Shown here: piece by piece, positions 1 through 52,598 of the stretch
Layout: every line of letters starts with the position of its first letter
Position numbering within the stretch: the first letter of the stretch is position 1
DNA from: Actinomycetes bacterium
GTDB lineage: Bacteria; Actinomycetota; Acidimicrobiia; Acidimicrobiales; Aldehydirespiratoraceae
DNA length: 52,598 nucleotides
Reading direction: 5' to 3'
NCBI GenBank assembly: GCA_024276495.1
Contig: JAJRXC010000045.1
Coordinates: 1-52,598, forward strand
The notes under the pieces: generated by a model
What the model was told of the DNA's origin: nothing
The model's input: only the letters and a program-made list of their open reading frames with translations
The model's database searches: none
Translations under genes and position numbers: made by a program

Positions 1-383
1 ACCAGCAGCATCATCTCGAAAGGCATCTCGGCCGGGCAGGGCCAAAACACCTACCGGGGACTGGTCAAGGTGCTGCGGTCCGCTCGGAACGCCCGCAACT
101 ACACCCAGTGCGATTCGCTGCTTCTCGGCCCGGAGTGTGGTGCACACACGATTCCGTACATCGAAGTGAAGAACCCGAGCGCTCAGGTCGAACACGAGGC
201 ATCGACGTCGACGGTGGGCGAGGACCAGCTGTACTACTGCCGCCAACGCGGCATGACCGAAGAGGATGCCATGTCGATGATCGTCAACGGATTCTGCCGC
301 GAGGTGTTCGACGAGCTCCCCATGGAGTTCGCCGTCGAAGCGCAACGACTCCTGAGCGTGAGTCTGGAAGGAAGTGTCGGCTG

Positions 384-384
<1 letters not shown>
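1..384 (+). CDS. sufB: SufB, Fe-S cluster scaffold (3' part only)
   Basis: This is the last 127 codons of SufB, cut by the left edge of the window. SufB is the core scaffold of the cytosolic SufBCD complex on which Fe-S clusters are built using electrons and ATP. The visible part has the conserved C-terminal SufB features: the segment [12 protein letters not shown] at the start, the CDSLLLG and [10 protein letters not shown] region with the cysteine and histidine expected near the SufB-SufD interface, and the ending in which VEHEASTS is followed by an RGM repeat like that of SufD. The stop codon overlaps the sufC start (TGATG), so translation is coupled. The identification is firm because sufC, sufD and sufT follow directly. 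Confidence 0.95.
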
Positions 385-1165
<781 letters not shown>

Positions 1166-1169
<4 letters not shown>

Positions 1170-2389
1170 CCGCAACCTCGACGGCAGACCATCAAGAGAT
1201 GATTGCCGGGCTCACCTACCCGACCAAGCGCGACGAAGCGTGGCGGTACGCCCCCCACGACGTGCTCGGCCAGTTGTCGTTCGGCCCCCCGATCGAGTCG
1301 ACCTGTGAGCTTCCCCCAGCTCTCGATGCGAGCATCCCTGCGCTCGAGGGACCCCGCATCGTGTTGGTCAACGGCGTCGTCGACCCCGAGCGAACAGAGC
1401 TCAGCGCGCTGCCCGCCGGGTTGCGGCTCTCGACCTTCGACGACGCCCGACGCGACCAACCGGAGCTGCTGGCCGCGCACTTCGACCGCGACGTGGCCCT
1501 GTCCACGGACATGTTCACGGCTCTCAACGTCGCGTTCGGGCGCAACGGCGCCGTCGTCCACGTCGCCGGGGGTCATGCCATCGACGTGCCGGTCCAGATC
1601 ATCGACATCGCGCTGCCCGACGAGAAAGGACGCGCGTCATGCAGTGGCGTGGTGATCCATCTCGAAGCGGGTGCGTCGGCGACCGTCGTCGAGACGAGAA
1701 TCGGTGACGGCGACCTCGGCGGATCGAACACGCGCACGACGATCACCCTTGGCGCCCAGGCCTCGCTCGCGCACATCGTGCTTCAGGACGTCGCATCGAC
1801 ACAGGTCCATCTGGGGCGCGTCGACGCGACGCAAGGCGCTGGCAGCGTGCTAAGCGCCCACTTGTTCAACCTCGGTGGCAGGTACGGTCGGGTCGACTAC
1901 GCCGTGCGCCTCGCCGGCGAAGGCGCACGGGTTGAGCTGACCGGCTTGTATCTCGGTATGGGCGACCAAGTCCTCGATCAGCAGGTCACCGTCGTGCATG
2001 CGGCCCCCGACTGCACGAGTCGTCAATCCTTCCGTGGCGTCCTCGACGATGAGAGTACCGGCGTGTTCAACGGCGGGATCGAGGTGCGCCCGGGAGCCGA
2101 CGGTACCGACGCGGAGCAGTCCAACGACAACCTTCTGTTGTCGGACCGCGCCGAGGCCAACACCCAACCGCGCCTCGAGATCCTCGCCGACCAGGTCTCC
2201 TGTAAACACGGCGCGACCGTTGGCCAGCTCGACAGCGATGCCCTCTACTACCTGCGCACCCGCGGCATTCCCGAGGCCGAGGCGCGGCGACTCCTCATCG
2301 GAGGATTCGCCGACCAAGTCGTCGACACGGTCGACAACGAGATCCTGCGGACCTGGATCACCGAGCGAATACGACGCCACGATGGCTGA
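1166..2389 (+). CDS. sufD: SufD, Fe-S cluster assembly protein
   Basis: A 407-residue SufD, partner of SufB in the SufB-SufC2-SufD complex and thought to help with iron entry and scaffold shape. The N terminus carries the SufD entry segment with DEAWRYAP. The C-terminal third is the beta-helix core followed by the family block SCKHGATVGQLD, with the conserved histidine, and YYLRTRGI. The start is a GTG overlapping the sufC stop by four bases. The stop overlaps the sufT start by eight bases. This order B-C-D is standard, but here sufT rather than sufS and sufU comes next. Confidence 0.95.
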
Positions 2390-2966
2390 ACAACAGGAGA
2401 TGCGCGAACAACCGGTCGCGATCGGCTCGACGCGAGCTTTCGTCGTCCCGCGCGAATGCGAGGTGACCATCGTCCCGGCGGGGCACCGGGCCACCCTCGC
2501 AGAAGGCGAACACGTCACCGTGCTCCAAGCTCTCGGCGGAACCGCCACCGTCACCACCCGCGACGGTGAGATGGCACGCCTCAGCCCGCACGATGCGATC
2601 GAGTTCGGCCTTGTACAGACTCGCACCCCCGGCAAGACTGCAGACGGGTCGGCGTTCAACATTGACGCGGTGTGGGAAGCCGCCACCACCGTCTATGACC
2701 CTGAGATACCCGTCGACATCGTCGAACTCGGCCTCGTCTACCGGGTCGACGCCGACGAGTTGCCCGACGGGACATGGATCGTGGACATCGACATGTCCGT
2801 CACCGCGCCGTTCTGTGGCATGGGAGACATCTTGCGCCAAGATCTCCACGATGCCGTCGCCGCCCTGCCGGGAGTATCGGCGGTCAACGTCGCACTCGTC
2901 TTTGACCCGCCGTGGGACGCATCGCGTCTCTCCGATGTCGCCCGACTCGAGCTCGGAATGATGTGA
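2382..2966 (+). CDS. sufT: SufT, Fe-S cluster maturation factor (long form, MIP18/DUF59)
   Basis: A 194-residue protein with a cupin-like N-terminal part (residues about 10-75) and a C-terminal MIP18/DUF59 domain (about 85-185). The family signature is visible as YDPEIPVDIVELGLVY followed by SVTAPFCGMGD, which includes the conserved cysteine. This matches the long SufT form found in suf operons, an auxiliary factor for Fe-S delivery under high demand. The ATG lies inside the sufD 3' end, so it is translated with the operon. A hairpin 40 bases downstream (3004-3030) probably ends the transcript. sufS and sufU are not found on this side of the operon. Confidence 0.9.
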   Translation: MAEQQEMREQPVAIGSTRAFVVPRECEVTIVPAGHRATLAEGEHVTVLQALGGTATVTTRDGEMARLSPHDAIEFGLVQTRTPGKTADGSAFNIDAVWEAATTVYDPEIPVDIVELGLVYRVDADELPDGTWIVDIDMSVTAPFCGMGDILRQDLHDAVAALPGVSAVNVALVFDPPWDASRLSDVARLELGMM

Positions 2967-3003
2967 CCGGCCCAACATCGCGGCGAGGGTCCACCTGATC
3001 GCG

Positions 3004-3030
3004 CGACTTCGGCCATGATCTCCGAAGTCG
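3004..3030 (+). terminator. hairpin after the suf operon
   Basis: The arms CGACTTCGG (3004-3012) and CCGAAGTCG (3022-3030) are perfect 9-base complements around a 9-base loop, 37 bases after the sufT stop. No T-run follows. The hairpin is a likely transcript end or 3' stabiliser. The rest of 2967-3251 holds no gene that I can support. Confidence 0.5.
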
Positions 3031-3251
3031 GCGTCGCTCAATGCCGAAATCCACGATGCCCACTGAGCGAAACGGCGAGCAGCAGATCCTTGTCGCGGTC
3101 ACGATCAACGTGGCGAGACGATCACCTGCAATGTCAGCGCCGTCTGCCTCACCGCCACATCGAGTTTCGCTCCCTGAACGCCTCAGCGGCTCGTAGCCCG
3201 GGGGGACGAAAGGCCCTGCCCGGGACAACCTCGGTGCGGCTCAATTGCACC

Positions 3252-4064
3252 ATGTCCACGGCTGCCCGCTCCCGCACCGCCGCGCCGCGCCGATCCGGAC
3301 TCCGTTCGGTCGCGATGCCCACCGAACACGGCGGATGGGGGTTGACGAGCGAGCCCGGAATTCTCGGCCTGCTGGTCGCACCGAGCTTGGCCGGGCTGTG
3401 CATCGCACTCGCCGCGATGGTCGCGTTCGTCGCCCGCACCCCCGTTCGCGTCGTGCTCGTCGACGGCCGCCGCCATCGCCTGCTCGGACGCACGCGGCTC
3501 GCGGCGCGGGTCGCCCTGATCGAGCTGGCCGTGTTGGCCGGTCTCGTCGTCGGCGCCGTGGCGCTGACCGATCATCGGTTCTGGGTCCCGGCGGTCATCG
3601 CGGCGCCGCTACTGGCTGTCGAGCTCTGGTACGACACCCGCTCCCGGAGCCGCCGCCTGATCCCCGAGCTCAGCGGCGCGGTGGCCGTCGCGAGCGTCGC
3701 GGCGATGGTCGCCCTCGCCGGCGGTGCGTCCGGTGCGCTCGCCGCCGGACTCTGGCTGGTCCTCGCGGCCCGCGCCGTCAGCTCGATCCCCGCGGTTCGC
3801 TCCCAGATCCAACGGGCTCGCGGCCACGTTCCCCGGGTCGGCGTGCTGGCGCTCGCCGACGGCGTCGCCCTCGCGGCGGCGGCGGGCGCGGTGGTGCTCG
3901 ACGGGACGCTCGTCATCGGAGCCCTCGGCATGCTGGCCGTGGTGGTCGTCCAGAGGATGTTCGCTCGGGGTGACGTGCCGGCCCCGAAGGCCATCGGAAT
4001 ACGCCAGATGGTCCTCGGCTTCGGCCTCGTCGGCCTCACCGCGTTGGGCGCGGGGATCCTGTAG
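3252..4064 (+). CDS. YwiC-like multi-pass membrane protein
   Basis: A 270-residue integral membrane protein. It contains PTEHGGWG near residue 26, the N-terminal hallmark of the YwiC-like family, whose function is not established. About eight hydrophobic segments follow, including IALAAMVAFVA, ALIELAVLAGLVVGAVAL, VPAVIAAPLLAVEL, VAVASVAAMVAL, AAGLWLVLAA, VGVLALADGVALAAAAGAVVL and MVLGFGLVGLTALGAGIL. The ATG at 3252 is chosen because the conserved HGGWG follows closely. An upstream extension from 3015 would add basic, non-hydrophobic residues unlike the family. The gene stands alone between the suf operon and the NUDIX gene. Confidence 0.8.
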   Translation: MSTAARSRTAAPRRSGLRSVAMPTEHGGWGLTSEPGILGLLVAPSLAGLCIALAAMVAFVARTPVRVVLVDGRRHRLLGRTRLAARVALIELAVLAGLVVGAVALTDHRFWVPAVIAAPLLAVELWYDTRSRSRRLIPELSGAVAVASVAAMVALAGGASGALAAGLWLVLAARAVSSIPAVRSQIQRARGHVPRVGVLALADGVALAAAAGAVVLDGTLVIGALGMLAVVVVQRMFARGDVPAPKAIGIRQMVLGFGLVGLTALGAGIL

Positions 4065-4173
4065 CCGCAGCGGATCGTCTGTCGGAGGCCCCGCCGCGCC
4101 GTGATCGAGACGGATCCAGTCCCTCTGGGCCGATGGTATTGTCGGCGATCGTATCCAAGAGACCGGCGGCCGG

Positions 4174-4734
4174 ATGAACGACGAGATACGCGCTCTGGTC
4201 GTCGAGATCGAGGCGAGTGACGCCCAGGAGACCGACGACCTCGCGGCGACGCTGGAGTGGATCGACTCCGGAGCCGATCTCTACCGCACTGCCAAACCGG
4301 CCACGCCTCCCGTCCATCTCGTCGCCTACAGCGTTCTGACGGACCCGGACCGCGAAGCGGTGTTCCTCGTTGACCATCGGGACGCCGGGTTGTGGCTACC
4401 GCCCGGCGGCCACATCGAGCCCGGCGAGCCGGCCGCCGGCGCGGCGACGCGCGAGATCCTGGAAGAGCTGTCGATCTGTCCCCAGTTCCATCCTGCCGCC
4501 GGTCCGAAGCCGGTCATGCTCACGATCACTCAAACCGTCGGCCGATCGGTTCCTCACACCGATATCAGCCTGTGGTTCGCGTTCTCCGGCTCCGAGAGCG
4601 AACCGATGCAGCCCGATCCGGGGGAGTTTCGCGAGACGCGTTGGTGGCGCCTCGATGAGGTACGCCACGGTCCGGACACCCGTTTCGAGCCCAACCTGCC
4701 GCGTTTCATCGGGAAGTTCTTCGCGATGGGGTGA
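4174..4734 (+). CDS. NUDIX hydrolase
   Basis: A 186-residue cytosolic NUDIX hydrolase. The Nudix box occupies residues 79-101, G-x5-E-x7-REILEELSI, with the metal-binding glutamates E94, E97 and E98; a serine stands where the loop glycine usually is. Such enzymes hydrolyse nucleoside diphosphate-linked compounds, and the substrate cannot be told here. Residues 1-45 form an extra N-terminal helical part. A possible -10 box TATTGT (4137-4142) lies 31 bases before the ATG. It is convergent with the arginine succinyltransferase cluster, and only 24 bases separate the two stops. Confidence 0.85.
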   Translation: MNDEIRALVVEIEASDAQETDDLAATLEWIDSGADLYRTAKPATPPVHLVAYSVLTDPDREAVFLVDHRDAGLWLPPGGHIEPGEPAAGAATREILEELSICPQFHPAAGPKPVMLTITQTVGRSVPHTDISLWFAFSGSESEPMQPDPGEFRETRWWRLDEVRHGPDTRFEPNLPRFIGKFFAMG

Positions 4735-4758
4735 GAAGGCGACACCGTCCCGCCGGAC

Positions 4759-6069
4759 CTATCTCGCGTCAGCGTAGAGGTCCGGCAGGTCGAGAATCCG
4801 GCTCAGTTCGTCGAGCGCGTGGTCGGACTCGTGCCACAGGTCGACATCGCCGAGATCGTCCGGCGTCAGCTCGTCGCGGTAGTGGCGGTTGACCCATGTC
4901 TCGAGGTCGCCGAGAAGCGGCGCGTCGACGATGACGTTGCCGCGGAGAGCGGCGAGCTCGGCTTCGGTCAACACGACCCGAAGTCGCAGGCAGGCCGGTC
5001 CGCCGCCGTTGCTCATGCTCTCGCGGAGGTCGAAGTAGTGCACCGAACCGATCGGGTTGCCGTCGTCGGCGATCGCCGCGTCGAGATAGGCCGATGTGGA
5101 GGGGGTCGTCGACACCTCGATCGGCGCGACGAGCATCATCGATCCGTCGGGGTCGGTGATCAGCTGGGAATTGAACAGGTACGACGAGATGGCGTCGTCC
5201 AACGAGACGTCGGCTGCCGGGACCTCGACGATGGTCGCACCCGGCGCACGGGCGCGCAGCTCGGCGGGATCGGCGAACGCGTTCTCGTGGGCGAACACGA
5301 CGTTCTCGTTGATGACGGCGACGACGTCGTTGTGGAACGCACCGGCATCGATCGCCTCGGCCGACTGGCGAACGAAGACGACTCGGGCCGGATCGTGTCC
5401 GTGGCTATGGCTGATGAGCCGGCTCGCGAGACGGCTCTGACGACGCGGGAACCCGGCCGGCGAGAGTGCCGACTCGTCGGGCTCACGGCCGTAGACGAAG
5501 ACGTGGGTCCCCGGATCGCCGTGGGTCGTCGCGATGCGGCCGTGGTTCGCGGCGCCCTCATCGGCGAACACGGCCGCGTGGGGGAGCGGATCGTGGACCC
5601 GGAAGTGCGCCTCGTCGGCGAAGATCGAACGCAGCGTGTGATGGGTCTGCTCCACCTCGAACGAGCGGTGGGTCATCGACGACAGGTTGGCCGGTGTGAG
5701 ATGCACCCGCCCGTCGGAGGTGTCGGTCGACGGCGACACCGTCGCTGCGTTGGCCGTCCACATCGACGACGCCGACATGACCATCGCCAGCAACCCCGGC
5801 GAGACATCGAGAAGCGCATCCGGAGTGGTCCCGGCGTCGAAACCGAGATGGCGCAACACGATCGGGTCCGGTCGACGTTGCGGCGGCAGGATCCCCTGCG
5901 GGATGCCGAGCGCGACGAGCTCGCGCATCTTCGCGAGCCCCTGGAGGGCGGCTCGACGCGGGCTCGACGTGCGGCCGGCGTTGCCGATCGACGCCCGGTT
6001 GCCGAGCGACAGGCCCGCGTAGTTGTGGGTCGGGCCCACGAGCCCATCGAAGTTGACCTCGACACTCAT
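4759..6069 (-). CDS. astB: AstB, N-succinylarginine dihydrolase
   Basis: A 436-residue AstB, close to the usual 440. It converts N2-succinylarginine to N2-succinylornithine, two ammonia and CO2, the second step of the arginine succinyltransferase pathway. The N terminus VNFDGLVGPTHNYAGLSLGN is the family hallmark. The C-terminal SNGGGPACLRLRV carries the nucleophilic cysteine of this amidinotransferase-fold enzyme. It is the last gene of a four-gene minus-strand cluster; its ATG overlaps the astD stop as ATGA. The identification is firm. Confidence 0.96.
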   Translation of the reverse strand: MSVEVNFDGLVGPTHNYAGLSLGNRASIGNAGRTSSPRRAALQGLAKMRELVALGIPQGILPPQRRPDPIVLRHLGFDAGTTPDALLDVSPGLLAMVMSASSMWTANAATVSPSTDTSDGRVHLTPANLSSMTHRSFEVEQTHHTLRSIFADEAHFRVHDPLPHAAVFADEGAANHGRIATTHGDPGTHVFVYGREPDESALSPAGFPRRQSRLASRLISHSHGHDPARVVFVRQSAEAIDAGAFHNDVVAVINENVVFAHENAFADPAELRARAPGATIVEVPAADVSLDDAISSYLFNSQLITDPDGSMMLVAPIEVSTTPSTSAYLDAAIADDGNPIGSVHYFDLRESMSNGGGPACLRLRVVLTEAELAALRGNVIVDAPLLGDLETWVNRHYRDELTPDDLGDVDLWHESDHALDELSRILDLPDLYADAR

Positions 6070-7520
6070 CTCGGCTCCAGACCGGGGACATCGGCAGTGC
6101 CCGCGGCCGGCACCGGTTGCGCGATGGTCGCCACGGGAAATGCGCAGAAGTCGGCCGCGTACCAGCCGGCGGGTCGATGGTTGCCGCTGGCACCGACACC
6201 CCCGAACGGCAGCCGACCCGACGCGCCGGTCGTCGGCGAGTTCCAGTTCACGATCCCGGCCCGGACCACCTTCCGGAACCGATCGAACGCGGCCGGGTCG
6301 GTGCCGACGAGCCCGGCCGCGAGCCCGTAGTCGGTGTCAGCCGAAGCCCGGAACGCCTCGTCGAGATCGTCGTATCTCGTGACCGTGAGCACGGGTGCGA
6401 AGATCTCCTCGTCGGGGACGGCGACGCCGTCGACGGCGAGAACGGTGGGGTGGACAAAGGCAGTGTCGAGCCGGTCGACCGGCTCGGTCAACGGCACCGC
6501 TCCTGCGTCGATCAGATCCCGGATCTGGCGGCGGGCGTGATCGGCCGCGGCGACCGAGATCAGCGGCCCGGCGAACGGCTCGGGATCCACGGACGGAGGC
6601 CCGATCCGGAGCCTCGCCGTGGTGTCGACGAGTGTGTCGAGGAGCCGGTCGCCGTCCTCGCCGCGGGGCACGAACAGCCGTCGCGTACACGTGCAGCGCT
6701 GACCGGCGGTGAGGAAGGCCGACCGGACGACGATGTCGACCGCGGCGGAGACGTCGTCGACGTCGGCGATCACCAGCGGGTTGTTGCCACCCATCTCCAA
6801 CGCGAGGAGAACGTCGGGCCGCCCGGCCAGGGCCCGGTGCAGTGCCCGACCGGTGGCGACACTGCCGGTGAACGCGATCCCATCGACCGCCGCGTCGACC
6901 AGCGCCTCGCCGGCCTCGCGACCTCCGACGACCAGGTTCACCACCCCGGCCGGAAGCCCCGCCTCGGCGAGGTACCGAACATGGGCGGCGGCGACCGCGG
7001 GCGTGTGCTCGCTCGGCTTGTACACCACGGTGTTGCCCGCCAGCAGGGCCGGGACGATCTGGCCGTTGGGGAGATGGGCCGGAAAGTTGAACGGCCCGAG
7101 CACGCCCATCACCCCCAGCGGCCGGTGGGTGAGCGACGCCGTGTCGGTCACCGTCGTCGTGGGAGTGCGGGCCTCGTGGGCGTCGATCGACAGGGTGACC
7201 TTCCCGATCACCGAGGACACCTCGGTCGTCGCTTCCCATCTCGGTTTGCCGGTCTCGGTGGAGATCAGATCGCGCAGCTCACCACGATTCGACTCGACAA
7301 GAGACGCGAATCGGCGCAGAACGGTGCGTCGTTCCTCCAGCGGGGTCGCCTCCCACGCCGGTTGCGCGGCACGGGCCGCGTCGACCGCGGCGGCGACGTC
7401 GGCTCCGGACGCGGCGGCGCCGATCCACACCGGAGACTGATCGGCGGGGTCGAGAGATCGCAGGGACACCCCGGATCCGGCGCTCCACCGGCCCCCGACG
7501 AACAGCCCCGGCTCGCTCAT
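6066..7520 (-). CDS. astD: AstD, N-succinylglutamate 5-semialdehyde dehydrogenase
   Basis: A 484-residue NAD-dependent aldehyde dehydrogenase that oxidises succinylglutamate semialdehyde to succinylglutamate. Key parts are visible: FNFPAHLPNGQ and NTVVYKPSE in the cofactor domain, the general-base region LALEMGGNNPL, and the catalytic cysteine in AGQRCTCTRRL. The ATG at 7520 (MSEPGLFVGGRW) is chosen because it overlaps the astA stop by four bases and matches the family start. The open frame continues upstream to 7997, but that part lies inside astA in another frame. The sequence and the flanking astA and astB make the substrate assignment likely. Confidence 0.93.
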   Translation of the reverse strand: MSEPGLFVGGRWSAGSGVSLRSLDPADQSPVWIGAAASGADVAAAVDAARAAQPAWEATPLEERRTVLRRFASLVESNRGELRDLISTETGKPRWEATTEVSSVIGKVTLSIDAHEARTPTTTVTDTASLTHRPLGVMGVLGPFNFPAHLPNGQIVPALLAGNTVVYKPSEHTPAVAAAHVRYLAEAGLPAGVVNLVVGGREAGEALVDAAVDGIAFTGSVATGRALHRALAGRPDVLLALEMGGNNPLVIADVDDVSAAVDIVVRSAFLTAGQRCTCTRRLFVPRGEDGDRLLDTLVDTTARLRIGPPSVDPEPFAGPLISVAAADHARRQIRDLIDAGAVPLTEPVDRLDTAFVHPTVLAVDGVAVPDEEIFAPVLTVTRYDDLDEAFRASADTDYGLAAGLVGTDPAAFDRFRKVVRAGIVNWNSPTTGASGRLPFGGVGASGNHRPAGWYAADFCAFPVATIAQPVPAAGTADVPGLEPR

Positions 7521-8536
7521 CGCCGGGCCTCGAGCGGCGAGACTGCCAACAGGGTGCCGACCTCGACGTCGAGCGCGGCTGCGACCGCGCCGTCGAGCCT
7601 GATCCGCGACGACTCGGTCATCTCGATCCCCGTCCGGGTCACGCGAAAGCCGTCGACGGTGGCCACCGACACGAGCGCGTCGATCGGACCGGCCGGGCCC
7701 GGATCGGCCCGACCGTGGCCCCGGTTCCGACCGGTGGCGGTGTCGGCGATGTCGGCGGCGAGGGTGGGGCCACCGTCGATCGGGTCGTACATGCCGTTCG
7801 GGGACAAGCCCTCGGCCCGCAGCACGTGGAACGCCGGGAGCGATGCCGCGTTGACCCGCCCGAGCGACTCGAGCACCTCCGCGGTGACCGGCAAGACGTG
7901 GTCCGCGAGCAGTGCGAGGCGAGAAGGATCGTCGGCGAGGGCCGCCTCCGCGGCGGCCGACGTCGGCCACTGGGGCGCGAAGTGGCGGCCGAAGCATCGC
8001 CAGAACGGCGCCGACGCGTCATCGTCGAAACGGCCGCGAAGATGAGAGGCGACCGTGGCCGGGACCTGGCGGCGCACCAGCTGCAACAGCATGAACCGGC
8101 CCCGGGAGATGAGCGAGCCGACGCCGCGACCCCGGGCCTGCGGCCCCAGATACGTCGAGTCGAGCTCGGTGCGGGTCCACGGCACCGACGAGCTCCGCAT
8201 GATCAGGCCCTGCCCGTCCTCGCTCGTCGCGACCCGTACCGAGAGATTCGGGACCGCGTTCTTGAAGGTCACGCCGGTCACCCCGAACGGCACGGCTTCG
8301 CTCGGATCGCCTGCGACGAAGAGCAGACGCCGCTGCTGCCCGTCGGCCAGCTGGAACTCACCGGTGGCGAGGTCTGCCAGGGTCTCAGCGCTCGCCTCGC
8401 ACAGCTGTTCGGCGGCGGCGGCGGACCGGGGCAGCGATCCCATGCCGATCGTCTCGTCGGCGGCCGGCCGCAGCAGCTCCCACACACCGTCGGCATCGGC
8501 GGAGCCCACCGGCCGAACCAGCACCGTCCCGGTCAT
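7517..8536 (-). CDS. astA: AstA, arginine N-succinyltransferase
   Basis: A 339-residue arginine N-succinyltransferase, the usual size for single-subunit AstA. It transfers succinyl from succinyl-CoA to the alpha-amino group of arginine and so commits arginine to catabolism. Family features include the N-terminal VRPVGSADADGVWEL, the block TELDSTYLGPQARGRGVGSLISRGR with an acyl-CoA-binding glycine-arginine turn, and the C-terminal substrate region. The ATG at 8536 overlaps the stop of the upstream M20 peptidase gene as ATGA, so the four genes M20-astA-astD-astB are translated as one unit. Confidence 0.94.
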   Translation of the reverse strand: MTGTVLVRPVGSADADGVWELLRPAADETIGMGSLPRSAAAAEQLCEASAETLADLATGEFQLADGQQRRLLFVAGDPSEAVPFGVTGVTFKNAVPNLSVRVATSEDGQGLIMRSSSVPWTRTELDSTYLGPQARGRGVGSLISRGRFMLLQLVRRQVPATVASHLRGRFDDDASAPFWRCFGRHFAPQWPTSAAAEAALADDPSRLALLADHVLPVTAEVLESLGRVNAASLPAFHVLRAEGLSPNGMYDPIDGGPTLAADIADTATGRNRGHGRADPGPAGPIDALVSVATVDGFRVTRTGIEMTESSRIRLDGAVAAALDVEVGTLLAVSPLEARR

Positions 8537-9723
8537 GTCGTCGCTCGCTGCCAGGCCCGGCGGATGACCTCGGTGACGCCCGCGGCCCGGGCCGGGATGC
8601 TGTCGATGTCCGCGAACTCGTCGGCGCTGTGGATGCCGCCCCCGAAGATGCCGAGGCTGTCGACATTCGGGAGACCGGCCGCGGCGAGGTCGTTGCCGTC
8701 GCAGCACCCGCCGGTGTCCTCCGCGGCGATGTGGAGACCCCGCGCCTCGGCCGCCTCGGCGACATCGGCGAGGAGCAGCTCGAGCGCGGGGGTGCGCGGC
8801 TTGGGCGGACGGGTCGACGTCCAGATCACCTCCACATCGAGATCCGCGGCGGCCGAGATCGCGTCGAATCGGTCCTGAACCCATGCCTGGTCCTCGGCCG
8901 TCTCGACCCGCAGGTTGTAGCTGCCCATGGCGAAATCGGGTACGACGTTGAGGGCGCCGCCGCCGGAGATCCGTCCACAGTTCACCGTGACACCGTCGCG
9001 ACGATTGAGGGCTTCGAGCTCGACGACGACCTCGGCCAGGCCGCGGATCGCCGACCGGCCCTGATCATGGGCCCGCCCCACATGGGCGGCACGGCCCCGC
9101 ACGATCGTGTGCACGTTGAGCGACCCCTTGCGGGCCGCCGCGACATTGCCCGACGGGAGCGATGGTTCGAACCCGATCCCCACATCGTTCGCCTCGGCGG
9201 CCCGACGGAGCAGGTCCTTCGAACCGACCGAGCCGATCTCCTCGTCCGGGACGACGAGGAGCTCCCAGCCGATGTCGTGGCCCCACGCCACGGAGTCGAG
9301 ATGACGCAGCACCTCCATCGCGAGGACCAGCCCGCCCTTGCAATCCGCGACGCCCGGCCCGAACAGTCGCCGGCCCGCCACGGTCACGTCCCGGAACGGA
9401 TCATCGACCGCGAACACCGTGTCGAGATGACCGAACAGACACACCCTGAACGGCGCGTCGGGACGTTTGGTCGCCCGAAGCGCCATCCCGACCGGCGCCT
9501 CCCGGCGGGATCCGTCGGGGGCGATCATCGGCGATGCCCCGACAGGGATCATCTCCAGCGTCGCCGGGGCCAACTCGGCGACGAACCCGGCCAGGCGTTC
9601 ACCGCACCGGTTCACCCCGTCCGGGTTGTACGACCCCGAATTGATCTCCGCCAGGGCAACGACTCTCGCCGTGAGCTCGTCGAGTCGCCCGGGAGCGGTG
9701 TCGACCTCGATGTCGGACGTCAT
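8533..9723 (-). CDS. M20-family peptidase, probable succinylglutamate desuccinylase substitute
   Basis: A 396-residue M20/ArgE/DapE-type zinc amidohydrolase. The metal and catalytic residues are visible: GHLDT with the first H and D, the bridging aspartate in GVADCKGG, the base and ligand EE in PDEEIGS, and the C-terminal histidine in GGIHSADEF. Relatives split N-acyl amino acids. Because it is the first gene of the ast cluster, and the cluster has no astE, I infer that it removes succinate from N-succinylglutamate. The ATG at 9723 is preferred to a GTG at 9741 because a -10 box TACGTT ends exactly seven bases before it, giving a leaderless mRNA. Confidence 0.85.
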   Translation of the reverse strand: MTSDIEVDTAPGRLDELTARVVALAEINSGSYNPDGVNRCGERLAGFVAELAPATLEMIPVGASPMIAPDGSRREAPVGMALRATKRPDAPFRVCLFGHLDTVFAVDDPFRDVTVAGRRLFGPGVADCKGGLVLAMEVLRHLDSVAWGHDIGWELLVVPDEEIGSVGSKDLLRRAAEANDVGIGFEPSLPSGNVAAARKGSLNVHTIVRGRAAHVGRAHDQGRSAIRGLAEVVVELEALNRRDGVTVNCGRISGGGALNVVPDFAMGSYNLRVETAEDQAWVQDRFDAISAAADLDVEVIWTSTRPPKPRTPALELLLADVAEAAEARGLHIAAEDTGGCCDGNDLAAAGLPNVDSLGIFGGGIHSADEFADIDSIPARAAGVTEVIRRAWQRATT

Positions 9724-9730
9724 GGCAACA

Positions 9731-9736
9731 AACGTA
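9731..9736 (-). promoter_or_regulatory. leaderless -10 box of the ast cluster
   Basis: TACGTT on the minus strand fits the actinobacterial TANNNT -10 consensus. Seven bases separate it from the ATG at 9723, so transcription should start at or next to the start codon. It is the only evident promoter for the M20-astA-astD-astB unit. Confidence 0.6.
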
Positions 9737-9779
9737 CTCACCGGTCGGGCGGGGGGACCTGTCTCCGTCGCGACGCGCC

Positions 9780-9785
9780 TAGAGT
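9780..9785 (+). promoter_or_regulatory. leaderless -10 box of the flavin reductase gene
   Basis: TAGAGT lies six bases before the GTG at 9792, the spacing expected for a leaderless transcript. It is divergent from the ast promoter 44 bases away. Confidence 0.55.
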
Positions 9786-9791
9786 CCGGTC

Positions 9792-10289
9792 GTGGCGCTC
9801 GAGGACGAACTGCTCAACCGACTCACCTGGAAGATCCCCAACGCCTTGGTGCTGGTCGGGTCCAGAGCGGGCGACGAGCGCAACGCGATGACCACCAGCT
9901 GGGTCACCCAGCTCTCCATGGAGCCGGTGCTCATCGGCGTCGGCGTCGACAACACCGCGGTCACCCATCGGCTCATCACCGAAGGAGGGTCGTTCACCGT
10001 CAACCTCTGGGACGCCGAGGAGACCCGGGTCTTCGTGAAGTTCTCCAAACCGGCGAGCTTCGAGAACGGCGCCCTCAACGGCCGCGCCATCCGGGAGGCC
10101 ACCACCGGAGCCCCGGTGTTCGACGACGCGATCGCCTGGCTCGACTGCGAGGTTCGCGAGAAGTTCGAGCTCGGAACCCACACCCTGTTCGTCGGAGAGG
10201 TCGTCGACGGCGCCATCCGCGACGACGAGGCGAGAGCTGCCTCGATGAGCGACACCCGGATGAAGTACGGCGGCGTCAAACGCCATTGA
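9792..10289 (+). CDS. flavin reductase-like FMN-binding protein
   Basis: A 165-residue protein of the flavin reductase-like split-barrel family (HpaC/DIM6 type). The fold is suggested by IPNALVLVGS, the flavin-binding AMTTSWVTQLSMEPVLIGVGV and the segment FTVNLWD. Relatives supply reduced FMN to two-component oxygenases or reduce flavin with NAD(P)H; no partner oxygenase is beside it. It starts with GTG, six bases after a TAGAGT -10 box, so I expect a leaderless mRNA. The dienelactone hydrolase gene follows 28 bases after the stop and may share the transcript. Confidence 0.8.
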   Translation: MALEDELLNRLTWKIPNALVLVGSRAGDERNAMTTSWVTQLSMEPVLIGVGVDNTAVTHRLITEGGSFTVNLWDAEETRVFVKFSKPASFENGALNGRAIREATTGAPVFDDAIAWLDCEVREKFELGTHTLFVGEVVDGAIRDDEARAASMSDTRMKYGGVKRH

Positions 10290-10317
10290 GCTCGCCGTCG
10301 AGAGAAAGGCATCGACC

Positions 10318-11058
10318 ATGCACGAGAAGATCCTCGACATCGCGACCGTCGACGGGCCGATGGAGTCCTTTGTCGCCCACCCCGACGACGGTCCCGCCCC
10401 GGTGGTGGTGATCTACATGGACGCCCCGGGGATCCGCGAGGAGCTCTACGGCTTCGCTCGCCGGGTCGCCGGCGAGGGCTACTTCTGCGTGCTCCCCGAC
10501 CTCTACCATCGCCGCGGCCGGATCCGGATGGACCTCGCCACCATGGACGAAGACGACTATCACGAGATGTTCGCCCACATGAACAGCCTCACCACCGATC
10601 TCGTCCTCGCCGACACGAGGGCCATCCTGGCCGCGCTCGAAGACGAGTCCGAGGCCGCCTCGGGGCCCAAGGGATGCATCGGCTACTGCATGAGCGGCCG
10701 CCACGTGATGCGGGTCGCGGGTGAGCTGCCCGACGAGTTCCAGGCATCGGTGTCGTGCTACGGCGTCGGCATCGTGACCGACGACGAGACATCGCCGCAC
10801 CTGCTCGTCCCCAACGTGCGAGGCGAGATCTTCTTCGCCTTCGCGCAAGACGACCCCTATGTCGAGGACGCGGTGATTCCGACGCTGACCAACGCGCTCG
10901 AGACCGCCGGCGTCACCCACGTCGTGGAGACCTACGCCGGGACCACCCACGGGTTCTGTTTCCCCGAGCGCGACGGTGCCTACGCCCCCGAGGCCGCCGA
11001 GGACGTGTGGCGCCGCACCTTCGAGATGTTCGCCCGCCGACTCGGTCGTGACGGCTGA
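10318..11058 (+). CDS. dienelactone hydrolase family protein
   Basis: A 246-residue alpha/beta hydrolase of the dienelactone hydrolase family. The nucleophile is a cysteine in the elbow GYCMSG, as in carboxymethylenebutenolidase, and the catalytic histidine is in TTHGFCFPER near the C terminus. The N-terminal VVVIYMDAPGIREELYGFARR matches the family. It is preceded by GAGAAAGG, eight bases from the ATG, so it has a normal ribosome binding site. The natural substrate is unknown. Its stop lies two bases from the stop of the convergent DUF427 gene. Confidence 0.88.
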   Translation: MHEKILDIATVDGPMESFVAHPDDGPAPVVVIYMDAPGIREELYGFARRVAGEGYFCVLPDLYHRRGRIRMDLATMDEDDYHEMFAHMNSLTTDLVLADTRAILAALEDESEAASGPKGCIGYCMSGRHVMRVAGELPDEFQASVSCYGVGIVTDDETSPHLLVPNVRGEIFFAFAQDDPYVEDAVIPTLTNALETAGVTHVVETYAGTTHGFCFPERDGAYAPEAAEDVWRRTFEMFARRLGRDG

Positions 11059-11060
11059 GA

Positions 11061-11840
11061 TCAGCGGCGGGGGAGACGCCCCTCGATGACGGGCGGCACC
11101 GGCCGAGGCCGGCGTACACCATCGATGCGGATGTCGACCTTCTCGTTGTAGAAGCAGAGGTGACTGGCGACCTTCACCGCCTCGGGAAGTGGTGAGAGAT
11201 AGGTCCACACGATGTCGGGATGATCGACCCCGTCGATTCGGACGCCGTGGTAGATGGCGATCCCCTTGTAGGGGCACCGGCTGGTCTTCGCGCTCGGGGT
11301 GAGGAGATCCATGCGGACGTCGTCGTGGGGGAGGTAGTAGCGCGTCGGAACCCGCGTCTCGAACAGGAACTTCGACCGCCGGCTGTCGGCTACCTCCACG
11401 CCGTCGATCTCGACCTGTACCCGGCGATCCGATTCGAGCACGTCGATGCGGGCATACGGGTTGCGGGGATCGACGAAGACCTCCTCGAGCTCCTCGTACC
11501 AGTGGTCCATCGCCGCCCAGTCGAACCGGATCAGGTCGCGGATCTCCTCGACCGGTGCGCGCGGAAAGCCCCACGCCGCGTCGGGCGCGACGCGGTCGCC
11601 GACCCGCACCGTGAAGAACGACGCCGCGCCGAGCAGCGGGTGCGTCCAGGTGCGGTCGGAGGCGATCAGCACGTCGGCGATGTCGCCTCGGGGGAAGTAG
11701 TACTCCCCCCAGTTGGGGTTCTCCCACACGAGCCGGACCCGACGGCTGTCGGCGACGGTGAGATCGGAGAACACGACCCGGACCCGTTTCGGGCTCGTCT
11801 CCACATAGCCGGGCGCGGCGCTCGGATCGGCGGCCGACAT
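11061..11840 (-). CDS. DUF427 double-domain protein, copy 2
   Basis: A 259-residue protein made of two tandem DUF427 domains. The first covers about residues 15-70 with VADSRRVRLVWENPNWGEYY, and the second about 145-245 with RSKFLFETRVPTRYYLPHDD, then CPYKG and LCFYNEKVD. DUF427 proteins are small beta-rich cytosolic proteins of unproven function. The ATG at 11840 shares one base with the stop of the preceding paralogue (TGATG), so the two genes form a coupled pair. It is about the same length as that paralogue and clearly arose by tandem duplication. Confidence 0.85.
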   Translation of the reverse strand: MSAADPSAAPGYVETSPKRVRVVFSDLTVADSRRVRLVWENPNWGEYYFPRGDIADVLIASDRTWTHPLLGAASFFTVRVGDRVAPDAAWGFPRAPVEEIRDLIRFDWAAMDHWYEELEEVFVDPRNPYARIDVLESDRRVQVEIDGVEVADSRRSKFLFETRVPTRYYLPHDDVRMDLLTPSAKTSRCPYKGIAIYHGVRIDGVDHPDIVWTYLSPLPEAVKVASHLCFYNEKVDIRIDGVRRPRPVPPVIEGRLPRR

Positions 11841-12586
11841 CAGCGGCCCGACCGGGGAAGGCGCCGGCCGTCGACGAACATGTCGACCTTCTCGTTGTAG
11901 AAGCACAGCAGCCCCGTCACCTTGGCCACGTCGAGCAGCGGAGTCGGATAGGACCACACGATGTCGAGATGGTCGACGTCGTTGATGCGGGCCGACCAAT
12001 AGGTGGCAACTCCCTTGTACGGACAGCTCGTCTCGGTGTCGGTGGGGGTGAGCAGATCCATGCGAACGTCGTCGTGGGGGAGGTAGTAGCGGGTCGGAAG
12101 GCGGGTCTCGAACAACAGCCGGGGACGGGTGCTGTCGGCCACGGTCACCCCGTCGATCTCGACCCGCACGTGGCGATCGGACTCCAACACGTCGATGCGG
12201 GCGTACGGGTTGCGGGCGTGGACGAACACCTCCTCGCCCTCCTCGTACCAGCGGTCCATCGCTGCCCAGTCGAAGCGCACGAGATCACGCAGCGCGTCGA
12301 CCGGCGAGTCGGGGTAACGCCACGCGGCATCGACGGCCTCCCGGTCCCCGACCCGCACGGTCTGATGCGTTGCCGTGCCCATCCTCGGGTCGGAGCTGCG
12401 ATGGTCGCTGTCGACGAGGAGCGCACGGTCGACATCGGCGAGCGGGAAGTAGTACTGCGGGTGATACGGGTGCTCCCAGACCATCCGGGCGTCCACGCTG
12501 TCGGCGACGACACGATCGCCGAAGACGACCCGGATCCGTTTGGCACACGGCTCGATCTCGATCGGGTTCGTTCCGGTCTCGTCCAT
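11840..12586 (-). CDS. DUF427 double-domain protein, copy 1
   Basis: A 248-residue paralogue of the next gene with the same two-domain DUF427 layout: VADSVDARMVWEHPYHPQYY in the first half and TRLPTRYYLPHDDVRMDLL, CPYKG and FYNEKVD in the second. It has a strong ribosome binding site, GGGAGG, seven bases before the ATG. The middle segment YARIDVLESDR is identical in both copies, which suggests a fairly recent duplication or gene conversion. The function is unknown. Confidence 0.85.
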   Translation of the reverse strand: MDETGTNPIEIEPCAKRIRVVFGDRVVADSVDARMVWEHPYHPQYYFPLADVDRALLVDSDHRSSDPRMGTATHQTVRVGDREAVDAAWRYPDSPVDALRDLVRFDWAAMDRWYEEGEEVFVHARNPYARIDVLESDRHVRVEIDGVTVADSTRPRLLFETRLPTRYYLPHDDVRMDLLTPTDTETSCPYKGVATYWSARINDVDHLDIVWSYPTPLLDVAKVTGLLCFYNEKVDMFVDGRRLPRSGR

Positions 12587-12711
12587 CGGTCACCTCCCGG
12601 TGCCCGACAGGCTTACCAGCTCCCGCCCCGGATGGTCGCCTGGCGCCGGGACCTTGGTCCGTGGTCGACCCGGATCCGGCGTCGTACGGTCGAGCCCGGG
12701 GAGGAGACCTC

Positions 12712-14097
12712 ATGGGCTACGACCGACTGTCGGCATCCGACACGGCCTTTCTCCGGGTCGAGACGGCGCACGAGCCCCAACACGTCGGGTCGTTGTCGGT
12801 CCTCGAAGGTGCGCCACTTCGTGATTCGGCCGGCCGGATCCGGTTCGACGACGTGGTGGCCCATGTCGAAGGCCGACTGCATCGGGTTCCCCGGCTCCGT
12901 CAACGAATCATGGACGTTCCGTACGGTCAGGGGCGGCCGATCTGGGTGGACGACACGGAGTTCGACATCGACCACCATGTGCGTCTCACCGCGCTGCCGC
13001 GGCCCGGCGACGATGCGCAGCTCGCGGCGCTGAAGAGTCGGCTCCAGGCCGTCTCGCTCGACCGAAACCGGCCGCTGTGGGAGATGTGGATCGTCGACGG
13101 TCTGGCCGGCGACGACGTCGGCCTGATCCTCAAGGTCCATCACGCCCTGGGAGACGGCATCGCCAACGTCGACCTCGCCCTCGCCCTTCTCGACCTCGAG
13201 GCCGACCCCGAAGAACCAGACCCACCGGGCCCCTGGCGGCCCCGGGCCGGCCCGTCGCCGTCGCGTCTGCTCCTCGACTCGCTGTGGGATCAGGCAGCCC
13301 GGCCGGCCCGGCGGGCCCGATCCGCTCGTGCGCTCGTGCGCGATCCCGGTCCGGCGATCCGTTCCGTGACCAACGTCATCCGCACGGCCGGCGACTTCGG
13401 GGCGCGGCCCGAACCGGCGCCGTGGAATGTGCCGGTGGGTCGGCATCGACGTTGGGTGCCCGCCGAGGTGCCGTTCTCCTCGGTTCGGGAGGTGCGGGCC
13501 CGTCATCGTGTCACCGTCAACGACGTGGTGCTGGCGGCCTGCGCGGGGGCCTTGCGGACCTTCCTCGTCGAGCGGGGCGAGGAGGTCGACGGCCGGTCGA
13601 TGAAAGCCATGACCCCGGTGTCGTTGCGGACCGACCAGGAGCACGGCGACACCCTCGGCAACCGGGTGTCGCTGATGATGGTCGATCTCCCCGTCGACGA
13701 GCCCGACCCCGACGCTCGTCTCGACCGGGTCCACGCCGTCACGACCGAGGCCAAGAGATCGGGGCTGGTGGACGGCGCGGAGACGATCGTGCGGCTCGCC
13801 GACGGCATCACGCCGCTCGCCGCGCCCCTCACCCGGCTGGTCAGTCGGCGGATCCCGATGAACCTCGTCGTGACCAACATTCCCGGCCCGCCGGTTCCGC
13901 TCTATTTGATGGGGAGCCGGCTCCTGCGGACCTACCCCTATGTGGAGGTGATCGACAACGAAGGTCTCACGATCGCGGTCGTCTCCTACGATGATCGGCT
14001 GTTCTTCGGGCTCACATCGGACCGCGACGTCCTGCCCGACCTGGGGCGGGTGGCGGAGAGCATCGAAAAGGAGTTCCGGGTGCTGGCCTCGAGGTAA
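12712..14097 (+). CDS. WS/DGAT-type acyltransferase
   Basis: A 461-residue wax ester synthase/diacylglycerol acyltransferase, normal length for the family. It esterifies acyl-CoA to diacylglycerol or fatty alcohol to make neutral storage lipid, probably at the membrane-lipid droplet surface. The catalytic HHxxxDG is HHALGDG at residues 143-149; the C-terminal NIPGP motif is also present. The ATG at 12712 is preceded by GAGGAG at about eight bases; longer upstream readings are rejected. A second member of the family is at 34165-35586. Confidence 0.92.
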   Translation: MGYDRLSASDTAFLRVETAHEPQHVGSLSVLEGAPLRDSAGRIRFDDVVAHVEGRLHRVPRLRQRIMDVPYGQGRPIWVDDTEFDIDHHVRLTALPRPGDDAQLAALKSRLQAVSLDRNRPLWEMWIVDGLAGDDVGLILKVHHALGDGIANVDLALALLDLEADPEEPDPPGPWRPRAGPSPSRLLLDSLWDQAARPARRARSARALVRDPGPAIRSVTNVIRTAGDFGARPEPAPWNVPVGRHRRWVPAEVPFSSVREVRARHRVTVNDVVLAACAGALRTFLVERGEEVDGRSMKAMTPVSLRTDQEHGDTLGNRVSLMMVDLPVDEPDPDARLDRVHAVTTEAKRSGLVDGAETIVRLADGITPLAAPLTRLVSRRIPMNLVVTNIPGPPVPLYLMGSRLLRTYPYVEVIDNEGLTIAVVSYDDRLFFGLTSDRDVLPDLGRVAESIEKEFRVLASR

Positions 14098-14187
14098 GTG
14101 CCACGATCGAGATCGGGACCAAAGTCCCTTCGCAGGAAGGTATCGACTGGCAAGGGTGGGACAATCCCCTCCCCGAAAGGTCCGACG

Positions 14188-15051
14188 ATGGCCGACTTCT
14201 TGTCCCAATACTCGATCCAGCGCTGGTTGGAGATGTGTCCCCAGGGATATCTCGAGGACACGGTCTACGGGAGAGGCGCCGAGGAACACGAGCCCGAGGA
14301 GCTCCTCGGCGACGAAGACCTCCTCGAGTCGGAGATCTCCACGACCGTGCAACTGGTCGTCGGCGAACGCTGCGCGCTGGCCGCGTCATCGGGCCTCATC
14401 AACGCGGCGCCCGACTTTCCGAGCAAACGGTTCCTCGCCACCCAGACGCTCGACGAAGCGCGCCACGTCGAGGTCTTCACCCAACGGCTCTACGACCTCG
14501 GCGTGAAGAAGGGCGACCTCGAATCGACGGTCGACCGCTACGCCAACCCCAACCTCGTCAAGTTCGCCGAAGTGCTGCTCGAAAAGGTCGACGACGGCGA
14601 CTTCATCGCCGGGGTCGTCGGTCAGAACATCGTCCTGGAGGGGATGGCCTTCAGCGTCTTCGAGATGATGGAGGCCGGGAACCGCGACCCGAACCCCAAG
14701 TTCGCCCACACACTGACCGGCACGATCGCCGACGAACGCCGCCATGTCGGCTTCGGAGAGAACCGCATCGGGGCGCTGATCCGCGAACATCCCGAGAAGA
14801 AGCCGGAAATCGAGAAGATGCAACAGGAGATGACCTTCTACATGCTGGCGACGTTCGCCGACGCGTTCGCGGACGCGCCGCCGCCACCGCCGGACCCGGA
14901 GCGGGCCGCCGCCGAATGGCACGGAACGGACCTGGCCACGGCAACCCCCGAGGAGATGGAAGCGGTCCTGGCCAACACGGTGCTCGGCGAGTTCAAGACC
15001 CGTCTCGGTCGGATCGGACTGGAGTACCAGACTCCGGTCGGGGTCGGCTGA
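14188..15051 (+). CDS. ferritin-like diiron protein A
   Basis: A 287-residue four-helix-bundle protein with a full carboxylate-bridged diiron site: E60 in VGERCALA, E90 and H93 in DEARH, E151 in VLEGM, and E183 and H186 in DERRH. The pattern E, ExxH, E, ExxH is that of ferritin-like R2/R2lox-type proteins. The exact family and substrate are unknown to me; an oxidase or oxygenase role is inferred from the site. The ATG follows GAAAGG at seven bases. A paralogue follows 12 bases after the stop, then a zinc-ribbon protein and a Baeyer-Villiger monooxygenase. Confidence 0.8.
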   Translation: MADFLSQYSIQRWLEMCPQGYLEDTVYGRGAEEHEPEELLGDEDLLESEISTTVQLVVGERCALAASSGLINAAPDFPSKRFLATQTLDEARHVEVFTQRLYDLGVKKGDLESTVDRYANPNLVKFAEVLLEKVDDGDFIAGVVGQNIVLEGMAFSVFEMMEAGNRDPNPKFAHTLTGTIADERRHVGFGENRIGALIREHPEKKPEIEKMQQEMTFYMLATFADAFADAPPPPPDPERAAAEWHGTDLATATPEEMEAVLANTVLGEFKTRLGRIGLEYQTPVGVG

Positions 15052-15063
15052 GGCAACGACTTC

Positions 15064-15837
15064 ATGGACGAGTTGGAGCCTCACAGCCTCGGCGACGAGG
15101 AGTTCGACGACGAGACCCACTCATTCGAATTCTGGTTCGGCGCGGTCGAGGGCTACCTCTCCGACCGGCCCTACGGACACCGGCCCGCCACCGTCGAGGA
15201 ACCCCTCGACAAGCGCGAACGCGACCGTCTCATCACGACCCTGTGCAACTACTGCACCGGCGAGACGGCTGCCCTGGAGGGGGCAAGCGGGCTGGTGCGG
15301 CTCGCGCCGAACCACAACGCGAAGATCTTCATGGCGACCCAGGTGGTCGACGAGGCCCGCCACCTCGAGGTCTTCCTGCGGCGACTCGCCGACCTCGGCG
15401 TGTCGGACCCGGACGCCGAGATCGCCCGCCGGGCCAACCCGGCCCTGCTCGAGTTCAAGGCCGCGCTGCTCGCCCTGGTCGGCAACGAGGACTGGAGTGC
15501 GGCAGTGTTCGCCCAGAACGTGATACTGGAGACGATGGAGTACACGGTGTTTCGGGCCCATGCCGACAACGCAGATCCGGTGACCGCCGAGGTCCTCCGG
15601 GGCGTCATCTCCGACGAGCGCCGCCATCTCGGATTCGGCGAGACCCACATCGGCCGCGGTCTGGCCGACGGCAGCGCCGACCGGTCGCGGCTGCAGGAGG
15701 TCCGCGGCGACCTCGAAGCGATGGTGCTCCGAGTCTTCGAGGACGCCCTCGACGACGCCGGTGTTCCCCCCGACGAACGTCCCGAGCTCGGACGAGACTA
15801 TCTCGAAGCAGTCGACCGATTGGGCATGGCACTGTGA
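15064..15837 (+). CDS. ferritin-like diiron protein B
   Basis: A 257-residue paralogue of the preceding diiron protein. All six ligands are kept at the same spacing: E67, E97 and H100 in DEARH, E156 in ILETM, E185 and H188 in DERRH. The 30-residue gap between the first two glutamates is identical in both. It has a distinct acidic N terminus and lacks the proline-rich tail region of protein A. The two may form a heterodimer, which is inference. The stop overlaps the GTG of the zinc-ribbon gene by four bases. Confidence 0.8.
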   Translation: MDELEPHSLGDEEFDDETHSFEFWFGAVEGYLSDRPYGHRPATVEEPLDKRERDRLITTLCNYCTGETAALEGASGLVRLAPNHNAKIFMATQVVDEARHLEVFLRRLADLGVSDPDAEIARRANPALLEFKAALLALVGNEDWSAAVFAQNVILETMEYTVFRAHADNADPVTAEVLRGVISDERRHLGFGETHIGRGLADGSADRSRLQEVRGDLEAMVLRVFEDALDDAGVPPDERPELGRDYLEAVDRLGMAL

Positions 15838-16130
15838 CCGACGCGGAATCGTCCGCACCACCAAACTCCCGCGACAGCCGGCGGACCTATGAGCTCGAGG
15901 ACCTCGGATTCAACGAGGTCCCCAAGAAGTGGCGCAAGTTCTATCGTCATTGGACCGGACCCGGCGACGAGCTGGCCCCCAACGAGATCCTCTGTCCGGT
16001 GTGCAAGGTCGTGATCAGGTCGGGGCGTGAGTTCCGTCCCGGCGACAAGGTCTACTGCATGCCGTGCATGTCGCGAATGGTCGTCGTCGAAGGCCCGGGC
16101 GGTCGTCTGGAGGCCGAAGTTGTCTTCTGA
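15834..16130 (+). CDS. small zinc-ribbon protein
   Basis: A 98-residue soluble protein with two cysteine pairs, CPVC and CMPC, about 20 residues apart in the C-terminal half, a typical zinc ribbon or rubredoxin-like metal knuckle. The N-terminal half is charged, with WRKFYRHWTGPGDEL. It starts with GTG inside the stop of diiron gene B (GTGA) and its own end contains the start of the monooxygenase gene, so it sits in a tightly coupled operon. The function is not recognised. A structural or electron-transfer partner of the diiron proteins is possible but unproven. Confidence 0.75.
   Translation: MTDAESSAPPNSRDSRRTYELEDLGFNEVPKKWRKFYRHWTGPGDELAPNEILCPVCKVVIRSGREFRPGDKVYCMPCMSRMVVVEGPGGRLEAEVVF
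16109..16122 (+). promoter_or_regulatory. ribosome binding site that sets the BVMO TTG start
   Basis: GGAGG at 16109-16113 lies six bases before TTG at 16120. No ATG or GTG in this frame gives a sensible N terminus, so this site decides the start. It is located inside the 3' end of the zinc-ribbon gene. Confidence 0.65.
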
Positions 16131-17931
16131 ACCGGCGGACGCCGCCGCCCTGCACGCCCGCTATCGCGCGGAACGCGACAAACGAATCCGCCCCGACGGC
16201 AACGACCAGTACATCGAACCGACCGGCCGGTTCGCTCGATTCCTCGACGACCCGTATGTGGAGCGAACCGAACGCGACCCGGTCTTCGACGAGGTCACGG
16301 TGGCGCTCATCGGCGGCGGTTTCGCAGGCCTCTGCACTGCGGCCCGGCTGAAGGAGGCCGGCATCGACGACGTGCGGGTCGTCGAGGGTGGCGGCGACGT
16401 CGGCGGCGCCTGGTACTGGAACCGATACCCCGGCGCCATGTGCGACACCGCCGCGATGGTCTATCTGCCCCTGCTCGAAGAGACCGGGCACCAGCCGACC
16501 AAGAAGTACACCTACGCACCGGAGATCTTCGAACACGCCCGCCGCATCGCCACCCAGTACGGCGTGTACGACAACGCCTTGTTCTCGACCGCGGTCACGG
16601 CGCTCGAGTGGGACGCCACCGATGCACGATGGGTGATACGCACCGATCGCGGCGACGAGTTCCGGGCCCGGTTCGTCGCGATGGGGACCGGTCCGCTGCA
16701 TCGTCCGAAACTCCCCGGCATTCCCGGGATCGAAACGTTTGAGGGCCACTGCTTCCACACCAGCCGCTGGGACTACGACTACACCGGCGGCGACTCGGCC
16801 GGCGCACCGCTCGACAAGCTCGCCGACACGCGAGTCGGCATCATCGGAACGGGGGCGACCGCGGTGCAGTGCATCCCCCACCTGGCCCGCGCCGCGAAGG
16901 AGCTCTACGTCTTCCAACGCACCCCCTCCTCGATCGATGTGCGCAACAACCACGACATCGACCCGCACTGGTTCGCGACCCTGGAGCCCGGCTGGCAGAA
17001 GGTCTGGCTGAGAAACTTCGCCACGCTCCAAACCGGCGGGTTCGCCGACGAGGACCTCGTCCAGGACGGATGGACCGACATCGCCCAGCGGATCCGCGAC
17101 CGCATCGTCGCCGAGATGGCCGAAACCGACGCCGCCCCCGATCCGGAGACGATCCAGCGGGCGTACGAGGCCAGCGACGACGAGAAGATGGCCGAGATCC
17201 GGGCCCGGGTCGATTCGGTGGTCGCCGATCCGGTCACGGCCGCGGCGCTCAAACCGTGGTACCGGCAGCTCTGCAAACGCCCGTGTTTCCACGACGAGTA
17301 CCTCCAGGCCTACAACGAACCGGGCACGCATCTGGTCGACACCGACGGGCAGGGCGTCGAACGCATCGATGCCGGCGGCTGCTGGGTCGATGGCGTCCAC
17401 TACGAGCTCGATTGCCTGATCTTCGCCTCGGGGTTCGAGGTCGGCACCGGCCAGGCTCGGCGGTCCGGTTTCGAGACCGTGGGGCGCGACGGGGTGACGT
17501 TGTCGGCGCGCTGGGAGCAGGGCATGCAGAGCCTCCACGGCGTGCACGTGCACGGCTTCCTCAACCTCTTCATCGTGGGGCCGGCGCAGGGCGGGAATCT
17601 CATCTCGAACATCACCCAGAACCTGACCGAGGCCGGCTCGACCATCGCCGCGGTCGTCGCGCAGGCGATCGAGGTCGGCGCGACGGAGGTCGAGGTCACC
17701 GCCGAAGCCGAAAAGGCGTGGGTGGCGCTGCTCGACGGCAACACCCGTTCCTTTCTCGGAAACCCCGACTGCACGCCCGGCTACTACAACAACGAGGGGC
17801 AACCGATCGGTCGGGCCCAGCGGCTGAACGCGAGTGGCTACCCGGACGGCCCCGTCGCCTTCTTCGACTACATCGATCGTTGGCGGCGCTCCGGTGACTT
17901 CGAGGGGCTGGCGTTCGTCATCCCCGAATGA
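16120..17931 (+). CDS. type I Baeyer-Villiger monooxygenase
   Basis: A 603-residue FAD- and NADPH-dependent monooxygenase of the cyclohexanone/steroid monooxygenase type, which turns ketones into esters or lactones. The first dinucleotide fold has GGGFAG near residues 65-70, the Baeyer-Villiger fingerprint FEGHCFHTSRWD lies near 207-218, and the NADPH fold has GTGATAVQ. About 60 extra N-terminal residues precede the FAD motif, as in the longer family members. The start is a TTG with an excellent GGAGG site. The gene overlaps the zinc-ribbon gene by 11 bases. An esterase-type gene follows, a pairing that would hydrolyse the ester product. Confidence 0.9.
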   Translation: MSSEPADAAALHARYRAERDKRIRPDGNDQYIEPTGRFARFLDDPYVERTERDPVFDEVTVALIGGGFAGLCTAARLKEAGIDDVRVVEGGGDVGGAWYWNRYPGAMCDTAAMVYLPLLEETGHQPTKKYTYAPEIFEHARRIATQYGVYDNALFSTAVTALEWDATDARWVIRTDRGDEFRARFVAMGTGPLHRPKLPGIPGIETFEGHCFHTSRWDYDYTGGDSAGAPLDKLADTRVGIIGTGATAVQCIPHLARAAKELYVFQRTPSSIDVRNNHDIDPHWFATLEPGWQKVWLRNFATLQTGGFADEDLVQDGWTDIAQRIRDRIVAEMAETDAAPDPETIQRAYEASDDEKMAEIRARVDSVVADPVTAAALKPWYRQLCKRPCFHDEYLQAYNEPGTHLVDTDGQGVERIDAGGCWVDGVHYELDCLIFASGFEVGTGQARRSGFETVGRDGVTLSARWEQGMQSLHGVHVHGFLNLFIVGPAQGGNLISNITQNLTEAGSTIAAVVAQAIEVGATEVEVTAEAEKAWVALLDGNTRSFLGNPDCTPGYYNNEGQPIGRAQRLNASGYPDGPVAFFDYIDRWRRSGDFEGLAFVIPE

Positions 17932-17961
17932 CCCCCTCCCGATGTGTCACGGTCTGGATGC

Positions 17962-19161
17962 ATGTACGGACATAGCCAGCCGAACTTCTCACCGGTCGCG
18001 CGGGCGTTTCGCCGCCAGCTGCGAAACGTCGAGGGCGGCGCGGCCGTGGCCGTCTACCACCGAGGCGAGCTCGTCGTCGACCTCTGGGGCGGTGAGCGCA
18101 CCGACGACGGTGATCCGTGGGAGTCCGACACCTTGGCGATGTGCTTCAGCACGACCAAAGGCGTCGTCTCGTTCGCGTTGCACCTCCAGGCCGAAGCCGG
18201 ACGCCTCGCCTACGACGAACCGGTCGCCACGTACTGGCCCGAGTTCGCCCAGAACGGAAAGGCCGGGGTCACGGTACGCCACGTGCTCACCCACTCGGCC
18301 GGCCTCCACCGCCTGCGAAGTGTGATCGACGACGCCGAGCAGATGCTCGACTGGGACTACATGGTGGATGCCCTGGCCGAGCAACCCCCCGCCTACGAGC
18401 CCGGAACCCGCAACGGCTACCATGCCTTGACCTACGGATGGCTGGCCGGTGAGATCGTGCAACGGGTCACCGGTCGATCGCTCGTCGACGTGATCGCCGA
18501 CGACGTCGCCGCCCCGCTCGGACTCGACGGCCTGTTCCTGGGCTGTCCTCCCGAACAGCGTCATCGTGTCGCCCCGCTCCAGGCCCTCGGCTCGACGTTC
18601 GGGGTCGGCTGGATGCCGAAACCCGTGCGGGCCCTCCAGATGCAGATCGGGAATCAGCTGGGGCGAGGGCTGAGCTTCGCCCGGTCGCCGATCAACACCC
18701 GGCGCATGGTCAACGCGCTGTTGCCCCGCGGGATCGAGGACGTGCTCATCTCTCCGGAGATCATGGATGCGTCGATACCCGCGGCCAACGGCTTTCTCAC
18801 CGCGCGCTCGCTCGCGGCGATGTACGCGGTGCTGGCCGGGGAGGGCACGCTCGGCGACGTGCGGCTGTTGTCACCCGAACGGGTGGCCGAGATCGGCGAG
18901 GTGCAGACCAACCGTCGCGACCTCGTGCTGATCATCCCGATGCGCTGGCGGCTGGGCTATCACCGGCTTCTCGGCGCTCGGGGAGCCGCGCCCGCGGCAT
19001 TCGGCCACTTCGGTTTCGGCGGTTCCGGGGCCTGGGCGGATCCCAGCCGTGATCTGGCCGTGGCGATGGTCTGCAATCGCGGAACCGGCACTCCCGTCGG
19101 CGATCTTCGGCTGATCCGACTCTCGCGGGCCGCGATCGAGGCGGCCGACGCCCTCGAGTGA
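17962..19161 (+). CDS. class VIII esterase / beta-lactamase-fold serine hydrolase
   Basis: A 399-residue serine hydrolase of the class C beta-lactamase fold. The nucleophile and lysine are in STTK, S63 and K66, and the YHALTYGWLAGE segment near 153-164 supplies the tyrosine typical of EstB-like class VIII esterases. A C-terminal FGHFGFGGSGAWADP replaces the lactamase KTG box. There is no export signal, so it is cytosolic. I infer an esterase rather than a lactamase, in line with its place 30 bases after a Baeyer-Villiger monooxygenase. The ATG at 17962 is preferred; a GTG at 17944 would add six residues. Confidence 0.82.
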   Translation: MYGHSQPNFSPVARAFRRQLRNVEGGAAVAVYHRGELVVDLWGGERTDDGDPWESDTLAMCFSTTKGVVSFALHLQAEAGRLAYDEPVATYWPEFAQNGKAGVTVRHVLTHSAGLHRLRSVIDDAEQMLDWDYMVDALAEQPPAYEPGTRNGYHALTYGWLAGEIVQRVTGRSLVDVIADDVAAPLGLDGLFLGCPPEQRHRVAPLQALGSTFGVGWMPKPVRALQMQIGNQLGRGLSFARSPINTRRMVNALLPRGIEDVLISPEIMDASIPAANGFLTARSLAAMYAVLAGEGTLGDVRLLSPERVAEIGEVQTNRRDLVLIIPMRWRLGYHRLLGARGAAPAAFGHFGFGGSGAWADPSRDLAVAMVCNRGTGTPVGDLRLIRLSRAAIEAADALE

Positions 19162-19175
19162 CCCCGCACGCGGCA

Positions 19176-19212
19176 ACGCCCCGCCCGTCTCACCGGGAGA
19201 CGGGCGGGGCGT
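19176..19212. terminator. bidirectional hairpin terminator
   Basis: Perfect 16-base arms (19176-19191 and 19197-19212) enclose a 5-base loop. The hairpin lies between two convergent genes, ending 25 bases from the stop of the minus-strand gene, and can serve both. It has no T-run. Confidence 0.7.
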
Positions 19213-19237
19213 CGGCGCGGAGGCCTCGGGAGGCGGA

Positions 19238-20047
19238 TCAGTCGTCGCTGCCGTGGCGGCCGTCGTCGGAGCGGTCGTCGTCGCTGCCGTGGCGACCGTC
19301 ATCGTCGCGGTCGTCGCGGCCGTGGCGGTCGTCGTCGTGGCGGTCGTCGCTGCGGTCGTCGACGCTCGAGGACGGGCTGTCATCGGTGCCGTGGGGTCCG
19401 TCGTCGACGCTCGAGGACGGGCTGTCGTCGGCCGAGCCGACGGTCTCGGTCACGTCGTCGGTTCGACGATCCCGAACCCGGATACGAAGCTGTCCGTCCT
19501 CGATCTCGGCCCGGAAGTCGACCCGATCGCTTCCGTTGCGGAAGTTGACGCCGGCCTCGAGCGGCTCGTTCTCGATCTCCGGGTTCCAGCCGTCATTGGC
19601 CTGGACGTCGATCACGACGACATCGTGACCATCGACGCTGATGGTCACGGAGCCGGCGTCGAGGACCGGATGGGTGCTGACCACCGGGGAGGCCGGTGCG
19701 ACGGTCGGGTCCGAGGGAGCCGTGGTCGACGGCACGGTCGTCGATGGCACCGTGGTCGAGGGAACGGTCGTCGAGGGCACCGTGGTCGAGGGAACGGTGG
19801 TCGAGGGCGCCGTGGTCGAGGGAACGGTCGTCGAGGAATCGGTGGCCGACGTCGACTCAGAGGTCGACGACGAGATCGACGGCAAGGCCGCTTCGACAGT
19901 CTCGATCGAGGTGGAGGTGTCCGCGCCGGGGACGACGTCGATGGCGCCGCCGAGTTGGGCACCACTCGTTGCCGCGATGGCCACGGAGGCGCCGATGAGG
20001 GTCTTGCCCAGTGCCGTGCCGGCGAGGGTGGTCAGTTTGGTCCACAT
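19238..20047 (-). CDS. exported repeat protein with Asp/His-rich tail
   Basis: A 269-residue protein of no family I recognise. A hydrophobic stretch at residues 15-35 suggests a signal peptide or anchor. Residues 72-111 are eight copies of a five-residue unit STTVP/STTAP, a likely wall-spanning or glycosylated linker. Residues about 122-195 form a beta-rich domain with VTISVDGHDVVVIDV. From about 205 the chain is Asp-, His- and Arg-rich, with DDSPSSSVDD twice, then units such as RHGSDD; this tail could bind divalent metal, which is inference. The ATG follows AAAGGA by seven bases. The repeats are frame-consistent only on this strand. Confidence 0.7.
   Translation of the reverse strand: MWTKLTTLAGTALGKTLIGASVAIAATSGAQLGGAIDVVPGADTSTSIETVEAALPSISSSTSESTSATDSSTTVPSTTAPSTTVPSTTVPSTTVPSTTVPSTTVPSTTAPSDPTVAPASPVVSTHPVLDAGSVTISVDGHDVVVIDVQANDGWNPEIENEPLEAGVNFRNGSDRVDFRAEIEDGQLRIRVRDRRTDDVTETVGSADDSPSSSVDDGPHGTDDSPSSSVDDRSDDRHDDDRHGRDDRDDDGRHGSDDDRSDDGRHGSDD
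19715..19834. repeat. 15-base tandem repeat, eight units
   Basis: Eight imperfect 15-base units code for the STTVP/STTAP linker of the exported protein. Units differ mainly at third positions and at the V/A codon, so the array has drifted but keeps frame. It could vary in copy number by slippage. Confidence 0.8.
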
Positions 20048-20105
20048 GAGTCATTCCTTTGGTTGGGGGGGATGACACACACCTTGCGGGATCGACCCCG
20101 AAGCG

Positions 20106-20138
20106 GGTCCTAGCCTTCTCTCAAATCGGTCCTAAGCC
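20106..20138. promoter_or_regulatory. direct repeats upstream of the exported protein gene
   Basis: GGTCCTAGCC (20106-20115) and GGTCCTAAGCC (20128-20138) repeat with a 22-base period, about two helix turns, 60-90 bases upstream of the ATG at 20047. They could bind an activator or repressor. The protein is not identified. Confidence 0.3.
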
Positions 20139-20170
20139 GGTGAGACGTTCGACACAGCGCGGCCGAGCGT

Positions 20171-20210
20171 CTGATTCGCTCGGCCCCCCGACATGGGTCG
20201 AACGAATCAG
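20171..20210 (-). terminator. hairpin at the end of the enoyl-CoA hydratase gene
   Basis: CTGATTCG (20171-20178) pairs with CGAATCAG (20203-20210), and an inner stem CGGCCC/GGGTCG adds six pairs after a 2x2 internal loop. The right arm includes the stop codon. Confidence 0.5.
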
Positions 20211-20977
20211 TCGATCCCGTCGAAGTCCGGTTCGCGCTTCTCCGCGAACGCCGTCATGGCCTCGATGTTCGCGGCCGACCCCAACAGGACCGCGAACTCT
20301 TCGTTCTCGCGCTCGTGGGCCGCGTGCATCGCCGCCCTCATCGGTTCGACGATCGTGCGCTTGCAGGCCATCAGCGACGAGATCGGTTTCGTCGCGAGGG
20401 TGTGGGCGTGGCGCATCGTCACCTCCATGAGCTCGGCCGGTTCGCACACCTTGTAGGCGAGGCCCACCTCTCGGCACTCCTCCGCGGCGAGCCATTCCGA
20501 GCTCATCAGCGCCCACGTGGCGTTCTGACGCCCGACCAGCGCGGGGAACGTGGCGCTGCTGGCCAGCTCCGGCGCCACGCCGAGCATCGTGAACGGGCAC
20601 TTCAGCCGGGCCGTGGTCGACATGAAGACGAGATCGGCGACTCCGAGAATCGTCGCACCGAACCCGAGGCCCATGCCGTTGACCGCGAGGACCAGAGGTT
20701 TCGGGAAGTCGATGAGGATCTTCGTCAGCCCGGGAAAGCCGTGTTCCATCTCGATCTGCTCACCCATCGCGAGCCGGCCCATCTCGATCACGTCCTGGCC
20801 GGCCGAGAACGAGTCGTCACTGCCGGTGAACACCACCACTGCGACGCCCGGATCGTTCTCGGCGTCGAGAAAGGCGCGGGCGGCGCCGTCCCACATGGCG
20901 ACGTTCATCGCGTTCTTCGCCTCCGGGCGCATCAGGGTGATGACACGAACCCGACCGTCGTTTCTGACTTCGATCAT
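20207..20977 (-). CDS. enoyl-CoA hydratase/isomerase family protein
   Basis: A 256-residue crotonase-fold protein. The oxyanion-hole segments are visible: SFSAGQDVIEM near the acyl-CoA pocket and NGMGLGFGATILGVADLVFM in the second half. Glutamate occurs in APELASSATFPALVG, consistent with an isomerase or hydratase; the exact reaction cannot be told. It most resembles the ECI/PaaG-like branch. A -10 box TAGGCT seven bases before the ATG suggests its own leaderless promoter, although the PlsC and acyl-CoA ligase genes lie just upstream on the same strand. Confidence 0.85.
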   Translation of the reverse strand: MIEVRNDGRVRVITLMRPEAKNAMNVAMWDGAARAFLDAENDPGVAVVVFTGSDDSFSAGQDVIEMGRLAMGEQIEMEHGFPGLTKILIDFPKPLVLAVNGMGLGFGATILGVADLVFMSTTARLKCPFTMLGVAPELASSATFPALVGRQNATWALMSSEWLAAEECREVGLAYKVCEPAELMEVTMRHAHTLATKPISSLMACKRTIVEPMRAAMHAAHERENEEFAVLLGSAANIEAMTAFAEKREPDFDGID

Positions 20978-20984
20978 GGGGCCG

Positions 20985-20990
20985 AGCCTA
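20985..20990 (-). promoter_or_regulatory. leaderless -10 box of the enoyl-CoA hydratase gene
   Basis: TAGGCT on the minus strand ends seven bases before the ATG at 20977, the spacing expected for a leaderless transcript within the 35-base gap to the PlsC gene. Confidence 0.5.
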
Positions 20991-21012
20991 CGGCCCGTGT
21001 CACCCGGCATCG

Positions 21013-21771
21013 TCAGCCGATCGCCGACGACGGCTCCTCGGACGGAAGTCCGGTGGCGGTGAGGTCGACCGGTCGCTTCGCGGCGGCCGGTGAGGGGTCG
21101 TCGGGAATCGGCTCGCCGGAGTAGACGTCGACATAGGTCTGACCCGACAGCTCGGCGATCTCGAACATCACCTCGTCGGTGATCTGGCGCAGGAGAAGGC
21201 GGTCGTCGATTCGGGATCGGTAACGGCTGACGTCGATCGGCGTACCGATGTGGATCTCGCAGTGCTCGCCCAGCTTCGGCATGGTCCGATCGGGAGGCTG
21301 GATCTTGTCGGTGCCGATGAGACCGACCGGGATGATTGGTGCGCCGGTACGCAGCGCCAGCCGGGCGACCCCGGTCTTTCCCTTGTGGAGATAGCCGTCG
21401 CGCGTGCGGGTGCCCTCGGGGTAGATGAGGAACAGCTCTCCCCGCTCCAGCGACGCGGCGGCGGCATCGAGCGCGACCTTGCTGGCATCCCCGCCGGAAC
21501 GATCGAGAGGGATCATGCCGCTGGCCGGAAAGAAGTAACGGGTCTTCCAGCTGTCCATGTACTCGGCCTTGCCGACGGCGAGGACTCGGCGGGGCATGAT
21601 CGACATGGTGAACACGGAATCGAGAAACGAGAGGTGGTTGGGGGCGATCAGCGCCGGTCCCTCGGCGGGCACGTTGTCGAGTCCGGTGATGGTCACGTCC
21701 CACAATCGGCGCATGAGGGGTCGCATCACCCGGGTCATCCCGGGTTGCAGCCATCCGGTCTCTCCGACCAT
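21013..21771 (-). CDS. 1-acylglycerol-3-phosphate acyltransferase (PlsC family)
   Basis: A 252-residue PlsC-type acyltransferase of the inner membrane face. It contains block I NHLSFLD (the NHX4D catalytic pair), block II around FFPASGMIPLDR and block III LIYPEGTRTRDG. The family acylates lysophosphatidate with acyl-CoA or acyl-ACP to give phosphatidate. A C-terminal extension of about 40 low-complexity residues, with PDDPSPAAAKRP, follows the core. The ATG comes three bases after the stop of the acyl-CoA ligase gene, so both are cotranscribed. Confidence 0.9.
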   Translation of the reverse strand: MVGETGWLQPGMTRVMRPLMRRLWDVTITGLDNVPAEGPALIAPNHLSFLDSVFTMSIMPRRVLAVGKAEYMDSWKTRYFFPASGMIPLDRSGGDASKVALDAAAASLERGELFLIYPEGTRTRDGYLHKGKTGVARLALRTGAPIIPVGLIGTDKIQPPDRTMPKLGEHCEIHIGTPIDVSRYRSRIDDRLLLRQITDEVMFEIAELSGQTYVDVYSGEPIPDDPSPAAAKRPVDLTATGLPSEEPSSAIG

Positions 21772-21774
21772 CGC

Positions 21775-23232
21775 TCAGCCCAACTTCCGACGCACGGTCT
21801 TGCCACTCGCGGCGATCGGAAGCTCGTCGACCACATGGAGCTCGGTCGGGCACTTGTAGCGGGCGAGACGCTCCCGGCAGAAGTCGACCAGGTCGTCGAG
21901 CTCGGGTGGATCGACTCCTTCGGGCACCGTGACGTAGGCGACGACGCGCTCGCCTCGCCGTTCGTCCTCACGGCCGACGACGATGGTCTGGCGCACCGCG
22001 GGGTGTTGGACGAGGACGGTTTCGACCTCGAAGGGATACACGTTGAAACCCGAGACGATGATGAGGTCCTTGGCCCGGTCGACCAGCGCGAGATAGCCGT
22101 CTTCGGAGAGCACACCGATGTCGCGGGTGTGGAGCCATCCGTCGTCGTCGAGCACGGCCTTGGTGGACTCCTCGTTCCCCCAGTAGCCGAGAAAGACGCC
22201 GGGACCACGAACCAGGATCTCGCCGGCGTCGTCGAACGGGACGGAGTTGCCGTCGTCGTCGACCACCATCACCTCGACCCCGGGAGCCGCCTTGCCGACC
22301 GTGCCGGGGCGGACCGGGATGCCGATGTGGCTCGTCACGGTGGGGGAGGTCTCGGTGAGGCCGTATCCCTCCTGGAGCTCGACCCCGAAGCGTTCCTTGA
22401 ACTCGGTCCAGGGGGCGGGGTGAAGGGCCGAGGCCCCCGATGAGATCCGCTGAACGTCGCGAAACGCGTCGTCCGGGATTCCCGGGGCGTCGAGGAAGGC
22501 CCGCCACATCGGCGGGACGCCGGCGAACCGGTCGACATCGTGACGTTTGATCAAGTCGACGCAGCGCTGCGGTTCGAATTGATCGACGAACACCACGGTG
22601 CCGCCCACCCGAAGCGTCGACAGCAGCGAGATGTTGAACCCGTACATGTGTGACACGGGAATCGTGGCGAGCACGACGGAGCCGGTGCGCAGCCCGCTCC
22701 CGCGGGTCTCGATGATCGCGGTCTGGTTGGAGGTGAGGTTGTCGTGGCTGAGCATCGCCGCCTTCGGCGCGCCGGCCGTGCCGCTGGTGAAGAGCATCAC
22801 CGCCAGACGACTGCCGTCGATCGCCGCCGCCTCGATCGGTGCACCCTCGGGAAGAGGATCGATGCCCCTGACCGCCGCGCCGGCGGGCGTCGCAACCCGC
22901 CTGTGGAGTTGCTCGTCGCCCTCGCGTCCGGTCAGCACGAGACTGGTCTCGACCGCGGCCACCTGGGACCGGAGCTCGGAGGCGGGGCTCGTCGGGTCGA
23001 GCAGGACCGCCACCATTCCCGCGGACGTGACGGCGAGGACCGCGACCGCGGTCGATGTGGTGTTGGTCGCGACGATGGCGACACGGTCCCGTTCGCGCAG
23101 GCCGGCCCCGACGAGATCGGCGCGGGTTCGGGCGACGAGCGAACGCAGCTCGCCGTAGGTCGTGCGCGTGTCGATGTCGATCAGCGCGGGGGCGTCTTCG
23201 GGATGGTCGTCGATGAGGGTGGAGAGCGTCAA
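21775..23232 (-). CDS. acyl-CoA ligase (AMP-forming)
   Basis: A 485-residue adenylate-forming enzyme that activates a carboxylic acid, probably a fatty acid, to its CoA thioester. Motifs in order: the P-loop MLFTSGTAGAPKAAMLSH, then GYGLTETSPTVT, the hinge LVDRAKDLIIVSGFNVYP, and the C-terminal catalytic lysine in ASGKTVRRKL. It is slightly short for a FadD. The start is a TTG (MTLSTLIDDHPED), supported by a TAGTCT -10 box eight bases upstream. It leads an operon with PlsC, suggesting that activated acids go into phospholipid or neutral lipid. Confidence 0.88.
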   Translation of the reverse strand: MTLSTLIDDHPEDAPALIDIDTRTTYGELRSLVARTRADLVGAGLRERDRVAIVATNTTSTAVAVLAVTSAGMVAVLLDPTSPASELRSQVAAVETSLVLTGREGDEQLHRRVATPAGAAVRGIDPLPEGAPIEAAAIDGSRLAVMLFTSGTAGAPKAAMLSHDNLTSNQTAIIETRGSGLRTGSVVLATIPVSHMYGFNISLLSTLRVGGTVVFVDQFEPQRCVDLIKRHDVDRFAGVPPMWRAFLDAPGIPDDAFRDVQRISSGASALHPAPWTEFKERFGVELQEGYGLTETSPTVTSHIGIPVRPGTVGKAAPGVEVMVVDDDGNSVPFDDAGEILVRGPGVFLGYWGNEESTKAVLDDDGWLHTRDIGVLSEDGYLALVDRAKDLIIVSGFNVYPFEVETVLVQHPAVRQTIVVGREDERRGERVVAYVTVPEGVDPPELDDLVDFCRERLARYKCPTELHVVDELPIAASGKTVRRKLG

Positions 23233-23240
23233 GGAGCCCG

Positions 23241-23246
23241 AGACTA
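23241..23246 (-). promoter_or_regulatory. leaderless -10 box of the acyl-CoA ligase gene
   Basis: TAGTCT on the minus strand lies eight bases before the TTG start at 23232. It is divergent from the -10 box at 23373. Confidence 0.5.
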
Positions 23247-23372
23247 TCCGTCCGGCCGGGTGGCGTCAGCGGCCGTGCGGAGCGGCGCAGCCCCGGTGAC
23301 GCAGGTCGCGACGACGTCACATCCGCGGTCTCGCACCTCCGAGAGCAGTGCCGGCAGCGACCGCTCGCCGAT

Positions 23373-23378
23373 TAGGGT
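23373..23378 (+). promoter_or_regulatory. leaderless -10 box of the DUF2993 gene
   Basis: TAGGGT lies seven bases before the GTG at 23386 and decides that start, since no Shine-Dalgarno site is present. Confidence 0.55.
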
Positions 23379-23385
23379 CGTTTCG

Positions 23386-24201
23386 GTGAGCCCGGTTTGG
23401 TTCGACCCCCTTGGCCTTCGGGGCAGCAAGCTCGATCCGTTCACGATGTTCGCCGACGCGCTCCGCGGTGAAGGCCTCGCGCAGCAGTCGGTCGACGCGA
23501 TGGCCGCGACCGTCGTCCGTCGGCTCGTCGGCCGTCGAATCGAGATCGATCGGGACCCTCCGGTGTCCGCGACGGTGGATCGCATCCACGAGGCCACGCC
23601 GGCAACCGCGCGCGCGGCGATCCCGACGACCTTCGGCGAAGTGCCGATGTGGCAGCGGTTGCGGGCCCGGATCCGGGATGTCTCCATCGGCGACAAGACG
23701 CTGCGGTCGGTCGAGATGACCGTGACCGGCGTTCGCCTCATCGGGGCGACCAGCCAACGCCTCGGCGTGGAACACGTCGAGTTCAACGCCACGATCGCGC
23801 CGGAAGAGGCGGAGCGGTGGGCCGCGGAGATCGAGGGATCCCACGTCGTGCGGGTGCGAGATGGTCGTCTGGAAGCGACCGATCGCCGGGTCGCCCGTTG
23901 GGCGTGGCTCGAGGTCGCGGTCACCGCCGCGGATCGTGTGGTCGTGGTCACGCCGGTCGCGCTCCGGATTCTCGGGCGAGCCGTGCCCATGCCGAGTCGG
24001 CTGCGTCGCCCGCTCGCGCGACCGGTTCCGTGGCTTCCCGGCGACCTCGTGATTCGTGAGGTCCGGGTGACCGGGCCGGCGATCGGGGTGCGCGGCGAGC
24101 TCGGAGATGTCCGGGTTCCGGTGGATGTGGCCCGGGTGATGACCGAGCTCGGCGCGCTCGGCACCAAGTCGGTGTTGCGGATCGTTCTCGGCGACCGCTG
24201 A
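23386..24201 (+). CDS. DUF2993 (LmeA-like) protein
   Basis: A 271-residue beta-rich protein of the DUF2993 family; mycobacterial LmeA is the studied member and acts in cell-envelope mannan metabolism. The visible repeats of strands include IRDVSIGDKTLRSVEMTV and IREVRVTGPAIGVRGEL. No signal peptide is seen, unlike LmeA, so a cytosolic or lipid-transfer role is possible and the function is open. The GTG at 23386 is set by the -10 box seven bases upstream. The gene is divergent from the acyl-CoA ligase and ends three bases from the convergent HTH gene. Confidence 0.7.
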   Translation: MSPVWFDPLGLRGSKLDPFTMFADALRGEGLAQQSVDAMAATVVRRLVGRRIEIDRDPPVSATVDRIHEATPATARAAIPTTFGEVPMWQRLRARIRDVSIGDKTLRSVEMTVTGVRLIGATSQRLGVEHVEFNATIAPEEAERWAAEIEGSHVVRVRDGRLEATDRRVARWAWLEVAVTAADRVVVVTPVALRILGRAVPMPSRLRRPLARPVPWLPGDLVIREVRVTGPAIGVRGELGDVRVPVDVARVMTELGALGTKSVLRIVLGDR

Positions 24202-24204
24202 ACG

Positions 24205-24561
24205 TCAGGTGTCGTCGTTCTCGGCGAGGAACGACTGGTAGATGCGGATCAGCACCTGTTTCTGGTCGGTGCTGAGGTCGGTCTGGGCCCGAATCGTGGC
24301 GACGAGGTCGCTGGCCCGGTCCTCGTCGAGGATGCCGGCGCGAACGTAGAGCGACTCGGCCGAGACCTCGAGCGCGCGGGCGATCTGTTGGAGGATCTCC
24401 GCCGATGGCCGCTTCAACCCTCGTTCGATCTGCGAGAGATACGGATTCGAGACGTTGGCCAGGTCGGCCAGCTTGCGGACGCTGAGCTCGGCCTGCCGTC
24501 GCTGCTCGCGGATGTAGCCGCCCAGCTCGTGCCAGGCTTCGCGTGGGTCCTTGTCAGGCAT
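24205..24561 (-). CDS. XRE-type HTH regulator beside the HBHA-like gene
   Basis: A 118-residue cytosolic regulator. Residues about 10-70 are a Cro/C1 helix-turn-helix with YIREQRRQAELSVRKLADLA, then VSNPYLSQIERGLKRPS as the recognition helix. The rest, with LYVRAGILDEDR and QKQVLIRIYQSFLAEN, matches the mycobacterial Rv0474-type regulator, which is adjacent to the heparin-binding hemagglutinin gene hbhA. The ATG at 24561 is chosen because homologues start just before the ELGxYIR segment; a GTG at 24609 would add 16 residues. It lies 120 bases after the HBHA-like gene and may share its transcript. Confidence 0.8.
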   Translation of the reverse strand: MPDKDPREAWHELGGYIREQRRQAELSVRKLADLANVSNPYLSQIERGLKRPSAEILQQIARALEVSAESLYVRAGILDEDRASDLVATIRAQTDLSTDQKQVLIRIYQSFLAENDDT

Positions 24562-24681
24562 GGCGGGGGGCTCTCGGAGGTTCGGGTGCACCTCGCGGTT
24601 CGGGCGCACGGTTCATTGTGGACGCGCAACGACCGGGCCACCAGCGGTGACCCGGTCGCAGGGGGGATCCGGGGAGGGGAC

Positions 24682-25047
24682 TCAGGCCTTCGAGGTGGTG
24701 GCCTTCTTGGTGGCCTTCGTCTTCTTGGCGGGGGCCTTGGCGGCCTTCACCGTCTTCGTGGCCTTGGGGGCGTTGATGCCGATGAAGTCCCACGCCTTGG
24801 TCCGGTTCGTGGCCAGGGCGGTGGCGACCTGCTCGGGGAGACGGGACTCGAACTTCTCGGCTCGGGGCTCGGTGCGGGCCCGGAACTCGGTGAGTGCTTC
24901 GGTGGCCTGCTTGCGGGCGAGGGTGCTGTGCTCCTCGACGAACTCGGGGGTGGGAACCTCGCGGCCGACGATCGCGTCGGTGACGAGTAGGTTCACGCCG
25001 ACCGAGGTGTAGGCGACGTTCTTGACCTGATCGAGAACTGCAGTCAT
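24682..25047 (-). CDS. HBHA/phasin-like protein with lysine-rich tail
   Basis: A 121-residue mostly helical protein. Residues about 5-95 resemble heparin-binding hemagglutinin and phasin-like coiled coils (LARKQATEALTEFRARTEP), and residues about 95-121 are a Lys/Ala/Thr tail with PAKKTKATKKA. In mycobacteria HBHA is a surface adhesin and also associates with lipid inclusions; here a role on storage-lipid granules is an inference from the two WS/DGAT genes in the window. The ATG follows AGGAGC at six to seven bases. A canonical promoter is visible upstream, see 25111-25138. Confidence 0.78.
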   Translation of the reverse strand: MTAVLDQVKNVAYTSVGVNLLVTDAIVGREVPTPEFVEEHSTLARKQATEALTEFRARTEPRAEKFESRLPEQVATALATNRTKAWDFIGINAPKATKTVKAAKAPAKKTKATKKATTSKA

Positions 25048-25110
25048 GGTTCTGCTCCTGGATTGGATGGGGGGAATCTCGGATGCACTCTGCGGTGTCC
25101 CGATATGCTT

Positions 25111-25138
25111 ACTATAGCTAGCATCTCAACCATGTCAA
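25111..25138 (-). promoter_or_regulatory. consensus sigma-70-type promoter of the HBHA-like gene
   Basis: On the minus strand TTGACA (25138-25133) and TATAGT (25116-25111) are separated by 16 bases, the best promoter in the window. It gives a leader of about 57 bases with a ribosome binding site. It lies in an AT-rich patch shared with the divergent gene. Confidence 0.75.
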
Positions 25139-25158
25139 CCATTTTCGCTAACAATAGT
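25111..25158. promoter_or_regulatory. inverted repeat covering both divergent -10 boxes
   Basis: ACTATAGCTAGC (25111-25122) and GCTAACAATAGT (25147-25158) are complementary at 10 of 12 positions. The left arm covers the -10 box of the HBHA-like gene and the right arm most of the -10 box of the phosphoribosyltransferase gene. It is a candidate operator, perhaps for the HTH protein at 24205-24561. Confidence 0.4.
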
Positions 25159-25160
25159 TT
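25155..25160 (+). promoter_or_regulatory. leaderless -10 box of the phosphoribosyltransferase gene
   Basis: TAGTTT lies six bases before the ATG at 25167, which supports this start over the second ATG at 25188. Confidence 0.55.
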
Positions 25161-25166
25161 GCACCA

Positions 25167-25679
25167 ATGTTGAGTGCGATCCACGTGATGGGGGACTACT
25201 GGAGCGACGGTGCCGACCAGCGGTCGACCCTCGGCGCACTCGTCACCGCGGCGAAGGATCGGGGAGCCGCCGAAGCCCTCGACGAGCTGTGCGCCCGCAT
25301 CGGCGCGTTCGCCCGCACCCTCGATCTCCCCGACACCGCGACCATCGTGGCCGTGCCACCCGCACCCGACCGCGATGCGCATCCGGTACCGGCGCTGGCC
25401 CAGGCAGTCGCCGCCGCGCTCGGGGCCGAGACGGCCCCGACCGTCACCCGGCGACGCTCGACGCCGAGGCTGCGGGACACGCCACTCGACCGGCGAGCAG
25501 CCGTCGTCGGAGCCGCCGGCTACGAAGTGGCCGAAGCCGTCGAAGCACGACGAATCGTCCTCGTCGACGACGTCGTCCTCACCGGCACCACACTGACCCA
25601 CATCGCCGGGCTGCTCGTCTCGGCGGGCGCCAGTCGAGTCGACGCGATCGTGGCCGCCAGGACCCGGCAACGTCGCTGA
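25167..25679 (+). CDS. phosphoribosyltransferase-like protein (ComF-type)
   Basis: A 170-residue protein with one clear signature, the PRPP-binding loop VLVDDVVLTGTT at residues 131-142, as in type I phosphoribosyltransferases and ComF-like proteins. VAVPPAPDRD near residues 61-70 would be the matching upstream strand-loop. There is no N-terminal zinc finger as in full ComF. The acceptor substrate is unknown. It is divergent from the HBHA-like gene across a promoter region with an inverted repeat. The stop comes 14 bases before the convergent FrnE-type gene. Confidence 0.75.
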   Translation: MLSAIHVMGDYWSDGADQRSTLGALVTAAKDRGAAEALDELCARIGAFARTLDLPDTATIVAVPPAPDRDAHPVPALAQAVAAALGAETAPTVTRRRSTPRLRDTPLDRRAAVVGAAGYEVAEAVEARRIVLVDDVVLTGTTLTHIAGLLVSAGASRVDAIVAARTRQRR

Positions 25680-25693
25680 GCAACTCGACGCCG

Positions 25694-26326
25694 TCAGCCC
25701 CCCTGCGCCGACGCATCGAGCAGCCGCTCGATCCAGCCCGCCACCGTCTCGACATCCTGAGCGCCGGGAACGGGAAGCACCTCGTTCAACACCATCGTCG
25801 GGACCGCGGTGATGCCCTGCCCGATCGCCTCGTTGTGCTCACCGATCACCTGCTCGCGCAGTGCCCGCTCCCGTTCGGCGGTGAACGCCAGGAACTCGTC
25901 GCGGTCGAGACCGACATCGCCGGCGAGCTGGGCAAGCACCGCCCAATCGGAGATCGTGCGGTTCTCGGTGAAGTAGGCCCGCAACAGCCGGTGATGGAAC
26001 GCATCGGCCGCCTCCGGTTCGATCAGCGCCACCGACTTCGCGGCGACATGCGCCGGCACGCTCGACGTCGGCTGGAGCTCGTCGGTCGACCACACCCGGA
26101 ACTCCGCGCCGGGCTCCATCTCGGCCGGCCGCTTCCACGACTCCGTGTAACGGACGAACTTCTCCTGATCGGGCGCCTCGCCTTCGGTGCGGAGGAGGAA
26201 CGCCTTCCACGACACCTCGATCCGATCACCGAACCGCGCCGTGAGCTCGTCGAGACGGACCGTCCCGACATAGCACCAGGGTCAAAGAAAGTCGGACCAG
26301 GCGACGATTCGCACGGGATCGGTCAT
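25694..26326 (-). CDS. selenocysteine-containing DsbA/FrnE-family oxidoreductase (UPWC)
   Basis: The frame open from 26215 extends upstream, through a single TGA at 26284-26282, to an ATG at 26326, giving a 210-residue FrnE/DsbA-fold protein. Residue 15 (the TGA) stands exactly where the family has the first active-site cysteine, so the site reads U-P-W-C with C18. The fold is otherwise complete: start VRIVAWSDFL, then YVGTVRLDEL, and cis-proline P176 in GITAVPT. A SECIS-type hairpin follows (26249-26269). Translation from 26215 alone would lose the active site. A -10 box TAGGGT six bases before the ATG implies a leaderless mRNA. Role: thiol redox or isomerase chemistry in the cytosol. A disabled gene is the alternative, less likely given the stem and intact frame. 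Confidence 0.85.
26249..26269 (-). promoter_or_regulatory. candidate bacterial SECIS element in the FrnE-type gene
   Basis: Read on the minus strand, arms GTCGGGAC and GTCTCGAC pair over eight positions (one G-U) around the loop GGTCC. The loop starts 20 bases after the TGA, inside the 16-37 base range known for bacterial SECIS elements, and carries the GGUC of the E. coli fdhF loop. Confidence 0.75.
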
Positions 26327-26332
26327 GCCCCG

Positions 26333-26338
26333 ACCCTA
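26333..26338 (-). promoter_or_regulatory. leaderless -10 box of the FrnE-type selenoprotein gene
   Basis: TAGGGT on the minus strand ends six bases before the ATG at 26326, which independently supports the upstream start that includes the in-frame TGA. A plus-strand TATGCT (26337-26342) overlaps it and could serve the divergent dehydrogenase gene. Confidence 0.6.
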
Positions 26339-26367
26339 TGCTCCGGCCAGAGCGAAGGAGTGGCGAC

Positions 26368-27249
26368 GTGAGCAGATGTGCCTTCATCGGACTGGGAGTG
26401 ATGGGCTATCCGATGGCGGGGCATCTCGCCGCGGCCGGCCACGAGGTCACGGTCTACAACCGGACACCGGCCAAGGCCGAGACCTGGGCCGGCCTCCACG
26501 AGGGAACGACCGCACCGACCCCGGCCGCGGCGGCCGCACACGCCGAGTTCGTCTTCGTCTGCGTGGGCGACGACGCCGATGTCCGCGCCGTCACCACCGG
26601 ACCCGACGGTGCGCTCGAATCGATGAGCGCCCAGACCGTTCTCGTCGACCACACGACGGCGTCAGCCGATGTCGCCCGCGAGATCCATGCCGCGGCCGCG
26701 GCCCGCGGCGTCGGTTTCGTCGACGCACCGATCTCGGGCGGTCAGGCCGGAGCCGAGAACGGGGTGCTCACCGTCATGTGCGGCGGGGATCGCGACACGT
26801 TCGACCGAGTGTCGCCCGTGATCGACGCCTACGCCCGGTCCTGCACCCTGCTCGGAGGCCCCGGCTCGGGTCAGCTCTGCAAGATGGTCAACCAGATCGC
26901 CATCGCCGGGCTCCTCCAGGCGTTGTCCGAGGGCATCGATTTCGCGGTCAGAGCCGGACTCGACGCCGACCTCGTCGTCGACACGATCTCGAAAGGGGCC
27001 GCCGGGTCCTGGCAGATGGACAACCGGGCGACCACGATGGCAGCCGGCGAGTTCGAGTTCGGCTTCGCCCTCGACTGGATGCGCAAGGATCTCCGCATCT
27101 GCTTGACCGAGGGCGACCGGCTCGGTGCCTCACTTCCCGTCACCGCGCTCGTCGACCAGTTCTACGCCCGACTCCAGCATCAGGGCCATGGTCGATGGGA
27201 CACCAGCTCGCTGATCGAGCTGTTGCGCGACGCCCCGACCGACCGGTAG
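26368..27249 (+). CDS. NAD(P)-dependent beta-hydroxyacid dehydrogenase
   Basis: A 293-residue member of the 3-hydroxyisobutyrate/6-phosphogluconate dehydrogenase-like family. The N-terminal Rossmann motif is FIGLGVMGYPMAGHL, the substrate-binding segment FVDAPISGGQAGAENG lies near residue 115, and the catalytic lysine is in GSGQLCKMVNQ. It oxidises a beta-hydroxyacid, of unknown identity, in the cytosol. The GTG at 26368 has GAAGGAG seven bases upstream; a reading from 26338 would add a basic stretch before the family start. It is divergent from the selenoprotein gene with 41 bases between the start codons. Confidence 0.88.
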   Translation: MSRCAFIGLGVMGYPMAGHLAAAGHEVTVYNRTPAKAETWAGLHEGTTAPTPAAAAAHAEFVFVCVGDDADVRAVTTGPDGALESMSAQTVLVDHTTASADVAREIHAAAAARGVGFVDAPISGGQAGAENGVLTVMCGGDRDTFDRVSPVIDAYARSCTLLGGPGSGQLCKMVNQIAIAGLLQALSEGIDFAVRAGLDADLVVDTISKGAAGSWQMDNRATTMAAGEFEFGFALDWMRKDLRICLTEGDRLGASLPVTALVDQFYARLQHQGHGRWDTSSLIELLRDAPTDR

Positions 27250-27272
27250 CGCGTCGCGGCGCGGTCCCCGCG

Positions 27273-27689
27273 TCAGCTCTTGTCGTGGAGCAACTCGTGC
27301 ATGAGCACGAGTCGGGAGTCGGCGATCGCCGCGTCGCGGGCCGGAGCCGCCCGGAGGTAGGCCGGGTCGGAGACCGCGTCGAGAAACTGCCGGGCATCGT
27401 CGTAGCGCACGAGGATGACCTGATCCCACGCCTCGTCGGCCGGGCCGATCACGCTGGGTCCCACCGAGCCGAGCCAGATCGGACGACCCGGGAAGGGCGG
27501 ATCCATCGCGGCGATGCGGCGCCCGTACTCCTCGTACGCCTCCTGTCCGGTCATGCCGTCGCAGCCGAACCCGGGATTCGCCTGATCGGCGAACCTCAGC
27601 AGGTTCAACATGACCACCTCACGATCGGTCTGTGTCGCGGCGTAGTCGGCGATCGTCGCGAGCTGTTCGTCGGTGGGGTGGACGTGCAT
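27273..27689 (-). CDS. DUF1330-like protein
   Basis: A 138-residue protein related to DUF1330 and dabb-type ferredoxin-like folds: VVMLNLLRFAD, a central GRPIWLG strand, and WDQVILVRYDDARQFLDAVSDPAYLRAAPARDAAIADSRLVL toward the end. The last segment is the typical DUF1330 signature in which a small alpha-beta barrel half binds an unknown ligand. No catalytic activity is established. The ATG at 27689 has AAAGGAG six bases upstream. It follows the solute-binding lipoprotein gene by 11 bases and is probably cotranscribed. Confidence 0.75.
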   Translation of the reverse strand: MHVHPTDEQLATIADYAATQTDREVVMLNLLRFADQANPGFGCDGMTGQEAYEEYGRRIAAMDPPFPGRPIWLGSVGPSVIGPADEAWDQVILVRYDDARQFLDAVSDPAYLRAAPARDAAIADSRLVLMHELLHDKS

Positions 27690-27700
27690 GCGGTTCTCCT

Positions 27701-29047
27701 TTACCCGACAGCCTCCCAGGCGCCGGTCGACGCGTCGAAACGGACCAGCCGAAGGCCCTTCGCGGCGCCGAGGTCGTCGGGACCGAGTGATGCCTCGAAG
27801 TAGCCGGGAAGGTCGATCGGCCCGATGGACTCGAGGCCCGTCCGAAACGAGTCGTTGGTCAGATCCGGGCCTGCGCCAAGCAGCCCCGCCTCGAGGATCG
27901 TGGCGATCGCGCAGGCGTAGAGGCCGGTGGTGAGATCGCTCGTCTCCAGGCCCAGCTCGTAAGGAAGCGAACGGCCGGTTCGGCGTTCGAGGTCGTCGAT
28001 GCAGGCCGCGACATCGGGGTCCTCCGCGAGGTCGGGTTGGGCCGCGGTGCCGATCGGGGTGTTGACGACGGCGAGGGCACCGTCGAGGTACTCGAAGTCG
28101 ACGCCGGCGTCGGCCAGCCCCTGCGACGTCATCACGACCGTCAAGAGCCACTGGTCGGTTCGATACCCGGCATCGGCTGCGTTGGCGATCTCCAACGGCA
28201 CCCCGGTGGTGGAGACCGTGAAGTCGACACCCGCCGCTCGCATCCGTTCGTAGATGATCGCCTGATCCCGGGCGGTCTCCGCGAGATCCGAGTCGTTGTC
28301 GCCGATCAGACCCTCCACGACGTCGTAGCCGGCGTCGCGGAACCCGTCGACGACGGTGCGGTACTCGAGCACGCCCACGTCGGCCGAGCCGATCACGCCG
28401 ATGGTCGCGTCGTCGAGCACCCCTGCCGACTCAACGACCTCCACGAGGCTCGTCGCTTGTTGCTCGAGCGAGGCCCACAGGGTGGCGTAGGGAGCATCCG
28501 CTCTCGCCACGAGCGAGTCGACCATCCCCGAGACCATGATCGCCGCCGTGTCGTTGAGGTCGACGAAGCAGAGCACCTGATCGTCGAGGGCCTGACCGAT
28601 GACGACGAAGACCTCGGCGTCGTCGGTCAGCCGACTGCACGCCGAATCGAACTCTGTCGAGCCGAGAGGGAGGAAGTACTCCGGGTAGGTCTCGAGGGTC
28701 CGACCGTTGATGCCCCCGCGGTCGTTGATCGCCTCCAGCGCGGCGACATAGAGGTCGGCGGAGTTCGTGCGACCGAAGCGCACCCCGGCCGCTGCGAGGG
28801 TGTCCCAGTCGACGGCGGTGATGCCGACCCGAATCGTTTCCGCGGTGACGCCCCGGAAGCTCGCGGTGCGCGGCGGCGAGGTGCTCGACGTGGGGGCGGC
28901 CGCGGGCTCGGCCCCGGTCGTGGTCGTCGCCACCGTCGTCGCCGTGGATGCGCCACCATCACTTTGGGCCGTCGAATCGGGAGGGTCGGACTGCCCGCAC
29001 GCAGCAGCGAGCAGGGCGACGACGAGCAGGAGGGGGGTGGTGCGCAT
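27701..29047 (-). CDS. ABC-type solute-binding lipoprotein (LivJ-like)
   Basis: A 448-residue exported lipoprotein. Residues 1-17 are a signal peptide ending LLAAAC with lipidated C17, then a Ser/Thr/Pro/Ala-rich linker to about residue 60. The rest has the type 1 periplasmic-binding fold of branched-chain amino acid receptors, with IRVGITAVDWDTL and GINGRTLETYPEYF near the start of the domain. The ligand is unknown and no permease or ATPase genes are nearby, so it may work with a transporter elsewhere or as a sensor. A TACGCT -10 box eight bases before the ATG suggests a leaderless transcript. Confidence 0.82.
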   Translation of the reverse strand: MRTTPLLLVVALLAAACGQSDPPDSTAQSDGGASTATTVATTTTGAEPAAAPTSSTSPPRTASFRGVTAETIRVGITAVDWDTLAAAGVRFGRTNSADLYVAALEAINDRGGINGRTLETYPEYFLPLGSTEFDSACSRLTDDAEVFVVIGQALDDQVLCFVDLNDTAAIMVSGMVDSLVARADAPYATLWASLEQQATSLVEVVESAGVLDDATIGVIGSADVGVLEYRTVVDGFRDAGYDVVEGLIGDNDSDLAETARDQAIIYERMRAAGVDFTVSTTGVPLEIANAADAGYRTDQWLLTVVMTSQGLADAGVDFEYLDGALAVVNTPIGTAAQPDLAEDPDVAACIDDLERRTGRSLPYELGLETSDLTTGLYACAIATILEAGLLGAGPDLTNDSFRTGLESIGPIDLPGYFEASLGPDDLGAAKGLRLVRFDASTGAWEAVG

Positions 29048-29055
29048 CGAGGACG

Positions 29056-29061
29056 AGCGTA
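29056..29061 (-). promoter_or_regulatory. leaderless -10 box of the solute-binding lipoprotein gene
   Basis: TACGCT on the minus strand lies eight bases before the ATG at 29047. Confidence 0.45.
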
Positions 29062-29090
29062 CGGATCCACACCCGTCGGCGGGTCGATCC

Positions 29091-29663
29091 TCAGGCGGTC
29101 GGGGTCGATGCGTTGGCCCGGACGCCGTCGATGAAGAGCCGGACCATGTAGTCGAAGCTCTCGTCGTTGCTGCCCCGACCGAGCGAGTCGGCGGCCTCGA
29201 GGGTCGCGAATCCGTGGAGGGCGGCGCGCAGGCTACGGCCCGCGCTGGTCGCCTCGCCTTTCGACAGGCCGTAGGCGGCGAGCACCCGATCCATCGTCTG
29301 GATCGCGCCGCGGCCGGCGATGCGCTTCTCGTCGGGGTCGATCCTGCGGAGCGACAGCTCGTATCGTCCGGGGTTTCGTGTCGCCCAGTTCCGGTACGCG
29401 TGGGCGAACGCGACGACGGCGTCGTCGCCCGAGATGCCGATCACCGAGTCGCGCAGCGTCTCGCCGAACTCGGCGGTGACGTCGACGGCGAGGGAATCGA
29501 GCAGACCGTGCAGGCCGTCGACATGGCTGTAGAGCGACGGAGGTTGCACGTCGAGGGCCGCGGCAACGGCGGTCAGGCTCAAGGCATCGAGACCTTCGTC
29601 GTCGACGATCGTGAGGGCGGCGGCGAGGACGTCGGCGCGATCGAGTCCTCGTTTCCGGGCCAT
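29091..29663 (-). CDS. TetR-family repressor
   Basis: A 190-residue TetR-family regulator. The N-terminal HTH covers about residues 5-50, with RADVLAAALTIVDDEGL, then LSLTAVAAALDVQPPSLYSHVDGLHG as the recognition helix. The rest is a helical ligand domain with the TetR_C-like end RSLRAALHGFATLEAADS. The ATG at 29663 is chosen over a GTG two codons upstream, because TACGCT ends seven bases before it. It is divergent from the amidohydrolase gene, and a 25-base palindrome lies between them, so it probably controls itself and that gene. Confidence 0.85.
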   Translation of the reverse strand: MARKRGLDRADVLAAALTIVDDEGLDALSLTAVAAALDVQPPSLYSHVDGLHGLLDSLAVDVTAEFGETLRDSVIGISGDDAVVAFAHAYRNWATRNPGRYELSLRRIDPDEKRIAGRGAIQTMDRVLAAYGLSKGEATSAGRSLRAALHGFATLEAADSLGRGSNDESFDYMVRLFIDGVRANASTPTA

Positions 29664-29670
29664 GGTCACG

Positions 29671-29676
29671 AGCGTA
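29671..29676 (-). promoter_or_regulatory. leaderless -10 box of the TetR gene
   Basis: TACGCT on the minus strand lies seven bases before the ATG at 29663. Confidence 0.5.
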
Positions 29677-29689
29677 GCTGTTAAAGTAC

Positions 29690-29721
29690 CATAGGTCTAT
29701 GTCTAATATTATTAGGCATAG
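29690..29721. promoter_or_regulatory. TetR-type operator with overlapping palindromes
   Basis: A 25-base dyad (29697-29721) with arms matching at 11 of 12 positions runs from CTATG to CATAG. A second, perfect one, CATAGGTCTATG (29690-29701), shares its left CTATG. A plus-strand TAGAAT (29719-29724) overlaps the right edge and could be the -10 box of the amidohydrolase gene, so bound repressor would block it. The patch is AT-rich in an otherwise GC-rich region. Confidence 0.65.
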
Positions 29722-29764
29722 AATACTCCATACTGATCCACAGACCCCAGCAGTGAGGGCATCC

Positions 29765-30955
29765 ATGAGCGAGCGCTACACGATCATCTCCGCCGACAGT
29801 CATGCCGGTGCCAACTTGGCGATGTACGAGGAGTACCTCGCCGCCGAATGGAGAGACGCCTTCGCGGAGTGGCGCGGCGCCTACAAGAACCCGTACCGCG
29901 ACCTCCAAGACGACGGACGCACCCGCAACTGGGACAACGACCGCCGGGTCAACGAGCAGTACGACGACGGGGTCGTCGCCGAGATCACCTTCCCGAACAC
30001 CGTGCCGCCGTTCTACCCGACCGGCATGCTCATCGCGTACCCCCCGAAGAACGACGAGGAGTACCGACGCCGCCGAGCCGGAATCGACGCCCACAATCGT
30101 TGGCTCAAGGACTGGTGCGACGAGTACGCCGACCAGCGCTGCGGCCTCCCGCAGATCTTCCTGGAGAACATCGACGACGCGATCGAGACGCTCGAATGGG
30201 CCGCGGCCGAAGGCTTCCGCAGCTTCATGATGCCCCACGTCGCCCCTGACGTGGACCTGCCCGGGCTGTGGTCACCGCACTGGGACCGGTTGTGGGCAGC
30301 CGTGCAGGATCTCGGGCTCGTGATGACCCAGCACGGTGGCAACGGCACGCCGAACTACGGCGACGACCCGGCTTCGGGGCTGATCTTCTTGATGGAGGTC
30401 CCGTTCTTCGCCCACCGCAACCTGTCGCATCTCGTGATGAGCGGAGTGTTCGAGCGGTTCCCCGGCCTTCGCTACGTGATGACCGAACAGGGCACCGCGT
30501 GGGTCGTCGAGGAGTTGCGGCGCATGGACATGTACCACCGGCAGATCTCGTCGGGTCGCGTCGGGGAGCTCGGCTTCTCCGCGGATGTCGTGTTGGCGAT
30601 GAAACCCAGCGAGTACTTCGAACGCAACGTGTGGATCGGCGCCTCGTTCCCGTCGCCCGGCGAGGCCGAGGCGATCAAGACCCTCGGGACCCACAAGGTC
30701 ATGTGGGGATCCGACTACCCCCACCACGAGGGCACGTACCCGTACTCGGTCGAGTCGATCCAACGGGCGTTCTGCGAGTGGGACCCGGCCGACGTCCGCA
30801 AGGTCCTCGGCGAGAACGCCGCCGGGTTGTACGGGTTCGACCTCGACGCCCTCGCCCCGTTGGCGGCCGAACACGGTCCGACCGTCGAACAGGTGGCCAC
30901 CCCGCTGACCGAGATCCCGAAGGGAGCGACGAGCCCGGCCTTCTTCAAGAAGTGA
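29765..30955 (+). CDS. metal-dependent amidohydrolase (amidohydro-rel type)
   Basis: A 396-residue TIM-barrel hydrolase of the amidohydrolase 2 family that includes decarboxylases of ACMSD type. The first metal site is in ISADSHAG, the central histidines are in VMTQHGGNG, and the late aspartate is in VMWGSDYPHHEGTYP near residue 320. The substrate is unknown. ATG 29765 has GAGGG six bases upstream. It is divergent from a TetR gene with an operator between them, consistent with induction by a small molecule. A sulfatase gene follows after a structured gap. Confidence 0.86.
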   Translation: MSERYTIISADSHAGANLAMYEEYLAAEWRDAFAEWRGAYKNPYRDLQDDGRTRNWDNDRRVNEQYDDGVVAEITFPNTVPPFYPTGMLIAYPPKNDEEYRRRRAGIDAHNRWLKDWCDEYADQRCGLPQIFLENIDDAIETLEWAAAEGFRSFMMPHVAPDVDLPGLWSPHWDRLWAAVQDLGLVMTQHGGNGTPNYGDDPASGLIFLMEVPFFAHRNLSHLVMSGVFERFPGLRYVMTEQGTAWVVEELRRMDMYHRQISSGRVGELGFSADVVLAMKPSEYFERNVWIGASFPSPGEAEAIKTLGTHKVMWGSDYPHHEGTYPYSVESIQRAFCEWDPADVRKVLGENAAGLYGFDLDALAPLAAEHGPTVEQVATPLTEIPKGATSPAFFKK

Positions 30956-30972
30956 ACAACCGCGGAGTGCGG

Positions 30973-31071
30973 TAGTCTCACTACAGCAGTAGATTCTCGC
31001 TCGAGATGCACAGGTGTCCGATTGGGGGATCGGACGTCGATGGCGCTTCCCACGGGAGGCGCCATCGTCGT
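30973..31071 (+). other. structured intergenic segment, candidate small RNA
   Basis: Between the amidohydrolase stop and the sulfatase start, a TAGTCT -10-like box (30973-30978) is followed by two strong hairpins: a 7-pair stem GTCCGAT/ATCGGAC (31016-31035) with the loop TGGGGG, and a 13-pair near-perfect stem from GATGGCGC to GCGCCATC (31039-31066). They could be a small RNA, a leader or a terminator. No coding frame fits. On the minus strand the loops are C-rich, as in 6C RNAs, which I cannot confirm. Confidence 0.45.
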
Positions 31072-31134
31072 GTCTGCGCAGGTGTCACCCCGCCGAAACG
31101 AGCTGGGGAGGCGCCGGTTGGTAGACATGGCACC

Positions 31135-33453
31135 GTGAGCAGCACCGATCCCACACTTCCGTACGCAGGGTTCGACGGCACGGTCGGGCGAATCTTCTCG
31201 ACATCGGAGCCGTCGTGGCCCGCCCGGCCCACCGCACCCGCCGGGGCCCCCAACATCATCGTCATGTTGGCCGACGACCTCGGGTTCGCCGATCTCGGCT
31301 GCTACGGCTCGGAGATCGACACGCCCGAGCTCGACGCGATCGCGGCCAATGGGATCCGCTACACGAACTTCCACGTCAACCCGATGTGCTCGCCGACCCG
31401 GGCCTCGATGCTGACCGGGCTGAACCACCACATGGCCGGGATGGGCCACGTCGCCCACAGCGATCCCGGGTTTCCCGGCTACGCCCACGAGCTCCGCGAC
31501 AACGCCGTCACCATGGCCGAGCTGTACCGCGACAACGGATGGGCGTCGCTCATGGTCGGAAAATGGCATCTCTGCAAGGACTCGAACCTCAGCGAAGCCG
31601 GCCCCCGCCACAGCTGGCCGTTGCAGAAGGGGTTCGAGCGGTACTACGGCATCCTCGACGGCTTCACCAACTTCCATCAACCCCACCGGCTCTACGAGGA
31701 CAACCACCACGTCCACGTCGATCAGTACCCCGACGACTACTACTTCACCGACGACCTCACCGATCACGCCATCACGATGATCGACGAGGTGCGGTCGTCT
31801 CACCCGACCAAACCGTTCTTTCTCTACTACGCCCACGGTGCGGTGCACGCGCCGTTGCAGGCGAAGTCGGCGGACATGGAGAAGTACCGAGGGATGTACG
31901 AAGCGGGCTGGGACCGGATCCGTCAACAGCGCTACGAACGCCAGTTGGAGCTGGGGGTGATACCGCCCGGGACGGTCCTCCCGCCGCGCAACAGCGAGGA
32001 GAATCACGAGATCACCGCCTGGGACGATCTGAGCGACATGCAGCGCGAGACCTTCGCCCGCTACATGGAGATCTTCGCGGCCATGGTCGACTCGATAGAC
32101 CAGAGCGTCGGCCGACTGCGCGAACACCTCCAGGCCATGGGGGAGTGGGACAACACCATCATCGTGTTCACGTCGGACAACGGCGGGTCCCGCGAGGGCC
32201 AGTACGACGGTACGTCGCAATACTTCCGTACCCTGCTCGTGCAGACCCGGGAATCCGGCATGGAAGACATCGCCGTCGACCACTCCCGGCTCGACCTGAT
32301 GGGCGGGCCGCAGACCCTCCCGCACTATCCGCTCGGATGGGCGATGGTCTCGAACACGCCGCTGCGAATGTACAAGATCAACACCCACCAGGGCGGCCAT
32401 CAGGTGCCCTTCATCGTGCACTGGCCCGACGGGTTGGGTGCGCGCGGTGAGATCCGCCGGCAGTACCAGCACATCACGGACCTGTTGCCGACCCTCGCCG
32501 AGATGACCGGGATCGAAGTGCCGACGGCGAAGAACGGCGTGCAACTTCCGACGCCGGCCGGCGAGAGCTTCGTCGGAAGCCTGACCGATCCCGCGGTCGA
32601 TTCCACTCATCCCGAGCAGTACTACGAGATGATCGGCAATCGGGGCTTCTATCGCGACGGATGGTCGGCGGTCACCCTGCGCCGCCCCCGCACGCCGTTC
32701 TCCGAGGAGCAATGGGAGCTCCATCATCTGGCCGACGACCCGTCGGAGTCACGCGACCTCGCCGGTGAGCACCCCGAGAAGCTGGCTGAGCTGGTCGATG
32801 CGTGGGAGGAGGCCGCCTGGGCCAACCAGGTCTTTCCGCTCGACGAGGGCAACTTCGTGAAGATGGTGCAAAAGCCGCCGTCCGACGAGGAGTTCGTGGC
32901 CGAGGTCCGGCTCCGCCCCGGAACCCCCACCCTGGAGCGGTGGCGGGCCCTGCAGCTGATCTACGCCCGCGACTTCGAGGTCACCGTCGACCTCGACTAC
33001 ACCCCCGGTGACGAGGGGATGCTGTTCGCCCACGGCGACCAGGGCGGCGGCTACGCGATGTACATCGATGACGGCCGTCTCTGGTTCGCCTTCAACGGCT
33101 ACGGCGACATGACCGTCGTCGACGGGGGTTCCGTCGCGGCCGGTACGCGCCAGGTCTCCCTGGCCATGAAGGGCGCGGAGATGTTCCGCTGGGACGCCCG
33201 GATCGATATCGGCGACCGGCCCGTCGGCGAGGCGCTCGACCTTCCGGTGCTGATGGCGATGGCACCCTTCGAGGGCATCGATGTGGGCATCGATCGCCGC
33301 TCACCGGTCAGCTGGGCGGTCTACGAGAAGCACGGGCCATTCCCCTACACGGGTGCGCTCGACGGAGTGACCTACCGGCCCGGAGAACTGGCCGACAACG
33401 CCGGCGTTCGGTTCCTCGACTACATGTTGGAAGCCGGGACCCGCTTCGAATGA
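31135..33453 (+). CDS. arylsulfatase (formylglycine-type)
   Basis: A 772-residue sulfatase of the large actinobacterial AtsA/AtsD type. The N-terminal metal site is [19 protein letters not shown] and the modification motif is [11 protein letters not shown], with C85 to be converted to formylglycine. The second metal site is VFTSDNGG. The last 200 residues form the extra C-terminal domain of this branch. There is no signal peptide, so the enzyme is probably cytosolic; substrate unknown. The GTG at 31135 is the first plausible start, with a weak TAGACA -10 box seven bases before it. Confidence 0.88.
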
Positions 33454-33466
33454 GGACGTCGACCCG

Positions 33467-34168
33467 TCAGCCGACGCGCTTCAGCGCCTCGCGGCGTGAC
33501 AGCGCCGACATCTGATCCCGGTGTTCGGCGACGAACCCGAGGACCGTCTCGGCATCCACCTTCGCGTACTCGCGCAACGCCCATCCGATCGCCTTGCGCA
33601 AGAAGAACTCCTCGGAGTCGATCGAGGCCTCGATCGCGTGGAACAGCAGCTCCAGGTCGGTCTCGTCTCCAAATCGGAGCTGGCAGAGGATCGCGGTGCG
33701 GCGACGCCACAGGGCGCCGTCGCGGGTGAGGTCGTCGGTCGCCCACTCCCACATCGCCGGCCGGATCCGGGCGGGATCCCGCCCGAGCATCGTGCCCATG
33801 TGGCGAGAGGCGAGCGCGTCGACGTGATCCCACCAGGCCCCCGTGACGATCATCTCCTCGATCATCGTCAGCGCCCGGCCGTCGAGCCACTTCCGATACG
33901 GCGTCAGGAAGGCGATCTCGGTGGCCGCGTACTGCTGTTCGCGGTGGGTCGCCCGCCGCCAGATGTCGAGCACCGCTCTCGTGCACTCCTCCCGGTCGGC
34001 GAACGGATGGGCCGATGCCACCGCCTTCGCGATGCGGCGCACCTCGGGGACCCGCACGCCGTGGAACGGGAGCGTGCTCTTCATGTAGGCCTGCTGCCCG
34101 GTCGCCCGGTCCGGGTCGCCTGCGGCGGTGAGCCGACCGATCAGGTCGGCTCTCAACGGGCTCGTCAC
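33467..34168 (-). CDS. DNA alkylation repair protein (AlkD-like)
   Basis: A 233-residue HEAT-like-repeat protein of the AlkC/AlkD family, which removes bulky or positively charged N-alkylated bases. The segment GAWWDHVDALASRHMG carries the WDxVD motif with the catalytic aspartate, and RKAIGWALREYAK is the conserved late helix. The length fits AlkD. It starts with GTG within the stop of the WS/DGAT gene (4-base overlap), so its expression is tied to a lipid gene with no obvious link. The longer open frame upstream of 34168 lies inside that gene and is rejected. Confidence 0.88.
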   Translation of the reverse strand: MTSPLRADLIGRLTAAGDPDRATGQQAYMKSTLPFHGVRVPEVRRIAKAVASAHPFADREECTRAVLDIWRRATHREQQYAATEIAFLTPYRKWLDGRALTMIEEMIVTGAWWDHVDALASRHMGTMLGRDPARIRPAMWEWATDDLTRDGALWRRRTAILCQLRFGDETDLELLFHAIEASIDSEEFFLRKAIGWALREYAKVDAETVLGFVAEHRDQMSALSRREALKRVG

Positions 34169-35586
34169 TGCCCCGTGGGCACGACCTCGACGTCGGCGAG
34201 GGCAGCCAGCCGCTCGAACTCCTCGATGTGGAGATCGGCGAGATGGTCGAGATCGGGGACGAGCTCGCGACACGAGACCAACCCGAGATCGAGCGTGTCG
34301 CGGTAGCTCTGCACCGTGATGTTGAGCCCTTGACCGTCGACCACCGTGGAGACGGGCACGAAGTGGCGCGCCGGCGCGTCGCCGAGCCTCAGGAGATCGC
34401 GGGGACCGGGCACGTTGCTGATCGTCACGTTGGCCGGTTGCACGGACGATTCGGCGACGCGGGGATTCGTGGCGATCCGGGCGGCCTGCAGGGCCAACCG
34501 GCCGGGGGCCAGCGACGCGACCTCGACGATGAGATCGGCGGGCAGCAGGTCGAAGCGGTGCTTGCTCTCCTGCATCGTCACGCCGATCGCCTTCACCCGT
34601 TCGAGGGCGTCGGACTCGTCGGTGGGGATGGCCGCGAAGATGCTCGAGACCCGGTTGGTCCACGGGTCCTCTTCCTCGCCGGTACGGATCGACACCGGAA
34701 TCATGGCGACGAGCGGATCGTCGGGAAGGGCCTCGTGCTCGATGAGGTACTCGCGCAGGGCCCCGGCGCACATCGCCATCACCACGTCGTTGACCGTGCA
34801 TCCAAGCGACGACTTCACCGCCTTCACGTCCCCCAGGGAGATCGACCGCCACGTGAAGCGCCGGTTGGGAGTGATCGTGTGATTGAACGGGGTGCGAGGA
34901 ACTCCCGGGAGCGTTCCCCGGAGTTGGCGGCGATCATCGGCCGACCGTCCGACGCGAAAGAGTTCGGAGGCGAAGCGCCGCTGGAACTTGAGCATCCGGC
35001 GCGGTCGACGGGCCAGGTCGAACATCGCCCGGCCGAAGACCTCCGACGGTGACGGCAGTGGGTCGGCGTCGGGCATCGGGGGCGGGTCGTCGCGGACATC
35101 GACCACCGCATCTTCGGCGAACAGTTGCTGGGTCAGCATCGCACCGGCTGCGCCGTCGATGGTCGCGTGGTGCATCTTGGTGAAGATCGCGAACTGGTCG
35201 TTCTCGAGGCCCTCGATGACATAGGCCTCCCACAACGGCTTGGAGCGATCGAGCGGCCGACCGATCAGTCGGGCGACCAACGCGTCGAGCGCGGCTCGTC
35301 CTCCGGGCATCGGCACCGCGACATGGCGGATGTGGAAGTCGAGGTCGAACTCCGGGTCCTCGGCCCAATAGGGATGGTCGAGCCCGAAGGGCACCTCGAC
35401 GAGGCGTCGGCGCAGCGGCAGGAAGTCGGCCACCGCCCGTTCCATGCGGCTTCGGTACTCGGCGTGGGGATCGAAGGAGGGATCGTCGGGCCGGTCGAAG
35501 ACGAGGATGCTGTTGACGTGGCCGAAGCTACGGCCGGTCTCGAGATACAAGAAGCTGGCATCGACTCCGGACAACTGGGTCAGCAC
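34165..35586 (-). CDS. WS/DGAT-type acyltransferase, second copy
   Basis: A 473-residue wax ester synthase/diacylglycerol acyltransferase. The catalytic motif is HHATIDG at residues 139-145; PLWEAYVIEGL and NVPGPRDLL are also family segments. It starts MLTQLSGVDASFLYLET with a GTG at 35586, supported by AGGAGC six bases upstream; the frame remains open to 37056 but that part is antisense to an acyl-CoA dehydrogenase gene. It is only moderately like the first copy at 12712, so the two probably differ in substrate. Confidence 0.92.
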   Translation of the reverse strand: MLTQLSGVDASFLYLETGRSFGHVNSILVFDRPDDPSFDPHAEYRSRMERAVADFLPLRRRLVEVPFGLDHPYWAEDPEFDLDFHIRHVAVPMPGGRAALDALVARLIGRPLDRSKPLWEAYVIEGLENDQFAIFTKMHHATIDGAAGAMLTQQLFAEDAVVDVRDDPPPMPDADPLPSPSEVFGRAMFDLARRPRRMLKFQRRFASELFRVGRSADDRRQLRGTLPGVPRTPFNHTITPNRRFTWRSISLGDVKAVKSSLGCTVNDVVMAMCAGALREYLIEHEALPDDPLVAMIPVSIRTGEEEDPWTNRVSSIFAAIPTDESDALERVKAIGVTMQESKHRFDLLPADLIVEVASLAPGRLALQAARIATNPRVAESSVQPANVTISNVPGPRDLLRLGDAPARHFVPVSTVVDGQGLNITVQSYRDTLDLGLVSCRELVPDLDHLADLHIEEFERLAALADVEVVPTGQ

Positions 35587-35664
35587 GGGTGCTCCTGTTC
35601 CTCGTGGAGATCCCGAGCGTAGGGGATTCCCGTCGGCGGGGCCGCAGGGACTAGAAATACCGCC

Positions 35665-36867
35665 ATGTACATCGGGTATGACGAGCAACAGGAGGCGCTG
35701 CGAGCCGAGCTTCGCGCCTACTACACCGATCTGCTGACCGACGACGTCCGCGAGGCGTTGGCCGAGGAAGCCGGCTGCGGGCCGGTTCATCGCGAGATCG
35801 TCGGTCGGATGGGACGCGACGGCTGGCTCACCGTCGGATGGCCCGAGGAGTACGGCGGCCGGGGGTACAGCGCGGTCGAGCAGTTCGTGATGTTCGACGA
35901 GTCGGTGGCGATGGGGGCCCCGATTCCGATGCTGACGATCAACACGGTCGGCCCGACGCTCATGCAATACGGAACGGAGGAACAAAAGCAGTTCTTCCTC
36001 CCGAAGATCTCGAAGGGCGAGATCACCTTCTGCATCGGCTACTCGGAGCCCGACGCCGGCACCGATCTCGCCTCGCTGAAGTGCAGGGCGGTCAGGGACG
36101 GCGACGAGTACGTCATCAACGGGCAGAAGACGTGGACGTCGCTGGCCAGGGACGCCGACTACATCTGGCTGGCCGCACGCACCAACACCGAGGTGAAGAA
36201 GCACAAGGGCATCACCTTGTTCTGCATCCCGATGGACACACCGGGCCTGTCGATCGAACCGCTCGACCTGTTGTCGAGCCACGACATCAACCACACGTTC
36301 TTCGACGACGTTCGGGTGCCGGCCTCGACGATGATCGGCGAGGAGAACGGCGGCTGGGGGCTCATCACCAGCCAGCTCAACCGTGAGCGGGTCACGATCT
36401 GCTCGTCGGGCATGGTCTCGAAGACCCTCGAGGAGACGATCGAGTTCGCGAAGAACACCAAACGGGCCGACGGATCGCGTGTGATCGACCAGCCGTGGGT
36501 GCAACGCAACCTGGCCGAGGTGGCCGCGGGGCTCGAATACCTGCGGCTGGCCAACTGGAAGGTCGCGTGGACCGTCGCCACCAAGATCGACGGCCAGGAA
36601 CCCGACATGGACACCATCACCGGATTCATCGCCGACTCGTCGGGGGTGAAGGTCTACGGCACCGAGTTCTACACCCGGGCCTACCGGCGACTCATGGAGG
36701 TCTACGGTCCCCAGGCCGCGATCGCGAAAGGCCAGATCGGACACCTCACCCGGCTGGAGATGCAGTACCGCTCGACGGTGATCCTCACCTTCGGCGGCGG
36801 CACCAACGAGATGCAGCGGGACCTCGTGTCGCAGTTCGGTCTCGGATACCCGAAAGCCGATCGGTAG
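35665..36867 (+). CDS. acyl-CoA dehydrogenase, likely alpha subunit
   Basis: A 400-residue FAD-dependent acyl-CoA dehydrogenase. The flavin-binding strand IGYSEPDAGTDLASL and the late GGGTNEMQRDLV with the catalytic-base position are intact. It is of the type whose subunits pair with a second, shorter dehydrogenase, as in mycobacterial ChsE-like heterotetramers. The partner would be the next gene, six bases downstream. A weak -10 box TAGAAA seven bases before the ATG suggests a leaderless transcript. The substrate is not known. Confidence 0.9.
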   Translation: MYIGYDEQQEALRAELRAYYTDLLTDDVREALAEEAGCGPVHREIVGRMGRDGWLTVGWPEEYGGRGYSAVEQFVMFDESVAMGAPIPMLTINTVGPTLMQYGTEEQKQFFLPKISKGEITFCIGYSEPDAGTDLASLKCRAVRDGDEYVINGQKTWTSLARDADYIWLAARTNTEVKKHKGITLFCIPMDTPGLSIEPLDLLSSHDINHTFFDDVRVPASTMIGEENGGWGLITSQLNRERVTICSSGMVSKTLEETIEFAKNTKRADGSRVIDQPWVQRNLAEVAAGLEYLRLANWKVAWTVATKIDGQEPDMDTITGFIADSSGVKVYGTEFYTRAYRRLMEVYGPQAAIAKGQIGHLTRLEMQYRSTVILTFGGGTNEMQRDLVSQFGLGYPKADR

Positions 36868-36873
36868 GAGCCC

Positions 36874-37992
36874 ATGGACTTCACGCTTTCCGACGAAGAA
36901 CAGGCGATCAACGACCTCGCCGAGCAGATCCTCGGCGACAAATCGTCCCATGAGCGCCTGCGGGACCTCACCACGAACGACGACCGCGTCGATGCCGAGG
37001 CATGGGCCGCGCTGGCCGAGGCCGGAGTGCTCGGCGCGGCGGTGCCCGAGGAACACGGCGGCCTCGGGCTCGGGTATCTCGCCACCGCCATGGCGATGCA
37101 GCAGGTGGGCGCGACGGCTTCACCGGTTCCGCTGCTCCCCACCTCGGTCATGGCGGCGATGCCGATCGCCGAGTTCGGCACCGGCGCCCAGAAGGCCGTT
37201 CACCTCCCGTCGATCGCCGACGGTTCGTTGATCGCTACCGCCGGCCTCTACGAGGAGAGCACCGTGCCGTCGGAGCCCGAGACCGCGGCGAGCGCCGACG
37301 GCGACGGGTACCGCCTCGACGGGGTGAAGCCGATGGTGGAGGCCGGGCTCGATGCCGGGCTGTTGTTGATCCCCGCCCGCATGGTCGACGGTACCTGCGG
37401 GGTCTTCCTCGTCGATGCCGAGGCCGACGGCGTGCACCGCATCCGGGTCGAGGTCACCACCGGTCGGCCGATGGCCCGTGTCGAGCTCACCGGGGTAGAG
37501 GTCGGCGCCGGGTCGTTGCTCGGCGACGGTTCGACCGCGGGCGCCGACATCGTCGAGTGGATCGAACTGCGGACCCAGGCCGCGATGTGCATGATGATGG
37601 CCGGCGCCGCCCGAGCGTCGATCGAACTCGCCGCCGCGTACACCAAGGAACGACAGCAGTTCGACCGGCCGATCGCCACGTTCCAGGCGGTCAGCAACCG
37701 GGCCGGCGACAGCTACATCGACACGGAGGCGATCACGTTGACCGCCTGGCAGGCCGCGTGGCGGATCGATCAGGGCCTTCCGGCCCGAGATGCCGTCTCG
37801 ATCGCGAAGTGGTGGGCGGCCGACGCCGGTTTCCGGGTCGTTCACGCGGCCGTCCATGTGCACGGCGGCGTCGGGGTCGACCGCGACTATCCGTTGCACC
37901 GCTTCTTCGTGATGGCCCGACAGCTGGAGCTCACGCTCGGCAACGGAGAAGAGCACCTGGCCGCTCTCGGCCGCTCGATCGCCGCGTCCTGA
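36874..37992 (+). CDS. acyl-CoA dehydrogenase, likely beta subunit
   Basis: A 372-residue acyl-CoA dehydrogenase-fold protein. Its end reads VHVHGGVGVDRDYPLHRFFVMAR instead of the usual GG-S/N-E-I/M-Q-R segment, so by itself it may lack part of the flavin or catalytic site. That is the pattern of the non-catalytic or complementary subunit in alpha2-beta2 acyl-CoA dehydrogenases. The N-terminal half, with WAALAEAGVLGAAVPEEHGG, is standard. It is translated just after the 35665 gene and has its own AGGAG-like site. Confidence 0.88.
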   Translation: MDFTLSDEEQAINDLAEQILGDKSSHERLRDLTTNDDRVDAEAWAALAEAGVLGAAVPEEHGGLGLGYLATAMAMQQVGATASPVPLLPTSVMAAMPIAEFGTGAQKAVHLPSIADGSLIATAGLYEESTVPSEPETAASADGDGYRLDGVKPMVEAGLDAGLLLIPARMVDGTCGVFLVDAEADGVHRIRVEVTTGRPMARVELTGVEVGAGSLLGDGSTAGADIVEWIELRTQAAMCMMMAGAARASIELAAAYTKERQQFDRPIATFQAVSNRAGDSYIDTEAITLTAWQAAWRIDQGLPARDAVSIAKWWAADAGFRVVHAAVHVHGGVGVDRDYPLHRFFVMARQLELTLGNGEEHLAALGRSIAAS

Positions 37993-38060
37993 CCCCGCAT
38001 CTGGGGACGGCGACCCTCTGTTTGCCGCGGTCGGGAACCAGACCGGCACTTCCGACGTCG

Positions 38061-38087
38061 TAGTCTCACCATCATCGGTGGGGGAGG
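38061..38087 (+). promoter_or_regulatory. promoter and RBS of the alpha-2-macroglobulin gene
   Basis: A TAGTCT -10 box (38061-38066) and the purine-rich GGGGGAGG (38080-38087), nine bases before the GTG at 38097, make this a gene with a short leader. GTAGTCTCAC is shared with the box at 30973. Confidence 0.5.
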
Positions 38088-38096
38088 TTCGGCGCT

Positions 38097-41000
38097 GTGC
38101 GACGAAAGACAATTCTGCTGTTGCTGGTGCTGGCCATGGTGGCGAGCGCCTGCTCGGGCGACGACTCGGCCGGTCCCGAGAAAGGCCCCGAGCCCGATCC
38201 GCCGAGCGTTGCCCCGGTCGCCGATCCGCCGAGGGCCGGACGTGATCGCACGACCGGGCCCGTGAGCGTGAAGCTCAGCGAGGGCACGGGGACGGTGGCG
38301 GCCGTCGATCCGGCTCGCGTCGTCGAGGGATCGCCGCTCGACGCGCAGTCGATCACGACGGTGCTGGACCGCCTCCCCGACTGGGTGCGGGCCGGCGCCG
38401 ACCGGGTCGACTCCAACCGGCCCGCCGAGTCGATTCCCCCACCGATCACGGGCGACACGGTCGATGCGGCCTGGCCGGCCGACGGCGACGATCCGCGGCC
38501 CGCGGTCGACAGCGGGCCCCTCGAGGTGCTGCGGGTGCAACCCGAGGGCGAGGTCGGGCTCGCCCCGTTCGTGAGCATCACCTTCAACCAGCCGATGGTG
38601 GCACTCGGCACGGTCGCGCAGACCGACGCGGCCGCTGTGCCGGCCACGATCACGCCCGAGCTCCCCGGTCGCTGGCAATGGATCGGCACCCGCACGCTCC
38701 GGTTCGAACACGATCCGGAGATCTTCGATCGGCTGCCGATGGCCACGTCCTACGTGATCGAGATCCCGGCGGGCACCGAGTCGGCCGGCGGCACCGAGCT
38801 CGCCGACGACGTGCGGGTCGAGTTCGAGACCCCGACGCCGTCGCTGCGCTGGTTGACCCCCGGCGGCGAGTCCCTCGATCTCGAACCGGTCTTCGTCGCC
38901 AGTTTCGACCAACGGATCGATCCCGACGGGGTCATGGCCGTGACCTCCATCCGCGTCGACGGGCAGTCGGTCGACATCAGGCTCGCCTCCGCCAACGAGA
39001 TCGCCGGCGACGAGCAGGCCACCGAGCGGGTGGCGCGGGAGATCGACGGAACCTGGGTGGCGTTCCGGGCCGTGGAACCCTTCCCTCCCGACGCCGCGAT
39101 CGTCGTGGAGATCGGGCCGGCGATCCCATCGGCGGAGGGTCCGAACACCAACGACGCGGTCGCGTCCGAACGTATGCGGACCTATGCCCCGTTGCGGGTG
39201 GAGCGCCAGTCGTGCACGACCGTCGACCCATGTCAGCCCGAATGGGGACTTTGGGTGTCGTTCAACAACTGGCTCGACGGCACGTCGATCTCCCTCGACG
39301 ACATCGTGCTCGAGCCGGAGATCCCGGGTGCGTTCAAACGGATCCGGGGCAACGACATCTCCGTCGAGGGAGAGCTCGTCGGAAGCACGACCTACACGAT
39401 GACCGTGCCGGCGGGTCTCACCGACATCTACGGCCAGACCCTCGGCGGGGACGAGACGATCGAGTTCCACATCGACTCGGCGTTCCCGTTCATCGACGCC
39501 GAGGAGGGTCGAGATCTGCTCGTGACCCTCGATCCGCTGGTCGACACCCGGACGCTTCCCGTGCAACTTCGCAACCATTCGCAGCTGCGGGTGCGCGCCT
39601 TCGAGGTCAGCCCGGTCGACTGGAACGACTTCGCCCTGTTCGCCGAGTTGCGATATGACCAAGACGGTCTGCCCGAGCCGGCCTGGCCGGAGATCTACGA
39701 CGAGGTCATCGACACCGGTGCACCGCCTGATCAACGCTTCGAGGCCCGGATCGATCTCGGGCCGGTCTTCGGCGGCGATCCGGGGATGGCCGTGGTGCTC
39801 GTCGAGCCGGTCGGGGAGTTCGCCGATCTGACCCCGCGCGACGAGCGCTGGTACCAGAACCAGCCGGTGCTGCGCTGGGTGCAGTCCACGTCGCTCGGTG
39901 TCGATCTGCTGACCGACAACTACGAAGGGATCGCCTGGGCGACGGACCTTCGCACCGGTGATCCGTTGGCCGGGGTCGACATCCGCCTCGTCGGGGATCA
40001 ACAGACCGCCGTCACCGGGACCGACGGCCTGGCGCGTTTCGATCTGCCGGCTGGGCCGGATTCGGGCGGGCCGCTGGTCGCGACCCTCGGCGACGACATC
40101 GCGATCACCACTGCGAACGTGCAGTCGTGGGTGCCGGGCAACCAGGCGCTCTGGTACGTCGTCGACGATCGGGCCATCTATCGACCCGGCGAGACGATGC
40201 GGGTGAAGGGCTGGGTGCGGATTCTCGACGTTGCCGATGATGCGACGATCGAGATGCTCCCGGCGGGCGAGACGATCACGTATCTGGTCCGTGACGCGTT
40301 CCGCAACGAGATCGCCGCCGGCGAGGTCGTGTTGAGCGACACCGGAGGCTTCGATTTCGCGGCCGACATCCCGCTCGGCGCGAACCTCGGCTACTCGACG
40401 ATCGAGTTCCGCCGCCCGGCGACACCGGGATTGTTCGGCTACACGCATCAGTTCCGGATCGAGGAGTTCCGCCGTCCGGAGTTCGAGGTCACCGCTCGGG
40501 CCGACACGCCGGGTCCCTACTTCGTCGACGAGCCGGCAACGGTGGCCGTGGAGGCCGCCTATTTCTCCGGCGGTCCGTTGCCCGACGCCGAGGTCGAGTG
40601 GAACGTCGACACCCGCACCGCCTCCTATTCGCCCCCTGGCTGGGACGGCTTCACCTTCGGCACCTGGACGCCCTGGTGGATCTTCGATGATCTCTCATTC
40701 GGCGGCGGATCCCGGACCTCGTCGGAACGGTTCTCCGGAACCACCGACGGGTCTGGGAACCACTTCCTGCAGATGGACTTCGAGGGCGACGGGGAAGGCC
40801 AGCCGACGACGGTGAGTGCCACCGCCTGGGTCACCGACGTGAACCGCCAGACCTGGTCCTCCACCACCGATCTGCTCGTGCATGCGTCCGATCTCTATTC
40901 CGGCATCCGCTCCACCCGCACCTTCGTGAAAGCAGGCGACGGGCTCGACATCGAGGTCATCGTCACCGACATCGACGGCGCCCCGGTCGCCGGGCGGTCC

Positions 41001-44000
41001 GTCACGATCGTGGCCGACCGGGTTCGCGACGACTATGTCGACGGCGAGTGGACCGAGGTCGTGATCGACAGCGAGACCCGCGAGGTCACGTCGAGTGAGG
41101 GTCCCGAGACCGTGAACTTCGCCATGGACAACGGTGGCCGGTACCGGATCACCTCGACGGTGGTCGACGATGCCGGACGCGAGAGCCGCAGTGAGATGAT
41201 CCGCTGGGTGACCGGTGGCGATGCCCTGCCGAGTCGTCGACTCGAGCTCCAGCAGGCCACCATCGTGCCCGACAAGATGGAGTACGCGGCCGGCGACACC
41301 GCCGAGATCTTCGTCGGCTCGCCCTTCGGACCCGCCCAGGGACTGATGACCGTCACCCGCAACGGCTTCGTCACCGTCGAACCCTTCGAGATCACCGGCA
41401 GCGACACCGTGCTCGAGGTGCCGATCCGCGACGAGCACGTACCCAACCTGCAGGTCGACGTCGAGCTCGTCGGGGTCAGCGAGCGGGCGGCCGACGACGG
41501 CACGGTGCTGCCCGACGTTCCCCCGCGCCACGCCTACGCCACCGGATCCATCGAGCTGCGCATCCCCCCGGCCAGCCGCACGCTCTCGATCGAGGCGGTC
41601 CCCGCCGCCGCCGTGGTCGAGCCGGGCTCCGACACCTCGGTGACGGTCGAGGTCACCGACGCGGCCGGTGCCCCGGTCGAAGACGCCGAGCTGTTGGTGG
41701 TCGCGGTCGACGAGGCCGTGCTGGCCCTCACCGGCTACGACCTGCTCGACCCCGTCGAGCTCTTCTATCGCCCCGTGCGGGCCGGAGTCGGGACCTTCCG
41801 AAGCCGCGACTCGATCCGACTCGCCGACCCCCAGGCACTCATCGACTACGCCGAACAGCTGCGCGAGCAGGTGAAGAGCTCCCTCGACGCGGCGGTCCCC
41901 GACGAAGTCCAGGGAACCGACTCGGAAGACTCCGCCGACGAGATGGCCGACACGGGCCTCTTTGCCCCCTCCACCACGACCGTCCCGTCCGCCCGCTCCG
42001 CGGTCAACGCGGCTGCCGACTTCGACGGCGGCGACGGGGCCGCTGGTGGAGCCCAGCCGATCGAGGTGCGGTCGAACTTCGACGCCTTGGCGGTCTGGGC
42101 CCCGGAGGTCACCACCGGCGCCGATGGCCGAGCGACCGTCGACATCGACGTGCCCGACAGCCTCACCCGCTACCGGATCATGGTCGTCGCCGTCGACGGC
42201 GTGGACCGATTCGGTTCGGCCGAGGCCAACCTGACCGCCCGGTTGCCCCTCCAGGTCCGCCCGGCGGCGCCCCGGTTCCTGAACTTCGGTGACGACTTCG
42301 AGCTGCCGATCGTGGTGCAGAACCTCACCGACGTCGCCGTCGATGTCGACGTCGTGCTCCAGACCTCCAACCTCGACATCGACGGCAGCCCCGGCCGATC
42401 CGTGACGGTGCCGGCCAACAACCGGATCGAGGTGCGCTTCCCGGTCACCACCGAATCGCCGGGAACCGCCCGCTTCCGAGCCGTGGCCGTAACCGCGGCG
42501 AATGCCGATGCGGCCACCGTCTCACTCCCCGTGTACACCCCGGCCACCGCAGAAGCGTTCGCAACCTATGGCGTGGTCGACGAAGGCGCGGTGATCCAGC
42601 TGCTGCTCGCCCCCGAAGGAGTGGTCCAATTCGGTGGTTTGGAGATCAACACGTCGTCCACCGCGGTGCAGGCCCTGACCGACGCGGTGATCTATCTCAA
42701 CGACTACCGGTATGAGAACGCCGACGGGCTGGCATCGCGCATCCTCGCCATCGCGGCCCTGCGAGACGTGCTCGAGGCGTTCGAGGCCGAGGGCATCCCG
42801 ACCCCGGCCGAGTTCGACGCCACCGTGGCCCGCGACGTCTCGACGCTGGCCGGCTTGCAGAACTACGACGGCGGCTTTCCGACCTGGCGCCGCGACCGCC
42901 CCTCGTCGCCGTATCGTACAGTGCACGTGATGCACGCCCTCTTCGAGGCGGAGGCCAACGGCTACTCGGTGCCCCGCGGTGTGCTGGACAACGGGCGCCG
43001 ATACCTGCGCAACATCGAATCGTTCATCCCCCAGACCTGGAGCCAGGACGCCCGCGACACGTTGATCGCCTACTCGCTGTTCGTGCGCCGCGTCGACGAC
43101 GATGTCGACTCGGCCAAGGCCAACCGGGTCTGGCAGCGGCAGGGTCTCGACTTCGGACTCGACGCCCTCGCATGGCTTTGGCCGGTCATCGACGAGGAAG
43201 CGATCGAGACCGAGATCGCCCGCAACTTCTCGAACCAGGTGACCGAGACCGCACAGGCGGCGACCTTCGCCACCGCCTTCAGCGAGGACGACTATCTGTT
43301 GTTGCGATCGGACCGGCGCACCGACGGCATCATCCTCGACGCCATGATCGAGATGGACACCGACAACGACCTGATCCCCAAGATCGTCGCCGGGCTCATC
43401 GCCAACCAACGCCAGGGTCGTTGGAACAACGCCCAGGAGAACGCCTTCATCCTCCTGGCCCTCAACAACTACTTCGACACGTTCGAGTCGGTCACCCCCG
43501 ACTTCGTGGCCCGCGTCTGGCTCGGCGACCTCTACGCGGCCGAGCACCAGTTCGAGGGTCGCAGCATCGACAGCTTCGAGACGCTCGTGCCGATGGAAGA
43601 GCTCCTGGCCATCGGCGACGACGATCTGGTGCTGGCCAAGGAAGGCGACGGCCGGCTCTACTACCGCCTGGGCCTTCGCTACGCGCCCGACGACTTCGAT
43701 CTCGATCCCCTCGATCGGGGCTTCGTGGTGCAACGCACCTACGAGGCGATCGACGACGAGAGCGAGGTGCGCCTCGACGACGACGGCGTGTGGCGCATCG
43801 CCGCCGGGGCCGATGTGCGGGTGACCGTCTCGATGGTCAACGACAGCCGCCGGACCAACATGGCGCTCATCGATCCGCTCCCGGCCGGCCTCGAGGCCCT
43901 CAACCCGGCCCTCGCCGTCACCGCCGACATCGGTGGCGACGAGCTCGACTTCGACCGAGGTGTTGTTGACGGTTTCTCGGTGGCAAGAGGTGTCTGGTGG

Positions 44001-44207
44001 TACGGCCCCTGGTGGGACCACCAGAACCTGCGCGACGATCGAGCCGAGGCGTTCTCGGCCTACCTGTCGGCGGGAACCTACGACTACAGCTATGTCGCCC
44101 GGGCGACGACTCCGGGCACGTTCGTGGTGCCACCGGCGAGAGCCGAGGAGATCTACTCCCCGGAGACGTTCGGTCGCTCCGCTTCCGACATCGTCATCGT
44201 GGAGTAG
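38097..44207 (+). CDS. alpha-2-macroglobulin family lipoprotein, thioester-less
   Basis: A 2036-residue exported lipoprotein, the largest gene here. The signal peptide ends MVASAC with lipidated C19. A Big/MG-like N-terminal region is followed by successive macroglobulin MG domains (IYRPGETMRVKGWVRILD at about 690 is a typical MG3-like strand), a bait-like low-complexity stretch near residues 1275-1320, the A2M domain with VWAPEVTTGADGRATVDIDVPDSLTRYRI, and the alpha-helical complement-like domain. In the place where homologues have YxYGCxEQ the sequence is YRYENADG (Y1539, E1540, N1541), so it cannot form the thioester. Such proteins guard the cell envelope against proteases; PBP1C, its usual partner, is not adjacent. 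Confidence 0.9.
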   Translation: MRRKTILLLLVLAMVASACSGDDSAGPEKGPEPDPPSVAPVADPPRAGRDRTTGPVSVKLSEGTGTVAAVDPARVVEGSPLDAQSITTVLDRLPDWVRAGADRVDSNRPAESIPPPITGDTVDAAWPADGDDPRPAVDSGPLEVLRVQPEGEVGLAPFVSITFNQPMVALGTVAQTDAAAVPATITPELPGRWQWIGTRTLRFEHDPEIFDRLPMATSYVIEIPAGTESAGGTELADDVRVEFETPTPSLRWLTPGGESLDLEPVFVASFDQRIDPDGVMAVTSIRVDGQSVDIRLASANEIAGDEQATERVAREIDGTWVAFRAVEPFPPDAAIVVEIGPAIPSAEGPNTNDAVASERMRTYAPLRVERQSCTTVDPCQPEWGLWVSFNNWLDGTSISLDDIVLEPEIPGAFKRIRGNDISVEGELVGSTTYTMTVPAGLTDIYGQTLGGDETIEFHIDSAFPFIDAEEGRDLLVTLDPLVDTRTLPVQLRNHSQLRVRAFEVSPVDWNDFALFAELRYDQDGLPEPAWPEIYDEVIDTGAPPDQRFEARIDLGPVFGGDPGMAVVLVEPVGEFADLTPRDERWYQNQPVLRWVQSTSLGVDLLTDNYEGIAWATDLRTGDPLAGVDIRLVGDQQTAVTGTDGLARFDLPAGPDSGGPLVATLGDDIAITTANVQSWVPGNQALWYVVDDRAIYRPGETMRVKGWVRILDVADDATIEMLPAGETITYLVRDAFRNEIAAGEVVLSDTGGFDFAADIPLGANLGYSTIEFRRPATPGLFGYTHQFRIEEFRRPEFEVTARADTPGPYFVDEPATVAVEAAYFSGGPLPDAEVEWNVDTRTASYSPPGWDGFTFGTWTPWWIFDDLSFGGGSRTSSERFSGTTDGSGNHFLQMDFEGDGEGQPTTVSATAWVTDVNRQTWSSTTDLLVHASDLYSGIRSTRTFVKAGDGLDIEVIVTDIDGAPVAGRSVTIVADRVRDDYVDGEWTEVVIDSETREVTSSEGPETVNFAMDNGGRYRITSTVVDDAGRESRSEMIRWVTGGDALPSRRLELQQATIVPDKMEYAAGDTAEIFVGSPFGPAQGLMTVTRNGFVTVEPFEITGSDTVLEVPIRDEHVPNLQVDVELVGVSERAADDGTVLPDVPPRHAYATGSIELRIPPASRTLSIEAVPAAAVVEPGSDTSVTVEVTDAAGAPVEDAELLVVAVDEAVLALTGYDLLDPVELFYRPVRAGVGTFRSRDSIRLADPQALIDYAEQLREQVKSSLDAAVPDEVQGTDSEDSADEMADTGLFAPSTTTVPSARSAVNAAADFDGGDGAAGGAQPIEVRSNFDALAVWAPEVTTGADGRATVDIDVPDSLTRYRIMVVAVDGVDRFGSAEANLTARLPLQVRPAAPRFLNFGDDFELPIVVQNLTDVAVDVDVVLQTSNLDIDGSPGRSVTVPANNRIEVRFPVTTESPGTARFRAVAVTAANADAATVSLPVYTPATAEAFATYGVVDEGAVIQLLLAPEGVVQFGGLEINTSSTAVQALTDAVIYLNDYRYENADGLASRILAIAALRDVLEAFEAEGIPTPAEFDATVARDVSTLAGLQNYDGGFPTWRRDRPSSPYRTVHVMHALFEAEANGYSVPRGVLDNGRRYLRNIESFIPQTWSQDARDTLIAYSLFVRRVDDDVDSAKANRVWQRQGLDFGLDALAWLWPVIDEEAIETEIARNFSNQVTETAQAATFATAFSEDDYLLLRSDRRTDGIILDAMIEMDTDNDLIPKIVAGLIANQRQGRWNNAQENAFILLALNNYFDTFESVTPDFVARVWLGDLYAAEHQFEGRSIDSFETLVPMEELLAIGDDDLVLAKEGDGRLYYRLGLRYAPDDFDLDPLDRGFVVQRTYEAIDDESEVRLDDDGVWRIAAGADVRVTVSMVNDSRRTNMALIDPLPAGLEALNPALAVTADIGGDELDFDRGVVDGFSVARGVWWYGPWWDHQNLRDDRAEAFSAYLSAGTYDYSYVARATTPGTFVVPPARAEEIYSPETFGRSASDIVIVE

Positions 44208-44310
44208 CCCCGCCCCGCCGCCCCCTTTCCGAAATCTGTGGCGTGGGTGAACACGGGATGTTCACCCACGCCACAGATTTCGGGTTGAGAAGGGGTAGGG
44301 CGGGGCGGGG
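44208..44310. terminator. nested palindrome between convergent genes
   Basis: A perfect 25-base inverted repeat (44229-44253 and 44259-44283, loop CGGGA) sits inside a second perfect 12-base pair of arms (44208-44219 and 44299-44310, G/C only). It lies between two convergent stops and could end transcription both ways. Its length and perfection also suit a dispersed REP-like element. No T-run. Confidence 0.65.
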
Positions 44311-44315
44311 CGCGC

Positions 44316-45443
44316 TCAGGCGAGCACGGCGTCGGCCACCCGGGTCTCACATGTGTCGCGATCCCACCAGCTGAGCTGGAGCTGCTTGGCCCGACGGAAG
44401 TAGAGCTGGATGTCGTAGTCGAGGGTGAACCCGACGCCGCCGAACACCTGCTGGGCCATGGCCGTGATGTCCCGGTACACCTCGCCGGCGAACAGCTTCG
44501 CCATCGGCGCGAGCCGCGAGAGGTCGGCACCGACGGAGTGAGCCCAGGCCGCTTCGTACACCAGCAACTTCGCGCCATCGAGGTCCGTCTTGGCGTTGGC
44601 CAGATAGTGCGAGATCGCCTGGAACTCGGCGAGGGCCTTGTCGAACTGCTCGCGATCCTTCGCGTACTGGGCGGTGATCTCCAGGGCGTAGTCGGCGCCG
44701 CCGGTGGCCTGGGCCGATGCGAGGATCACGGATTCGTGCATGACTGCCTCCCACGTCGCCCACCCGGACCCCGCCGGGCCGATTCGATCCGCCGCCGCGA
44801 CCGTCACACCATCGAAGTCCACGCGGTACTGGGTGTCCGAGGAGATCGACATGCGCTGCTCGAGAGTGACGCCGTCGGCGTCGGTGGGTACGAGGAAGAG
44901 GTCGATATCGGTGTCGTCGTCGCCGGTGCGGGCCAGCACGAGGAGTTGATCGGCCGCCCGCGCGAACGCGACGTGCATCTTCGAACCGGAGAGAACGAAC
45001 CCGTCACCATCTGCCGTCGCGGTGAGCTGCACGCCCAGCGGCGAGTAGCCGTTGTCCGGCTCGAGCCAGGCCGGCGTCAAGACCATGTCGCCGGATGCGA
45101 GCGCCGGTAGCAGGGCCGTCTTCTGCTCGTCGGAACCACCCTTCAAGAGCGCGCCGGCCGACAGCACGCAGCTGACGAAGTGGGGGACCGGGGTCAGCGC
45201 CCGACCGATCTCCTCGTAGACGACCACGCCGTCGAGCAGCGACATCCCCGACCCGCCGAACTCCTCGGGGATCATCAAGCCGTTGACCCCGAGCTCACCG
45301 AACCGTGTCCAGAGATCGCGGGCGATGCCATCGGGATCGTCCTCGAGCGCTCGCACGACATCGAAAGGAGCGAGTTGGGCACAGACTCCCCGCACCATGT
45401 CCCGCAACATGTCCTGCTCTTCGGTGAAATCCAGATCCAGCAT
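44316..45443 (-). CDS. acyl-CoA dehydrogenase, small partner type
   Basis: A 375-residue acyl-CoA dehydrogenase-fold protein, last gene of a five-gene operon. The core is standard: WTRFGELGVNGLMIPEEFGGSG, YAKDREQFDKALAEFQAISH, and QVFGGVGFTLDYDIQLYFRRAK toward the end. The usual GGxxEIQR segment is absent, so it resembles the complementary subunit in heteromeric dehydrogenases; the likely partner is the first gene, 47612-48835. The ATG at 45443 shares a base with the stop of the MaoC-type gene. Confidence 0.88.
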   Translation of the reverse strand: MLDLDFTEEQDMLRDMVRGVCAQLAPFDVVRALEDDPDGIARDLWTRFGELGVNGLMIPEEFGGSGMSLLDGVVVYEEIGRALTPVPHFVSCVLSAGALLKGGSDEQKTALLPALASGDMVLTPAWLEPDNGYSPLGVQLTATADGDGFVLSGSKMHVAFARAADQLLVLARTGDDDTDIDLFLVPTDADGVTLEQRMSISSDTQYRVDFDGVTVAAADRIGPAGSGWATWEAVMHESVILASAQATGGADYALEITAQYAKDREQFDKALAEFQAISHYLANAKTDLDGAKLLVYEAAWAHSVGADLSRLAPMAKLFAGEVYRDITAMAQQVFGGVGFTLDYDIQLYFRRAKQLQLSWWDRDTCETRVADAVLA

Positions 45444-45916
45444 CAGGGTGTCCAATCGTCGCCCCGGCGGGCCCAGGGGTTGTCGGTCTCGTTCACGGGT
45501 ATCGCCACGCGGGCGGTGCACGTACAGCAGAGGCGGTCACCGACTGCCACGGTGATGTCCAGTCCGACCCACCCGCAGCCGACCGCGTCGGTCTCGGTGC
45601 CGGTCACGGTGCCGGCGAAAACCATCCGATCTCCCGGGAAGACCGAGTCGCGCATTCGAAACGTCATGCGACCGATACGGCCACGCGGCCCGGTCCAGTC
45701 GGTGATGTAGCGCTCGAACCAGGCTGCCAAGTTCGGCGTGTTCAAGAAGATGTCCTGGGTGCCGTTGCGTTCGGTCGCGAACCTGTAGTCGTGGTGCATC
45801 GGCCGCCAGTCTCGGCTCGCGAGCGCGCCGAGCACGACGGTCGTCGCGGTGACGTCGTGGGCCAGCTCCGGAAGGGCCTGGCCCACCGTCACTTCGTCGA
45901 TCGTGCGCGTGCTCAC
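45443..45916 (-). CDS. MaoC-type hydratase, catalytic half
   Basis: A 157-residue hot-dog-fold protein. The MaoC hydratase segment is visible as ASRDWRPMHHDYRFA, with the aspartate and histidine of the hydratase-2 site. It hydrates a trans-2-enoyl-CoA during beta-oxidation, probably as a heterodimer with the product of the gene just upstream, in the manner of ChsH1-ChsH2. It starts with GTG overlapping the stop of that gene by four bases. Confidence 0.85.
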   Translation of the reverse strand: MSTRTIDEVTVGQALPELAHDVTATTVVLGALASRDWRPMHHDYRFATERNGTQDIFLNTPNLAAWFERYITDWTGPRGRIGRMTFRMRDSVFPGDRMVFAGTVTGTETDAVGCGWVGLDITVAVGDRLCCTCTARVAIPVNETDNPWARRGDDWTP

Positions 45917-46437
45917 GGGGCCACCTCCTCGGTTCGCCGGTAGCCGAAGCCGGTGTAGGACTCGACCCCGACCAGATCGCCATCCTGGTTGTGGTACTCG
46001 ATGTCGATCACCCAGAAACGGCCGGATCCGAGCTTCGTGGTCTTCGGTCCGCTCACCGACCGAAGCACCTGATGATGCGAGATCACGTCACCGGGCCGGA
46101 CCGGGGCGTGCAGGATCAGCGTGTTGTCGCTCATGATCGCCTCAGGGAGGCCCAGCTGCTCCTTGAGGTCGAAATGGACCTTGAGCGCGACGAGCTCCTC
46201 GTCGGCTCCGGGTTCCCAACGGTGGGGCCGCATCCACAACGACAAGGTGCTCACGGGCATGGTCATGCCGCCGGTGAGCTCGGCGGCGACATCGTCGTCC
46301 CAATAGAGGGGGTTGCCGTTCTCGGTGGCCGCCAGCGTGTTGAAGCCGTAGCTTCGCTCGACCGGGAAGTTCGCGCTGACGCGGTACTGCGGCTTCCCGA
46401 TCAGCGCGGTGATGTGGTCCGGCAGATCAGCGGTCAT
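45913..46437 (-). CDS. MaoC-type hydratase, FAS1-like dehydratase half
   Basis: A 174-residue hot-dog-fold protein of the FAS1-like dehydratase N-terminal (MaoC_dehydrat_N) type: FPVERSYGFNTLAATENGNPLYWD near the start and APVRPGDVISHHQVLRS in the second half. Alone it usually lacks catalysis; it pairs with the following gene to give a complete enoyl-CoA hydratase. The ATG at 46437 overlaps the stop of the AMACR-like gene (ATGA). Confidence 0.85.
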   Translation of the reverse strand: MTADLPDHITALIGKPQYRVSANFPVERSYGFNTLAATENGNPLYWDDDVAAELTGGMTMPVSTLSLWMRPHRWEPGADEELVALKVHFDLKEQLGLPEAIMSDNTLILHAPVRPGDVISHHQVLRSVSGPKTTKLGSGRFWVIDIEYHNQDGDLVGVESYTGFGYRRTEEVAP

Positions 46438-47600
46438 GCGATCACCCCCGAGGTCGTCAACTCATCGATCGTCGCGTCGTCGTATCCCGCTTCGGCCAGC
46501 AGCGCGGCGGTGTCGGTCACCGACCCGTCGCGCACGGGATACGGGTCGTCGGGAACGGTCGTGCCGGCCCACACGGGCCCGGTCTGGCGGAATCGACCCT
46601 CGACCTCGTGCTCGGCGTCGACCACCAATCGTCGGGCCATGAACTGCGGGTGGTCGACGGCCTCGGCGACGGTGTTGACCGGGGCGACGCAACAGTCGGC
46701 CGGTCCGAGCCGGTCGGCCCACTCATCGCGGTCGGCGGTCGCGAAGACGGCGGCCAACGCGGCGCGAACCTCGTCCTGGCGATCGTCGTCCATCTGGAGC
46801 TCGGCGAACTGCTCGAGATCGAGCTCGCGGCAGAGGTTTCGCCAGAAGGTCGGCTCGATCGCCCCGACCGAGAGGTGGCGGCCGTCGCCGCAGGTGTAGA
46901 CGTCGTAGCACGCGTAGCGACCGGTCAGGATGTAGTGGCCCGGGCCGGGCTCGCGGCCGGTGGCGAGATACTCGTCGACATAGAGCGACATCAGCCCGAA
47001 GGCGCCGTCGGCGATCGAGACGTCGAGTCGTTCGCCGGTCCCGGTGCGTTCCCGCCGCAGCAGCGCCGCCATGATCGCCATCGCCGCGTGCATCCCGCCG
47101 GCCGCGATGTCGGCCACCGTCGCGCCGGGCAGCGGAGGGGAGCCGTCGGCCCGGCGACCGGTGCAGTCGAGATAGCCCGACATGGCGAGATAGTTGACAT
47201 CGTGCCCGGCCCAGCCGCTCTGGGGGCCGGTCTGGCCGAACCCGCTGGTGGAGCAGTAGATGATGTGCTCGTTGACGGCGCGCACCGCGTCGTAGCCGAT
47301 GCCCAAGCGCTCCACGACACCCGGCCGAAAGCTCTCGAGGACGACGTCGGCGTTCTCGGCCAGGCGAAGGAACGCGTCCCGGCCCTCGGCGGCCTTCAGG
47401 TCGAGCAGGGCCCGTCGCATGAGCCGATGACCGCTGTAGGCGTAGTACGGCGGCACGATCTGGACCCCTCCGTGTTTCGGTGTGGGTCCGAGCTTGATCA
47501 CGTCCGCGCCATAGTCCGACAACATCCGTGAGGCGCGCGCGCCCGGTCCGACCGAAGCGAAGTCGAGCACGCGGATGCCGTCGAGGGCGGGTGTGGTCAT
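46434..47600 (-). CDS. alpha-methylacyl-CoA racemase-like CaiB-family protein
   Basis: A 388-residue CaiB/BaiF-family protein. It has two hallmarks of alpha-methylacyl-CoA racemases rather than CoA transferases: the histidine in WAGHDVNYLAMSG and the aspartate in GATVADIAAGG, the two acid-base residues of the racemase. It would interconvert the 2R and 2S methyl-acyl-CoA, needed before a stereospecific acyl-CoA dehydrogenase can act. Its position in an operon with two dehydrogenases and a split hydratase fits oxidation of methyl-branched or sterol-like side chains, which is inference. Confidence 0.82.
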   Translation of the reverse strand: MTTPALDGIRVLDFASVGPGARASRMLSDYGADVIKLGPTPKHGGVQIVPPYYAYSGHRLMRRALLDLKAAEGRDAFLRLAENADVVLESFRPGVVERLGIGYDAVRAVNEHIIYCSTSGFGQTGPQSGWAGHDVNYLAMSGYLDCTGRRADGSPPLPGATVADIAAGGMHAAMAIMAALLRRERTGTGERLDVSIADGAFGLMSLYVDEYLATGREPGPGHYILTGRYACYDVYTCGDGRHLSVGAIEPTFWRNLCRELDLEQFAELQMDDDRQDEVRAALAAVFATADRDEWADRLGPADCCVAPVNTVAEAVDHPQFMARRLVVDAEHEVEGRFRQTGPVWAGTTVPDDPYPVRDGSVTDTAALLAEAGYDDATIDELTTSGVIA

Positions 47601-47611
47601 CGCCGTGTTCC

Positions 47612-48835
47612 TCAGAAGTTCTTGGGGAGGCCGAGCCCACGGCGGGCGATGATGTTGCGCTGGATCTCCGATGCACCGCCGCCGATCGTGTCGATCACCG
47701 TGTAGCGGTAGGTCGACTCGGACCGGCCCTTCATCGGCGCGTCCTCCGTCTTCACCCGGAGCTGTGAGCCGGGGCCACCGATGTCCATCGCCGCGTCGGC
47801 GAGTCGTTTCGACAGCTCCGTGGCGAAGAGCTTGTACTCCGACGCTTCGACGGTGGGGGGCTGAAACCCTTCCTTGCCTTCGCGCACCGCGTGTTCGACC
47901 TTCACCGCTTCGGCCACGAACTTGAGCCCCATGACGCGGGCGACCTCGGCGTCGGTGTGGAGTTGGGCGAGCCGGGCCCGGATCCGCGGGTCGTTGCGGA
48001 GCGGTTCGCCGTCTCGTTCCGCGGTGTTCACGTAATCGGTCAGGAGCTCCAGGCGTTGCAGGATCGGCGCCATCGTGAACATCGTGAACCGTTCGAGGTC
48101 GAGGGCCTGGCTGATGTAGCGGAAGCCGTGGTTGATCTCGCCGACGACATAGTCGTCGCTCACGAACACGTCGTCGAAGAACACCTCGTTGGTGCGCTCA
48201 TCGCCCATCGTCCAGATGCCGGTGATGGTGATGCCCTCCTGATCGAGGGGGACGAGCATCAGCGTGATGCCCATGTGCTTGTTGTCGGGGTCGGTGCGCA
48301 CGCCGACCCAGTACCACTCGGCGAAGTGGGCGGAGGTCGTCCAGGTCTTCTGGCCGTTGAGGATCCAGCCGTTCTCGCCGGTGCCGCTGGTGACCCGCTC
48401 GGCTTTGAGCCGCATCGCCGCCGCGTCGGATCCGGCGTTCGGCTCGGAGTAGCCGACCGCGAACTCGACATCGTTCTCGAGGATCTGAGGGAGGAACTCG
48501 GCTTTGAGCTTGTCGGACCCGTGGGCGATGAGGGTCTTGCCGATGATGCCCACGCCCTTGCCGATCTGGGGGCCGCCGCGGCCCGCCAGCTGCTCGTTGA
48601 GGATGTATTCGTAGACGCCTTCGCCGTCGGAGCCGCCGTACTCCTTGGGCCAGGTCATTCCCAGCCAGCCCTTCCGGCCGAGCTTCTTCATGAACGCCCG
48701 CCGCTTCGGCGTGTCGACGATCTGGGCCATGTTCTCCCGGGTGACGTCGAAGACGTCGGGATCGTCGTTGGCGTCGAGGAACTCCTTGACGTCGAGGGCG
48801 AACTGTTGTTGCTCAGGCGTGAACTCGAAGTCCAT
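47612..48835 (-). CDS. acyl-CoA dehydrogenase, catalytic type
   Basis: A 407-residue acyl-CoA dehydrogenase, first gene of the operon. The flavin strand is VGYSEPNAGSDAAAMRL and the late segment GGGASEIQRNIIARRGLGLPK is complete, so this is the subunit with the full active-site set. The ATG at 48835 has GGAGGAG at eight bases. The palindrome TCTGACGGACCGTCAGA lies 36-52 bases upstream. The AMACR-like gene follows 11 bases after the stop. Confidence 0.9.
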   Translation of the reverse strand: MDFEFTPEQQQFALDVKEFLDANDDPDVFDVTRENMAQIVDTPKRRAFMKKLGRKGWLGMTWPKEYGGSDGEGVYEYILNEQLAGRGGPQIGKGVGIIGKTLIAHGSDKLKAEFLPQILENDVEFAVGYSEPNAGSDAAAMRLKAERVTSGTGENGWILNGQKTWTTSAHFAEWYWVGVRTDPDNKHMGITLMLVPLDQEGITITGIWTMGDERTNEVFFDDVFVSDDYVVGEINHGFRYISQALDLERFTMFTMAPILQRLELLTDYVNTAERDGEPLRNDPRIRARLAQLHTDAEVARVMGLKFVAEAVKVEHAVREGKEGFQPPTVEASEYKLFATELSKRLADAAMDIGGPGSQLRVKTEDAPMKGRSESTYRYTVIDTIGGGASEIQRNIIARRGLGLPKNF

Positions 48836-48870
48836 GCGGTGGACTCCTCCCCGTGTTGGTCGAACCAGTT

Positions 48871-48887
48871 TCTGACGGACCGTCAGA
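48871..48887. promoter_or_regulatory. TetR-type operator before the beta-oxidation operon
   Basis: TCTGACGGACCGTCAGA is a perfect 17-base palindrome with an A/T centre, of the form seen at TetR-family operators for acyl-CoA catabolism in actinobacteria. It lies 36-52 bases before the operon's ATG, where it would cover the promoter. No regulator gene is adjacent. Confidence 0.6.
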
Positions 48888-48897
48888 TCCTAAACCC

Positions 48898-48954
48898 CCT
48901 GCTTCTCTGACGCGTCACTCGCGCCATGCGCGATCAACGCGTCAGAAAAGCAGG
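48898..48954 (-). terminator. hairpin after the CaiB-family CoA-transferase gene
   Basis: Arms of 18 bases (48898-48915 and 48937-48954) match at 17 positions, with a further inner stem TCGCGC/GCGCGA around CAT. It starts 10 bases after the stop at 48965 and would separate that gene from the beta-oxidation operon. Confidence 0.6.
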
Positions 48955-48964
48955 CAAGGGTGGG

Positions 48965-50215
48965 TCAGGAGGTGACGCCGGCGGCACGGAGCTCGGCGAG
49001 GCGGGTCTCGTCAAGGCCGAGCTCGGCGGCGAGAACCTCGTCGGTGTGCTCGCCGAGCCACGGAACCCGGGTCTCCGGGCCCTCCGGGGTACGCGACATC
49101 TTGATCGGATTGCCGGGCACCAGAATCGCACCACCACCACCGCCGTCGTCGCGGGGCATCTCGACGAGCATGTGACGAACACGGACATGCTCGTCCTCGA
49201 CGATCTCCCGGCTCGAGTTGGACTCTCCGGCCGCGATTCCCTCCGCGGAGAGAATCGCGACCGCCTCCCGGTTGGTCTTGTCGGCCGCCCAACGCTCGAT
49301 GCCGGGCCGGATCACGTCCTCGAAATGCTCCTGCCAGCCGGCCCGGTTCCGGAACCGATCATCGGTGACCCAACCGCGGTTGCCGGTCAGCTCGGCGACC
49401 TTCTCGAAATGGTGCTCGCGCACGATCTGCAACACGAAGTTGCCCTCTCCCGCCTCGAACGTCTCGACGATGCCGACGCCACTCGAGACCTCGTCGGGAA
49501 TCCCCATCGAGTAGAAGTTGGACACGATGTCGGTCATCGCCATCGTGGCATCGAGCATCGCGATGTCGATGCGTTGACCCCGGCCGGTCAGATCGCGGTG
49601 GCGGAGCGCGGCCAGGACGCCGATGACACCGAACAACGCGCTGCTGATGTCGCCCAACGCGCCGACCGGATTGGCAACCGGGCGTCGTCCCGGGCGTCGC
49701 TTGTACTCGTAGATGCCCGACATGCCCTCGACGATCGCGGCGTAGGCGGCCCGATGCATGTAGGGAGACGCCGGGTCGTTGCCGAAGCCCGACACCGACA
49801 GATAGACGACCTCCGGGTGAACCGAACGGACGGCGTCGTAGCCGATGCCGAGCCGGTCGGCGGTTCCCGCCTTGAAGTTCTCACACACGATGTCGAACTT
49901 CGGAGCGAGGGCCAAGAACAGCGCGACGCCCTCGGCAGCCTTGAGGTCGAGGGCCACGCTGCGTTTGTTGAGGTTGTTGCGCAGGAACGTGGCGCCGACC
50001 CTGCGGCCGTCGGGATCCTCGATGAACGGGACCGACCCACGGCCGCTGTCGCCGATCGTCGGGTGCTCCACCTTGACGACCTCCGCGCCGAGCCGGGCGA
50101 GCAGCTGAGTGGCGAACGGAAGGGCCGCCATCTGCTCGGCCGCCAGCACCCGGATGCCATCGAGCGGACGGGGCTGATCCACGAACTCTTCGTTGACGAC
50201 ATCTCCCAGGCGCAT
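48965..50215 (-). CDS. CaiB/BaiF-family CoA-transferase
   Basis: A 416-residue class III CoA-transferase. The aspartate nucleophile is probably in VGALGDISSALFG; the N-terminal LDGIRVLAAEQMAALPFATQLLARLGAEVVKVE is the family hallmark. It lacks the paired histidine-aspartate of the racemase branch seen at 46434-47600. It moves CoA between an organic acid and an acyl-CoA; the partners are unknown. The ATG at 50215 (MRLGDVV) is preferred to an upstream alternative because CAGACT, a weak -10 box, ends seven bases before it. Confidence 0.87.
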   Translation of the reverse strand: MRLGDVVNEEFVDQPRPLDGIRVLAAEQMAALPFATQLLARLGAEVVKVEHPTIGDSGRGSVPFIEDPDGRRVGATFLRNNLNKRSVALDLKAAEGVALFLALAPKFDIVCENFKAGTADRLGIGYDAVRSVHPEVVYLSVSGFGNDPASPYMHRAAYAAIVEGMSGIYEYKRRPGRRPVANPVGALGDISSALFGVIGVLAALRHRDLTGRGQRIDIAMLDATMAMTDIVSNFYSMGIPDEVSSGVGIVETFEAGEGNFVLQIVREHHFEKVAELTGNRGWVTDDRFRNRAGWQEHFEDVIRPGIERWAADKTNREAVAILSAEGIAAGESNSSREIVEDEHVRVRHMLVEMPRDDGGGGGAILVPGNPIKMSRTPEGPETRVPWLGEHTDEVLAAELGLDETRLAELRAAGVTS

Positions 50216-50279
50216 ACGGCCCAGTCTGGACTCCCACGGACCGCTCCCGCACACCGGGCCCCGCTACCGTTCATGGCGC

Positions 50280-50819
50280 ATGGACATCGGGGGCGAACGA
50301 TACGCGGCGGTCGGACGGGTCCACGCGATTCCCGTCGCCGATGTCGCCGGGACCCTCATCCTCTGCGGACTCGACGCCATCGGACCCGACCCTGCCGGGT
50401 TCCTGGCGGCGGTCGAAGGCGACGTCGTCGTGTGTCTCCAGACCGACCACGAGATCGACCGGCGCCATCCCGACTATCGATCCTGGCTCGCCGATCCCTC
50501 ACCCCACGACGTGATCCGGTTGCCGACCGAGGACCACATGGTCGCCGACGACGAACTGGTCGTCGCCCTGATCGCCGACATCCACCGACTCCTGACTCGG
50601 GGTCGGCGTGTGGTCGTGCACTGTGGAGCCGGATGGGGGCGCGCCGGTGTCGTCGCAGTGCTGCTCATGTGCGCAGCCGGGGCCGGGCCCGACGACGCGC
50701 GACGCGACCTGCGCGACGCCCGACCCGCCGCGGGTCCACAGTCGGCGGATCAGGATCGGCAGGTCGAGCGGCTCGTGTCGGCGGTCAGGGCCGCGACGAG
50801 CACTCAGTCCTCGCCGTAG
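50280..50819 (+). CDS. protein tyrosine/dual-specificity phosphatase-like protein
   Basis: A 179-residue cysteine phosphatase. The P-loop is HCGAGWGRAG with C115 and R121 (CX5R), and D85 in LPTEDHMV is the likely general acid. It resembles small dual-specificity and ADP-ribosylglycohydrolase-linked phosphatases; the substrate cannot be told. ATG 50280 gives the natural start; TACCGT at 50265-50270 is nine bases upstream, close to a leaderless layout. Its end overlaps the convergent SelW-like gene by 16 bases. Confidence 0.82.
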   Translation: MDIGGERYAAVGRVHAIPVADVAGTLILCGLDAIGPDPAGFLAAVEGDVVVCLQTDHEIDRRHPDYRSWLADPSPHDVIRLPTEDHMVADDELVVALIADIHRLLTRGRRVVVHCGAGWGRAGVVAVLLMCAAGAGPDDARRDLRDARPAAGPQSADQDRQVERLVSAVRAATSTQSSP

Positions 50820-51070
50820 CGCCGAATGTCGCCGACGAGATCCGTGAATCGCGCCAGGATCTCACCGGGCTCGGCATGACGACCCGTCTCGTCCTTCGAA
50901 TAGATGAGCGCACCGTCGACCCTGACGTCGAAAACGCCCTTCGACCCCGTGATCACGGTGAGCGACTCGATCACGTGCTGATAGTTCGAGAGGAGATCGG
51001 AGATCGCGCTCACGGCGCGGCTCGAATAGTCTCAAGGGACGCAGTAGGTGAGCTCGATCGTGTGGGCCAT
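50804..51070 (-). CDS. SelW-like selenoprotein (CVPU)
   Basis: An 88-residue Rdx/SelW-family protein read through one TGA at 51034-51032. The N terminus MAHTIELTYCVPUDYS places Sec13 in a CxxU redox motif with C10, the exact position of Sec in SelW-like proteins. The remainder, with TVITGSKGVFDVRVDG and RHAEPGE, matches the bacterial SelW-like group. A hairpin follows the TGA. Starting at the next available codon, 51013, would lose the redox site. The -10 box TAGCCT six bases before the ATG supports the full start. Role: thiol-based redox in the cytosol; partner unknown. Confidence 0.9.
51005..51019 (-). promoter_or_regulatory. candidate SECIS element in the SelW-like gene
   Basis: On the minus strand the stem CGCGC/GCGCG closes the loop CGTGA, starting 17 bases after the TGA; outer GAG/CUC pairs extend it after a small internal loop. 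A G is within the first two loop bases, as in bacterial SECIS elements. Confidence 0.55.
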
Positions 51071-51076
51071 CCGGGC

Positions 51077-51082
51077 AGGCTA
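51077..51082 (-). promoter_or_regulatory. leaderless -10 box of the SelW-like gene
   Basis: TAGCCT on the minus strand ends six bases before the ATG at 51070, matching the geometry at the FrnE-type selenoprotein gene. Confidence 0.55.
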
Positions 51083-51102
51083 CCGCGTGGCCGAACCGGC
51101 GA

Positions 51103-51573
51103 TCACCAGGAGGCGATGGAGGCGAACGTCGCGCCCAGCACCTCGACGAACACGCTCGGCGCGACGGAGATCTCAAGGCCCCGCCGGCCCCCGCTGCAGT
51201 GCACGACATCGAGCGCGGTCGCCCATTCGTCGACGAAGGTCGGCGACGGTCGTTTCTGCCCGAACGGACTGATCCCGCCGACGACATAGCCGGTGCGGCG
51301 CTCCGCCTCGGCGGGGTCGGTCATCGCCGCCTTCTTCGCTCCCGCCGCCGCGGCGATCGCCTTGAGATCGAGTCGGGCACCGACCGGCACGACGCCGACC
51401 GCTGTGGTTGCCTCGTCGAGGGTGACCAGGAGCGTCTTGAAGACCGTGTCGGGTTCGACGCCGAGCGCCGCGGCGGCCTCCTCCCCCCACGAGGCATGGG
51501 TCGGATCGTGGACGTACTCCCGGACGTCGTGGGCGATGCCGAGCCGGCGCAACAACTCGATGGCGGGGGTCAT
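51103..51573 (-). CDS. YbaK/EbsC-type aminoacyl-tRNA deacylase
   Basis: A 156-residue YbaK/ProX-family protein. It hydrolyses mischarged Cys-tRNA(Pro) or a similar aminoacyl-tRNA. Typical segments are VFKTLLVTLD, VVPVGARLDLKAIAAAAGAKKAAM with the conserved catalytic lysine region, and GYVVGGISPFGQKRP. The ATG at 51573 (MTPAIELLRRLGI) is the family start; a CAGGAT -10-like box lies six bases upstream. It is 32 bases upstream of the SelW-like gene on the same strand, but that gene has its own promoter. Confidence 0.88.
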   Translation of the reverse strand: MTPAIELLRRLGIAHDVREYVHDPTHASWGEEAAAALGVEPDTVFKTLLVTLDEATTAVGVVPVGARLDLKAIAAAAGAKKAAMTDPAEAERRTGYVVGGISPFGQKRPSPTFVDEWATALDVVHCSGGRRGLEISVAPSVFVEVLGATFASIASW

Positions 51574-51612
51574 GGGGCCATCCTGCCTTCGCAGGGCCGG
51601 TGGGAACAGCAC

Positions 51613-51618
51613 TAGCGT
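51613..51618 (+). promoter_or_regulatory. leaderless -10 box of the cytochrome P450 gene
   Basis: TAGCGT lies seven bases before the ATG at 51626. Confidence 0.55.
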
Positions 51619-51625
51619 CTCGGCC

Positions 51626-52598
51626 ATGACGACGATTCCTCCCCTCGACGAGATCAACCTGTCGGAGATGGAGTTCTGGGAGCTCACCCAGGGCGAGCGG
51701 GCAGAGGTGTTCCGCCAGTTCCGGGCGACCGACCCGTTTCCGTTCTTTCCGGAGCCGGAGAACCCGATCGGGCCGAACGGACCCGGCTACTACGTCCTCA
51801 CCCGACACCGCGACGTGGTCGACGCGAGCCGCAATCCGGACCTGTTCTGCAGCGGCAAGGGGGCGACGGGGCCACTCGACCAGTCCGAGGAGGTCAACGA
51901 CTTCTTCGGGTCGATGATCAACATGGACGATCCGCGTCACAAGCGGCTGCGCGGCCTGGTGTCGGCCGGGTTCACCGCCCGTCAGCTCGAACGGGCCATG
52001 GCCGCCGTCGAACGGGCCGGCATCGAGCTGGCCGGGGCGTTGCGGGACAAGGGCGAGTTCGACTTCGTCGCCGACTACGCGGCGCCGCTGCCGCTGCGGA
52101 TCATCTGCGACATGATGGGCATCCCGGAGAGTCAGCGGGCGTTCGTGCTCGAGCAGTCCAATGCGATCCTCGGCGTGAGCGACCCCGATTTCCTGCCGGA
52201 CGACGGCGACATGTTCGGCGCGGTGATGACGGCCGGTCTCGGATTGTCGCAGCTGATGGCGGAGCTCGGCCAGGATCGGCTGGAGAACCCGACCGACGAC
52301 CTCACCACCGCCCTGATGACGGCGGAGATCGACGGCGAACGGCTCAGCGAGCAGGAGCTGGCCTCGTTCTTCATCTTGTTGCTCGTGGCCGGCAACGAGA
52401 CCACCCGCAACGCGATCAGTTGGGGACTGCACTTCCTCACCGAGAACCCGCAGCAGCGGGCGGCGTGGGCGGCCGACTTCGAGGAGATCGCACCGACCGC
52501 GGTCGAGGAGATCGTACGCCTCGCATCACCGGTCATCTCCATGCGGCGCACCGTGACGACCGACGGCGCCGAGCTCGGGGGCCGCACCTGGAACGAGG
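51626..52598 (+). CDS. cytochrome P450 (3' end outside window)
   Basis: The first 324 residues of a P450, still open at the right edge. MDDPRHKRLRGLVSAGF is a strong P450 C-helix motif, the I-helix oxygen-binding AGNETT is near residues 255-262, and the ExxR motif EIVR is near 294. The heme cysteine would lie about 60 residues beyond the end. The closest group by appearance is the actinobacterial CYP125/CYP142-like set acting on hydrophobic substrates, which is a weak inference. It has no Shine-Dalgarno site and is probably leaderless. Confidence 0.88.
   Translation, partial: MTTIPPLDEINLSEMEFWELTQGERAEVFRQFRATDPFPFFPEPENPIGPNGPGYYVLTRHRDVVDASRNPDLFCSGKGATGPLDQSEEVNDFFGSMINMDDPRHKRLRGLVSAGFTARQLERAMAAVERAGIELAGALRDKGEFDFVADYAAPLPLRIICDMMGIPESQRAFVLEQSNAILGVSDPDFLPDDGDMFGAVMTAGLGLSQLMAELGQDRLENPTDDLTTALMTAEIDGERLSEQELASFFILLLVAGNETTRNAISWGLHFLTENPQQRAAWAADFEEIAPTAVEEIVRLASPVISMRRTVTTDGAELGGRTWNE

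Follow-up and report, generated by a model that had tools for sequence, protein, structure and literature searches.

DsbA-like selenoproteins have been in print since 2005, when nine DsbA-like UXXC sequences were placed under COG2761 in a study of the Sargasso Sea (PMC1088965). Later entries include four DsbA-like selenoproteins in a 2006 survey (PMC1794560), the family 'DsbA 1' with 63 entries in the GOS study, where it is described as more abundant in marine samples (PMC2398784), the figures 41 and 45 for DsbA-like protein in a 2016 survey (PMC5029168) and two DsbA-like proteins in an Asgard study (PMC11227280). In Table 1 of a 2026 review, 'DsbA-like protein form 1' is listed under PF01323 with the motif UxxC (PMC13188914). 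FrnE is described as a predicted cytoplasmic oxidoreductase with disulfide isomerase or reductase activity in vitro; a C-terminal CX4C pair in the Deinococcus radiodurans protein has been proposed to regenerate the active site, and some FrnE proteins lack this pair (PMC8945050).

The locus described here lies on the reverse strand of a 52,598-nt stretch of DNA (the window; contig JAJRXC010000045.1 of assembly GCA_024276495.1) from an actinobacterium of the class Acidimicrobiia. An earlier note, made from the letters of the window, had read the gene as encoding a selenoprotein with a U-P-W-C active site and had noted that selenocysteine (Sec) is reported in some DsbA-like families, as the records of PF01323 and COG2761 UxxC forms bear out (PMC1088965, PMC13188914). 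Judged from the comparisons set out below, the locus is very probably a bacterial selenoprotein gene: the predicted U-P-W-C protein is supported by the Sec machinery of the genome, by intact frames around the TGA, by the recurrence of TGA in the same alignment column and by constraint on a downstream hairpin.

The in-frame UGA and its relatives

Retranslation of 26326-25694 on the reverse strand gives MTDPVRIVAWSDFL-U-PWCYVG..., with a single internal TGA at codon 15 (26284-26282) and a terminal TGA, in agreement with the otherwise intact frame proposed earlier; the active-site stretch reads WSDFL-U-PWCYVG. The longest standard ORF in the frame covers only 25694-26215 (GTG start, 173 aa, residues 38-210), exactly the product that automated calling had been expected to yield, and gene callers that treat TGA as a stop remove the active site of the enzyme. 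The features of the locus are collected in Table 1.

Table 1. Features of the selenoprotein locus and its neighbours (positions in the window)
Feature	Position	Strand	Remarks
Predicted selenoprotein CDS	25694..26326	-	210 residues, ATG start, TGA stop; DsbA/FrnE-type oxidoreductase by PF01323 match, alignment and AlphaFold2
In-frame UGA, codon 15	26282..26284	-	read as Sec, putative active-site nucleophile of UPWC
Cys18 codon	26273..26275	-	putative resolving residue; invariant column, sole Cys in the protein
SECIS-like hairpin in coding RNA	26249..26269	-	9-bp stem, apical loop GUC (GGUCC with closing pair open), 20-21 nt after UGA
Pro176 codon	25799..25801	-	in ITAVPTMV; invariant column (50-row alignment)
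Putative -10 box TAGGGT of leaderless promoter	26333..26338	-	ends 6 nt before ATG
Divergent neighbour, 3-hydroxyisobutyrate dehydrogenase-like	26368..27249	+	PF03446, PF14833; not part of mechanism
Convergent neighbour, phosphoribosyltransferase domain	25167..25679	+	domain match; not part of mechanism

Relatives were collected by searching 395 genomes of the class, of which 71 matched at E <= 1e-15; the best 30 matches were taken to loci, a contig scan added a further 26 and the removal of six duplicates left 50 distinct loci, counting that of the window. At the position of U15, 30 of the 50 have TGA and the remaining 20 TGC or TGT, and in all 30 TGA loci the frame stays open after the TGA until the C terminus is reached where expected. 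Invariant columns of the 50-row alignment include that of Sec/Cys together with P16, C18 and P176 (presumably the cis-Pro loop of the thioredoxin fold). The motif of the Cys relatives is CPWC in 19 of 20 and CPFC in the other (L075). Three distant matches (G199, G342 and G190) were flagged with an internal TGA; the first of them (locus L042) has TGC at the U15 codon.

The short standard ORF is what would be expected if the TGA were a nonsense mutation, the mark of a pseudogene or a sequencing error, so that only residues 38-210, or nothing, would be made. Such an origin is highly improbable given the TGA at the identical codon in 29 other distinct loci, which excludes a single sequencing error, and given the pattern of substitutions. 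On either side of the UGA it is the third codon position that differs most often: the counts for positions 1/2/3 across codons 16-205 are 28/21/65 between the window and locus L050 and 39/21/77 between the window and locus L051, and the corresponding values across the few codons 1-14 are 2/1/3 and 1/1/5. In sequence terms, the codons after the UGA are under protein-level selection, and the changes before it are few but compatible with such selection. Residues 11, 12 and 14-18 are invariant in a 26-row alignment, and a restart at residue 38 would produce a protein that lacks the active site. A pseudogene, a sequencing error, a reassigned UGA and an internal restart were each rejected on the frame, the TGA column, the codon positions and the hairpin constraint.

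On the 50-row tree, five Sec/Cys changes are needed, and starred branches force four of these. One group, with support 99/98, is made up of 36 rows (30 Sec and 6 Cys) and is separate from the usual Cys FrnE-like forms found in the class. Wider profile searches at E <= 1e-30 gave 15 matches from 396 genomes of the phylum and six from 297 genomes of the phylum of a Binatia relative; TGA occupies the active-site codon in 9 of the former (the window's own and G075 included, and with L113 unread) and in 4 of the latter. On a tree with 14 rows added (62 rows, 40 of them Sec), seven changes are needed and at least six are forced by well-supported branches, counts that do not give the direction of change. 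Repeated switching is indicated because sister pairs join one Sec with one Cys member, namely L032/L030, L036/L034 and L070/L069 on starred branches and L118/L119 with support 97/76. A second actinobacterial family (f80; L106, L107, L109, L112, L115 and L116) has UPWC outside the main Sec group. When plasmids were searched by tblastn, 774 records matched, all of them, the 10 listed included, with identity below 60%.

The complete set of Sec genes sought in the genome (4.33 Mb in 111 contigs, 97.4% complete, 4.02% estimated contamination), following a check suggested in the earlier note, was present, each over its curated cut-off. A tRNA-Sec lies at C79:69528-69619 (64.6 bits, cut-off 47; called by ARAGORN as tRNA-SeC with anticodon tca), selB at C79:34957-36012 (275 bits, cut-off 242, with profile positions 2-338 of 581 only), the adjoining selA at C79:36057-37172 (395 bits, cut-off 268) and selD at C48:14587-15504 (L017:1501-2418, G000:C48; 369 bits, cut-off 125). 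The window itself gives no Rfam match at gathering score and no ARAGORN tRNA, and the machinery sits on other contigs. The selD gene has one in-frame TGA of its own within the motif GAGUGCK, which fits the UxxK that is entered as the SelD motif in Table 1 of PMC13188914, and by its sequence this SelD is probably also a selenoprotein.

Across genomes, tRNA-Sec was found in 36 of the 40 that carry the TGA form (own genome 1/1, followed by 14/14, 12/15 and 9/10 in three sets). In the first set it was also present in 12 of 24 other genomes, in the second in 2 of 5 Cys genomes and in the third, made of further TGA genomes, in 3 of 6 others; the genomes were picked from hits, with nine non-hit genomes in the first set, rather than randomly drawn. 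Among genomes with close Cys forms, G020 is without tRNA-Sec and G056 and G024 are with it. The TGA genomes in which it was not found are those of L051, L060 and L063 (titled MAG) and G583 (470 contigs, 98% complete). Four genomes (G698, G738, G477 and G087) each have two matches over the tRNA-Sec cut-off, the second being either a second tRNA-Sec or a look-alike.

An in-frame UGA with the frame kept on both sides might be decoded outside the Sec system, by readthrough, a suppressor tRNA or a reassigned code in which UGA specifies, for example, Trp. However, the same gene terminates with TGA, the residue found in all 20 non-TGA relatives is Cys and not Trp, tRNA-Sec, selA, selB and selD are all in the genome and the hairpin constraint described below is restricted to TGA rows, which leaves non-Sec decoding with very little probability.

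The SECIS-like hairpin and the promoter

The RNA from the UGA onwards (46 nt) folds into a hairpin with an MFE of -21.1 kcal/mol and a z of -2.38, with 4 of 200 shuffles equally stable; in a 39-nt window the MFE is -17.8. The loop is GUC at 21 nt after the UGA, or GGUCC at 20 nt if the closing G-C pair is open, which matches the GGUC loop proposed earlier at 20 bases past the TGA. The limits given for bacterial SECIS elements are a loop of 3-9 nt, an upper stem of 4-16 bp, a UGA-loop spacing of 16-37 nt, a G in the first two loop positions and an MFE <= -7.5 kcal/mol (PMC13188914), and the hairpin of the window lies within them.

Covariation was assessed on 51 nt from the TGA in the 30 Sec rows (A1) and on the same stretch of the 20 Cys rows (A2). 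In A1, 95.7% of the 210 cells of a 7-bp stem (columns 17-23 with 29-35) hold a pair, against 35-48% in slid registers; the figure for A2 is 53.6%, with no excess over shuffles. Five pair measures were compared with shuffles, which kinship among rows can exceed without any structure: the A1 covariation score is 0.324 against a shuffled 0.173 (0/500 as high), both partners have changed at three stem pairs, across 17 cells, and the weaker measures, namely these three pairs and six further pair types, are each reached by 12 of 500 shuffles. Compensatory changes comprise G-C to C-G at columns 21/31, accompanied by an exchange between Leu and Val, and A-U to G-C at columns 22/30, accompanied by one between Thr and Ala. 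From A1, RNAalifold predicts the hairpin short of a single pair; from A2 it predicts nothing.

The fixed-register pair count compared with synonymous shuffles is a sharper test than single-sequence fold statistics. Codons were redrawn from the usage of each gene, with the stem register derived from the same Sec rows. The 30 Sec rows keep 6.70 of 7 pairs against 4.72 (sd 0.17) in the shuffles and 16 thinned Sec rows keep 6.62 against 4.67, with none of 2000 shuffles as high in either case. No excess was detected in the 20 Cys rows (3.75 against 3.93 pairs, 1792/2000 as high) or in the six Cys rows inside the Sec clade (3.33 of 7 pairs against 3.63). Because the excess is confined to the Sec rows, selection at the RNA level acts on the hairpin in genes with TGA, and none is detected in those with a Cys codon. 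The TGA column is likewise more than chance, since 29 other loci share it and the pairing of the Sec rows stands above all 2000 synonymous shuffles. One Cys row, L119, has 0 of 7 stem pairs.

Single-sequence folds have a mean z of -1.39 in the 30 Sec rows and -0.18 in the 20 Cys rows and are weak in many rows: four of the 30 Sec rows (L021, L023, L062 and L066) miss -7.5 kcal/mol in the 39-nt window, and z is above 0 in L021, L023, L032 and L035. Of 10 additional Sec rows that were not in the first set, seven keep 6-7 of the 7 pairs and L118, L121 and L122 keep 5, 4 and 2; five of the 10 have a positive z, and the values of the remaining five range from -0.32 to -1.68. The f80 rows share this stem register, and in four of the six (L106, L107, L109 and L115) the fold has AGGUCGC as its 7-nt loop.

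The leaderless -10 box that had been proposed before the ATG is present as TAGGGT (Table 1), and no Shine-Dalgarno-like stretch was seen by eye before the ATG of the window's gene. In 27 of 30 Sec rows, which are related rows and not 27 independent events, TAnnnT ends 6-9 nt (mostly 6-7) upstream of the start codon; elsewhere, in 5-nt bins out to 49 nt, it occurs in three rows only, at 35-39, and its background in the window is 0.00066 per base. A box at 5-9 nt is also found in 8 of 20 Cys rows, and for this reason it is regarded as a habit of the lineage rather than as tied to Sec. In f80, four of six rows (L107, L109, L112 and L115) have, by eye, a GGAG leader instead of the leaderless box. 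On this sequence pattern, the mRNA of the window's gene quite probably starts at or beside the ATG and would be leaderless.

Fold, likely function and neighbourhood

The protein matches PF01323 (DSBA) with 89.3 bits (cut-off 25.6) over residues 7-197 and profile positions 2-188 of 191. No NCBIfam model scores over its cut-off against it, the values for NF041057 and TIGR00411 being 36 of 190 and 22.9 of 92.75 bits. Sequence matches among solved structures include Deinococcus FrnE and SCO1869. The AlphaFold2 model has a pLDDT of 95.6, and since its first strand starts at residue 5 and the start codon is backed by conservation and the -10 box, the protein is predicted to be cytoplasmic and to have no leader peptide.

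DsbA-fold proteins head the lists of fold matches. D. radiodurans FrnE has a Z of 23.7 (rmsd 2.4 over 201 residues, 29% identity), tied with 2in3 from Nitrosomonas, and Foldseek ranks it best by E-value; the earlier assignment of a U-P-W-C site, with UGA in place of the first Cys of CPWC, to a DsbA/FrnE fold is thereby supported. Further matches are, in order, YjbH (Z 21.8), SCO1869 (Z 21.7), DsbM, kappa GST (Z 19.8) and 2-hydroxychromene-carboxylate (HCCA) isomerase (Z 18.2). The shared superfamily and the Z scores of YjbH, kappa GST and HCCA isomerase would allow a selenoprotein with another job, either an enzyme like the latter two or a YjbH-like adaptor, a rival to the proposed function only. 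This seems unlikely, as both U/CxxC positions are invariant in the 50-row alignment and FrnE is the best match by E-value and shares the top Z.

The product is probably a cytosolic oxidoreductase of the DsbA superfamily, FrnE type, with the active site Sec15-Pro-Trp-Cys18. Its likely activity is to reduce or isomerise disulfides, in which Sec15 would be the nucleophile and Cys18 the resolving residue. In the proposed mechanism, SelB would recognise the hairpin 20 nt downstream, within the coding sequence, and deliver Sec-tRNA(UCA), which would decode the UGA at codon 15. Sec15 could then attack a substrate disulfide or a similarly oxidised thiol, and Cys18 would resolve the mixed selenylsulfide. 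C18 is the single Cys of the protein and the C-terminal CX4C is absent; because there is no second Cys pair besides Sec15/C18, an outside thiol system would presumably re-reduce the oxidised enzyme. The best match to MshC in the genome scores 418 bits, below the cut-off of 485, so that mycothiol is no more than a candidate reductant.

A role mainly in metal or metalloid handling, in which the selenolate would bind Cd, Hg or As and redox cycling would be secondary, has also been considered as a rival to the function alone. It draws on the induction of D. radiodurans frnE by cadmium and the greater cadmium and diamide sensitivity of the mutant (PMC8945050), and on metal-ligand functions proposed for Sec in the 2026 review (PMC13188914). 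Against it, no metal-resistance family was found among the 10 + 10 ORFs scanned in two sets (the first of window ORFs; several of the ORFs are spurious frames), and such a role is considered rather improbable.

No operon partner that could point to the substrate was found around the gene. In the window and in close relatives it is single, with a divergent dehydrogenase gene on one side and a convergent phosphoribosyltransferase gene on the other. The dehydrogenase is a mechanical ORF from 26338, and by eye the GTG at 26368, after AGGAG, is the likelier start; a dehydrogenase-like gene also lies upstream in L052. The phosphoribosyltransferase-domain protein is, we assume, ComF-like, and a similar ORF is present in 15 of 36 sequences compared, the window included. 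Neighbours differ between clades: seven relatives with small genomes of 1.2-1.8 Mb (L061-L067), which we take to be marine from their isolate names, have one or two similar same-strand ORFs upstream of the Sec gene (e.g. L061:2207-2982). Three of these ORFs were scanned and all were CrcB-like, CrcB being a fluoride-channel family. Both gene contexts look incidental.

Comparison with known systems

In the open-licence PMC literature, covered mostly at the level of titles and abstracts, neither this subfamily nor a selenoprotein mRNA without a leader was found described, and the open-licence papers that contain both 'selenoprotein' and 'Acidimicrobi' concern other subjects by their titles. A term search of the deep-Sep paper gives no mention of DsbA (PMC12013277); 'FrnE' has 0 occurrences in PMC13188914, PMC1794560, PMC1088965 and PMC2398784, and 'Acidimicrobi' has 0 in PMC13188914 and PMC5029168.

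We tentatively suggest, as a possibility worth serious consideration, that the gene belongs to a Sec-dominated FrnE-like subfamily of Acidimicrobiia and their neighbours, with alternation between Sec and Cys and with a hairpin constraint that accompanies Sec, and that actinobacterial members have leaderless mRNAs on which SelB may recode codon 15 with a SECIS element that begins only ~58-78 nt into the transcript. If true, bacterial Sec insertion would be found in a new setting, a selenoprotein mRNA that has no leader, and if the promoter holds, how SelB recodes codon 15 without a 5' leader becomes a question. The locus adds a well-supported selenoprotein to the Acidimicrobiia, a little-studied group of actinobacteria. 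The subfamily and its relatives, with at least six Sec/Cys switches and a hairpin constraint found only with Sec, provide a natural series for studying the benefit of Sec to a disulfide oxidoreductase.

Among described proteins, FrnE of D. radiodurans (DR_0659; 5coh, 5cnw) shares the fold, the xPWC motif and the predicted cytoplasmic location, but has Cys in place of Sec and the additional C-terminal CX4C (PMC8945050). The window protein is thus described as FrnE-related rather than as FrnE proper, without CX4C being taken as defining. SCO1869 of Streptomyces coelicolor (3gl5) is likewise actinobacterial and DsbA-like and has the same fold, but its identity is 26%; judging by its family motif, we take it to be a Cys protein. 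The Rcas_1661 family thioredoxin-like (seleno)lipoproteins (NF041057) are UxxC selenoproteins of the wider thioredoxin superfamily, entered as 'DsbG-like' (PMC13188914), but this model reaches only 36 bits of its cut-off of 190 and covers only residues 88-201 of the window protein.

The closest counterpart is the published DsbA-like selenoprotein, which, as far as its published entries describe it, has PF01323, Sec as the first residue of UxxC and a bacterial SECIS just after the UGA, as does the window protein by prediction; form 1 (e.g. NIP15863.1, AACY01178397) is likened to it by Pfam/COG family and motif only. While the DsbA-like kind of selenoprotein is already catalogued, what is added here is a Sec-dominated acidimicrobial clade, Sec/Cys switching accompanied by hairpin constraint and a probable leaderless mRNA.
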